Positions 1 through 64,000 of a DNA stretch of 64,000 nucleotides are shown one piece after another. Origin of the DNA: Rhizophlyctis rosea (lineage: Eukaryota; Chytridiomycota; Chytridiomycetes; Rhizophlyctidales; Rhizophlyctidaceae); assembly GCA_027596075.1 (NCBI GenBank), contig JADGJC010000128.1, forward strand, positions 44,502 through 108,501. The letters are read 5' to 3'. Under the pieces are notes generated by a model that worked only from the letters and a program-made list of their open reading frames with translations, was not told where the DNA came from and searched no databases. How positions within the stretch are numbered: the first letter of the stretch is position 1; every line of letters starts with the position of its first letter. Made by a program: the position numbers and the translations under genes.

Positions 1-84
1 GGGGTGAAGTCCGGCGGCCCAAGAAGGTTTGAAAGCTTGGCACTGCTATCTTTTTTGTCTCTATGAACTTTGACTTTTGGCACC

Positions 85-472
85 ATGCAGCAAAAGAAGT
101 CTAACGGGCGCCCGAAAGTTCCGAAAGAACATCGCAGCCGACAAACAACCTCCAAAGCTCGGCGCGTGTTCACTCCTGAAGAGGATCAGTGGATCGAGGA
201 GTTGTATGAACAGTTTCCGGAGAACTGGAATAGAATTACTGAGGGGTTCAATAAGAAGAGAGGGTGGGTTGTAGGGAAGGAAAATGCATTCCTTGCGTGC
301 GGTTCCGGGGAAGATTGATCAATTAACTTGGTTTCTCATGGAAACTAACAGAGTTACGACGCAACAGCTGCGTAAGCATTACCGCCACATGCATCAGAAG
401 GAGGGAAAGGGTGGTCAAAATGGGACGAGGAAACGTGGCAGGCCGTCGCGCCGCGAGGAAGCTGAGGATTGA
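85..472 (+). CDS. SANT/Myb-like protein with AT-hook motifs
   Basis: Two exons (85-263 and 352-472, phase 2 junction) give 99 residues. Residues about 27-72 form one SANT/Myb-like domain: a first helix ending in TPEEDQWIEELYEQF, a second around WNRIT, and after the splice a third helix TQQLRKHYRHMHQ. The splice joins NKKRG to VTTQQ and makes the domain continuous, which supports the intron (GTGGGT donor, AACAG acceptor). A GRPK motif precedes the domain and a KRGRPSRR AT-hook-like motif follows it, so a DNA-binding role is likely; target and process are unknown. The ATG at 85 is the first in frame; upstream exons outside the window cannot be excluded. The protein is very short for a transcription factor. 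Confidence 0.7.
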
Positions 473-1064
473 TGGATCCAATGGAGCGATTTGCGCGGCT
501 AAAGAATATGCGTATGCATAGCACAGTCAGACGCAGGCATGTATATAAAGGAATGTTCAGGCCAGTCATGCATTCTGCATCTACAAATGGCCTCAATAGT
601 ATCAAAAACGGGCTTTGCTGGCACTATATAACGGTCCTTAATACATCAATTTTGGGTTTAAAAACTTTGAAAGTTTGTTCTTGGGGCCACATTTACCTTG
701 TGGACCCTTTCCTTGCAGGACCCTCGCGACTGCGCAGCTGTGGCTGCCTTGTGACCCAATACGCGTCATGGCTGGCCTCCGCGGCCAATGGTGGAATGTT
801 TCCCATGGGGAATGTTCGACCATCGAAGTCGGAAGCGGGATTCGCGTTGTTCTTCGTTTGCCGGGTCCTCGTGCTTTTTGACTTGGCACGTTCGTTGGCA
901 CTTTTACCCCTTGAAGGAGGTCATGAGGGTCTCACCGGATTGCTTCCCTCCCACACCGCCTATCAAAGACCCCCGCTATCACGACCCTCCTAAACCTCCC
1001 CACGTAACACAGGTCTGCGTCCTAGGTAGCTTCATAACAACCAAGTGCCTTTCCAGCCGGCGCA
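473..1064. other. Intergenic, no gene seen
   Basis: This 592 bp stretch lies between the SANT gene and the potassium channel. A 174-codon plus-strand frame crosses it, but its translation shows no domain, no splice continuity with either neighbour and irregular composition, so I do not call it. It should hold the 3' UTR of the SANT gene and the channel promoter. Confidence 0.5.
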
Positions 1065-4000
1065 ATGGCTCGGAGTTTGGGTCTTACCAATAGGCTCTCC
1101 CGCGATCAAGCGAGTAGCATAGCAAACAGTAGAACAGCATTGCACGCCGATGCGTCATTTGACGGTCTTCAAACCTCTCGGCAAGAAACGGGGACTCTTG
1201 ATGTCGAGTTACACGTCATACAGGTGTCCAACAACAACCACAGCCAGGAAAATGGTCGCCGTGAGAGTACGACAAATGCTTGGGAAAAGATGGCAAAGAG
1301 ATTCTTGAAGTTGAAGTCATTTGGAGACCCCTTGGCGTCTACTCTGGTACGAGCTTTTACAGAGGAGAACCCTCGAAAACCCGAAACCAAGCACTGACTT
1401 GCTTGATAGGATCCAACTGCCGAAGAAGTTGTGCGTGCACGCGAAGACAACCGTAAAGGGTTACGAATGCGGCGGTATTTGACTTACAATGACGTTCGAT
1501 CGGTAAGATTGTGCATCCCATGATACTGGTATTCCAATGCGGATCACTTACTAGAATGCAAGACGTATGCCTATCAAAGGGAATTTCGACGGTATACATG
1601 CAATTTAGACCATTTGCTGGAAGCAAGCCCCTCTCAAACTCACACATTCGGACAGGCAAAACGCTGGAAAACCCCGCTTCCCTGTGTGGTCAATGATCAC
1701 GTCTTCATTCAGAACGGGAGTCACAGCGTTTTACAAGATGACCGCATTCTTCAGAAGTAAACATTACTCGACTTTCTTTGTGAGTGTGGATGGATGTACC
1801 ATTTGTGGAAATAACATTCACATTTATGACATGTATCGCACCGCAGATCACCTTGGATCTCTTTTTTGACATTGCATATTGCCTCCTATACCTCGTCGAG
1901 CGTATGTGCTGCGGGTCAAATTTCTCATGAGTTGCGCGCTGACGAATCTGTTGCTTTGCAGTGCAAATATCATTGGAGAACGGATTGCAGGGACAACTTG
2001 AGGACCATCAGCATCAACTGTGGCTATACGTCGCGCGACCCGTCAGCATATTCTGGATTGCATGCAGCTTTACAATCTTCACACTACTGTCTTCCATCTT
2101 GAAGTTCATTTTTGTGAGTTGATAGCCCCCATCCCGGACTGCGTCGAGTGGACAGCCCCGACTAACACGGGGTTCAACCAGGCAAACAACAAACTGCGAA
2201 GGTTTTTCCGTTTCAGAACCTTGCTTGATTTGATCATTTGCATACCATTTTTGGTTCTAGCAACGAAAATCAAAGATGGGCATAAAATCTGTGAGTGGTT
2301 GGAGGATGCGAGTTCAAATTTCTCCTGTGTTACTGACTCCTCACCCCAGACATGCCCTACTTCCTCCGAAGTCTCGCCGTCCCCTCGCGCATGCGAAAGT
2401 TCATCCATCACAGACCTACATGGCTTCGGGGGGATTTCAATGTATATAAAGAGAAACTGATCGTACTCATCACGACGCTCATTTGCTACGTCTATGTGGC
2501 CATGTGTGTTTTTCAGTATTGTGAGTCGCGGTTCCGACCTGATCCTGGGTTTTATGATTTGAATCTGGTCGATTCGTTATATTTTACGATGATTACGGTT
2601 TCGACTGTTGGGTATGTTGGAGGGTTTTGCGTGTTTGAGCGTTGTTGGTCTAGATGTGTTGATGGAGTTTTTGTTTTTCGCTTGAAGGTATGGTGATGTA
2701 GTGGCGACGACTGTTCCCGGCCGGATAGTCGTCATTCTCATGATCTTGATGTCCATTATCGTCCTCCCGGGTCTAATCTCAAACACCGTTGAAACGTTCG
2801 TATTGCAACGCGCTGGTGGTGGGTCATATGGCGGCATGCAGCCCTTTGTCGTCATCTGCGGAACATTTGAGAACCCCGTGCGGTTCATGGATGTGTTGAA
2901 TAGTTTGCTGAATAGGGTTTGTTTTGACGGACTTGATTTGGTACCAGTCCCAGGATCTGTATTGATCACCATTTTGCGAATAGGAACTGAGCAATGATAA
3001 ACTCAGCATAGTCTTCATGGCTCGATCTCCGCCGACGCAGTTTGTCAAGACGGTACTTAGTGAGGTCCGGTATAAGAATCGTGTGGTGTATCTACAAGGT
3101 TCCGCGTTGGATGCGACGGATATTGAGCGGGTTAAGTTGCAGTAAGTTTCCCCACGTTCGTTTCCCTGCTCATTTATCCATGCCCCATACTCAATGACGT
3201 CCTCAGACGGGCCGAAGCAGCCTTCATCCTGCCCGATAAAACCGTAGAGGATCGCAAACAAGAAGACGAGCACAACACTCTGAGGGCCTGGTCCTTCAGC
3301 GATCATGCACCTGATGTGCCGCTGTTTGTGTATAATCTTTTGCCGGAGACGGAGACGTTTCAGCTGAAGACTGCGACGGCGGTTGTGTGTATTGATAGTT
3401 TAAAGCAGGTTGGTTGGGATGTTCCTTGCCTGATGTGGGTTTGTGCTTGGATTGCTGAATGTTTCTCCCCGTGATTAGATTTTGATCGGATACAATTGTT
3501 TGTATGAGGGTGCGGGGACGTTGTTAATCAATTTGTTGCAGAATTCGACGCCGTCGAAGAGTTATACGCAGCCGGTTGGTCTTTTTGCTATTGTTGTAGT
3601 TTTGCTTTCGCTGAGGCGTAGCTAATCCTTTGCATGTTTTAGTGGCAAGCAGAGTATGGTAAGAGGCCTTGAGGTATTTTCTGGATTCGAATGTCCCTTC
3701 CAACGCTTTTGGGTATAACAAGGTGATGGATCCGGCAATGAGGTGTACTCTGTTCCGATGAATGCTCTTTTCGTCGGGCAGAGATTCTGTGATGTGTCAT
3801 GTAAGGGTGGAAGGTTTTTGCTCATCCGTCATGGTACTCCATTGCTGATCTTGATTAATCTTTTTAGGGTATCTGTTCCGCGAGTTTCAAATTATCCTTT
3901 TTGCGGTGAACGCGTATGTCCATCGACGGAATGTACATCATGTCATGTTGAATCCGGGGAGATATGAACTTGGGGCGCGGGACCAGTTGCTTGTTATTGC

Positions 4001-5773
4001 GCAGGATTGGGATTATTGTCAGAAGATTATCAAATTGGTGGGTTGTCTGATGTGCACCACTTTCGTGCGGTGAAAGTCACTAACATCCTTTTTCTACCTT
4101 AGACAAGTGACGAATACAGCAGATCCATCATCCACGACGGCGACACGTCCTCAGCAGAACTCCAACTCTCCCTCCACGAAACAGAATTCCCCTTTCAAAC
4201 CTGCCGACCAGTAGCAGAAGAAACCGGCTTCCCCCCCGTCGGGGACGGCAAACTCCGTATCGGCCAACCAGACCCACCCTACGCCGACGCCCGCGTCCCC
4301 CTCTGCCGTCTCCTCCGGCACCCCCCACACGACATCTCCGCCATTCAAATCACCTCCGCGGCGGACATGGTGGGCCACCTCCTTGTAGCTACGGGGAGTT
4401 ACAACGTGTTCCGACTCCTCACAACACTTCGCTCCGCGCATGTGGATGAGGAGGATTTTAGGCCGGTGCTGTTTATGTGCAACCGGGCGCCGAACGAGGA
4501 GGAGTTTGCGGGGATGGCGCCGTTCCCTATGGTGTATTGGATTATGGGGGATCCGAGGAAGAAGAGGGATCTTTTGAGGGCTGGAGTGGAGGGGGCCGAG
4601 AAGGTTGTTGTATTGGATATTCCGTGCGGGGTTGCGAAGGCGGGGGCGGGTGGGGATGCTGGGGGGGATTTTGCGGATAGTGGGGCTATGTGAGTTACAT
4701 CGTGTCTGTTGGAGGAAGTTGAGAATCCGATTTGCTTACTGTTGGCATTTTGATCGTTCAGCATGGTTTCGCATTTGATTCATGATATATTTTATCATAC
4801 GAAGCGGCGGAAATATGTCGTTACGGAGCTTGGTGAGTTTGCGTGGATTTTTGTTTTGATTTTTTGGTCTGTGACTTGCTTGGATGTACTGATGTCGTTC
4901 CTGGCAATAGGTAGGAGATCCCATATCAAGTTCCTGCGTCCGACGGTCACCAGGAGGAACAAACATCACCGCAAGTTGCCGGGGATCTGGGCGGACGACT
5001 TTTTGTATGCGCCCGTGTATGCGGCGGGACGGGTTTTGGTGGGGAGCATGTTGGATTCGATTTTGTTCCAGGTAATGTTGGGGGATTGTAGTATTGGTCG
5101 TCTGTGTGGATCTGGCTTTTTTCTTTTCTTTTTTGCTTTACCCTTAACCGTTCTGCTCTGAACTTATGCTAAATCTTTGGCGCACACCTGCGATTCCCAT
5201 TCTTTTTGATTAGACGTACCACAACTCTTCAATTTTGGAGATGTTCAAGCTGATGTGCGGGGTGCGGTACCAGGCGCATAACGATTTGGATAAGTTGTTG
5301 GGGATCCATCCGGCGTATTTGTCGAATTTGGATTTGCCGGAGGGGTATGAGGTGAGCGGCTAATTCCGTCGTGTATTTCACTTTCACCGCATTCACCACT
5401 CCCTAACACAACAAAGGGCAAAACCTTCTCCTCCCTCTACTGCGACCTAGCCCTCAAATACGGGATTATTCCCATCGGCCTCCTCCGCGACGTGATGGAA
5501 AACGACGAAACGATGGGGAACAAGTTGCCGTTTGTTGTGACGAATCCGCCGCCGAGTTTGTTGTTGAAGAGGGAGGATAAGGTTTATGTGTTGAGGGCGG
5601 TTAGGTTGCCGGAAGTTGGGGAGGAGGGGGTGGGTGGGTTGCAGAGGTTTGGGACGGGGGGTAGTGAGACGCTTGTCGGTGGTGGGGGTGGGACGGCAGG
5701 GGGTTTGGGAAGTTCGTTGTATTTTGGGTTGGGGATGGAGAGGGTTGATACGGGGAGTGCGAGGTTTGGGTGA
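1065..5773 (+). CDS. Slo/BK-type potassium channel with RCK gating ring
   Basis: Multi-exon gene for a plasma-membrane K+ channel of the Slo (large-conductance, ligand-gated) family. Segments in order: a 94-codon soluble N-terminus (exon 1065-1346), S1 (LDLFFDIAYCLLYLVE), S2 (FWIACSFTIFTLLSSILKFIF region), S3 (LLDLIICIPFLVL), an S4-like helix with spaced arginines (YFLRSLAVPSRMRKF), S5 (about 2452-2520), pore helix and filter TVGYGD (about 2590-2700), S6 (VILMILMSIIVLPGLISNTVE), then a long cytoplasmic C-terminus with two RCK-like parts (PFVVICGTFENPVRF; later VGHLLVATGSYNVFRLL and MVYWIMGDPRKKRDLL). The RCK2 end contains LALKYGIIPIGLLR. No Asp-rich calcium bowl is visible, so the activating ligand is unknown. 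Four of its introns end in AAG; one splits the filter codon. The stop lies at 5771-5773 after a Gly-rich tail. Confidence 0.85.
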
Positions 5774-6257
5774 ATTGTGTGGGTGGAGGGGGTGAGGAGT
5801 TGTGGGATGTGGGGGAGGGAGGGATTGTATATGAAGGGTTGGTTGATTTTTCCCATTTTTGAACATTATTTTTTTTGTCGTGGTTTTCCTGTAGATAGAT
5901 TTTATTGTTCCATAGCTTAGCCGAGTCCGAGTTTGTAAATGTCCAAGAATATCCCACTTCAGCATTGATTTGATGATCCTTCAAACGAAGGTGTCGGTCC
6001 ATTAAGAGCGCATTGTTGGTTGCACTGTGTTCTATCGGAGACAGCAATGCTTGCTTTTATTTTGGACGATAGGGTATACAATTTGCGGAAACGCAGAGGT
6101 GAAAACTAGCTACAAAAGAGAAGCCAAAGGCATCGAAAGTGGGGTTCCAAAACAAGATCGAAGGGCAAAAGATATCTACAACAAAACGAATAAAGGATAG
6201 CATGTACACCAATAGGCTGATGCGAAGCAGGAAGGTGGGGTGACACGGCTTCAAGCT
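5774..6257. other. Convergent 3' UTR region
   Basis: The channel gene (plus) and the Ser/Pro-rich gene (minus) converge here. The sequence is relatively AT-rich with no coding signature; small minus-strand frames (Pro/Ser/Thr tracts) are antisense shadows of the Gly-rich channel tail. Nothing else seen. Confidence 0.6.
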
Positions 6258-7612
6258 TCACATATTGGACATCCCAGCCGCCTCCCACCTCATATGTCCC
6301 GTCTGGGCCCACCGGGTATGACTCCTCCCCCTGCTGCCACCCATGCAACTGACATCCATTGAAGGCGGTGGAATCGGAGTACTTTTAACTTGCACAACTT
6401 GTCCACCAAACGCAGCGACACTCACTAACGCCGCTGGAGTAGACTCAGCACGAGTTCTGTTGTTGTTCATTGTTGTGATTGTGACTGGGGTTGTGTCAAA
6501 AAGTCTTGAGAATGCGCGGAAGGGTCTGAGGTGTTTTGAGCGTTTTTTAGAGGAGGTGGATGTTGTGGATGAGGGTTCAGAATGGGAACGTGGGCGGGGG
6601 GAGGATGTGTCCGGGAATGGGTCTAGGTCTAGGAATGTTAGGACGCTTGGTGGGTATTGGGATGGGTCGAGTGTGCTGTGCGTTGATTTTGAGGAGGATG
6701 ATGTGGTGGTTGAGGATGTTGTTTTTGTTGTTGATGTGGATGGGAGGCGGGATAGTGTTGCTGGGAGGGGTTTGGGTGGTGGGTGGAATGGGTCTGATGT
6801 GATGGGGCTGTGGAGTGGGGAGCGTGGGAGGGAGAGGGAACGGGAGAATGGCCGGTGAGTTGGAGGTTGGTGTTGATGGTGGGTTGTGAGGTGTGGCATG
6901 GAGATTTTGGAGCGGGGGCGGGCGCGAGATGTTGTGAGGTCTGTTAGGAAGAGCGGTGCTTTAGGTGTGATTTGTGGGTTTGGAGACTGATTGAGGGGGG
7001 TAATGTTAGAGTATTGGGACACTTTCCATGCAGCTGAAGTTACAAACATACCGATAAGAATGCCTTGACGCTTTCGCATGCAGGGCAATCGCAATCCTTC
7101 CCCATCCAGCATCCAAGACCCATCTCTTCTGCTTCCATTGGCCGAGCAGCTACGGCTTCTAGGAACCATTCTGTAGTGTCGCGTTTCTTTTTTGGATTGG
7201 TGATTTCACGCACAGATGATAAGACGGGATTACGAAGGGGTGGGTCGATGATCACTGAAGAGGGCACAAGATCAAGTGAGGAGGAGCGGGGAGTGAATCC
7301 TTTTGGTATGGAGGAGTAGCGGACTGGAGGGACGGGTGGTGTTGCGGGTGGTGTTGGATGTGGATTTCCGATTGGTGGGAGGGGTGGGGGAGGGTCTTTG
7401 GGTGATGTAGGAGAAGAAGAACATGGGGGAAAGGGAAAGGTCAGGCCGTTTGTTGGAGTGTCGTGGAAAGTGAGACGTTTTGGTGGGCTGTTTTTTGATT
7501 TTGAAGGGACACGGTCTAATGTTTGGGTTGACAAAGGGGCAGACATGTCGGAGGCGTCGAAGTATCGTCCATATCGTTTTGAGGTGGGAAGGGGATCTTC
7601 GGTCCCCTCCAT
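6258..7612 (-). CDS. Ser/Pro/Thr-rich orphan protein
   Basis: Two exons (7612-7052 and 6986-6258) joined in phase 0 by a 65-nt intron with GTATGT donor and AATCAG acceptor give 429 residues. I do not recognise the protein. It is largely disordered: the N-terminal half is Pro/Ser-rich, the middle has long Ser/Thr runs, and the C-terminal half has basic Ser-rich patches (SSKKRSKHLRPFRAFSRLF). Just before the splice lies a short Cys-containing motif (CWMGKDCDCPACESVKAF) that may be the only ordered or metal-binding piece. Composition makes the plus strand strongly G-rich over about 6500-6850. The ATG at 7612 is the first in frame. Regulatory or cytoskeletal-scaffold roles are possible but unsupported. 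Confidence 0.55.
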
Positions 7613-9023
7613 CTTGTTTGTGTCCCGTCTATCGTTGCCCGGTCGTCAATGCCCTTCTGCTTGTGATTGATATATAAATTCTCCCCCCGCTGCTCCCGCT
7701 ATGGCCGCGTTCACCTGGGGCACCTGACCCACCAACGCAACACTACGAGTATGGCTGCTGGAGTGCGCAGCGAAATGGGGACAGGTTCCCGTTCCAACGT
7801 GACGGTCAACCACTTTGCTAGGGTGCGGTGGGGTGCGATGCAAATAAACAATGGGGGGAAGCCTCTTGAGCCTTTGTTTACCACTTTACGCGAATGGGGA
7901 TTATTGTTTACACGCAAATGGACTTGCAAGCCTCATGGGGTGGTTCGGTGGTTCGTGTTGTGGGGTCTCCGATATGTTCTCCGCCCGTCAAATTCGAAGT
8001 GTAACCGTGAACGTCCTGATGAGAGGCAAGCTATCTAATACCAATCGACGAACTCTATCTTCATTCTATGTATGTCTAAGATATCCCAAAACCTAACAGT
8101 GCAAAAGAGCAAGGAAGGGAAAAGGCCGAGAACCCACGTTTTGTTGCTGCCATCTTCCCGCTCATCACTTTCACACTTTTCATCCAAGTCTGCGCATTGG
8201 TGGGCCGCATGCGGCCATTGTGCCGAATTCTGCCGAGTCTTCATGAGCCCGATACCTCGGTCCGTCAACTTGGACCCTCATCTAACAAGTCCTTAGCCGA
8301 GAATGCAGCTCACGGCCCACAGGGTCCATAACTAGCTGGTAGTGTAACATCCATTAGCAATTTCGCTCATGTGCAGAAATTGCGGGCTAATTGTGGGTGG
8401 GTGCTGTTGGCGCCCATATTCCGCACACGATCAGCAGAAAAAGGTTGAAAGTTTTCAGGAGGGTAACACGGAAACGCGCTGTTCAAGCCATCTGCCTGTC
8501 AAAACGCGTTTGACAGGTTGGACCAGTAGGTTCAGGGGGAAGACTGCTCTTTCCTAAACATTTAGTTGGAACATAACATCTAATGAGGATAGTGTGCCAT
8601 TTGAATATCGTGCAAGGCGGTGGGAACTGTGAAGTGTTCCAGCCGACCGCGCGCAACTGTAAGTAGCATACTTGACTTGGCAACCTTTGAGACATTGATC
8701 TCGGAGGTCTTAAACGCTAACCCTTTGCTGGTCTCACATGTGCGCTCATTGTTGGCCCATGCGACAAGACTTGTTGATGTATTCTCTAATGATTCGAATA
8801 AAGAACATAGCCAGCCTGCCACCAATGTGTTGGATTTCGGCTGCAGCCGGCCCGGGCCAAGCCACGGGTCCTGGTCCAGACCTTTGAATGTGGCTGTCTG
8901 AGACTGTCTCCCTCAGAGTCCCTCCTCCATAAATAGCACCAGTTCACAATCTCACGCGTCCTCATGGCAAATTAACTCTAGCTGCTGAACTTACTACATA
9001 TCATTACAACATACCAAACAGCC
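7613..9023. other. 1.4 kb intergenic, divergent promoter region
   Basis: The stretch separates divergently transcribed genes (minus from 7612, plus from 9024). Several open frames of 60-120 codons occur on both strands but have no domain, no consistent codon use and no splice partners. A GC-rich palindromic stretch lies near 8841-8860. No tRNA or repeat family recognised. Confidence 0.5.
8929..8935 (+). promoter_or_regulatory. TATA-like box of the CBS gene
   Basis: ATAAATA sits 89 bp upstream of the ATG at 9024 in a C/T-rich context, a position consistent with a core promoter element. Not tested by transcript data. Confidence 0.35.
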
Positions 9024-10440
9024 ATGCCTACGTCAACCACCATATTGGAACCCCTGCAATCCATACCCATCTCGACGCTTCTTCAGCAAAGTGGGAAAAG
9101 AGCTAAGGATATCGTGGCCGTACATGAAGAGGAGACGTTGGAGGACGTACTGACACTTTTGCGGGATGCAAACGTGCTTGCGGTTCCCGTTTGGAAGGAG
9201 AGCGATGATGGAGGGGGGAGGGTTTACACTGGTTGGTGTCCTTGCTCCTCATAGGCGGCATGCTGGTTGCTAACTGACTTGCCAGGCATTGTCAGCGTAT
9301 ATGACATATTGGCTTGGACCGTCTTCCAGAAGGTTTTTGATGATCTGAGGTGAGCGTTGAGAAGCGCTACGAAGTCTTCTGTTGCTTTGGGATATTGATA
9401 TTGGCAAAACCAGTCCAACAGATGTTGATCAATACTTTGAGAAATATGGAGCGGCGATGGAAGAGCAGCATGAGTACTTCCACACAAAGGTTTGTTAGAC
9501 TGATACTTTCGCCCAGCTGATGCCAATTGAAACGCGATGCCTCCTGCAGGTCAAAACATTGGTCTCAACCTCATACGCATCAGAATCCATCATGCTGCAT
9601 TCCCACCTGCCCATCTCACAACTCATCTCAGCCCTCACCCTTGTACAACACCATCGCGTCCTTGTCATTGACGATGATGCGCAAGGATCCGATCAGAAAC
9701 CCGGCTCCCGCATCACAATCTGCACACAAACGGATGCCGTGCGTTACTTGCTCTCTCGCTTGGACAAGGGAGAATCCGGGAAGATGGAGGATGGGGTGTG
9801 GGGGATGAGTTGTGGAAAAGTCAGTGATGTTGCTGGGCGGGGTAAGGGAAAAGCAATCATCACAGTGCCGGATACGAGTTCTGCGTTGGAGGCTTTTCGG
9901 TATGTTCAAATCACGGTGCTGAATTTAGTTCTGTCAAAGTGGAACTCACTGGTTTCCTCACAGCATTATGCATAACAACCAAGTGACAGCAATCGCCATC
10001 GTCAACGCTGAAGGCCAAATTGAGGCAAACATCAGTGGGTCCGACCTGCGGGGAATTACATCGTGCTCGCTGGAACCGCTTTTGGACAAAATGTGGGACT
10101 TTTTGGAGACTGGAACAAAAAGGAAGGCGGATCAACTGAAGGTGCGGCGTTCCATATGGGAGCATTCAGCAGCTGTAAGTTTGCTAATGAATTACGGCTA
10201 GCCTGACCAGCTGCGAGCAGTTCCGCCGGAAACTACGTTGGAGGCTGCTGTCAGAATGGTGAGTAATCATCATATCATTCATGGTGGAGATTAACAGCTA
10301 TGGGTTCTCATTGGCTCTTACAGATGTTGGAAGCGCGAATCCATCGAGTCTGGATCGTAGATGATTCGGAGCAACCAATTGGAGTTGTTACTCTTCCTGA
10401 TGCATTGACCATGTTTCTGGCACCTGCGAATGAAGCGTGA
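9024..10440 (+). CDS. Protein with four CBS repeats (two Bateman modules)
   Basis: A multi-exon gene encoding four successive CBS-type repeats. CBS1 lies around ETLEDVLTLLRDANVLAVPVW and GIVSVYDILAW, CBS2 around ISQLISALTLVQHHRVLVIDD and ITICTQTDAVRYLL, CBS3 around SSALEAFR joined to IMHNNQVTAIAIVNAEG, and CBS4 around TLEAAVRMMLEARIHRVWIVDD and GVVTLPDALTMFL. Each repeat follows the hydrophobic beta-alpha-beta pattern typical of CBS domains, which bind adenosine ligands in AMPK-gamma/Snf4 and Sds23-like proteins. The architecture resembles these, but there is no diagnostic residue set that makes it Snf4. Introns have standard donors and CAG/TAG acceptors. It is probably a soluble energy- or nucleotide-sensing regulator; the partner is unknown. 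Confidence 0.75.
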
Positions 10441-11037
10441 AGTGTATGTAGTGAACGCGATCATCTGCGCAGGTAACGTGAAGTGTAAATAATAAGGATG
10501 ATTCAGTAATTGACATCTGGGAGGACGAATTTGGGGGCGAAGTAGGCAAACTGTATTCCTTTCAAGTCTACCAAATGTAATGATTTATGCTCTTCGAATT
10601 GGCGGCATGGGACAGCAGATCCCACGCGTGGGATATCGGCCTTTCTCCATTGACAAGCATTATACTATGGCCGCACGCGTTGTGTACCTCATTTTATGAG
10701 TTCAAAACATCTCATAGACATGCACGTTTATCGATGGGTGCTACTGTTGTTGCCCGGACCCTATCTACAGGAAGCCTGAGTAGGGGAAGTGGAGGAATGA
10801 ACAGCCATGTGGCTTGGCACAAGCATGTGATGCGAAAGCAGATTGATGGGCTGGGCTGGATTGGGGTGGCTTGGTCCACCGCAAGACCCCCTTTCACTTT
10901 CCCACGATCTAATCGCGTGTAATTGCAATCTACTCCGTGTCGAGACTCGCTTTCACACACTAGAAACCAATTAGTATACAGCGGCTCAGCTCAAGTGGTA
11001 CTCCTATTGTTGACATTGCCTTGCTCTTTTTGTGACG
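10441..11037. other. Intergenic, no gene seen
   Basis: A 111-codon open frame (10587-10922) shows no domain or splice logic. The region should contain the 3' UTR of the CBS gene and the promoter of the next gene. Confidence 0.5.
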
Positions 11038-14000
11038 ATGGCGGCGAGACGCAAAACCAGGTACATCGTTTTTGTGAACCCTGCCCCAAAGCTTACAACT
11101 AACGAAGCTTTATCATGACCGAAAAATTGCTAGCACGAAGGAAAAAGATTCTTGGGATCAATGGGACAAACCAACTGACCCAAACCAAGAGACAAACGGT
11201 CTTTGGAGCGTACCAACCAAGCCGAGAGAACCGGGACTAACTGTTGCCGACCTTGGGTTGAAGGAGGTCGAGGACGAGATTGAGATTCTCACCTATGAGA
11301 AGCAAAGCAAGCTGAAAAGTCGGGGTTTGCAAGGCAGGCACCAGCTCGGAGTCCAAGTTCCGACCCGAGTGCTTGACCGCAGGGGCAATGTGAGGAAGGT
11401 CCATCAGGAATTCCACCCACAGACGTTGATCCCACCACCGCCAGCGAGCCCACCATCAAAAGAGACCACGCAACACTCGCCAGAGCGAGTCCCTCTCTAC
11501 GTGCAACCGAGCTTCGAGTCCAATACTCCTGAACCTTCTCCGCCGACTCCGCCGACCCCACCTCCTGGTCCAGTCAACCATGTGGAAATCGAAAGCTGGA
11601 GGAATGATGTGAAAGCGTCCATCCCAGATCCAACTGCTCAGGAGTCACCAAAGCTCAAGTCGTGGGATGCAAAGAAGAAGACGACTGACCACGACTTGAA
11701 CGGCTTGGCAGCTGGTGCGAGGGCGGCAGAAGTCGGCGAGTACACGAACAACGGACAATCGGAAATCTTGGCAGAAGTTGACGGGGTCAATGATAATGCG
11801 TCGTCGGATGAGTGGGATCCCGATGCGGAAGAAGATGATTCGGCTGCTGCTCCCGAAGTGCCAGAAGGCGATCGTCAGGTAAATGTCTACAACTTGGAAT
11901 ACCAGCGGAAAAATCTCGGCAAATGGGACGCCTTTGTTGCGCGGGTATGCATGTTTGAATACGACTTATCTCCGAGTCTGCATGGACTTAATTAAAATGC
12001 TCAGGCCGAGAAAGTACAAAAAGATGAACGTGAACGGCAGGCAGCGATGGAGCGCGAAGAACTGAGGGCTCAGGAAGAGTCATTGCAAAAAAAAGCCGCC
12101 AAATGGAATACACTTGCTGCCAATGTATGGTGGCGCTTTCTTTCAATTGGCAATTTTCGTCGCATTGGCTAACACTGATATGGTCTATTCAGTCATTTGA
12201 GAAGCTGGAGCGGGAAGATCCAGAACGGGCCGCTCAGGTCCCCGGCGGCGGGGATCTTCATCGGTTGCGGATAGACATGTGAGTTCTTTTCTTGATTTGA
12301 ATATTGCCGGCCAAACAATCCTAATGATTGCCACAGTGATCAATCGGCAGCCAGGGTGGCACGGCACCTGAAGGTAGCAGCGCCTGTCAAAGCGGTCTCA
12401 TCTGGTCCCAGCTCAGCAAATTCAAAGACGGTGCAGCCCGCACCCAAACCGGTGGAACTTCCTTCAGACCTCAAATTCAAAGGCGGCAACAGCAAGAAAC
12501 CCCAGTATCGGTGGCCCAGAATGCCTAGAATCAGCCCTGAGCCACAAGATCAAACATCATTGACCAGGACCGCAAAACCTGCGGTCAAGGTCGGTGAATC
12601 TGACGCCCTCTCCGGTCATTCCTTCGAAGATGCGTGGACAAAGCCGGCCCCAGAAATGACGAATGACACATTCCCGCCATTGATTTCGAACTCCAAGCCG
12701 ACAGCAGCATCCTCCGGCCTCGGCACCTCCAGCGCGTGGGGCAAGTCACCTGCTCTACCGACATCGCGGGCGAATGAATTCCCTCCTCTTCGTCCGACAT
12801 CACCTGCACCCAAACCCGCCCCGGCACCTGTGACGATGCCCAAAGAAACACGAAAACCTCCCGTTGCTCCCAAGACGGTATGGCAGGCACCCCCACCTCA
12901 TCAGGAGAGTTCACGGAGGAACGACTTCGATCGAAGTGATCAGCCTTCGACCCGGGAAAGTGAAGCGGGCAGCGAATGGACAGCGGGCTCTCGTCCTTCC
13001 ACCAAGGTGCCAACCACCGATGTTGACGAAGACCTTGCCGAGGAAGGAGTTTTTGGCTGGGCAGCGGCTGAGGACGCGCTGGCGAAACAAAAGGAGATAG
13101 CGAAAGAGCATCGTTCTCTCCGTGCGGCTGGTAGCGTTGTCCCAAGTACATGGGCAAGTGAAAGCGTTGCTGGCAGGAGTGTTAAAAGCGAGGGGAAGCC
13201 CATGGCAGAGTTGGTGCCACCCATCCAAGACCAATCAATGCCATCTGAAAGCGAATCTGTTCCGGCTGCAGCCACTCCCGGTCAACTGACTGACGAAAAG
13301 CAAGTTCAAGCCGACTTCGCTAGTGCGTCAGAGCGACGGGCGACACCACCGATGCACGAGACTGCTGTTGCGGGTAGTAGTGGCAGGGAGCAGATCAATC
13401 CCGTGATCGAGCAGATTGCAGTGAGGGAGAAGGGAGGTGACTTGGAATCAGTCCCTCGTCTTGGCCGTCAGGGACCGGCAGGCGAAGGAAGGAATAGCAA
13501 TACACCGAACATTGCACATGCGTCGCCGGGTTTGCGGGATGGCAGGCAAGGGCCAGTGGCATCCGAAGCGGCTTCCGTCCTGGGATCGAAAGAAGCAAGC
13601 AAAGCAGCGGAAGGACTGCGAAACACACCACCGCTCAGTCCACCCTCCAGTCAAAGTCCCCAGCAACCTGATCTCTGGACCTATGCGCAGCAAGTTCCTC
13701 AATACGCGGTTCCGCCTCCTTGGCCCTTCTTCCAGATGCAATCAAAAATCTTCGTAGGAGAGAGACCAAGCGGCCCGCCTCCTCAGTCGGAACCACCTCA
13801 ACCCTCCAGTGCCTGGCAACCGGCGTCGTCGACATGGGGCAGCTCATCGTTCCCTGAAGCAACAACGCACCTGCACCAATTCGACGCTCATTTCGGGAGG
13901 GGCGATTCTGAAATCGGAAAATCGGTCTGGGACATCGCCACCGCACCCGTTTCGAGCACGCCGCAACTTACAAGTCCCGCAGCAGAGTGGCGTTACACCA

Positions 14001-14341
14001 TTGCTCGTCCACACGCTGTCCCTCAGCAACCGGTCTTCTCCCCTCCGGTTGCGGCTCCTCCTTCTGCGCCGTTGCCTGCAGCACTCAAACCTACGACCGC
14101 ACCAACGTCCGTGCCAGCATCGCCGCCTGCGCCTACTCCAAAGGAGGGAGCAGCCGACCAGCGTAAGCCGCGGCTGTCACTCAAACTCAAGACCGAGCAA
14201 GGAGACATTATGTTGTGCATCCACGACGGAGATGACCCGGGGGAGGCTGTGACGAGGTTCTGTAGGGAGAATGCTTTGGGTGCGCAGGCTGGGAAGATTA
14301 TGGCAGTGGTGATGCAGAATCTTAGGAAGAATAAGATGTGA
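11038..14341 (+). CDS. Large disordered protein with coiled-coil and ubiquitin-fold-like tail
   Basis: Five exons (11038-11060, 11134-11944, 12005-12124, 12193-12278, 12337-14341) read in phase for 1,014 residues. I do not recognise the protein. The N-terminus is charged (SWDQWDKP), followed by a Pro-rich region, an acidic patch (DEWDPDAEEDDSAAA), and a Lys/Glu/Arg helical stretch over exons 3-4 that could form a short coiled coil. A long low-complexity Ser/Pro/Ala region comes next. The last ~45 residues are ordered and conserved-looking: LSLKLKTEQGDIMLCIHDG, then GEAVTRFCRENAL. Such short beta-rich tails occur at the ends of various eukaryotic scaffold proteins. The 23-nt first exon is chosen because it supplies the only in-frame ATG. 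Confidence 0.65.
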
Positions 14342-14700
14342 AGGGGCACTGAGGTTAACGGGAGGATGGGGGTTGGCATCAATGATTCGGAATCGGTTTA
14401 TGTAGATAGTTTAGTTTGCACAACGGTCCAGCATAGGCGCGGGTTTCAAGGCGGAGTAGGTAGATCCGGTGAAATCATCTTTGCGGTGTTTCGATTTGCT
14501 TGATGGTGGTGATTATATAGGTAGTTTGAGGTGGGAGTCATGCATAGGTTACTGTAGATGCAGCTGTATAAAACAACGATTCTTTGCACATTTGCTTCAA
14601 CCGGCGCATTGTTTTGGTACCGGGCACATGTTGACGAGTAAAAACTTTGATTTTGAATGAAGTCAGAACCTTCGAAACTGATGTCATGTTGTTTGAATCA
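14342..14700. other. Convergent 3' region
   Basis: Between the stop of the disordered protein (plus) and the stop of AK8 (minus). No coding or structural signal seen. Confidence 0.6.
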
Positions 14701-16779
14701 TTATTCAGTCGGCACCGGTCTGAGCAACATGCCCTCCACCCTTTCAAACACCTTCTGCAAATCCACCCCTAACCCCCTCGTATCTCCCTCACCCAGCCCC
14801 TCCGCCTCAATCTCTTGTATAATTCCAGTCCCACCACCCACACCCTTTCCCTCCTTCCCACCCTTTCCCTTCACCTCCTTCCCCTTGAACGCCTCCCGCA
14901 AATCGTTCTTCAAATTCCGGTATTGGTTCATCCGCCTTTTAACGTTTTCCTCAGTGTCTTGTTGGCGGCGGGGCCATGTTGATTCGATTTCTGCGTGTTT
15001 GGGCGCGAGGTTTGGAGGGAGGGAGAGGAGGTTGTGTGGTGCACCTGTTATTGGGTCGTAGCGGCGGGAGAGGAGGCGGCGGGTGCAGGTTTCTTCTGAG
15101 GATTGGAGCCAAATTATTCTATTTGGTGGGAAATGATGGGGTGGTGTGTTAGTGGTGGGGTGGGGGTTTTGATTGATGATGGTTTGCTTTTAGGAACGTT
15201 TTACCTGTTGGGCACAATGTCGTGGTCTAGGAGCCAGTCTGCTTGAGTTTTTGTGAGCGGATATCCTTCGAGGATCCAGCCTCTGTCCATGCAGTCTTTC
15301 TTTTTCAGTCGGGTGCTGATGAGTTCGAGCATGATTGCTTCAGGGGCTGGGTGGCGATTGGGAAGTGTCAGTATTAAGTTTAGACAAATGTTGCGCGGAG
15401 CACGCTAGAAGAATGCCCCACCTTCTTCAGGCCGCTCCGCAGAGTCTTGGAGTTGTTTGCCCCAATGTGATTGTGCGGAGATTTCTTCGAGGATGACATT
15501 GCGTGGTGAGACTGGTATGAGAAGCGTCAGTATGAAGATCTACTACTGAAGGATATTTGTATCTGCCGAGATGCTTACCATGCACATACCCATACTTCTC
15601 CGCAACCCACCTGGCAACACTCCTCTTCCCACTTCCCGGCAGCCCCGCAATAATAACCTTGAATATCCGCGGCGCCCGACTGACCTTCCTCACCGCCAGC
15701 ACTTTCTTCAACGTATCCACAACTTCATCAGTATGACCAATGATACCCTTCTCGAAACGAACTTTCCGCGCATCCTTGAAGCATCCAACAACACCGTCAA
15801 GATGGCGGCGGTAGAGTTCCAGACGGGCACGGACGGCGGGTTCTGCGTTGGCTGCTTTTGCGATGAGGCGGGGCTCGATTTGGCGTGGTGGAGGGTTGTA
15901 GGTTAGGTGGTATTCGCGGCGGGTCATAGGGTCGATGCGGATTTCGGAGAGGAGGGAGATGATTGTTTGGTCGGGGATGTCTACCACGACTGCAAGAGTC
16001 AGAGTATGTATGTTAGATTAATCTTTTTCTGTGTCTTGCAAAATACGAATATGGCTTACCAAACATATCCAACAAAATCCCCTTCTTCTGAATTGCCCAC
16101 GCTTGCTCCTTAGTCCTCGGGAACCCATCCAGTATGTAGCCTCGGCTCATTACTTCACTATCTTGTAGTCTAGCAGTGACAAGTCCCAGCATAATTTGAT
16201 CTGGTACCAGTTGTCCTCGCTCCATGAAAGGTTTAGCTTGCATGCCGAGCGAGGTTTGGCGTTCAACTGCTTGGCTGAGGAGAGCACCTGTCGAGATGTG
16301 GACTGCGTTGTAGTGTACGGCAATTTGCTCACACTGGAGAGGAATACATTAAGCCAAATGAATAAATGGCGTTTGATGAGAGATGTACGTACAACTTTGG
16401 TTATGCCAGTTGAGGGTGGACCAAGGATGGCAATTGCTGGGGCTTCATAATATAGAAATGAATTAGAAATGAGGAAACATTGAAAAAAAAGGCTGCTGCC
16501 AAAATGCGTACTTTTAGGCTTCTGAAGTTGATCAATCATAAATTGGATCACATCTTCTGGTCTCTCGATAAGGAGGCGGGAAACGATGGATTCGAACACT
16601 TCGAAGAGCTCATGTCGATCTGCGTAGGAAGCGAAAGCTTCTGCTCTGTTGCGGTCTAATAGTTCGTCCATGGTATAGCATAAGATACGGGATTCAGGGG
16701 GCAATGCGAAGCTCGACTTGGATCGGTGAGAAAGGAAAGAAAGGATGGGATCGTACCAGTTCTGAGGAGGCCAGGACAT
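14701..16779 (-). CDS. AK8: Adenylate kinase 8, two kinase domains
   Basis: A multi-exon minus-strand gene starting at ATG 16779. The N-terminal segment (FESIVSRLLIERPEDVIQFM) matches the DPY-30/RIIa-like start of AK8 proteins. Kinase domain 1 has a modified P-loop GPPSTGITK, the NMP-site motif VHISTGALL, and GYILDGFPRT. A lid-region motif DPMTRREYHLTYNPPP follows. Kinase domain 2 has the P-loop GLPGSGKRSV, GWILEGYPLT and the lid motif YDPITGAPHNLL, ending in a basic/Gly-rich tail. AK8 enzymes interconvert adenine nucleotides (ATP + AMP to 2 ADP) and are associated with cilia/flagella in animals and protists. Domain 1 has Ile after the P-loop Gly (GITK, where GKT/GKS is usual), which may weaken its activity. 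Presence fits a zoospore-forming fungus. Confidence 0.88.
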
Positions 16780-17215
16780 CAATCAGCAAGGGAATCACGC
16801 GTGTGCTTTGCCATTATTACGTAATCGCAGAGGGAAGTCTTTTCTCAACCGTCATGCTGTAGATACCAAATGAGGATTGCACTACGTCGCAGGGATATAA
16901 TCGAACACCACCATCGTTGCAAATTTAGTTAGGGGTAGGCTTTGCATATGAAATGTCGCCGTATTAGATTAGATGGCGCCTCTTGCTGCTTGCGCGGAAA
17001 TGTTGAAAGACACCAACCCCCACTTCACAGCGCCGAAGATAGATTGACTGTACACTCCCACCCTATAGATATATTTTACTTTCTGACTACATGGAAACAA
17101 GAAAAAAAGGAATATATGATGAACTTTCTGCTACACTTTTCGCTTTTACTTCTACAGCTACATTCATTTCGAAAACACTACGACTGTACTCTGGAACTTT
17201 GCTGAAAATTTTCCA
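16780..17215. other. Intergenic, AK8 promoter
   Basis: AK8 starts at 16779 (minus) and the next minus gene ends at 17216. The region should hold the AK8 promoter. Small plus frames look random. Nothing recognised. Confidence 0.5.
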
Positions 17216-19664
17216 TCACCATAACCCCATAACCTTCTCCAATACTTCCGCTTCCTTGAATTCCTTCTGGCCCTTTTCCTTCTTGCTTGCATCACCGGTA
17301 AGAGGACTCCCGATGACGCCCTCCCTCTTTGATCCGCTTTTCAACTTCGCGAATAAACGTTGTGGATCGAAACTTGATCCGCGTTTATGGAGTGGGGAGT
17401 GGTGGACTGAGGGGAGGGATGAGGAGCGTCGGAGGGATGTGGGTGTGCTCGTCGCGGAAGTTGGTGGCGGGGTCGAAGTTGGTGAAGTTGGGTCGTGTGA
17501 GGAGATTGTCTCAGCAGATGTCGAAGGAGGCGGTGTGTTTTTCAGGTAGGGAATGGAAGGGAAGGAAGAGTCCAGGGATTTGTCGTTGTGCTTGAATGTA
17601 GTTGAAGCGGAAGTGGAAGCTGGGTGTGACTGAGGGTGGAGAGTGAGGTCAGAAGACGTGATCATGTCCTCGAGCTGTTGGAAGAAACTTCAGCGTATGA
17701 GTATGTCAAAGAAGAATTGATCGAAAGGTGAAGGTGTATTACCTGTCGACGTCGGAGACTAGACGTTGCGAGAGAAATTTGTCAGTGAGAGGGTATCCGG
17801 TTGGAGGTGGTGGACGTGTGGTTTCCGAGGATGCTGATTGTGGTTGTGACTGCTGTTGCTGTGGAGGCAGAGGCTGCTGTTGTGCTTCTGTTTGTGACTG
17901 TTGCCGTGCCAGAGTTAGATGTGCGGGTTTAGCGGGTGGTGGTGGTTTTGCGCCGACGGTTGGTTTGCGGGTAAGGGTACCGGGTGTTGGGGCAGTGGTG
18001 TTCAGGACGGCCTCGCTGCTGGCCTTGTTTGGTGCAGGCTGCAATTTGCTTTGGGCATCGTTCAGCATGTGAGCCGGTTCTGGTGATGACCGACCTCCCG
18101 CCATTGGCCTATCTAAGCTGCGAGTCTCACATTCTCCAAGTGCAGCAGTTTTATCACGCTCGAGTTGTTTTGCAAGAAACTTGGCCCGCAGTTCCGACGT
18201 GACAACTGTCGTACCGCCTGGGATTGTGGATTGCCGGGCAACTGGTTTTCCTATTGTTTGTATCGGTTTTGTTAATCCCTGTGTGCCTGCTGGGGCTTGC
18301 CCCTTTGTTTCAGCCTTTTTCGCAAAGTCCGCCGTGGGTGAAAGCGCTGACGGTTTCTGCTCCACGTAGGCATTGGTAAGAATGCCTGTGTCTTTATTGT
18401 TAGCGGCAGCCTTCTGAGGGGATGGTTGCCTTGCTTGGGTCGGAGGTGCTGAAGGTGCTGCTGGAACGGTGAATTTGATCGGGGTGGAAGTGTCTGATTT
18501 GGAAGGGTTGTCGTGCGGGGAGGTAGAATGATGACGCAAGCCTTGAGCGTCTTGCTGCTTATTGCCTGCTTTTCCAGTAACAGTTGGGGCAACAATTTTA
18601 GCTTTGGTTGGTCCTTTCACATCAGGTGGACGCTGAGGAGGCATTGGTATGGAGGGTGTTGGTTGCAGTTCAGGTTGTTGCTAGATTGTGAATATGTTAA
18701 AGGCCAGAAGCGATCAAATTTCCTAGGGCATTTGAAGTCGTACCATCTTGATCATCACCTCCTCCCCCTTCTTCTCGCCTGATGGGATATCTTCATCCTG
18801 GTCCCATCCATTTCCCATGGCATACTGCGGCTGCGACTCCCCTCTATCCAGCAAGTATGAAAAGTCTTCCTCAACTGGCTCCGGCCCCTCATCAATTGTT
18901 GATTGTACAGTAAGATGGGCATGCTTTGCATAGAACTCGGCCGCCGCAGCCTTCTCTTCTTCCTCGTCAAGGATGACGACGTCGCTATCCCATGGGTTGG
19001 TGAGGTACAGTTTGGCAGGTGCAGATTTGGGGCCGGCTGGTATTGCGGGAGGCGCGCGGGCGGGTATTACAGCACTCTGAGCTCCTTTCGTGGGATATAT
19101 GAAAGTCTGTGTGGTGGGGACTTCAATCCGGGGAGGCTTCGCGGTTGGTCTCGTTGATGTCTTTGACTGTGCGTCGTTTAATTGACTGATTGCTGCTCCG
19201 TGAATCTCCTTGGCGCTTTGCTGACTAGTGTCTGCCGATGAAATTGCTGGTGATGGTGATGGTCTATGTACAATTTCTTTCTCCGCTTCTTGTCCTTTCC
19301 CACCTGCTTCTACCCCTACGTTTAAGTTTCCATCTTCTGATCTCCGGATCTCGTCGTCCGAATTGAAATATACATAATGAAGTGGCGAAGTGGCAGCCTT
19401 TTCCTCGCTGTCCTGTACCTGCAAGTGATCCGATGACTTCTGAATGCTTTGAAGCGGTGGTGGTTTCGGAGGATCTGATACAAGTTGCTCATTCGACTTG
19501 GCCTTGGTCAAAGTGCCTCCTTTTTCTCGCGCGGCTCGCCGAGTTTCGAGCCGCTTGGCCATTTCAGCTTTTGCCGACCCAAGGGGAACACCCGTCGTGG
19601 GGAGCTCGGGAAGCGGCATGGTCGGCGGCTTTGGTCCACTGGAGGGCGAAGTGGTGTTTTGCAT
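17216..19664 (-). CDS. Disordered Pro/Ser/Gln-rich orphan protein
   Basis: Three exons (19664 to about 18744, about 18680-17742, about 17680-17216) read in phase. The first junction uses GTACGA/CTAG and joins VMIKM to QQPELQP; the second uses GTAATA/ACAG and leads into LEDMITSSDLTLHPQ. Around 750-800 residues, mostly low complexity. Recognisable pieces: a short helical Lys/Arg/Glu stretch near the start (KAEMAKRLETRRAAREK), an acidic-Ala helix (EEEEKAAAAEFYAKHAH), another helix (RAKFLAKQLERDKTAA), and a poly-Gln/Pro part. The open frame extends upstream to 19748 without ATG, so a further 5' exon is possible. No family assigned. Confidence 0.55.
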
Positions 19665-20365
19665 CAGAAGCCGATGCCTTCCACGACAGGAAAGAGGTTG
19701 CGGCAAGTTGATAGCAATTTGAGGAGTGTGCAATTGCTTAGAGATCAAGCTGATCGTGGGTTATTTCAGGGCACCGAAGAGCGGCTGATCAGATTGCTCC
19801 ACCGTATGACTCAGCTTCTAGAGGGCTGAAACATTGGCAATGAATGCTAGTAAACAAACGGGCCACTGCCGCATTCGAAGCAATCAGAGAATAAGCATGT
19901 GAACTCTTCACGCCACCTGACGCTCGTTACGGAAAATTGGGCTCTTCACCATGAAGCGTCAGTTGTCAATGTGCTCTTTAAACGCTAGAACACACCTACT
20001 CAAAATGATAATTGATCTGGTATTGACACTGTTGAGTGGTGGTGCCGTTTTGGATCCTCATAGGACCCTGAAAGCAGTGGGGTGTCCCAGTTTGGCAAGG
20101 CGCACGGTTGGTAGCCATGCGATAGCTCCGCCCAAGCTCATTTTAGCTATCTGAGCGAGGCACCACGAAATTGGGCGCCGTTTGAGTTGCACAAGGTGAG
20201 GGGCAGTTGGGTCCATTGAGCTCCCTCCTTCCTCCCTACCCACTCCGCCTAACCCCATTCACACGCCCCTTCAGTGATCTCCAATCCGGCCGTTCCACCA
20301 TTGGATGGTAACGCGAGTGTCAGTATATACAACGCTCAAATTCGGTTATTTCGCCTAGAAGAGCC
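19665..20365. other. Divergent intergenic region
   Basis: Separates a minus gene (from 19664) and the plus ChAPs gene (from 20366). A TATATA run lies at 20324-20329, about 40 bp before the ChAPs ATG; this is close for a TATA box and may instead lie in the 5' UTR. No other signal seen. Confidence 0.45.
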
Positions 20366-23300
20366 ATGGTTGTCATTGCGGATCCCTCTGTCCTCAGGGG
20401 TAAGGAGCGTGTAAAAGAGTACCTAGCGCCAAAGATCGCCGACAACGCCTTACGCTTTGTCCATTGTGTGCATAGGAATCCCCGAGTTTTTCGAAAGCGA
20501 GCTTGCAGAATGTCTAGCAGCGCGGACAGAATCCCTTGGTACGCTCCATTCAACTACTGCTGTTTGCAATATATTGACGTTCGTTTGCAGCAACGTTCAG
20601 GGAGCTGGGTCCTCCTGACCTGTGTCACATAGTCAAGACAAATCCTAAAGCTCAAGTGAAAGATGTAATGCGACTTTCTGAAGTTGTTGCTTCCCCACTA
20701 CTGTCTAACTGTTTGTGTCTCGCAGATTGGATCATATCACTACGTGCTCGGGAACGACGCCAGGTAGGGCTAAACAAGCAGATTTTCGCATACACGGCCG
20801 AACCAGGCTGACCACGTCGCACACCAGCTCCTCCGCTACCCTTGCTGCATACTTGAATTCCTTACTGTATTCCATTGTGAGCATCACTCATGCGTTTATG
20901 CGGAATGTTTTTCGTGAGCGGCACTAATAAAGCAATTCACAGGGTTGGGTGCAAGGAAAGCCGTCGCCATGGAAGATCAAGTCAGGAACGTATTGTTGTT
21001 TCAACGCGTTCTCGCGAGTTGATGTGCGTGTTGAAGTAAGAATACCTGGAGGCGTCGACTGCTACGTTGTGGACTTGCGTGGGGACAGGTACTGTCAATT
21101 ACACGCAAACGGGGCGAACATCCTTGAGCTAAGCCCGTTGGTGCTAGGCATCCCATCAACAATCAGGAAGTTTGGAACGAAACTTCCGTGTCTGCGGTTC
21201 TACGTGCCATCCTTGACGACAACGATGAACCGGATGGGAATGACGGACAGCCGCTTTTGGGTCTACGCAAATTGGATCCGCTTCCCACGCTGGCCGATGA
21301 GAAGCGGTTTTTGGAGGCTGCATCGACAGAGTTCTGGAAGGGGTGGCAGCTGGGCACCGAACCGGAAGTCCAAGTCGCAACGTATTTCACAAATCACTTG
21401 TCCAATGGGGTTTTGAAGTATTTCTCGGAAGCTGGGCGGTTAGGAGAGGCGGCGAAGTTCTTTGAACCCTTGTACAGGAAAGATCCTGAAGTTGGTGCCG
21501 TCTTGGCCAGAGCTTATCTTGGCACGGGTAAGGACCCTTTGCAGGTCTTCGTTACGCGTTTTAATTGACATCTCTATGATAGATGAGGAGATCAAGGCTG
21601 TTGAGATTCTTCATGAAGCTCTCAAACGACAGCCTCTGTCATATGGACTCTTGCTTGTCCAAATAGACTTCTTGCGAGCTAAGGTGGGACATACTTTGGT
21701 GGCTCATTATTGTCAACAATCTCACGCTGAATGTGGTTACAGAAAAAATGGGACATGGCTTTGAAGTTGGCGAAGCTTGCCGTCACGTTTGCACCTTCGG
21801 AGTATACGACTTGGGCCAAGCTTACAGAGTTATATATCGATACTGGGGACTACAAATCTGTAAGGATTTTTGCAGCAAAAAGAGAACGATTCATATTGAA
21901 CCTTTAAACAGGCACTTCTGTCACTCAATTCCTGCCCCATGTTCACGTACTGCGAACGCGACGCCATGCGGATGCCTCCTCCTGCCCGTACCCACCTTCC
22001 CTTGAAACCTGACCCCGCAACCTTGAAGCCCGAAGACGACCCGAAGAAGATGCCTTCAGCCAGTGGAACCATCTTTGATGAAAACGATCCAAGAGAAAAC
22101 GAGGTTTGTCAAGTTGTCAAAGTGGTACCTGGCGTAACCGTCGAATAACCCTCGAAACAAGGTCCACCCGGAGCTTCAACGCCTACCTGCACTTTCACTA
22201 CGGGGCACATTCAGCCGAGCTTACGCCCTCCTCATCCGGATCGTGACCAAAGTCGGGTGGGACGAACTCCTAAAATTCCGCTCAACCGTTTTTGTCATGG
22301 AGGAAGAGTATCGCATTCACCGGGCATTGACTGAGGAGGAAAGTAAAGGGGCGCCTGGGGAGGAAGGCACGGATGCTGGGGATGGGGAGGGTTCGGCGGG
22401 TCATGTAAATGGCGGAGGGGCTGCCATGGCGGCGGTGGAGGAAGACGATGAGGAGAACCAGCCGATCACGGATGAAGGGATGGATAGCGTGGATTTGGAT
22501 GGAGACAATGATGAGTCGAGCAAGGGGAAGCAGAAGGAAGTGGAAGGGGGACCGGCGGCTCCGAAGGGTGGGTTGAGTATTGATGAGCTGATGAAGAAGG
22601 CCAGCTTGGAACAACAAACCGAGCGGGGACCGGAGAAGAAGGGCCGAGCACCCGGAGTAAGTGAATGGCGTGGAAGCGAGATGGGACGATAAAACTTATT
22701 TGAACAAAACGCAGAATCCGAGACCGGCGCGCCATGACATCTCGTTCACGTTCAAAAACAAGAGACTGTGCGAAAAGTGGCTAGATAACCTGTTCATGGT
22801 CTTGTATAACGATTTGAGATTGTACACTGCACTGAAGCAGGTGAGAGCGAGGCGTTGCATACCGGGACGATGTAATGCATTGACCATTTTGGCTATTGTC
22901 AGGAAATCTCGCAATATAAGAATCAGGCGGGTGCTAATGCCAACGTTTTGTTGTACCGGAAGACGGGAGCGGAGTGGGAGATTTATGGGGATTTGGCGGA
23001 GCGGTTGCAACATAAGGTATGGGATAGTGTGCAGGACCTGGCATTTTGGCGATTGTCGATGTGGAGGACATGCATATTGATGCTATCGCTGGCTTTTTTG
23101 GATACAGGAGGACGCAAAGGAAGCATACCGCCTCAGCTTGGACCAACGCTTCTCCGTCAAAGCATGGTTGAAGCTCTTGGAGATGAACTCTTCGGAGGGG
23201 AACATCCAAGGAACACTCCATGCCGGGGTGCAGCTGGTGACGATTTTGGATAGGGCTTACGTGGAGACTACTGTAAGTTTGTTATTGCGGCTTTCCCGAT

Positions 23301-23609
23301 TTGCGTCATTCCTGGATGGTCACTGCTGGATATCTTATTGACTTTTATAATTTGTCAATCAACAGTACCCAAGTCCGATTGCGCGGGCACTGTTCAGGAT
23401 CATCACAAGGCATGGGTTGGCGAAGGTTCAGAACGCGTTGATTTCGATGCATGTGCCGAAACATCAATATCCTCTCGTTACGTGAGTTGGAAAGATCATT
23501 TTTTACTCGGATTTCTGCGATGCCGTGTCTCATATGATCATATTGTCTTCTTCCCAGTCGATTCTTCGAGTACGCAGAACTCTTCAGTGTCTCTGGGTCA
23601 AAATGGTAG
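20366..23609 (+). CDS. ChAPs-family exomer cargo adaptor (Chs6/Bch1-like)
   Basis: Multi-exon gene matching the ChAPs family (Chs5-Arf1-binding proteins), which carry selected cargo such as chitin synthase from the trans-Golgi to the plasma membrane as part of exomer. Diagnostic stretches in order: IPEFFESELAECL after a 76-nt first intron, FRELGPPDLCHIVKTNPK, IGSYHYVLGNDAS, GWVQGKPSPWKIKSGTYCC, then TPR-like helices (LAAYLNSLLYS; KYFSEAGRLGEAAKFF; EILHEALKRQPLSYGLLLVQ; CPMFTYCERD), and ISFTFKNKRLCEKWLDNLFMVLYNDLR near the C-terminus. The protein ends in LFEYAELFSVSGSKW. The first exon (34 nt) is chosen because it joins MVVIADPSVLRG to IPEFFES in frame. A charged Gly/Glu insertion (about 22330-22640) lies in an otherwise conserved region. 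Known cargo in fungi is chitin synthase; this is inferred here. Confidence 0.88.
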
Positions 23610-23914
23610 TTCTTGGGTCGGTAAAAAGCTATTTGTTTCGTTTGTGTTTGCTTTTGTTATTTTTATTTAGGGTCTTTTTTGTGTTGGAAATATGGTTGTT
23701 GATTTTGGGTAATAGATGGCTGAAGTTGGGGTGTTGGTATACGCCACAGAGACCTGTTTGTCCTGACGTCGATTTACCGTACTTTCGGCCATCTGGGCAA
23801 GAGATTATAGACAGCGGCAATATCATGCATCTTTCCTCCGGAATATATACAGTGTATCTTCGTGCCGCAGCACATCTACGGTACATGATTGATGGATGTT
23901 TACCCAACGCTACC
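23610..23914. other. Convergent 3' region
   Basis: AT-rich stretch with T-runs between the stops of ChAPs (plus) and the BolA segment (minus). Nothing else seen. Confidence 0.6.
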
Positions 23915-24391
23915 CTAGGCAGCTGATGTCTGGAGGCGGATGCCATGCATGAGTTTGATCTCCTCCTTCAGCACCTCATTGACCATTCTGTGCTGCTTCA
24001 CAGTATTCAAACCTGCGAACTTTGGAGAAACAATCTGTACCTCGTACATTGATCCGCACCCTCCTATGATGGGATGAGATCATTGATAACAGTAATCAAC
24101 ACAGGTGTTTTGTACCCACCAGAAATATCGTTCACAACAAGCTGGCTAGGGCTGAGTGCATCTGCAAGCTTGATGTGAATGGCTTTCTCACCCTCGCTGT
24201 ATTTGGGGTTTGGTGGAACTGGCGTTGTCGGCTGTGTGGCTGAGGTCCGCGATGGCATGGATGAAGTGAAAGTTCGGATTGGAATCTTTGAGCCGGTTGC
24301 ATTCAATGATGATGCGGGTTGGGATTGGGCAGGGGATTGAGGGTGCGGTTGCGGTTGCGGTTGAGTTTTGGGTGTGTCGTCTCGGCGCACA
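23915..24391 (-). CDS. BolA3-type domain (separate gene or 3' half of AIM24 fusion)
   Basis: Two exons (24391-24120 and 24063-23915) joined by a 56-nt intron in phase 1. They encode a Pro/Gln-rich linker followed by a BolA domain: KAIHIKLADALSPSQLVVND, GGCGSMYEVQIVSPKF and VKQHRMVNEVLKEEIKLMHG. The Cys after GG, the C-terminal His and the MHG end match mitochondrial BolA3 proteins, which act with glutaredoxin/Nfu1 in late Fe-S cluster delivery. No ATG exists in this frame before an internal Met at 24258. Either the gene starts at 24258 (MPSRTSATQ, about 90-95 residues) or this is the C-terminal part of a fusion spliced from AIM24 upstream. The frame is open continuously from 24391 to 24258, which favours coding sequence upstream of that Met. 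Confidence 0.85.
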
Positions 24392-24442
24392 CTAAAAGAT
24401 TCGTCTGAGCAAGGAAGATGTGCAACAATCAGACAGACGCAC

Positions 24443-25856
24443 TCACTCAGTCAACCACCCGAATCCTGGTCTTAGACGGGACGCGATATAGAAATCACCG
24501 GGTCCTTGAAGTCGGTAAAGGGACTGGGTAATATGCACGTTCAGCTGAAATTACATCAAAAATGTGAACAAGTATGTCCCGCGACATACCCGATCGCCAA
24601 GGAACCAGTGCTTGGTTCTTATATAGATTTCGCAGGCTAACCGGGTGGTGGAATCGCGAATGATTTGCCATGCACGTTCTGGATATGATTTTGTTGTGGT
24701 TTGGTCAAGGGGTGCTTTTGCGGGTAAGGACGTCGTCGTTGTGGTTGTTGAACGGGGATCAATTGCGGCGTCCCATGCTATAATATGCCTACAGGGATTC
24801 ATGTGAGCGAGTTGCCGCGACCAGCATCCGTCACAACAAATGATGTGATTGAGTTGCGTACTTTGGATTCACAAAGTATTCTTCTCCGGGAGCTAAGACT
24901 AATCTGTACAATCCCTGAACATCGCTGAATATCAAATTCGGTTGGTGGATGAGAGATGAGCAGATCTTACCCCATAAGTTGTGATAGCTAATGCTCCCTT
25001 CCCCTTTACCCTGTAATTGAACAAGCCATCCAAACCCAACCCAAATGTCTTGGCGGAGCGACTGATAGTCAATCGTGAACTGCCGGCTAAGAAGGCTTCT
25101 TGCCTGACGTAATACTCTGTGCCGCCATCCATTTTGATTGAGGCAATATCACCAATGTACTTTGGCGCTATGACCACGTCGCCAGCTGATTTTGTTGTCC
25201 GGAGCTGAAAGAGGCGTAATCAGATTGGACCATGAGTTGATCGCACCAGACATATTTACTCGATTGAAGTATAGTGCTCCTCCGGTTGCTTTCCTTGCTA
25301 TACCCTCTAGAAATCCACCTTCGGTTGACAGGCCAACTTCGACTCCACCGGAAAGGGCTAGTGCCGAACCGATGCGTGCGAAAAAGGAGGAAGAGGGCGG
25401 AACTTTCACCACCAGCACGGAGCCTTAATGGCAGAAGAGGTGAGCACCGGCTCGGATTGTATAGAGCGATCGTGCGTACCTGGACCAGCACTAACAACTC
25501 TGAACTCCGGCTCTTCCGCGATGGGTTGCTTCAGCCAGTTGGAGGCGCTATTGATACCTAAGTGATGATCATGTTGGTTGAATTGTTGTAAAAAATGGAG
25601 GATAGGGGTATGCCAGACCTGCTGCCACCTCTATTTGGGTATTTGACACGTTCTGACTTGTTGATCTCGCCAACCCTCCGGAGAGATCATTTTGGATGGG
25701 CGACTTGATGGTGGGAATTCCCTCCACAGAAACGTCCGGGTTGAAGGTCACCTTCTGCGAAGTTTCATTGAACGCGATGCCAGCATATGAACGAGTAGGT
25801 GTCAGTCGGCAGATTGAAGACAATGGCCGAAGGGGCCGAAGCGTATGATAGCTCAT
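24443..25856 (-). CDS. AIM24: AIM24 family mitochondrial protein
   Basis: Minus-strand gene of about seven exons. It starts at ATG 25856 with an Arg/Ser/Leu-rich presequence (MSYHTLRPLRPLSSICRLTP), then VINSASNWLKQPIAEEPEF, SVLVVKVPPSSSFFARIGSA, VVIAPKYIGDIASIKMDG, RLTISRSAKTFGLGLDGLF, GLYRLVLAPGEEYFVNPKHI and LYRLQGPGDFYIASRL. These match AIM24 (PF01987), a beta-rich inner mitochondrial membrane protein that supports MICOS and respiratory complexes in yeast. One intron ends in AAG (exon from 25423). The unspliced stop is TGA at 24443-24445, but it overlaps a perfect GTGAGT donor at 24446, so the true end may lie in the downstream BolA exon. Confidence 0.85.
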
Positions 25857-26310
25857 CCTATTGTTGGATGTTCCGGTGTGAGGAGATGGAAGGAACGCAT
25901 TCCTGCGCAATGTTTACCTGTTTACACCTCATGGATCCAGCTGGATTGAATGTTTGGCTGCATTCGAAATCTGCTGGACTTGCTCCACTCCAGTCTCCGA
26001 GGTCCCGTTCCGCATAAAAAGGCCACGAACTCTTCCCAATCGAAAACCTCATCGTGCAGGGCAAAAGTGCATCCACCAATCGAAAGTACCATGGTGCAGG
26101 GCAAAAGTGCATCTAAAGTAAGCCCATCAGTCTCGTCGCGACCGAAATAAGCTGAGGGTTTTATGTCGTGTTCAACTCTTGTACACATAGTTTCAGGGAC
26201 CCGATCTCGGATGTATTAAGAGACCTAGGTACGTCATGAAAACTATCCTTCTCACAGATGTTTAACAACCGCTTTTTTCTTACTGCAGCAACTGAAAATT
26301 CAATCAAGAC
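25857..26310. other. Divergent promoter between AIM24 and F-box gene
   Basis: 454 bp between the AIM24 start (minus) and the F-box gene start (plus). Contains a 40-bp tandem duplication (see separate entry). Small minus frames follow the repeat and are not called. Confidence 0.5.
26036..26115. repeat. 40-bp tandem duplication
   Basis: Two adjacent 40-bp units (26036-26075 and 26076-26115) share CCAATCGAAA at the left and GTGCAGGGCAAAAGTGCATC at the right, differing at a few central bases and one near the end. It sits about 200 bp upstream of the F-box gene. Confidence 0.85.
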
Positions 26311-27925
26311 ATGACTGCCATCGTTGAGGATTCCGCCCTGCTCAGTTTCCCAAAAGAAGTCTTCCCAGAAATTGCCAGTCACTTACAGCTTCCGGATTGC
26401 AAAGCTTTTCGCCGAACTTGTCGCACGGTTGCCGACGGAGTGGATGCCTTCTGGCTTTTCCAGCATCATGTGTACAACTTTGAAGCTTGGCGAGATGCTG
26501 GTGGGAAGGAGTTCGCCATGACCATCGTGGAGTTCTCAGCCTGGAGGGACTGGAAGGTCGCCGCCGCGGTGGATCCTGAGTCAACAACAAACTGGCGGTT
26601 CTGGATGCGGCAGTCAACTATCAGACGCAACGCGGAAATGCTGCTGTTCGCATCAGATGTGCCACATCAATGCACTTCCAAAGCTGTTCAGGCGTTGGTA
26701 CCTTTGGCAAGAGTGGTGGGAGAGTGCCTCATTGTTGCCGCACAAGGAGGTTGGGTATCGGGGGCAAAGATACTCATGGACACCATGATTCACATATGGG
26801 TCGAGCTGAGGGAATCGTTTGATTGGTGGAATCTGGATCAACAATGGGATGCGATGGAAAACGTGAAGGAAGCCATCGTGGTGGCCGCTCGTTTCGGACA
26901 ATTCGGTGTCATCGACTTCGTCGTCGGGTCGGTTTATCGGGCGGCGCGTTTCAATCTGGCGCATGAATTCCCAGGGCGGTGGTTTGGAAACTTGTTTGTG
27001 GATCGGATCGTGAATGAATTTGATAAGGAGGTTCAGCTGCGGTTGATCAAAATTGCGCGACCTCGGGAGGCTCTCGGCCTTGGGGTTTTGGAATTAGATC
27101 ATGAGGAGTGGGGAGACGGAGACCAACTTGGACATATTGCTTGGGCTCAGAACGTTCTTGCGGCAGTCATCGTAGAAGACGATTGCAGTTACATCAATCT
27201 GCTCTTGCCAGATGCGGGTGGCGGTGTTCGATCCAAATTTCTGACATTGTTGTGCATCATCCACTTCAGTTTTTTCAAAGGATTCTTCGAAGTCGCACGG
27301 GAAGCCATCTCCCGGTTGACTGACCTGCGGGCGGAACAACTGGATGAACTGGACGACGAATACAGTACGGCCTTGCAAAACATTACTGAAATTGCAATGA
27401 GCGAAGTGGCTTTTCGGATCAACATTGGTGACGTGGACCAGGCAAAGGTAGCGGTAGGATCAGCTGTCACGTCGATGCGATACATCTTGCTCATTGTTAA
27501 TTGTTCAGAATATCCTCTCCCTCTTCCTCAATTGCCGGGTCTTCGCCAACCGCTCCACCCAATCCATACACATCTGCGTCCAGCAAATAGCCTCGAACAC
27601 GTACCTGAAAACCATTATTGACGCGTTGCCGATCCGCTCCATGCGATTGTCCGATGCAATGCTTCCCAACCACAACAACACGAAAATGAAAATCCTCCTG
27701 GAAGCCGGATGCGATGTGAAAACCATCGACTTCAAAAAGTTCCTCGAGGACAATGCGAAGATGATCGCCCGGAATGACCTTGATGGACTTGGTTCTTTTG
27801 ATAGGGGTCTGAAGTTGTTGGAAAAACATGGGTACAATGTCGACGCAAAGAAGTTGGATTGGCATATTGCTCGCTGCACGCGTGACGAGAGGGTGCGGGA
27901 GATCATGGGCGGCTTGCGGAAGTAG
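26311..27925 (+). CDS. F-box-like/ankyrin-like protein
   Basis: Two exons (26311-27447 and 27509-27925) joined in phase 0 give 517 residues. The start, LSFPKEVFPEIASHLQLPDCKAFRRTCRTV as read at residues about 11-40, is an F-box-like helix set (Pro-x-Glu-hydrophobic pattern, then RRTCR). The rest is a series of helical pairs that resemble divergent ankyrin repeats (AIVVAARFGQFGVIDFVV; MKILLEAGCDVKTIDF; GLKLLEKHGYNVD). Likely a substrate-recognition subunit of an SCF ubiquitin ligase or a lineage-specific F-box/ANK orphan. It resembles in layout the gene at 35805-38417. The intron has GGTAGC and GTTCAG borders; unspliced reading runs into a stop at 27621. Confidence 0.65.
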
Positions 27926-28390
27926 CTTTTTAGAAGGGTGTATTGATCAAGGCTGGCGTTACGAAAATTTTACATCTCACTTTGCTTTCCTTTGCTTTCG
28001 ACATATTGGTTACTTACATACGTGGTTGCCGTTCATTTTCAATCGACGTTAACCCAATTATGAATGACGTAAATTGTGAAATCCGACAAATGTTCACCAC
28101 CTTGAATCAATGGCACATACATCGAGCCAAATTTCATGAACGCAGCCTGAATGTGCAGGGAAATGGAAAATCACATGGGTTTTGCTCCATGTCCGTCCTA
28201 AGCCCATTTCGCAAATGAAGCAAATGCCAAATCTACCGCAATTTCTGCCGAACTGTAATTCTAACTCAATTTTGGCTTGGGACCGCTGGGACCTGCATGA
28301 CGTTGTAAAGGCAAATTCCTTTCCACTGTTCCGATCGGAAATGATCAACCTAGTGATAAACCTTCCAATTTACCCATTTGCATTTGTATT

Positions 28391-28437
28391 GAACGCGTTC
28401 CGTCGTTGGCGTCAGGGGAACTCCGCCTGACGCGTCA
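28391..28437 (+). promoter_or_regulatory. Paired ACGCGT palindromes
   Basis: GAACGCGTTC (28391-28400) and TGACGCGTCA (28428-28437) are perfect 10-bp palindromes 37 bp apart, both centred on ACGCGT, the MCB core in yeasts. They lie 36-90 bp upstream of the TATA box. Likely binding sites for a dimeric regulator; identity unknown. Confidence 0.5.
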
Positions 28438-28472
28438 ACCGCCTCCGCGGTTTCTCATGTCTCCGATCGAGC

Positions 28473-28480
28473 TATAAATA
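28473..28480 (+). promoter_or_regulatory. TATA box
   Basis: TATAAATA, 109 bp upstream of the oxidoreductase ATG at 28589, followed by a C/T-rich stretch that may include the initiator. It is the best core promoter match in the window. Confidence 0.6.
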
Positions 28481-28588
28481 TCCATCTTCCCCACCGCACA
28501 CCCCTCTCGTTGTTTGCAAAATTCTCACTTTCCGAAGGTTTGAAGTCTATATCAGCTACTTCATCAACATCCACAAAGCTCTTCAATC

Positions 28589-29980
<1,392 letters not shown>

Positions 29981-30255
29981 GACGATACGATTTCTTCATG
30001 TACATAGCCTTAACAAGGTTTTTTGGTTCGGCTTTTTTTGAGTGCGTCCGTATAAATCAGGTTCTGCATCCATTGATGAATGCCATCACCCGTTGATCAC
30101 AAATATCCAGCAACCTTGTATTGGGAATCTCATTAGAGTTGAACATATTTTTGGATGCTTATGGATGGTTATGACAACAACAGACTGTACATCAAAGAAG
30201 ATAATTTACACCAAGATACTACACCTAAAACCTATATGATCATAGTCTACCTCCT

Positions 30256-31962
30256 CTAACTCATTTCCAATGCGAAAATCTCCATAAACATACTCGTGGC
30301 GACAATCGTCAGTACAGTGACAGCAAGAATGTTACCCCAACTCATGTTGAATGTGAACCCCGCGGACGTTGCACGGGTTCCGGTCTTGCTGTCCCCCCCG
30401 CCCGTGGCGCTTGATGAGTTTGCCCAAATGATGAAATCATAGTTGGGCACGTCCGCCTTGAAGGCTTGTAGGACCGGCAGGTCTTGGTCATATTTTTGGG
30501 TGAAGGGGTCGTAAGTGCCATTGGTGGGGCCGAGGGATGTGAAATCGCGGAGGGTGGTCTCTTCATATTTTTGGAATTCGAATGTGCTGATGGCTTTGAC
30601 TTTGGGGTATGCGTTGAGGAAGGTTTTGTTCAAGAACTATAGTGATGTGAATGAAAACCGAAAGGAGTTGAGTTGTTGGTTCAGAGACGATGTGTAAAGA
30701 CAAGAAGAATAACGGAACGAACCTGTCTCCACCATGCCTGCTTGATAGCGACACGACCAACACCATCTGGGGCGGGACCCGTCTGTCCAGTAATGTACAT
30801 GTGATATGTACCACCGGTCTCGGTAATCATAAAAGGCTTGCCACCCTTGCTGACGGCCGGCTTGACTCCACCACCCGATCCATCCATACAGAACATCTTG
30901 TACATGCTGTACGTTCCCCACTGGTTGAGACCCATGATCATGCCTTCAATTTGTCCAGGGACGGGTAAGACGTTTTGTTCCCAGGGCCATGCTGACCCAT
31001 AATGGTATGCAGAGAATCCAACCCAGTCGACGTAGTCATCGCCTATGGGACAATGGTTCAGCGGGGATTGACCTAAATGGATGTCCTTTCAAAGCCATCT
31101 AATTACCTGGGTAGAAGGGAGAGTATGGATCGTCCTCAGCTGTAAGTTTACCATCCTTGTTGGTATCTAAGATTTTGAACTCGGCACTTTTGTTTGATAC
31201 GGAGTATAGTCCGCCGGCGAATGGATATCCGTTGGACTACATCGCGCAATGTTAGTGATCAAGGGACATAGAAATCCGCAAAAATTTCACACGAACTCAC
31301 AGCATTCGGCGCCCAAACTACGGCAAAGTTCTGCTTCACGGAGTCTGGAATCGCCGCTCGTACAACATCGGTGACCTTCTTCCAGCTAGCGAGGAACTTG
31401 GTGGGTTGTTGACCGTATGCGAACCAACCACCTGCAGCATGGACTGTTATCCCATACGTCCCGCAAGGTGGTGCCATTCCCGTCAATTCTCATGGATAGC
31501 ATCCATACCGTTCATCTCTGAAGCATATCGTAAGAACACCCTCCGCCCCTTTGTGACCTGCTGAGAAATAACTCCCGCCAAGTCCGTAATCGCACTATCC
31601 GTCACATTGTCAAATCCTTCGATGGGGTACACAGTCAAGTACATGATCGCGTCCGTTTGCGTCTCGTCCATCTGGCGGATGAATTCCGTCGGTACTTGTA
31701 ACGTATGTGTGATGTTGATGTCGGATTGGTACATGGACGGGTTGTACCCTAGCCGATTGATGACCAAGGCGGGGCTGTCGCCGTGTAGGCGATCATACCA
31801 AGGGCCGCTGTTGGAGGGGTAAAGTATCAGGCACGACGTCAAAATGCGAGCATTCGCAGCAACTTACAATAGGAGGCGACCATTAGGCGGCTCGAGTGGG
31901 ACTTGGGCCTTGATGGTCGATAGGACCGTGAGAAGGGTACAGAGTTGCGCCGCAAACTTCAT
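30256..31962 (-). CDS. Secreted, membrane-anchored GH26-like glycoside hydrolase
   Basis: The start at ATG 31962 gives a signal peptide (FAAQLCTLLTVLSTIKA). The mature part begins QVPLEPPNGRL and continues with GPWYDRLHGDSPALVINRLGY, FLRYASEMNG (candidate acid/base Glu, splice inside this motif) joined to GWFAYGQQP, WVGFSAYHYGSAWPWE, and GKPFMITETGGTYH (candidate nucleophile Glu). This spacing and the ASEMNG/ITETG pair resemble GH26 endo-mannanases and related clan-A barrels. A 12-residue EF-hand-like loop, DTNKDGKLTAEDD, sits between them. After a Ser/Gly-rich linker the C-terminus ends in a hydrophobic stretch (ILAVTVLTIVATSMFMEIF), a membrane anchor or GPI signal. Substrate is unproven; beta-mannan or a cell-wall glucan are the obvious options. 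Confidence 0.65.
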
Positions 31963-33097
31963 CTTTGACGGCAGTGTTTAGAGCAAGGACGGAATTGGTG
32001 GTGGTAAACGTTTGCTCGTAGAGCTTAGGGAGTCCCAACCTGGCCAGCAATCGCAGTCAAGATATATGCAAAATGAATATCGTGCTCCAACTTTGTGATT
32101 GTTTGGCGTGTGCAAGTCGGGCCTACCAACACCAATTTGAGTGTTCAAAATTGTTCTGTGTCTCCAATTGCCCGTACGGACTTCCGGAGCGAGGCTGCTC
32201 CAGTGTCTTGGATTGGTTGCCTGCATTATGGTGAGTGACCCTTGCATGGCGCAGTCACTTTATGATGTACCATCTTTCCGGGCTAGGGCTTGACCATGCT
32301 GAGTCCGAGATTCGGTAGCTACAACCAGATCAATCGCCAGGCCAGGAAAGGAGGCTTCTGAGTGCGGAAGCTCTCAGCTTCACCGCCAACAACGAATTCC
32401 ATGCTGCCTTTGCCGCTTCGCGTGCGCATCGATTTAAGTCCATGAGTATCGGGAAGCAAGATTGACGATGTTACAATGCGGCACATGCAGGTTTGGTATA
32501 TTGAGTGGGTGTGAAATGCAGAGGGCAACTCGGTGAGGAGGCGGTGCAAATAAAGTGTGGGCTCATTCAGGGTGACAACAACGCCCGTTCCCATGCATCG
32601 ACGCCAACACATCCGAGCTGAACTCAAGATTGGAGATGCTGAGTGGAGCAACAACGGGCAAACCACTTTGTGGAATCTTCCGTGAAGAAGGTTGTATTTA
32701 TTCTATGTGCCCTTGCACGACAATACAACTGCACCGCTGGACCCCTGTGTTCCATTTTATCAACCCCTACATCAGTGGCGCAAGCTGTGGCGGTGCAACC
32801 ATTGTGCACGCAGCAGGGTGCTGTGGTATTGGGGTGGGGCTCAGTGGTGTTTTGGCAAGAGTTTGATTGTGACCGTTCTGCAAAATGTATCGCATGCTCA
32901 ACACAATCAATCTTGTTCATTGCTAATAACCAGACGATGTACTATTAATAAATATCTGTTTACTATATTTTACCCAACCCAAGTGATGCCAGCTCCCTGA
33001 TCATCTGCCAGTCGGTCGCCAAACCCAGCGATACTGTGATGCCGTCCCGACTTTTCTGCAGTAACAGGAAATGATTTTTCTGCAGATGCCTTTTCCG
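31963..33097. other. 1.1 kb intergenic, no gene seen
   Basis: Open frames of 80-115 codons occur on both strands but have random composition and no splice partners. The left end is the GH26-like promoter (minus). No repeats, tRNA or regulatory signal recognised. Confidence 0.5.
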
Positions 33098-34188
33098 TCA
33101 TTCTGCAGCCGATGCCGATTGCGTCAAGCCATCGCACCCAATGCAATCCCACCCTCCCTTTGACCTGGTGTATCTAGCCAAAAGCTGCATGAGTTTGAGA
33201 TGATTCCCTTCCACCGCCAAGACCATCGGCGTTTTCATTCCCCCATCCGTAGCATGCACATTCGCCCCAGCGTTGAGCAATGCTTGCACCACCTCGACGT
33301 GACCACCTCTTGCCGCTGAAAGCAGGGGTTCATTGTGGTTTGTATCGACTGCTGCGCCCGCTTTCAACAGCTCAACGACCACCGCGACATGCCCAGCTTT
33401 TGCCGCCAAGCAAAGTGCCGCGTCATTCCTGGCATGGACTTTTGCACCGACAGCCAACAGGAGGTTGACAAGGCGGACGTTCCCAGCTTCTGCCGATGAT
33501 ACGAGCGCCTGCGAATACCGTAAGAAACAATCTCATAAAGGTCATTGCCGGCATCGCATGCAAAGCCCACCTGTTCATGGCGAGCATGAACATTGCAGCC
33601 CGTTCGCAACAACATCCCCACAACGTCGATATGACCAGACTTCGCCGCCACAATCAATGCCTCGTTGTCAGACGCTTGCCCCTTCGCACCGGCCTTTAGT
33701 AATACCCTTGCCACGTCAACGTGTCCATTTTGAGCAGCGGCGATCAAAGCTGATCCACCCTGAAAGTGAACGTCGGCATGCTTTCCCAACAAGAGCTTGA
33801 CAATCCCTGTGTGACCTTCAAAAGATGCATGCACAAGGGAGCTGTTGATATCGCTGGCACCGGCCCTCAGCATGAGTTCCAGCATCGCTCTGTTGCCATT
33901 GAGAGCTGCTTCGCACAATGTGCAGTTCAGAACGTCCAGATTGGCTTCATTCAGGTAAAGGCTGAGGATGTGAGTGTGACCGTTGCTGGCAGCCCAATTC
34001 CACAAGTTGAGAAATCCCCGCACTGAGCGTCTCCATCCAGCTTCTGTCCAAATCTGATCTTCTTTGGAGATGAGAACGAGGTTGCGTTTGTCTGTCATAC
34101 GCAGGGAGCGGCAGCCCACCGGTCCAGCGACCCTTGCAACTGCTCGAAGGAATTCTCGTCCAAAGTTTGGTCCTTGTACAATGATCAT
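33098..34188 (-). CDS. Ankyrin-repeat protein
   Basis: Two exons (34188-33571 and 33508-33098), phase 0. A 62-nt intron falls inside a repeat and its removal restores the ankyrin register (NVHARHEQ joined to ALVSSAEAGNVRLVNLLL). The protein has about eight ankyrin repeats from residue ~70 onward with clear signatures such as ALIAAAQNGHVDVARVLLKAGA, ALIVAAKSGHIDVVGMLLRTG and PLLSAARGGHVEVVQALLNAGA, then a short unique tail. The N-terminal ~60 residues have no recognised domain and lack the F-box seen in neighbours. Ankyrin repeats bind proteins; no partner can be inferred. The open frame runs back to 34197 but the first ATG is 34188. Confidence 0.8.
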
Positions 34189-34677
34189 TGCGGTCACAAT
34201 ATGAAGAGTTCTGTGAAAGGTAGAAGCGTTCCGGATTCAGATGGAGGTTTCGCCTTTCGTGGAGCCCAAGAACGGAGAAAGCTACACAGCACTGGGCTCT
34301 TCAAGGTGGGACGTTGTTGTCGAGATGGAGCAGGAGGTAATCCGTATTTGTCTTCGGAAGAAAGTAGTTGACAAAGATGGCGGAGGACGCGATCTTTCAA
34401 AGGTTCGAAGTGGTGAGAAAGATGGCGAAGAAAGTGGGTGCAAAAACTACAAGCAGGCTGCAGGTGCCCAGCCCAGATCAAACTGAATCTGTTGTGGCAC
34501 AGCCACCCAAGTCTTTATTTACAAAGGTGCAGGAGAAGTTTCCTCCCGTTATGTCTGGACATCTAGCCTATCCCAAAAACCGTCTCCTTTTAAACCTCTC
34601 CCCGCACTGTTGTTGCAAAGGTCCAGGTCGTCGATACGCAAACTGCACCACTGCTTCTGTTGAGTCAAAGCCTACCC
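34189..34677. other. Divergent promoter, ankyrin and DUF4291 genes
   Basis: 489 bp between head-to-head starts. A 239-codon plus frame overlaps it (34368-35087) but runs in a different frame to the DUF4291 coding sequence and shows no domain. No TATA box is evident. Confidence 0.45.
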
Positions 34678-35539
34678 ATGTCTCTGACCTTCCCAACCGA
34701 GTCCTACCCTTCTCACTTGGCCCACACTGTGAGCGTGCTGTCAGGAAAACATATCACCGGCCACGTCTACGAAGACGTCAAAGATCCAGACCACTCATTT
34801 ATTGTCGTTTATCAAGCGTACAATGTTGCCATTGCAGATGCCGTGGTGAAGGATCAGCGTTTCGGACCGTTGGCCCAAATGGCAGGATGGAAAGACGGGC
34901 GAATGACATGGATAAAGCCCGGTTTTCTGTGGATGATGTATCGGTAAGTTGGTATGATGTACGTCACTCCCTCCCTCCTGGTTGCCCTTCGTCCTTCAAC
35001 AAAGAGTTCTTGTTGGTCGCATACTCACGACCATCCGTACACACAGAGCGGGCTGGGCAACAAAACCAAACCAAGAACGCATCATAGCAATCAAACTCCG
35101 TCTCTCCTTCTTCATCCACATGCTATCAATATCCTGCCCCGCCCGCCTATCCAACGCCCCACTCACGGACATTCCAACATACGCCGCACCAACGCCGCAG
35201 GCAAAACCTGACATCATCATCCAATGGGATCCTACCCACTCCCCAGCCGGAACATCCATCCCATCCTTACGAGCCATCCAAATTGGCATCCGCGGAGGAA
35301 CGGAAACTAGTAGACGCTTTGCCAGCGGGGAAGAGTGGATTGGCGTCGAAGATGTGACAGACTTTGTGGCGAGAATGAGAAATTGTCCTGAAGTTGCCGG
35401 ACAGGAGGCGGTTGACGAGCAAGGGGAGGGACTCTTGGTTCCGGTGGAAAGATTGTTCGCAGCCCCAGAAACTGTACGACAGCAAGTAGGAGCAGATGTT
35501 CACTCAGATAGTTTGGATGGGACTGCAACTGGATCTTGA
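34678..35539 (+). CDS. DUF4291 family protein
   Basis: Two exons (34678-34943, 35047-35539; phase 2) encode 252 residues. The conserved block FIVVYQAYNVAIADAVVKDQRFG, then RMTWIKPGFLWMMYRAGWATKPNQERIIAIKL as read at residues about 40-108, is the hallmark of DUF4291. The intron falls exactly within the conserved MYR-AGW motif, and splicing restores it. DUF4291 proteins are widespread in bacteria and scattered in eukaryotes; biochemical function is unknown. The C-terminus (about 60 residues) is variable. The patchy distribution makes ancient lateral transfer plausible, but the intron shows it is well settled in this genome. Confidence 0.85.
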
Positions 35540-35804
35540 AGAATAATAGGACACAAGACTGCACCATAGATGCTCATCGCATATTTCATCGGTGAATTAG
35601 GGATTCTAGCACCTCCACAGCTGTTGCATATTAAAGCACAGACCAACATCGTGTGACATAAACTTCGAAGTAATGAACTGCAAGATAATATTTGCTTGGT
35701 CTGCTGACAATGCTAAAGTGCACACATCTTTACATGCTACCAACATATAATTACTTTCCCAAACCGAATCCTGCCAACCTGTGCACCCTTTTGACCGCCA
35801 TACC

Positions 35805-38417
35805 TCACCCACGTCCGTCTGACATGTTTTCGGTAACTTCTCTCTTACGCTTTGCAAGACGATAGGAGATTTGAGGCAGAGTTTCCGTCTTCTGAAGAGA
35901 CCCTTCCCCGTCCTCCCCACCTTCATGTTCCTCGCTGTCCAACATTTCCACATCCTGTTCTTCCCCAATCCCGTTCCCGACCACCGAAAAGCCCTGCATC
36001 TCTTCCTTATCACCGTCATGACAGAAACCTGAAGGTCGTTTCCCTTCATCATCCGCGTCCGACCCATGGTCCCAAAACGGCGGTTCTTTCGGACTCATGG
36101 TCCCATCGATTTCCAAATCATCGGGTCCATTCTCGTCCGCACTGGAAGCGCTACCCCCTCCCCATCCCCAGCGCATCGACGATGTGTCTGGTGGCGGAGT
36201 AGGGCTGTAACTTTGACTGTCCCCCTCCCGATGCGGCCCCCGCTCCGTCTCATACACCGGACGCCGCCTCCGCTCCCGAGCATACTCGTACCGCGTACAA
36301 TAGTTCCCACACATCACATCACGTACATTGATTCTCGGGTCCTGCAATACGTCCCTGACACTCATCCCGCCCAGTAGCAATCTTGCCGCCCTTTTCCCAT
36401 CCGCTCGATGCTCCAATCGCAAGAGCTTTTTGATGACTTTGTAATATCCGCGCTCAGCCGCCTTGAAAAGAGCTGCAACTATCGCCGAGTCCTGGACCAA
36501 AGTGTCGAAGGATCCTTCATAGAAATGGTCCACCAGCAGATGAACGCTGACATCGTGATTGGTTCTCATAGCTTCGGTGATCAGCTGAGTGGTCGGCACG
36601 ATAAGGGGTGACAATCGCTCGATCTTATGTTCACGGTCCGTGCGCTTCCAATATCCTTCAAGAACATCAGAGCTGCCCATCCTGAATAGTTTCTCGTCGT
36701 AGCCACATCTGACCTCGAAGTCCACGACATCCCTTCCTTCCACCCAACGGTTATGTTCTTGTGTGTTTTCCAACAACTCCCTCACCCCACGGACCGACTT
36801 GTTTCTAATGGCTTCGCTTAAGGCTCCGGTAACATCTGCTACCGTACAATACTCAATCATCCTCTTCGACAACATTGGACGACGCCCTTCCTCATACCCC
36901 TGCCCATACACCGCTGCAAGGAACAGTGCGGTAGAACGCCTGACGTCCGCTCCAGCTCGTAGCAATGTCATCACTGTATCACTGCGACTGAACTTAGCTG
37001 CACGACGAAGTGCCAAGCCATCCTCAGCATTGACATCAGCACCGTAGAAGATGAGTGCTTTGACGCATTCGTTTTGGTCTCTTCCCGCTGCGAGGGCTAG
37101 AGGGGTTCCGTTGAAATAATCCTTTGGTGTTGGATAATAACAATGGCGCCGGACATCTGGGGCGGTGTAAGCTTGAGGATGAGTGTCCGGCCAATGTGTG
37201 ACAGGTGTATCTGGGTGGATGCCTCTCTCGAGAAGTTCGTATAGCAAAGGATTGGATTTCTGTGCTGCGTACCGGATGAGCATGCCGGGATTTCGCAGAG
37301 GAATAGGGTTTCTGATGGAGGAACTGTAACGTAGAATACCGAGCGCCGTTTCGAACTGACACGCCTGTATTGCCGCATCAAATCCGCTGGACAGGAGGGC
37401 CTTATCGAAGAACGCGAAGGAGCGTTGCACGGTGTGATAGGATGAGTTCCGAATAATCTGATGGAAGAAGCTTTCATCGTTCCACTCCTTCCCGATAGCT
37501 CCTTTCAACATTCCTTCCATTGCCTCGTGCCCATTCTCAATAGCTATCAATAGAGCGTTCCGCAAAACCGTCCCCGAGATGCCGTCAAAATTCAACAGAG
37601 CCCTCACAATGTCCAACTGTTTCGCTCTCGTTGCAACCATAAAGGCGCCGACGCGAAGAGATGGTACGTACCCCAACAGTTGAAGACAAATGTCAACCTT
37701 GCCCAATTCGATGGCTCGTTGGAGCGGCCGTTTTCCCAACAGGATTGACGGATCCCAAGGACTGGGTGAGCGCCGATAGTTTGGAGACCTGACGCGTTCT
37801 TCTTTCGTCATCGCTCTCAAAATAGATCCAGTCTCGACAAACGCTTGAATGGTTGGTACATCACCATTATTGATGGCTAGCATGACCGGATGATACTCGA
37901 ACTTCACATTTGTTGCCAGCCACTGCACATCCGGTGCGTCCGTGAGTGCATCGTGAAACGTGCGCTTACAGAGGACTGGTTGAAAACGGTGGCTTTGATC
38001 AGAGCTCACATTGACAGGATATGGGACCCCCCGATGACGACGATCAGATATTCACGAGCACCGTTCTCAAGCGCCCATCTCACCACAGCCGCACCCTTAT
38101 TCATGGCCGCCAACCGCAACGCCATATCGAACTTGCTCAACAACCCCCCCCATGAACGACATCTCTTCTCCCTCCTCGTGCATCCGTTTCAAGTCCCTGA
38201 CCTCCCCGTAATACGCCGCCCACAGCCAAGCAGAACGGTTCGAAACATACGCCTGCCGGAGCTCGGCCTCGCGAACTGCTTTGCTAAGGTAGGCACAAGT
38301 GAATCGACACCTTCGCGCGGTTTGGAACTCGCTGAAGTATGCTATCCGGTGGAGAATTTCGACAGGAAGGAGTGCTTGAGGTTGTGGAGGAGTGTCTGTT
38401 CGAGCTGATGTTGTCAT
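35805..38417 (-). CDS. F-box/ankyrin protein with two apparent frameshifts
   Basis: Starts at ATG 38417. Residues about 12-45 form an F-box (LLPVEILHRIAYF and RRCRFTCAYLSKAV). The frame then breaks at an 8-G run (coding strand; 38144-38151): beyond it, ankyrin-like sequence (LLSKFDMALRLAAMNKGAAVVRWALENGA) is in another frame. It breaks again at a 6-G run (38027-38032), after which the original frame resumes and stays open for 730 codons to 35805. That body has numerous divergent ankyrin repeats (LQRAIELGKVDICLQLL; PLALAAGRDQNECVKALIF; ALRRAAKFSRSDTVMTLLRAGAD), then an acidic Ser-rich tail and a basic end (LAKRKRE). One extra or missing G at each run reconciles the reading, and no intron fits the phases. 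Sequencing error or a recently broken gene are both possible. Confidence 0.7.
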
Positions 38418-39033
38418 TTCGCGTTGAAGGGTTGAAATGGGAGGTGATGAAGAGGACGGAGGAGCTTTTCGAAATGATCTTGAAGTCGCAGATCTGGTCG
38501 CCTCTGGAATATGCAGACTCTGAAGGTTGGTCGTCTCTGTAATATGCAGACTCTGCAGCGAGGTGTTTGACTGTGTGTGGAAGAGTGCTCGCAAGTTGCA
38601 ACTGCAAGGGGGAAATTACCAGTGGTCAGACAAGTGATGAGATGTCTGCAGCACCAAGTATATGACCCCGCATACGATACCCTTATTGTGAAGTTTCTCG
38701 TAGCACTTATTCCCTGATACGTGATCTTGATGGGAAAGCTAAGCTGAAAACAATTTGGAATGGCAAGAATGGGTTTCTTGTGGGAAGAACCACGAAGGGT
38801 CAATCGTGATGACGTCACCGCACGTGACCTTTTAGACTTTTCAAATTCCAACTTGATTATCCAAATGGTAGAAACGATTCGGCATTTTGCTCAGTGATAA
38901 GAAGTGCGCGGCAAAAAGGATCGACGGACAGCTATACACACAGTTTCAATTTATACAGGTTCAGCGAGGAAGTGTGTGGCTCTTGGAAAAGTATTTACAA
39001 ACCGGAAAGGGTGCTTCATATGGGCAGAACCTT
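38418..39033. other. Intergenic with 33-bp tandem repeat
   Basis: 616 bp upstream of the F-box/ankyrin gene (minus) and downstream of the next minus gene. Minus frames open through the repeat up to 38594 lack an ATG and I treat this as 5' UTR/promoter. Confidence 0.5.
38495..38560. repeat. 33-bp tandem duplication
   Basis: Two copies (38495-38527, 38528-38560) share TGGTCG, CTCTG and AATATGCAGACTCTG with a few differences. On the minus strand both are open, so the duplication is a multiple of three, but it lies upstream of the F-box ATG. Confidence 0.8.
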
Positions 39034-41741
39034 TCACTCCACAACCTCCCCCGGCTCCCTCTCACCATTACCCTCCTCACCGCTCTTCTTATCCCCATCG
39101 GCATCCCCTTCCCCATTCTTCTTTTCCTCTCCCTCTGCGGCACCCACGCTCTTCTCCGCATTCTTCTCCACCTCCGCAGCCTGCTTGACCTCCTTCTCCT
39201 TCCGATAGTCTTTCAAAGATATGATGCGTTTTTTGACCGGTTTGGGTTCTGGAACGGGCTCGGGGACGGGTTCAGGGATGGGTTCAGCTTTGGGCTCTGG
39301 GGGAGGTGAGATGTCCATTGCTGCGCCGGTTGTTGTGGTGGGTGGTTCCAGAACGGGTGCGGGTGTAACGGGCAGTGATGGTGTAGGTTGATGTTCCGCT
39401 GAGGCTGATGGTGTTGATTGCGTTGGTCGATTTTCGACAGGAAGAGCTGCGGTAGGCTTTGCTTCCCCATCCGGGGCCGCATTATCCGCAGCAACTGAAC
39501 CGTCATCCGATAATTCCCCTTCTTCTTTGTCCCCTTCCTCAACTGGACTCGGAACCCGGTCATTGACGACACCAGCCCTATCGACTTGCACACTCTCCTT
39601 TATTTGTGCTGGCTCCTCCACGACACTAGCTGGCACATCCACTTCCGTTGCTTTTGCCACTGGTTCCGACTTCAATGATTCATTCTCCAACGTGCTCACG
39701 CCACTGACCTCTCTCTTGCTATGCTGTTCCCTACTACCGTCACCTTCCCCATCCACCTCCCGCCCATTTGTATGTACATCTTCATCAACCTCCATTCCAT
39801 CGACTCCCGCCGTATCCTCCTCCGTATTCAAGATTGGTTTCGCAGGTGCAGAAGATGCAGCCACTTTGGAACCCGAAACGATTGCTGTTATTACTCCATC
39901 ATCCATTGACACATCGTCATCTCCTTTCACGTCCGTAGGGTTGTCAGGCAAATCACCTGTATTCCCAACAGGCCCGGCATCAACCATGATTTCATCCTCC
40001 TTCTCAACTGGGCCTTTCTGCAACAGTTCCTCTGATACATGTGACTCATTGACGGGCGATTGCACAGGGATATGTTCTGATGTCGACAGCCGTGTATCCG
40101 CAGGTTTTGGCGCCGAATCCAATCCCTTTGTTGGACCTTGACTGGTCACAACTCGCCGTTTCTTCTCCTTCGGCCTGTCCCCCTCCAATGGTCGGACATC
40201 CCCAACTTTCTCAGCGAACCCAGCAAGTCGGCGCAACGTGTCTTTCGTTATCCCATTGAGCTTTCGAGAAAGCTTATGTGTTTCCCCATAATGCCGGCAA
40301 AGCTCTTCGTAACGCGAGACTTTCGCTTCGAGTTGCCCAGCAATGTGCCCGGTGATGGCCAAATACTTGCTAGTGAGGTTTGCCGTCATATCGGGCAGGG
40401 TGTCTGTGGGTGCAGGGGAAGGATCTACAAGTGAAACGGACGAGAACGCCGTATCATCGAACTCCGAGGAATAGTTCAAACTATGCGGTAACGAATTGAT
40501 CAATCCAGTTCCCATCCAGAATCAACATACAACAGTGACATACTTAGCCGAAGAGTGAATGTGCCGCAACCAGTCTGATCGTTGTCCTGGCAAGACTTGG
40601 ACGTTGATATCAGGAATGCGGATTGTTGACGGGACGGCAGTGTCATCAGACTTGGACTGCTAGAAGTTAGGTCCACTCATGTGAAGTAAGCAGTCAACGT
40701 TTCACACCTTTTTTGCCGGAGAACCATCACCGATATCAATGCTCCTCTTTCTTTTGTTAGGACCTGACGAATCCACCTTCAAGGAAGCGGATGACTTTCC
40801 CTTCCCATCAACCGAAGCGACCATCTGAATGACCTCTGAGAGTATGGACGTTTGTGAATCGAAGAAGGACTTGAGTTTCAAAGCCTCAAACTCCAGTATT
40901 TGTTCGTAGCTGACGTTTGGTGCATGATAAGCGAGTACCATTGAACTGGCGGCGAGGGGACTATCTACATCGGCTTTAAAATCGTCCAATGGATGAACGA
41001 TCTTCATAGAGAAGGTCTTACCTCTAGCAAAGACTAGACCAATCAAATTTCCTATGCAGCTCACAGCGGCCTCATTCAATTGCGTGCTGATGTTGGAGTC
41101 ATCTACACCTGAACCTTATTGAATATACGTGACCAAACAGAGCTCATCCTTTTGGACTCACCAGGAGAGGATGGGCGCTCTCTTGAGACCAAATACTGCC
41201 ACAGCGCTGTTTGAAAGATAGTGAAGTACGGGACTGATAGACGGTGGGCGAATGTGGATACGGTCGTGAGAGAGTCGCGAAAGTCTTGCACGTACGGGCA
41301 GCACTACAAGTTCAAGTATGCACGGTTAACAATCGGTTCGCATCAACAGCAGGAGCATGCTCGGAGTTTAACAAACTTACCACAGCCCATCCCACCACAG
41401 TCTGCCCCTGAAAGTTTACCAGCCGTGCCAGACTGCTCCGAAAGTCCGTGTTGACGTCATGAAAAGGTACGAAACCCTGCACCAAGCCCAGGATGGTGAG
41501 CAACTGCAGGAAAACAATAATTTAATCGCCGACAGGACTTACCTTTACGTGCGTTACGAGACCGTGATCATCCGTATCTTCTCTGACACCGAACAAAATA
41601 GCGTGGAAGAACGCTGGAGGTAGGTTGCGTCCTTCCGTTTGAAGGCGCACGAGGATGTCTACGAAAGTGTCAGCAGTTTTACAAAAAGAAGTCGACTTAA
41701 GCTGTGGCACCTTTCGGGATTTGTATGACTGGCGACTCCAT
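39034..41741 (-). CDS. Acidic nuclear-type protein, N-terminus possibly MPN-like
   Basis: About seven exons. The first short one (ATG 41741, MESPVIQIPK) joins DILVRLQTEGRNLPPAFFHAILFG; next come VKLLTILGLVQGFVPFHDV with VVGWAV, CCPYVQDFRDSLTTV, EAAVSCIGNLIGLVFARGK, and a helical stretch (SYEQILEFEALKLKSFFDSQ) before a basic NLS-like GPNKRKRS. The pattern of a beta-rich block ending in VVGWAV and a following helix weakly resembles the MPN fold of Abraxas-type proteins, but the match is not enough to name it. The last exon (about 490 codons to 39034) is acidic and low-complexity with EP/PEPV repeats and ends near VKKRIISLKDYRKEK, a basic motif resembling those at the ends of some chromatin factors. 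I cannot assign a function. Confidence 0.55.
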
Positions 41742-42066
41742 TGCACCCCTGTCGACCCAGTAATAACTTCCGACGGGTTGGGATTCCGAAAGCCCAAATT
41801 GGAGGAAGGAATGACATGTAGCAAAACTGGAAGTGGAAGCGGGAACACGAAACAAAGCCAATTCTTCTGTGGCACTGTTGCGGCACTGTTGTGGCACCGG
41901 GCAGAACCAGCCACAACGCCACAATTACTAAACTTCCCCAAACCAGTTGCAAGCCAGTTGCGCTATTTTTATGAACTGTTTTCTAATACTGGCCCAGTCA
42001 AATCTACATAAAAGGGACTCGTCTGGATATCGCATTCACCACACTTAAAACTTCACAGCATACGAA
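41742..42066. promoter_or_regulatory. Bidirectional promoter with 11-bp repeats
   Basis: 325 bp separate the starts of the acidic protein (minus) and the WD40 gene (plus). It contains GGCACTGTTGY direct repeats (41871-41897) followed by a partly inverted CCACAACGCCAC (41910-41921), and a TATA-like CATAAAAG at 42007-42014, about 55 bp from the WD40 ATG. Confidence 0.4.
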
Positions 42067-43781
42067 ATGGCCAACACACATCCGACGGTTGGTTTTTGGA
42101 GTAATGTCAGTCATTCCCTAGCTGCCGTACTAACAAGTTCGCAGCAGGAAGATCACCACATTGACTCGGAAGAGGAAGACTTTGTTGCTCAAGATGAGGT
42201 CGCAGAGGAGGTTGAAGCAGAGGAAGGAGCCGAGCCCATGAGCGAGGATGAAGATGGTACGAGGTTCAGTACGTATGTCTCCGTATTGAGCCGGACACTG
42301 ACCGACTTGCCAAACAACAGAGGCGGGAGGGCCAGGTGAAGGCGTTGAGGGAGAAGGCGCCTTTGTAGACGACTCCGTGCAGGGATTTTTCGATCATAGA
42401 GGTGTGTGCAATCCTCCCGTTGATTGATGGTACATGCACCTCTAACGCGTAGTTGATTCAATAATCCAGAGGCGGTATTTTCTGTTGCCATTCATCCCAC
42501 ACAACAACATTTAGTCGCGAGCGGGGGAGGGGACGACAAGTGTTATCTATGGAGGGCGGATACCGGGGAGAAGGTTCACGAACTTGGAGGTAAATCATTG
42601 TAAAAGTTGGACAATTAAGCCCGTGGAAACATGTTGCTAAGCGGCAGGATTCTAGTTCACGCCGACTCGGTTGCCGCGGTTGGGTTCAGCAACGATGGAC
42701 AATTTGTGGCATCTGCCGGTTTGGATGGGAAGGTGCTAGTCTTCAACGTGGCTGATGGACAACAAGTCGCAACACTGGAAGGACCAACGGAAATCACAGT
42801 AAGTGCCGCCCACCGGCGAGCTGTGATTACATGTTTGCAATGCTGATCATCTGTTGTCAGTGGCTGGATTGGCACCCGCGCGGGAACGTAGTGCTAGTAG
42901 GGTCTGAAGACGCAACAATTTGGATGTGGCAAGTTCCGTCCGGCAACTGCATGGGGGTGTTCACAGGACATGGTGAAAGTGTTACATGTGGACAATTTAC
43001 ACCCGATGGTCAGTCTCCCCTGCCCTATTTTATCCCATATGGGACACCGAGCTCACGCATGCTCAATAGGCAAAGCGATCGTCAGCGGCTCAGCGGATGG
43101 CTCGTTCGCCGTTTGGAACCCGAAGACGGCAGCAGCACAACTAAGAATAGGATCTGAGGACGCTCGATTTCATGATGCACCTATCACCGCTTTGGCCGTC
43201 AACAAGGACTGTACCATGGTTTTGACGGGTGCTCAGGACGGTACAGCTCGATTGGTACATTTGGGCAATGGGCGGATTCTGGCTTCATTGGATAATCACT
43301 CTGATTCGATTGAGACGATCGGATTTTGTAACACGTATGTGTCGTCGATGTTCCGTTGGTTCCAATTTGGCCAGAATGTCGGCCGTCCTGACACACTTCG
43401 TATAGGATGCCTTTGGCAGCTACGGGATCAGTTGATGGCACCATTAGTATTTGGGACGTGACTAACATGTCATTACGGACCACGTTGAGACACGACGTAC
43501 GTAAATCTGATTGTTAGTTCCGCTGCATTCCAATGTAACTCATGACATTGTTCATCTTCCCACAGGACGCTGTGACAAAACTAATATGGCACGACACAGC
43601 ACCTTTCATCACATCCGTTTCGATGGACCGGACAGTGCGGATATGGGATGCACGGACAGGAGCAGCTGTCAAACTGTTCCGAGGCCATCACGACCCGATC
43701 ATGGACTTGGCAATCACACATGATGGTACCCGTGCCGTGACGGCCTCCGATGATGGGACTGCCTTAGTTTTTGCTGCCTAG
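42067..43781 (+). CDS. SQT1: Sqt1/AAMP-like WD40 protein, ribosomal protein uL16 chaperone
   Basis: A multi-exon gene with a short acidic N-terminus (IDSEEEDFVAQDE) and about seven WD40 blades: VFSVAIHPTQHLVASGGGDD, DSVAAVGFSNDGQFVASAG, EITWLDWHPRGNVVLVGSED, ESVTCGQFTPDGKAIVSGSA, ITALAVNKDCTMVLTGAQDG, SIETIGFCNT joined to MPLAATGSVDGTISIWDV, and AVTKLIWHDTAPFITSVSMD. Order, the acidic start and the FFDH-like lead-in match the AAMP/Sqt1 family. Yeast Sqt1 binds newly made Rpl10/uL16 and assists its loading onto the 60S subunit; human AAMP also acts in migration and ciliary contexts. Introns have CAG/TAG ends. Stop at 43779-43781. Confidence 0.85.
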
Positions 43782-43927
43782 ATGGATCCCGCTAAGTATT
43801 GATATGTTTAGTTCCATTAATAGGCATCAAATAGTTGGATCCAAGCTGTACATGAAACAACGCGTATATATTTTGCAAGTACATGAGACTCCCTTTTATG
43901 TACATATTCATATGATATCAAGTCCGG

Positions 43928-45391
43928 TTAGCAGAAACCTTCGTCCTCAATTTCTTGCTGTACATCTTCAATGGATTGTGCTGGAGGAAGATTTGCCCCG
44001 CCCCCGCCTGGTTTGGCAATGCGATCGCCTGGGACTCTTAGCGAGAGAGCCAGTCTTGTTACCTGTTCAGACAACCCCGTGTTAGGATGTGTATGTCTTC
44101 TGTGGGGTCAGCAACCCAAAGCCAACCTCGTTGTCCAGAAACTTAATCTCATGCCGCTTCAAGATCTCTACCAAAGCTTCTTCATCGCCTCCTTCCCAAG
44201 CTCGCAATAGCTCATTGGCAATTGCACCTTCCTTTGATGCTCCAAAACCTAGCATGCTGATGATTATGGTGCATGTAGTCAGTAACCTTGGATAGAGGCG
44301 TAAGGCTCCGATCAATGATGACGAACCCTGCAAAGTGATTCCACCGTTTACTGGCATCGACCTCATCGCCACCTCCCAACACGATGATGACGGTCGAGAG
44401 TGCTTGTTTTTGTAGATTGGCTGGTTGATTCAACTTTACGAATCCTTCTGTTAATCGTGTTGACAGTTCGGCGGCTTTGTCGAATCTATGGCCGATGGAG
44501 CTTTCTGAGTTACTGGTCGACATGAAACAGAATGACGACAAAACGTGTGGGCGTCTCACCGTCGGTTCTGAAGGTGCAACGCGATCGCTCGCTTGAACGT
44601 GTCCACGCCAAACCGCATGCGGTCTTCCTGCTCAAACATATCACAAGCCTCAATGTAGTATTCCAGGCATTTGTCGATATTTATGGTCTGCACGGCCCTG
44701 CACGGCATGAGGAACTTTAGTCGCACATTGAGCATTGTCGGCCACAAATCATCCAGTCTTACTTCGCTGCTTTCTCCAGTGATTCGGCTGCACGGTCTGG
44801 TGAACTAGGTATGATAATGAGAAGACATCAGATGCATGTTTCGATCAGACACAGCACTGGACCCATACCCCTGTGCTAGGAAAAAGTCACTCGTCTGTTT
44901 GTACAGTGCGGCTCCGTGGTCAGGCTTGCTGAGTTGTTGTACGGCTATGGACGCGGCTGTCTCAAGAGCCTTTGCTGCCATAAACAAACTGACGGGAATA
45001 GTTGAATTCGTGAACTTGCCTAACAACTTTGAGGCGTTACATACGATCCAAGTTCTTTATGCGCTTCTGCCGCTTTCATGAATGCTTCCACACAGTGGTC
45101 GTATGCTTTGGCTGCCCGGAAGCTTTTCGCTGGATAGCCAGGCGGTCAGTCGGTCTTTGTGGGAAAGACGGAAGGGAACAAAATATGATATGTATACCAG
45201 CTTCCTCATAGTCATGTGCAGCGGAGTCCCAGTCGGGCTTCTTTTTGCCTAGCCAAGTAGTCTTGGTTTCGCTGCATAGATTGGTTCAAAAAAAGTCACG
45301 GCTGAGTGACAGAGAAATGGAGGACCCTTGCTTACGCTTTCCGGCCGGATTCCATAAAATCCAGACCTTCACGAACTTTCACGTCTGACAT
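43928..45391 (-). CDS. Gamma-SNAP homologue
   Basis: Starts at ATG 45391 (SDVKVREGLDFMESGRKA). The TPR-type helical array follows: TWLGKKKPDWDSAAHDYEEA, FRAAKAYDHCVEAFMKAAEAH, FMAAKALETAASIAVQQLSK, then FLAQGSPDRAAESLEKAAK after a splice, and TFKRAIALHLQNRRFDKAAEL. The C-terminus, once the last intron is removed, reads FLDNEVTRLALSLRVPGDRIAK and ends in EDEGFC, matching gamma-SNAP (LSLVVPGG, acidic, GGLC) rather than alpha-SNAP/Sec17. SNAPs recruit NSF to SNARE complexes for disassembly in membrane fusion. Gamma-SNAP is absent from budding yeast but known in early-diverging fungi, animals and plants. Head to head with MCM3. Confidence 0.88.
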
Positions 45392-45796
45392 ACTGGTAAC
45401 GTTCTTTGTAAATCTGAAATATGGACGTAACCTTCTCTACGGCTGAAAGAATTGCAATCAGCTCTCAGTGGAGTGGATGAACTTTCAAAGGAAGTTTGGC
45501 AGGTTGGGGAAGGCACAGTTCATGGAAGGGATGGCACGTCATGCCTGAATATCACCCGTCAACTTTGTGTACCATTTTTAGCCTCACCCAAAATTGGCTC
45601 TGGCAAGTCCGAACGCCCGAACTTCTCCTCAAAAGCTTGTAAACAATTCTCAGAGCAACACCCTTTCCTTCTCCACTCACAACGGACAGAAACCCCGATC
45701 TATAAATCAAAGACATTCCCACGGGCATCTATCACCATCTACTCCATACTTCCATAACCCCCACCTAAAGGCAAACGCACAGAAACCTAGTCCAAG
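45392..45796. promoter_or_regulatory. Bidirectional promoter, gamma-SNAP and MCM3
   Basis: 405 bp between divergent starts. No ACGCGT (MCB) or clear E2F site is seen despite the cell-cycle nature of MCM3. A GGCACGTCAT (45533-45542) resembles a bZIP half-site. The right end is A/C-rich, typical of a 5' UTR. Confidence 0.45.
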
Positions 45797-49529
<3,733 letters not shown>

Positions 49530-49909
49530 GAGGAGAAAGTGGAGCTGGTTCCTAGGTGCTGTTGTATTTGCGTAACGATTCACTATTTGTATTTGTCGGC
49601 ATAGCTTAGTTTGTTTCAACATTCTCAATACACATTTCGATGCAAATGAGGTTCCCTGCCCATGCGCAGTATTCCCTTCTGGTAGTGGACCCTGGCGTCG
49701 AGCCAGCTGAAACAAAAATGGACAGTCACGCCCTTCGCTTGAAGCTGTGCCACCCGCTCGTGTCTTGTGCAAGCGCAGCAAACAGCGTCTGAATTTCCAC
49801 CGAATTTTCAAAAACTCCAGATCACTGATGTTTCGCAATTGACCATAAAAATACACAACACTCGCTCTGAACGCGAATTTACAACAACCTTGAAGGTATA
49901 CACAAAGCC
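49530..49909. other. MCM3 3' flank and APC11 promoter
   Basis: 380 bp between two plus-strand genes. A 228-codon minus frame crosses it but overlaps MCM3 coding and shows no domain. Nothing else recognised. Confidence 0.5.
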
Positions 49910-50454
49910 ATGAAAGTCAACATCAAAAGTAGGTAGCTCACGAAGCCATAATGTCTGATACCTCAATTGACTAACTTTTGGTGCCCAGAGTAAGCCATAA
50001 CCCGATCGCTCATATAAAGAAGATTTCAACCCTCTTCCTACGCTCACACTTATCTTGAATCTATTTTTCTTCTCACCCACAGATGGACGGCCGTAGCAGC
50101 CTGGAAATGGACCATCGAAAACGACGAAACCGACTGCGGAATCTGTCGTGCACCTTTTGAGGCTTGCTGTCCGAAATGCACTACGCCTGGTGACGATTGC
50201 CCGCCGGGTAAGCCTATCTTTAGAACGTTTTCCTTTCAATAACGGCCACCACGTACGCCCGTTTCAAACTTTGGCATACTGAAATACCCTTCGTCGTACC
50301 CACAGCGACGGGAGAATGCAGCCACGTCTTCCACATGCACTGCATCGAGACGTGGGTTCAGCAGGAAGCGTCGCAGGGGCGTTGCCCGCTGGACCGCCGG
50401 CCGTGGGTCGTGGCGAGTCTTGAAGAGGGGCGGAGAAGGGGAGCACTGTTGTAA
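49910..50454 (+). CDS. APC11: APC11, RING-H2 subunit of the anaphase-promoting complex, with 1-nt exon
   Basis: Exons: 49910-49928, 49989 (one nucleotide), 50083-50207, 50306-50454. The joined start reads MKVNIKKWTAVAAWKW, the almost invariant APC11 N-terminus; RING ligands follow in CGICRAPF, CCPKC, CSHVFHMHC and CPLD. Total 99 residues, slightly longer than usual (84-90) owing to the C-terminal tail. APC11 is the catalytic RING partner of APC2 in the ubiquitin ligase that triggers anaphase and mitotic exit. The last RING ligand is Asp (CPLDRRPW), as in RBX1, instead of the CPMC usual in APC11. Without the single-nucleotide exon the frame hits a stop after a few codons. The main alternative is a weak donor at 49933, which inserts one residue (MKVNIKSRW). 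Confidence 0.92.
49989..49989 (+). other. APC11: Single-nucleotide exon of APC11
   Basis: The A at 49989 is preceded by a TTGACTAAC branch site and GTGCCCAG acceptor (ending 49988) and followed by the donor GTAAGC (from 49990). Exon 1 ends with one base of a Lys codon (A, 49928) and exon 3 begins with the last base (A, 50083). The three As make AAA (Lys), giving IKKW as in other APC11 proteins. Introns are 60 and 93 nt, typical for this window. Confidence 0.8.
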
Positions 50455-50835
50455 GGAAGGAGCAGGGAAAGCATATACCACGAATATACCATCACAGCAT
50501 CTGCTGTTGTACATACGCAAATGGAAAATTGGGTCAGTGTCAGCCGTTTGCTCTGTGGAGGTTCCGGATTGTGCCAGCCATGTTTGATCATGCGAAAGGA
50601 CAGCGGTTCATTCAAGGTCAATGGCATAGCAATTCAGTGCTGGATTCTGGTTGGTGTCTGTGCTGCTATTTGTCTTGACGAAAACAAGACGTGGCAGCAC
50701 GGTCTTATTGCATACCATACAGCCCACCGCAACGAATCAAATCAAGATACCGAAGGATCCGAATGATTGCATCCCGGCCTCATATGTACAAGATACCTTC
50801 GATGCGCCTAACCCTCATCCCTCCTCCGACATTAA
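50455..50835. other. Convergent 3' region
   Basis: Between the APC11 stop (plus) and the MIP stop (minus). No gene; C-rich at the right edge. Confidence 0.55.
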
Positions 50836-53492
50836 TCATAGCCCCAAATCCTCAACCACCACCTCCCCCTTGCCCTCTCTCTCCCCATCTCTCACCACTC
50901 CACACTTCTCCAACCCCTCCCACGGATCTCTTCCTCCACCCCACTTGAACAACTCCTCCTTCACCACCTCCCCTGGCCAGCCACCCCCCCCCCCCCCCCA
51001 AGCCGCACAACCAAGCCCCCACCACCGACCCCCCCCACCCCCCGCAAACAAAATAGATATATAAAGGGCCNNNNNNNNNNCCTCAAACAATGCCCTCCAC
51101 AACCTCCCCGCCCACCTCCGACTCCAAAGATACGTATAATACGTGCCCCCATACGCAACCAAATGTCCAAACTGCACCTGCCACGCTGTCCCTTCCGGAA
51201 ACGGAATTACATTCACCCGATTCTGGAGATCCTTCAACACCTTGGTACTATCGAACCCTTCTGCGGTTGCTAGCTCTGAGTGGTAGAGTTGATCGAGTAA
51301 GGCCATTTGGATCTGACTTTGAAGTTCGAGAGCTTTGAACGTTTGGGTTGCGTGGGCGTCACGATGGGACCGAATGGCTGCGGCGGAGAGTGGTTCGTTG
51401 GTTTTATGGTGGCGGGCGAATGTGGAGAGGAAGTCTGGGTTTGTGGCAAAGTGTTCGGTGAAGATTGAGGGTACTTCGACAAAGTCCATTTGGACGCGAG
51501 TTCCCGCAATGTGTTGAAAGTCTGTGCGGGCGAGCATGGCTAAAAGGATGTAAACATTGGCGTTAGCTTTCCCAATCGCCAAGTAAATAAACAAACAAAG
51601 AAACTCACAATGCATCGCATGCCCCATCTCATGAAACAGAGTCTTCACTTCCTCCAAACTCAACAGTGTCGTCCCATCTTCAACAGGCCTGGCAAAATCC
51701 GTAACCAAAACCACAATCGGCAATTGCTTCAACCCTCTCTCCGTCTTCTTCTCCCCATCCGGATTTCTCAACAATTTCCCTCCACCCCCCGGAACACCAG
51801 CAACCTCCTCCATCTCCTCTTTCGTAATCAACCTTGAACACCGCACTGTAAAATGCGCCGCAGTATCATACTTCCTCTCCCCTCCCCGTCTCTGCAACAA
51901 ATCACAATATATGGTCCCAATCCTTCCTTCCGTCTCATGCACGACATCAAGTTTACGGACTTCGTCGTGCCATGTCTCGCCCGCGAGTGTGGTGGAGGGT
52001 TCGAAGCGGATGCCGTAGAGTGCGGTGAAGAGTGAGGAAAGACCTTCGAAGGTTCCTCCGATGGTGAAGTAGGGGATGAGTGATGTGGATGCGGAATCTT
52101 CTGCTTGTGGTGTATGGAGGGGATCGGCGGACAGCGATGTGGTGATGGGGGCTGAGGGTGATATGAAGCGAGTGTAAAAGTTTTGGTCCCATGCTTCGAT
52201 CCGGGCATTTGGATCATTGGTGTGAGTTCGTTTGAGGTTTCGTAGGATGGAGACGTCGGCTTCTGCAATTGGTCGATGAGACTTTGCGCAAGATTCTAGG
52301 AAGCGCATGACGTGATCTGTTCATATTTATGATGTTTATTATTCCCTCCAGGTTCGAATCCACGATAAGTCCATGGGCCCATTTCGTTACCTTGGCTTTG
52401 GACCATCTTATCTCGAAGCGTCATATCTGCATAACTCCGTTTGCCCAACATGGTAGCCAGCTCTCCTCGCGTTCGTAATAGCTCCTCCAAAATCAATAAT
52501 TGACGGGGACTGCCAGAATTCATGGCCAAATACATGGCCCTCCGACTCTCCTCCGCCTGCGCTAGTCTCAACACGGTATATGCCGCCATTGACCCAGTTG
52601 GTACATCGGCAGTGTCTTTACCATCGCCTTTGCCGCCTCGCTTCCCGTTGTGGGTCACTTGCTGTATCAGTTTGAGCGGCAGACCGTTCAAGGTTTGTGT
52701 TGGGTTCTGGAACTTGACTTTGTCCACGTGCGGATAGCTGACTTCCGCAAACGCCTGACCTAAACCGAGAATGCGATCGTTGAGATCAACAAAGCGTGCA
52801 CGAGTGGATTCTGGCATATGAACTCCGGATTTCTCGAAATCAGATATCAGGAGCTCCGCAACTGCACGTTCTTCACGAGAGAGGGATTTGCCTATGGTGG
52901 GGTGGTCCAGGACACGTTTTAGCGCCTTTTTTTCAAGAGTCAGAGTTTGATGTTCCTAATTGGATATTCATTCAAACACAACAGTTCGCACCTCATATAA
53001 GCCTGGGTGTGTATTGAGCTGACTAAGAAGACTTGTCAACTCAGCAACAGCCTTCTCAGCAGCTCTGACATACTCTCGGCTTGGGTGTACATTCCGAAGG
53101 AATTCCGCCAGGTCTACTACGGAACACAATACATCGCTCAGTCGGTCCAGACGTCGCACAGTTTTGCGAATTTCGTTATCCGTGCGAGCAGCACAAACCG
53201 CTTCAACGATGCGGGTGGCTTCCTCCAAGGCTGCGAGAGCGGCGTCCACTAGGCCTGACGGTTTGGACAGCTGTGGGTAGCCGAAGAGACCGGTGGATGA
53301 GGATGTGCGGACGTTTTCGGAGGAGGTGGAAGTGTCGAACAACTTTCTAAGGGAGTTGGGAAGTACGGTGCTGTACGAGCGCCTGCTAATTACAGGTCTT
53401 CGTGATGCATTGCCGCGAGCATTGGTTGTTGAGGGCACCCTCTGCTTGAAAGGTGCTTGTACCGAGCAACGGCAGCACCTGTATTTGTGCAT
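50836..53492 (-). CDS. OCT1: Mitochondrial intermediate peptidase (octapeptidyl aminopeptidase), interrupted by assembly gap
   Basis: Starts at ATG 53492 with a basic presequence (SRRPVISRRSYSTVLPNSLRKLF). M3-family peptidase sequence follows: GLFGYPQLSKPSGLVDAALA, LSDVLCSVVDLAEFLRN, VHMPESTRARFVDLNDRI, PIVVLVTDFARP, and the zinc site FHEMGHAMHSMLARTDFQH (HExxH; an intron splits HAMH/SML), VEVPSIFTEHF, and WQVQFGHLVAYGGTYYTYLWS. MIP cuts an octapeptide from many matrix precursors after MPP. The coding sequence is broken by 10 Ns at 51071-51080 and a 16-C run; on the far side EELFKWGGGRDPWEGL up to stop 50836 matches the family C-terminus. One intron ends in AAG (exon from 52925). The open frame extends to 53522 but without ATG. 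Confidence 0.88.
50984..50999. repeat. Poly-C run (16 nt)
   Basis: A 16-base C homopolymer in a C-rich tract next to the assembly gap. It is probably a sequencing obstacle and its length is unreliable. Confidence 0.8.
51071..51080. other. Assembly gap (10 N)
   Basis: Ten Ns inside the MIP gene near its C-terminal coding sequence. The true size of the gap is unknown. Confidence 0.99.
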
Positions 53493-53732
53493 AGCGGAAA
53501 GTGCCTCTGGAGCGATCTGCAATTCGTGGGTGGAAGCGAGCCTGGGTGAGCTGGGTGAGCAATGGGTATCAGAACGATTTGGGCTGTACTTTGTGTTGAT
53601 TGTTTACATGACGGTGCCACGTTTTGGCGTAACTGTTGCGCTGTTCTTCTCGTTACACTTTACAAACTCAAAACTTCGAATTGACTTGATGGCACCTCCT
53701 TTTCCTTTCATCGCTTCACGCATCTTTTCGTG

Positions 53733-54441
53733 ATGGCAGCAGAGATTTTTACAAAAATCCTCAGGTCCGATTCCACTTCGACCACATATCAATTCCTCCA
53801 TAACAAAGTACTCCAGTCCACACCAACACCTTTCACAACCCGTGAATTCATATCTCACTTGACCGACTCATCCCATTTCCGCTCCACCCTTATCTCGGTG
53901 CTGCAGACGGCACCGTACTTCGCCTTCACATGGGAGTGCAATCCAATTAGTTCATCAAAATGGGATCAGACAGTGTTCGAATTCACGGTTCGCAATACAC
54001 CGCTATTAGAAGATAGTGTCACGGACCCAAGTGCGTTTCGCGAGCATATAGGAAACGGACCTGGTGGGAGCAAAGAGACAGTGGTTGTCTTTGATAATCT
54101 TAGAAAAGATGCCATATTGGTAGCACCAAGGCAATTGGAAGGAGTGGATATAAGTGCTTATGGCCATATTGCATCATTCGTCAGGGAGGCACGGTCAGAG
54201 CAGGTAAACAGATGAGCGAAGTCTATTCGGTGCAAGGATGCTATGTGTTTACATTTGAATACATCAGGTTCATTATCTGTTCGAGGCCGTTGGCAAAGCA
54301 GTACTGCAACGACTGCAATGCAAAACGCCTCAAACGTCCATTTGGCTTTCAACTCACGGGCTGGGAGTTCCTTGGTTGCACGTGAGAATAGACGACAAAC
54401 CCAAATACTACTCATGTAAACAATACACCACGCCGGTGTGA
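53733..54441 (+). CDS. DUF6940-like protein
   Basis: Two exons (53733-54203 and 54268-54441, phase 0) give 214 residues. The sequence has TAPYFAFTWECNPIS, TVFEFTVRNTP, REHIGNG and, after the splice, HYLFEAVGKAVLQRL followed by STHGLGVPWLHVRIDDKPKYY. The pattern (FFWEC-like block, then a SxGLGVPWLHxRLD...KYY end) matches the DUF6940 family as I recall it. These are soluble proteins of unknown function found in scattered eukaryotes and bacteria. It lies 240 bp from the divergent MIP start, so the two may share promoter elements. Confidence 0.7.
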
Positions 54442-54595
54442 AACGGAAGCCTTTGTTCCATAGATGTAACTGCATATGGGCAAAGACTAGTCGCATGATG
54501 GTGGTCAGTCATGAGCTTCTCACATCTATTGATGTCCAGCATGCATCCTCTCCAAAAACAAACATCATCCACTGTCGATTGAGAAATACCGGGAA

Positions 54596-55481
54596 TCACT
54601 GTCCCTTCCTTGCGTCATTTTCGGAATCCTCATTTGCAATCATCCTCAGAACCAAGGGACTTACAACCCAATATCCAATAATGAGGAGGAAAACTATCGT
54701 GCCAATAACTCGAACGCATGAAATAGGTACCACATGGAGCACCAGGCGTTCAAGTACTGCAAAGACACAAATCACGAAGTGAGATTCAAAAGAAGAGACA
54801 AGGCACACGTTGGTGGACATACCTAGTGTGTATGGGACAGATGGCGGATCTGAATTACGTGTTTGATTGTGGGAGATCCCCCTGTGAGTTGCTTTTATCC
54901 GTAAAAAGGCGTTTGCAGCGAGCTGATGGCGAAACGTAAGACTGTGAGTAGTATCAAATGATGATGTGAATCCACATACATCTTGCACGATTGTCATATC
55001 AAATTCTGTCGGAAACTGGAGATTCCGCATTAGCGCATCTGAATACGTCGACCGACAATTTGCTTCATACCCACTGTCGCTGGCCAACAGACGCGAACCT
55101 CGAACTTATGGTCACCAAGAGGTCCCACGTGGTAAAATCGGACACCATCATCTAGGCTGACATTTGATGTACGGTATTTTGATCCAGGTATAGGTTTGAT
55201 GTGTTCCGGGTATATAGATGTGTATGGAGCAATCAAGTGGGGGCTGGATCGTGCTGCGATGAGTGATGAGGCTAAACTTTGAGCGTGCTTGTAGCTTTCA
55301 CCTACCAGTGGGTTTGTTGACAGATGGAAGTTGATGGATCATATGCAGCCTCCGCTGCACTGGAGGACGTGAGAAAGATCTTTTCGGTGTCGGCGGTTGC
55401 TGATCCAGCTGTGAGTAGCAGAATAAGAAGTACGGTGATCGAACAGCATGGTATTCTGCCTATATATCGCCACTCGAACAT
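54596..55481 (-). CDS. Type I ER membrane protein, possibly Pga1/PIG-like
   Basis: ATG 55481 begins a signal sequence (SITVLLILLLTAGSATA) followed by a lumenal domain: EKIFLTSSSAAEAAYDPSTS, SIYPEHIKPIPGSKYRTSNV, DGVRFYHVGPLGDHKFEVRV, CWPATFPTEFDMTIVQD across a splice, and an Arg/Thr-rich loop. A single membrane span (VIGTIVFLLIIGYWVVSPLV) and a short charged cytosolic tail (RMIANEDSENDARKGQ) end the protein. About 215 residues. The RVxWPA-type motif, signal peptide and topology resemble small accessory subunits of GPI-anchor assembly (Pga1 group), but I am not certain. Four exons; the second acceptor choice (CCAG before CCCCCAC) is dictated by frame. Confidence 0.5.
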
Positions 55482-57080
55482 GATCTAGGTCGCTGCTTTA
55501 GAAGCGTATGAAAAATAGGAATAACGCACAAGGTCGCCGCTCATCATATGGGCCGCTCTAGTTGGGCGAAATACAGTAATGAGTTGTTGTAAACATACTT
55601 TTAGGTCTACCATACACTTCCACACAATGTCTAGACACTGCGCACTATATAAATCAGTATCGCCTTCATATGCCTCATAGCAAGCTTTCCAGGCCGCCCC
55701 GCGTTCAAGCAGTGAGGAGAACTGTTCGCATAATTGAACGTCTGCGACTCACGCGACCACGACGGCAGCTGCTGGTCCCACTCAAGAGCAAAGTTTGCCT
55801 TTTCGGTATACCATGGTTCTCATCACTTTTATGGTTGTATCTAACCCGTACGTCATCGTTTAAGGCTTAACTTACCCGGAGCTGTGTCTGATATCAGAAG
55901 GTTTTGTTCTGCATCGTGGATGTTCACCGCACTCCAAGGGCTTTTTATAAACTTTCTCGCGCGTGTGGCGCAGCTTGACCACCAATTTTGAGCTCAGGGT
56001 CCTCAATCCCTCTCACCCTCCAGGCAATAGCATTTGGTCTTGACTGCCGCCAATTTTTCAACCATAACAAAACGCGACTTTGATTTATAAGCACATTGCT
56101 CGTTCAGGTACGCTGGGAACTTCGCAAAATGATGATCATGTCTGTGCAGGCTCGTCATACGCAAGTAGGTATCCCAAAAACAAATTGATGAACTGTAAAA
56201 TGATATCAGTTAGTATCTGCCATCATGAAGCAAGAGAGTGTCGGGTGGTGGATATTGTCTTTGCGAACGTATTGAACTTGTTGACGCCGAATAATGACCA
56301 GCTGACGTTCTGGTTACAAAGGAGAAAGAGGAGGGACGCTCCCACAATTTGAATTCGTCAGTGCCGTGTGATTCAATCGAGTTAACTGAACCAATTCAAT
56401 ATGCTACTGCTCAAGCTTCACACTACAGTGAACATGGCAGAGTAGATGGCTCACCTATTTACTGGAAAATGAACCTGAGGCTCAAATGTCAGATGGGGTT
56501 CTTGAAGTCCATTTAGCGTTGATGAATGCCGGTACCGACCTAACGTATCAATTACTGTACCATGCGGAGCTATTCGGCGCCAGAGAGCCCCCATCACACT
56601 CTGCGAGAAGCCAGCGGTATCACTTACGACTTCCAACTTCTTCATCATCAGAGACATTCAAGTTTCTTGACATCCGTCCTGAGTCTTTGCAGCACAATTC
56701 GTATATGCTTCCAACTTCCAAGGGCCAATCTTCTAATCCTAATCTCAAACCCGATACCTACAAAAGGCCCTTTCTTCATCTCAACTGTATCAGTCAGATC
56801 AGTACCGCCAAAGCCTCTTATTCTTGTTCGCGTAGTCTATATGGTTAACATCCAGACTTTTTGGGAAGGTGGTGAGCGTTCGTGGATGCTTTGGTGGCAG
56901 CGCCCCCATCGTACCTTGAAAAGCGGGCGGAATTCTCATAAAACTGGTGAGCGAGCCTGGCAATGTTGGCAATGTTGGCGTATACGCACCACAATATACC
57001 TACCTTGCAAAGTTTGTAACGATTGTCACTCAGCGGACTTCGTCTCTCATACTAGTCGCCGTCAACAGATCATCACGATG
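55482..57080. other. 1.6 kb mostly non-coding
   Basis: Region upstream of the ER membrane protein gene. It has several plus-strand frames of 60-120 codons without domain or splice continuity, which may be decayed parts of the gene remnant to the right. AT-rich segments near 55440-55660. No tRNA or repeat family recognised. Confidence 0.45.
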
Positions 57081-57499
57081 ACAGGTCCCACTCCTTTTTA
57101 CCTTTCCGTCTCCCTCCCATGCTGGTCCACAGATGAGATCCTTCTTGTAGAGCTCTATCCAAATGGCTTTGCGTCTTCTAACTTGAGAGCTTATTTGCAG
57201 GCCAGGGGCATCAAGCATGTCGTCTTGGTAGGGTTGACCACAATGGGTTCTGTACTGGGATCTGCCAGAGGCGGTGCGAATTTGGGTTTCCACGTCGTTT
57301 GTCCCAGGGAAGGGATCAGGGCAGATGCTGGGAACGAGGAGGGGATGAGGTGCTCATGACCAAGGTGTTACCAGTGTTCCTTGATGTGGTCAAGAGGGAA
57401 TATGTTCTTGCCCTTACACAAGAGCGCAAACATCTGCTTTGTTTGGTATGGAGGGTTTTGTGGAGGGATAACAGGTTCAGGGTAAAATTGGATCTATAG
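57081..57499 (+). pseudogene. Isochorismatase-like hydrolase remnant
   Basis: One frame reads DEILLVELYPNGFASSNLRA, then YLQARGIKHVVLVGLTTMGS, then VLGSARGGANLGFHVVCPRE. This matches the C-terminal half of isochorismatase-like (cysteine hydrolase) proteins. The frame stops at 57359, but the family-typical next helix (DEVLMTKVLPVFLDVVK) follows in another frame up to 57499. The position of the catalytic Cys (usually T-x-x-CV) is occupied by GS here. No matching N-terminal half with the ID-x-Q motif can be found upstream. I therefore call it a decaying copy; an unrecognised intron could explain part of the break. Confidence 0.45.
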
Positions 57500-57663
57500 A
57501 TGGTTGATCCCAATAGACATGGAAGCAATGTTGGTTCCTAAAGTGTTTCCCACTGTGTAGCTCGACAGGGTCATCAACAAGAGATGAAAACGGGAGGGGT
57601 CACCGACATAGATGTACTGGGACTGGCGGTTGGAGATTGAAAATGTGCAAACACCAATCCAGT

Positions 57664-60600
57664 TCATCCTAGGCTAATCCCACTAACTACCCACTCCCCC
57701 TTATCCTCCCCACTAACCCGCACCCCTCCAACCTTCCTCAACGACGCGGAGCTCGGCCTCTTTCCCGCACTTCCTCGCACTGGAGCCGAACTCGGCCTTA
57801 CCCTGCTTCCAGTATGACCTGCACCAGAAGCCGTTGCCCACCTCCCTGCACTCCCACCCCTATCCGCCCCGATGATTGGACTAGCATGCCTCAACCTCGA
57901 TGTAGCCACCGCCATCTTCTGCACTGCCACCCTCCCACCTCTCCCACCAACCCCACCACCCTTCTCCATCCGCCTCTGCGACTCCCTCTGCACAATCTGT
58001 TCCAACAAAGCTTCAAATTGTGGATCTGTTCCCCGTACTCCCCCACTCTCTAGTCCATTGCCCATCACAGCCACCACCTCAGCAGCTTCCCTCCCACTCG
58101 CCTGCAACCGCTCAAGATCTGCTCCCAACGCTCCGTGTCTACTTATAGGCGCACTTTGAGGACGTGTTCGGACTCTTTGGACCCATCGGGCTACAGTATC
58201 GGCTTCCGCGGGCACGGCGCTAGTTTGATAATGGTGTTGATGTGTAGGGATAGGTGGTGCGGGCGGTGGTTTCTGACTTGACTCTGCTGCCCATGCTACT
58301 TGTTGGTTATAAATAATTGATGGGGGCGGATCTCCACCTGCTCGTGTGCCAGTTTCTGAACTGCTGTCGGCTTTTAGGGGTTCGAAGGTATAGGTGCTCA
58401 TTCCGTAGTCTCGTGTGTGGGTTCGAGGATCAAGCTCAAATGACGATGTGACATCTCCAGGTTCCATCTCACTTCCATCTTGGAAACGATCATCTCTCGT
58501 TTCCCTTTCTCCGTTTGCACTCAGAGGCTTCATTCCCTTCGTGCCACTACGAGCAGGCGCACTTCCAGGCCTCTGTCGTCCCGAATGAAATGGTTCCGCA
58601 CTTTGCAGTGCCGTCAGTATATTCCGAATCAAGCTCCCATTGCGCTCAAGTGAGTCCAGAAGTAGTTGTTTTTTCTCCGGGTCGTTTGCAGTGGTCATGT
58701 CCAGAGACTGGGAAAAATGGAACAAACCAGTTGGACTTATATTGCTTTCTCCCACCTCAACAGAAAAAGCGGTAAAGCAAAACTCACATCGTCCGCGTCC
58801 GGCAGTACCGCTGGGGTAGGGATTTGGATGGCCAGAGATATGTCACTTCTTCCTGTTGCGGGTTTTCCCATTCCAATGCTACTAGGCAATCGAGCTTCAT
58901 ACAAGCATTCTTGCAGGACATTCATCAATTGTGATATGGATTGCTGGCGATTGACAGATGTCGCTAATAAAGACCTGTACGCAATGGCGTCAAACTTTTT
59001 GAAGACGAAAAGAAGGAAGCAAATATCTTTGGCACTTACTTCCGAAGGGATTTTTCTTTTGAAATCATATCACGCAACCGCTGATTCTCCTGACGGCATT
59101 TGCGGTGCCTTCGTTCCCGCCGATCGTCTTTGTCCTTCCGCGTGAGATCATTCCTCAAATGCAGAAGATTTCGAAATCTGACTTCAACTCACCGATATCA
59201 CTCAAAGCGCTTTCTGGTCGAGGCGTCTTGCTCACCAACGCCTCCTCCATAGCAGGATCATATGGAATGCCTGGCCCATCGCCCGTATGAATCACGCTCG
59301 GTGGAGCTTTTTGTGAGAGAAGATTCGTGATGGTGGATGGATTCCATATGGGACGAGCCCGTTTCTTCTTTTCGGCACTGCAGATCGCAACCATCGTTGG
59401 AGTCTGAGACAAACTGTTGGTAGAACCGACACTAACCTCCACCGTTCAGATTCTTCCTCCTGATCAAAATCCTCCTCCTCACTATCATAGTCTGTATACT
59501 CCCGCTCCTCCAGCGAACTCCCTTCCTCGCCGGATGCCATTTCCCTGCCCCCACCATTAGTATCATATTCCGAGCTAAACTCCTCGCCATCACTTTTCTG
59601 CACAACGGTCCGCTCCGCATCAGACAGCATCCCGCGGACCAAGCCCGCCGACCTCTTCCAGGCCATAGTATTGCTCCTCACTCTTCCTGCCTCCGATTCC
59701 ACACCGGACTCGTCTCCGGGAAGTTGGTCCCCTTGTAGTTCAGCCAGCTTTCGCCGCAACATGCGACATCGCATTCGACGTTTGGCTAGTTGTTTAATCA
59801 TGAGGGTGTGTTCTGATTGGGCGTTTGATTTGAAGACTTTGAGTTTTGTGAGTTGATTCATGAGCTGGAGTTATATTCAATGAAACAGTGAGTGTTTGTT
59901 GATGATGTCTTCGTGTAATCATTGGCCGACTCACATCGACGTTCATGTTGACGATCCGCTTCGTCTCTTCCTTCATGATTTCGTTCTCCTTGCTCAATTG
60001 AGAGATTTTGGCATTGCATCCATTATGGTCGATCAACTGATGAAGGTTGCTGTGCTCAGGATCAAATTGGAAGCAGTCCACGACATGCTTTTCAAACTGC
60101 ATACCTTTCCATACTCGTCCATCATGGCTTTCCGTGTGGCCTCCTCGACAGACTCCAATGTTGATCGATAGGAACGCAGCAGGTCTCGCTCGTGTTCTAT
60201 ACATTATGCCGTTTGATGCACCGATCTTGCTTTCCTTGACAAACCAGCGGTCTCAAATACCTTCATTCCGCTCTCTGGTGACACGGTCATAGTCATCCAC
60301 AACCATCATCAGCTTCCTATGCATCATCCGCAATTGCGTCATGGACACCCCTGAGGCTTGCTCATCCTCATCCTCCTCTTCTTCATTGTCATCCTCAGCA
60401 TTTGCATTTCCCAGGTCGTGAGCCTCTTTGATTGTGACAGACTTTCTCTCATCAGACAGTTTTGTTGCTGGAGCTGATCTGAGTGGCTTCTGCCCCTTTG
60501 CTTGTTCAGCGCCTTTCTGTATGGACGGACGAATGATGTTGTGGAAAAGGCCTTTCAGTCTTGAAGGTTGAGCGGGCGCAGTCTGTTCCAGTGTTGGTTG

Positions 60601-61116
60601 TTCCGGGGCAATTGGCTGAGATTCTGTGGAGGGTCGATTGGCAGCTGCCGCCGCTCCTGCCTGCATGGAGGATCTCCTCGCCATGCCGGGAGGAGCTCCA
60701 GCAAAGGAGGAGGATCGCCTAGAATGAGAGCCTGCCGCCACAGTCCGCTGCGCAACCTCTTCAACAGCTTCCGATACAGCAGAGTCCTCAGCAAGCCCGT
60801 CCCGGATCTTGTCCACGATGGAGTCGTAGAAGCTGGCTTTCTGCATGGCAGATGCTGGAGTTGTTGGCGTGTTCATGATTCGCGCTGCACGGACCATTGT
60901 TATGAAGGATGGCGTGGCGGTTGGAATATTAATGGGTGGGTTGTTGGCGGTGGAAGCTCGACGGTGGGATGCGGCGGGTGCCGGAGTCGGACTGTCCATG
61001 GACTGACGGGGACTGGCTGTAGCCGAAGGCAGTGTGGGTACCAGCTCGCCAAAGATTGAGCGGGGGACATCTTCAATTGAAGGTTCGGATGTGTCTGTGA
61101 GCATCATTTTCATCAT
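57664..61116 (-). CDS. Coiled-coil protein with RPxSA motifs, probably flagellar
   Basis: Multi-exon gene from ATG 61116 to stop 57664, over 900 residues. The N-terminal ~280 residues are Ser/Pro/Ala-rich with a helical piece (FYDSIVDKIRDGLAEDSAV). Coiled coil starts at MTQLRMMHRKLMMVVDDYD, continues through RDLLRSYRSTLESVEEATRK, AKISQLSKENEIMKEETKRI and QLTKLKVFKSNAQSEHTLMI, into a basic region (KQLAKRRMRCRMLRRKLAEL) and a strongly acidic stretch. A second coil has RERRHRKCRQENQRLRDMIS. The C-terminus has repeated RP-x-SA motifs (RPGSAPAR, RPQSAPIS, RPSSAPVR, RPSSASLR), a recurrent feature of ciliary proteins. I cannot name the orthologue. The presence of AK8 in the same window fits a flagellar role. 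Confidence 0.65.
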
Positions 61117-61389
61117 TTCTGAACAGGAGACCAATTCTGGGACTTCTGGGGGATCAAATGTAAAAGAAGTGGAAGCTTAAGAGGCAGGGTCCCCAACATG
61201 TTCGCAACGCGTTGTGTGGGTCCTGTGGCAGAGTAGGCCCTGAAGTGGCGCTGTCCATCCCCCAGACTGGGAAATCCTGCCAATTGATTGACAGCCATGC
61301 AGTCCGTCCTGCATGCTGCTTCCTTTCAGGCACGCCACACGCACCCACTTCCTCTCTAGCTCTCTCTTACAACCAAGTGTGCAGCGAAA

Positions 61390-62589
61390 ATGACATCAAC
61401 CTACGTTTCGTCCCAAGTCAGCACTATTTATGAAGCGCAAACGCGTGCTGCTATCACGAGGGTGCTTTACGACGTTGTGAAACCGGAAGGCTTGCTGTCT
61501 AATGTAGAAGCACGCGAAGACCAACCATCTCTCAACCGGAAGCTGGATGACCCTGCTGTCTTGGTTGAAACCTCGAAGTTGTTAAAACATAGTGGGACAT
61601 TCACAAAAGCCTGGCAACAAGCAGGGGAAACTGGAGATGGAGTATCCTTTGTTAGACAGGCTCAAAAAGGATTTCAGATGGTCTCGGGGTTAGAATGCGA
61701 CTATTTGGGGCACGTAGACATTCTCAGTATACCTCCGACAACTTTCGCAAGCCGCTTGCAACAGCATCAGAAAATTGAGGTAAGCAACTCGTTCTGCCAG
61801 GTTTGCCTCAGCTCCGCTGAGAACTCCTGAAATCTCTAACACCTGCTTGCAGATACTCAACCCAGCTCCCGCACCACTCTCGACCCCCGACACCTTCATT
61901 CCTACGCGCACGCATCCCGTTCCTGGTCCACAAACTGTTCACTCTCCACAAACCCCGGCACCACTAGAAAAGAAGCTCTCCGAATCCGCGGCATGCCCAT
62001 ATGAAGCGACGCAATTCGTTCTCGGCGAAATCACCGGGAACTCCAAACTGTTGGCTGGAAAACTTTGCCAACTTGAGCGGGATGTCACGTATAAGACTGC
62101 AGAACACAATATGAAGGAAAATCAGAAGAGGACAGCCCTGGATGTTGTTGCTTTAGCAATTCTGGGTGAGCCGAGCTGCCAATTACCATGATTGAACAAG
62201 CACGGACATGTCATCTTTACAGCCAGCCCCGCCGCACACACGATAACTTTGGGGAATTTCCTGGCCCAAAATCAAGTGGCCCTACCGAATTTGTATAAGT
62301 TGTATGATGTTGGCAGACTGATTTGGATAGAGAACCAAGGTAAAGGAAACCGGCATTCCGGAGTTGGAATCCCTGTAAACCAACTTTTTTCACAGAGTCA
62401 TTCGTGGACACAATCCACGACATGCTAGTTACACTGGAACGAGTCGTGAGGGTGCAGGAGGAGAAGAAGGACGATCCAGCCACAGATTTAGCAAAAGAGG
62501 TTAACGGTACCATTGATCGTTTGTCGAACCTGGGTGTTGATGGTGATACCATAGCGCGTATTGTTGAAGGAATAGTAAGCAAAAAGTAG
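61390..62589 (+). CDS. Orphan helical protein
   Basis: About four exons; ATG 61390, stop 62587-62589, roughly 325 residues. Junctions: QQHQKIE to ILNPAPAP (GTAAGC/GCAG), LAIL to ASPAAHTIT, and IENQ to SFVDTIHDML. Features: helical N-terminus (STIYEAQTRAAITRVLYDVV), a Pro-rich linker in the middle, then helices (LLAGKLCQLERDVTYKTAEH) and an amphipathic C-terminal region (MLVTLERVVRVQEEKKDD, IDRLSNLGVDGDTIARIVEG). No family recognised. It is divergent from the coiled-coil gene across a 273 bp shared promoter, which proves nothing about function. Confidence 0.55.
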
Positions 62590-63197
62590 AAATGCACGAT
62601 GACATTTTGGTTTGGGGTGGATTTTTGAGTGCCCCTTCTTTTGTTGAAAGTTCGCAATTCGAAATATTCCGTGGATGGAGCCAATTTTGGAGGGAGAGGG
62701 GAGATGATGAAAAGGAAACAAGCCGAACAAACCAAGGTTGATACCGTAGCAACCGCATATAGGCAACTTCCGAAAAAAGGCAAAATTGCGCTGAGGTATT
62801 GAGGTTGTGGTAAAATTTATGGGGCTACAGCAGCTACCCATTGGAACGCTTTTCGTGCGCTATTTGGGTTTCCACGGTAGACACTGGGTTGCCATCAAAT
62901 CAGGATGCAAAACCGGAGGGATTGGTGCTCAACTTTCGAGCAGGCTTTGTTGTGAAGGATACGGCCGAGTGCCAGTGGTGATCTTCATCCTTGCGTTCCC
63001 ACATTCGCAAACGCGACAGCGTCAGCATATCTCTACCACCTAACTACTGATACCTAGTCGTCTTGTATCACTCTCTTCAGTCAATAATACTGTCGATCCA
63101 CCGCTCGAATTGTGAGCGAGTTGTTTGCACCAGCAATCGGGCAGGCCAAATATAGTTGTCACTCCCATATTTCGATCAGATTACCCCGCCTTGCCTC
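62590..63197. other. Intergenic, Pet117 promoter
   Basis: 608 bp between two plus-strand genes. Minus frames of up to 188 codons overlap the end of the orphan gene but have no domain. Nothing recognised. Confidence 0.5.
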
Positions 63198-63594
63198 ATG
63201 TCCCGCGCCTCAAAACTCACATTCGCAGGCTCACTAGTCTTCGCACTCTCCACAATAGTTGGCGTACACATAATGAAAGAAACACAAGCAGACGTAAATA
63301 TAGTCCTATGCACCGTTCTTGAGCGTATACATATCACACTTAGCCACGTCTAAACTCACGCTGACTCCAGAAAATTGCTTATTTTTCCAGGTCCGCCGTC
63401 AAGGTCTAGACCGCGACGACGAACGACGCAAAAAGCACCGTGAGAACGCTGCAGAGTATGACCGACAAGTCGAGTTGCGGAAAGAGTTGGAGAGGGAGCA
63501 GAAGGTGGTTGAGGGTGGGGATGCATCAACGAATTCGTCACTGGCGGCTTCTTCGTCAATAGGAAGTGGACGGCCAGCATTGGCCGCAACGTAA
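63198..63594 (+). CDS. PET117: Pet117-like cytochrome c oxidase assembly factor
   Basis: Two exons (63198-63293, 63391-63594; phase 0) give 99 residues. It begins SRASKLTFAGSLVFALSTIV, one transmembrane or import segment with the SRASK signature of Pet117, then GVHIMKETQAD joined to VRRQGLDRDDERRKKHRENA, a charged helix, and a Ser/Gly-rich tail. Pet117 is a small inner-membrane protein that couples heme a synthesis (Cox15) to complex IV assembly. The conserved QGL-x-RD-x-R motif directly after the splice confirms the junction. The family is usually 70-110 residues long. Confidence 0.88.
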
Positions 63595-63870
63595 GGGGCT
63601 AAGTTGCATGTGGTTCGCTCACGAAGATAGTCCAGGAAGATGCTTGTACAGTAACTATCATAGGGTTTTATTTTAGATATCCAATTATTTAGTAGAAAGA
63701 TCAGATAGTTGGGCAGAATTGCAATTGACCAAGAAAATTCATTGCAAGCAGAAAGCTGTATTCTGAATGGACGATGATACATTTGTACAGTGCGCAAAAA
63801 AGTATGGAAACTTGGTCAACAAGCAAATGCAAAATGAACGCCAAAAAGACTGAATGGCACGCAAGCCAGT

Positions 63871-64000
63871 TTAGTACCTCCCGCGACGACCTCCATCAAA
63901 ATTCCCACCACGCCCACCCACCCCGCCCGACCCCAAACCAAGTCCTCCACGGGCACCACCCCTTCGGCCCCGTGCGCGGCGGGCCCCGCCGGCCGGGCAC
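63871..64000 (-). CDS. 3' end of gene with RGG/Gly-rich C-terminus (partial)
   Basis: The minus strand reads in one open frame from the window edge to a TAA at 63871-63873. The 42 visible residues are Gly/Arg-rich with RGG-type motifs (RARGRRGGARGG, GGVGGRGGNFDGG, ending RRGRY). Such tails are typical of RNA-binding proteins (fibrillarin, LSm4, hnRNP-like), but the domain that would tell which lies outside the window. Confidence 0.6.
   Translation of the reverse strand, partial: CPAGGARRARGRRGGARGGLGLGSGGVGGRGGNFDGGRRGRY

Follow-up and report, generated by a model that had tools for sequence, protein, structure and literature searches.

A candidate one-nucleotide exon in the APC11 gene of the chytrid Rhizophlyctis rosea

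The APC11 locus

A 64,000-nucleotide stretch of the Rhizophlyctis rosea genome (contig JADGJC010000128.1, positions 44,502 to 108,501; hereafter the window) carries the gene for APC11, a core cell-division protein and RING-H2 subunit of the APC/C, on the forward strand at 49910-50454, downstream of MCM3, which lies on the same strand and was spliced by hand from 45797 on. The genome, described in the first-pass annotation as fungus-like, is that of a true chytrid, a soil fungus of the order Rhizophlyctidales. Six matches to the APC11 RING family were found in the genome: two are the APC11 exons in the window and four are weaker and lie elsewhere, among them C281, which is RBX1. Neither Rfam, at gathering scores, nor a tRNA scan matched anything in the window. 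A long poly-C run followed by a 10-N assembly gap (51071-51080) occupies 50984-51080, some 500-600 bases downstream of APC11.

The features of the locus are listed in Table 1. Every letter and coordinate that the first-pass annotation gave for the start of the gene was checked base by base and is present. Direct joining of 49928 to 50083 breaks the frame, as that annotation had proposed, yielding MKVNIKNGRP and then a stop, and retention of intron 2 gives MKVNIKK followed by a stop. Inclusion of the single A at 49989 does produce the predicted start, MKVNIKKW, and with it an APC11 protein of 97 residues. GT-AG routes with one or two introns, each no shorter than 35 nt, were enumerated exhaustively between the ATG and the Trp codon at 50084, and four of them are in frame: MKVNIKKW through the one-nucleotide exon, MKVNIKSRW through a donor at 49933, and two routes with 21 and 22 extra residues. 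The eight-residue start is reached by the first of these alone.

Table 1. Features of the R. rosea APC11 locus in window coordinates
Feature	Position	Strand	Description
Exon 1	49910-49928	+	19 nt, ATGAAAGTCAACATCAAAA; closes with the first base of codon 7 (phase 1); encodes MKVNIK, in agreement with the start of family members
Intron 1 (predicted)	49929-49988	+	60 nt, GTAGGT...CCCAG; donor 4.42 bits, acceptor 3.43 bits
Branch-like motif of intron 1	49967-49975	+	TTGACTAAC; candidate branch A at 49974
Candidate one-nucleotide exon (A)	49989	+	Middle base of codon 7 (AAA, Lys); only in-frame GT-AG route with an eight-residue start
Intron 2 (predicted)	49990-50082	+	93 nt, GTAAGC...CACCCACAG; donor 4.86 bits, acceptor 7.82 bits (CAG 50080-50082)
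Exon 3	50083-50207	+	125 nt; third base of codon 7, then Trp8 (codon at 50084); first part of the RING-H2 domain
Intron 3	50208-50305	+	98 nt, GTAAGC...CCACAG; ordinary
Exon 4	50306-50454	+	Remainder of the RING-H2 domain and stop codon
Alternative single intron	49933-50082	+	150 nt, GTAGCT...CAG; gives MKVNIKSRW

The arrangement CAG-A-GTAAGC at 49986-49995 thus has one lone base separating its 3' splice site from its 5' splice site, both of them weak. The first AG 3' of the branch-like motif TTGACTAAC is the CAG at 49986-49988, and CTAAC-like motifs at a comparable distance were seen in several of the checked introns of this genome; the CTAAC motif and the lack of any earlier AG before 49988 would favour use of this acceptor. 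A zero-nucleotide recursive (ratchet) splice point was considered and rejected because one base, the A, separates the AG from the GT. The zf-ANAPC11 domain scores 97.8 bits in the protein with the one-nucleotide exon and 97.7 bits in the protein made from the 49933 donor, against a curated cut-off of 25, and since both pass, the domain is neutral between the models.

No R. rosea protein was among the nine hits of a single-sequence search, though the database holds R. rosea proteins, including one from the same contig, and the species name is likewise absent from the best 120 of 1934 profile matches. The search depends on shared short words and similar length, and the missing hit is therefore a weak sign, one that fits APC11 having been overlooked or mis-modelled by prediction programs. 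Pattern searches for APC11 loci of relatives gave eight matches in viral_contigs and 33 in genome_contigs, none of which is a relative. The neighbouring MCM3 differs at 45797-46165 from its database model P0123 (R. rosea; 100% identical across 93% of the query), which opens with MLSTGERR and leaves out exon 1. A 258-nt intron at 45908-46165 restores the stretch EF[LM]D..YG....K..IRKM, which is kept in 9 of the 10 MCM3 orthologues P0124-P0133, P0130 being without the YG part.

Family spacing, splice sites and chance expectation

The N-terminal spacing of the family was examined in 122 homologous proteins, obtained by combining the nine single-sequence hits with the best 120 of the 1934 profile hits (8000 candidates scored); as the best-scoring share of the hits they are a biased sample, mostly of basidiomycetes, with none named as a chytrid. 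In 121 of them a Met stands exactly 11 residues ahead of the A.W.[WC] core; this Met is the annotated start in 111 cases, the annotated protein beginning further upstream in the other 10. The one remaining homologue, P0082 (start MPLAKIHIKRW), has Ala at that residue and keeps the spacing from KIHIKRW on. P0082 is a cluster of 15 members (source jgi) in which MPLAKIHIKRW takes the place of MKxxIKxW, possibly through a first exon mis-modelled at this same position.

Among the four in-frame routes, only that through the one-nucleotide exon places the start 11 residues from the AxWxW core. The description of MKVNIKSRW as one residue longer than the family norm is upheld: the extra residue occurs in none of the 122 homologues, nor in yeast APC11, human APC11 or the RBX1 of R. 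rosea itself. Yeast and human APC11, for which structures have been solved, align at the N-terminal start without a gap, and RBX1, the paralogue in the same genome, reads FEVKKWNAVALWAW, a gap-free alignment to VNIKKWTAVAAWKW. Scored against a profile built from the 122 homologues, all trimmed to start at the residue 11 positions ahead of the core, the protein with the one-nucleotide exon reaches 121.8 bits and that from the 49933 donor 117.3, a difference of 4.5 bits.

Splice-site strength and intron length were judged against 39 introns of this genome whose ends are set by conserved protein sequence and frame. They are drawn from few, conserved genes: 10 introns of MCM3, one of APC11 (intron 3), four of RBX1 and three of VPS55 were placed by eye (18 in all), while five of actin and 16 of tubulin-like genes were placed by a spliced aligner knowing GT-AG only. 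Thirty-eight of the 39 are 55-100 nt long, the exception being the 258-nt intron of MCM3, so that the two introns flanking the candidate exon (60 and 93 nt) lie within the common range whereas the 150 nt required by the 49933 donor exceeds all but one. At donor position +5, G is found in 34/39 and C in 1/39; both donors of the one-nucleotide model have G there, and the 49933 donor has C.

With a matrix built from these 39 introns the donors at 49929, 49990 and 49933 score 4.42, 4.86 and 4.20 bits, and the acceptors at 49988 and 50082 score 3.43 and 7.82 bits, the latter at or above 38/39 checked acceptors. All three donors and the acceptor at 49988 are weak, with 6/39 true sites (leave-one-out) as low in each case. 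The claim that the A is enclosed by a complete acceptor and donor is fair as a statement about motifs, the sites scoring 3.43 bits for the acceptor and 4.86 bits for the donor. The designation of 49933 as the weaker alternative stands on spacing and intron length and needs correction on donor score, where 4.20 against 4.42 bits does not make it clearly weaker. Donor strength had been expected to decide between the models, but 4.4 and 4.2 bits do not separate them, because the 49933 donor gains at position -1 what its +5 base costs.

A self-trained gene finder (264 kb) was set aside as too noisy a source of splice statistics; it was run in two versions, with 56 and 61 introns. Their upper-quartile intron lengths were 193 and 154 nt, with G at +5 in 62% and 92% and C in 7% and 0%, the 62% and 7% coming from the version in which positions +4 to +6 were hidden from the model, and these figures are less favourable to the one-nucleotide reading on both intron length and +5. 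Four donors without G at +5 (GTACAA, GTAGTG, GTAAAC and GTTAAG) belong to one beta-tubulin-like gene, L040; outside it the only other among the 39 is GTAACC, in L039. The unusual donor GTAGGT of APC11 intron 1 is also used in RBX1 (L005, reverse strand, near 1962; TGGG|GTAGGT).

The chance of such an arrangement was estimated from 20000 dinucleotide shuffles of the intron interior, each scanned for an internal one-nucleotide exon flanked on either side by an intron of 45 nt or more. With both sites required to be at least as good as those observed, none of the 20000 shuffles contained such an exon together with a branch-like motif and five did so without the motif; when the summed score alone was required, the counts were nine with the motif and 26 without it. 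Applied in that order to real sequence, 528,000 strand-bases from the window and contig C223 with the site under study counted in, the same four criteria gave 3, 10, 10 and 46 cases, corresponding to 0.0004, 0.0013, 0.0013 and 0.006 expected exons in the 66 nt available.

Competing gene models and the predicted sequence of intron excision

Judged by reading frame, family spacing, intron length and chance level, the gene model with the one-nucleotide exon has the best support, and the coding sequence of APC11 is probably divided among four exons, of which the lone A at 49989 would be the second. The first-pass proposal of a one-nucleotide exon in this gene thus gains support on those four counts, while the inclusion of the exon and its constitutive use are what we infer from the DNA letters. 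Counted against the model are the weakness of both donors and of the internal acceptor, donor scores that do not favour it over 49933, and the existence of introns longer than 100 nt in this genome (MCM3, 258 nt). Single-nucleotide exons are very rare and the prior for one is low; in the weighing it was taken, as an estimate, to be about one per ten thousand to hundred thousand genes. By our own rough estimate, the profile difference, intron length and chance expectation multiplied together outweigh that prior by several to tens of times.

The rival that comes nearest is one ordinary intron from 49933 to 50082, with MKVNIKSRW as the start and the internal CAG-A-GTAAGC fortuitous. Its structure is simple and its prior high; it keeps the frame with one intron, from a donor about equal to that at 49929 into the strong acceptor at 50082, and its protein passes the zf-ANAPC11/RING cut-off equally well. 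It would nevertheless insert a residue found in none of the homologues, score 4.5 bits worse against the family profile, combine a length exceeded by one checked intron with a +5 base found in one, and require a coincidence of 0.0004-0.006, and we consider it unlikely. As the 49933 donor preserves the frame, a minor isoform, or a mixture alongside the one-nucleotide form, is possible.

Considerably less probable is an assembly or sequencing error that dropped one A of the AAAA run at 49925-49928; the normal start MKVNIKKW would then need just one intron, running from the GTAGGT donor to 50082. One added A does give the identical protein with one intron (154 nt in the present letters), and one wrong base would suffice, the other exons being open. 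The run is short at four bases, however; the intron would remain too long, and the internal one-nucleotide exon would remain a coincidence. In addition, about 7 kb of conserved coding sequence from MCM3, actin, three tubulin-like genes, RBX1 and, by eye, VPS55 in this genome could be read with no frameshift assumed, a point limited by an aligner that lacks a frameshift step and might present one as a gap or a spurious intron. Least probable of all, and very improbable, is a non-canonical intron, such as TA-AG or GT-CA, offset by a single base and joining exon 1 to Trp8 with eight residues. A one-base shift of either boundary would restore the frame, with AGA as the junction codon; against this, 39/39 checked introns are GT-AG, but that uniformity is built in, GT-AG having been sought or the introns so placed by eye.

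If the one-nucleotide exon is used, its single base gives the splicing machinery no room to hold both edges, and the two introns are therefore most likely removed sequentially, by recursive splicing. Intron 1, with its CTAAC branch and the first AG ending at 49988, would be removed first, joining the A at 49989 to exon 1. This would recreate a donor, AAA|GTAAGC, which could then be paired with the strong acceptor at 50082, giving the codon AAA (Lys7) ahead of Trp8 and a normal N-terminal strand. In the APC11 protein family this strand docks to the cullin-like subunit. Removal of intron 1 changes the second donor from AGA|GTAAGC at 4.86 bits to AAA|GTAAGC at 5.63 bits (6/39 true donors are as low as the former and 9/39 as low as the latter), and it is this gain in strength that makes the intron-1-first order attractive; the order itself may be taken as a prediction from the sites. 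For Arabidopsis, Guo and Liu suggested that recognition across a one-nucleotide exon is very unlikely and that the introns are possibly removed one by one (PMC4674806).

Origin of the intron site and known single-nucleotide exons

The RBX1 gene of R. rosea has a phase-0 intron (L005, reverse strand, 2075-1991) between Lys40 and Trp41 (FEVKK|W), matching Lys7/Trp8 of APC11. In coding-base numbering the two APC11 introns follow bases 19 and 20, and the RBX1 intron corresponds to base 21, so that the three occupy consecutive nucleotide positions. This proximity is suggestive of an old intron site that has been reshaped and is best treated as a lead; as proof of an old site the coincidence was rejected, the chance of an intron lying within 2 nt being about 6% (estimated for four introns in about 360 nt of RBX1). 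A plant microexon survey inferred that the APC11 exon arose in early plants and described most plant microexon clusters as common to moss but not to green algae (PMC8831610), which points, if either way, away from very ancient shared ancestry. The full reading is that the exon is real, constitutive and in the same codon as in land plants because introns have long sat at the boundary before the conserved Trp in the RBX1/APC11 family; it is held to be unlikely. If it were true, a repeatedly reshaped ancestral intron would have produced one-nucleotide exons in the same gene in two kingdoms.

If the exon itself is real, this would be a nuclear one-nucleotide exon in an early-branching fungus, in the same gene as in plants, and another fungal gene with such an exon after CYP621A of Fusarium. 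Gene models of APC11 in chytrids may then be absent or wrong, and the short introns of the locus would suit it to studying how a spliceosome deals with an exon too small to leave its partners room. Shared and repeated origin could also be told apart sharply by comparing where introns interrupt APC11 and RBX1 in different eukaryotes.

The constitutive one-nucleotide exon of Arabidopsis APC11 (At3g05870) that the first-pass annotation mentioned is indeed published, and its inclusion was proven with cDNA and reporter constructs (PMC4674806). The two cases have in common the gene, a single A between AG and GT, and a frame that depends on that A; in both, the A lies between the annotated first and second exons, and the likeness is stated at that level. 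They differ in their introns, the apparent intron of Arabidopsis being 422 nt with the A at 333 (about 332 + 89 nt) against 60 + 93 here, and in their evidence, with the cDNA and reporters on one side and DNA letters on the other (PMC4674806). In the plant survey, which deals with plants only, APC11 and VPS55 of land plants form a one-nucleotide microexon cluster, the APC11 exon being conserved, missed by annotations and present in most land plants; its authors inferred that this exon evolved early in the plant lineage, and of 45 microexon clusters they described 35 as common to moss and not to green algae (PMC8831610). VPS55, which carries a one-nucleotide exon in plants, was rejected as a second chytrid gene of this kind, having three ordinary introns in R. 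rosea.

Among the papers listed by the literature searches, one of which listed 20 of 330, no one-nucleotide exon in a fungal APC11 gene was found by title and abstract opening. The Fusarium CYP621A exon was called the first for a fungal gene in February 2026 and is supported by reads; according to the text available, its authors likewise took an over-long apparent intron as a hint (PMC12940212). It resembles the present candidate as a nuclear fungal one-nucleotide exon, sitting inside a length-constrained motif and within a seemingly over-long intron, and differs in being in an unrelated gene, in its base (G, in AGGGT) and in having orthologues and 18 reads behind it (PMC12940212). Mitochondrial genes also contain single-base exons, described in the accessible text for rnl of Ophiostoma and Ceratocystis, between group II introns, and for placozoan cox1; these are organelle genes, and the fungal rnl introns are group II rather than spliceosomal (PMC12308204, PMC7813641). 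One-nucleotide exons are therefore already known as a kind, from plant APC11 and Fusarium CYP621A, and what is new here is most likely the instance in a chytrid APC11.
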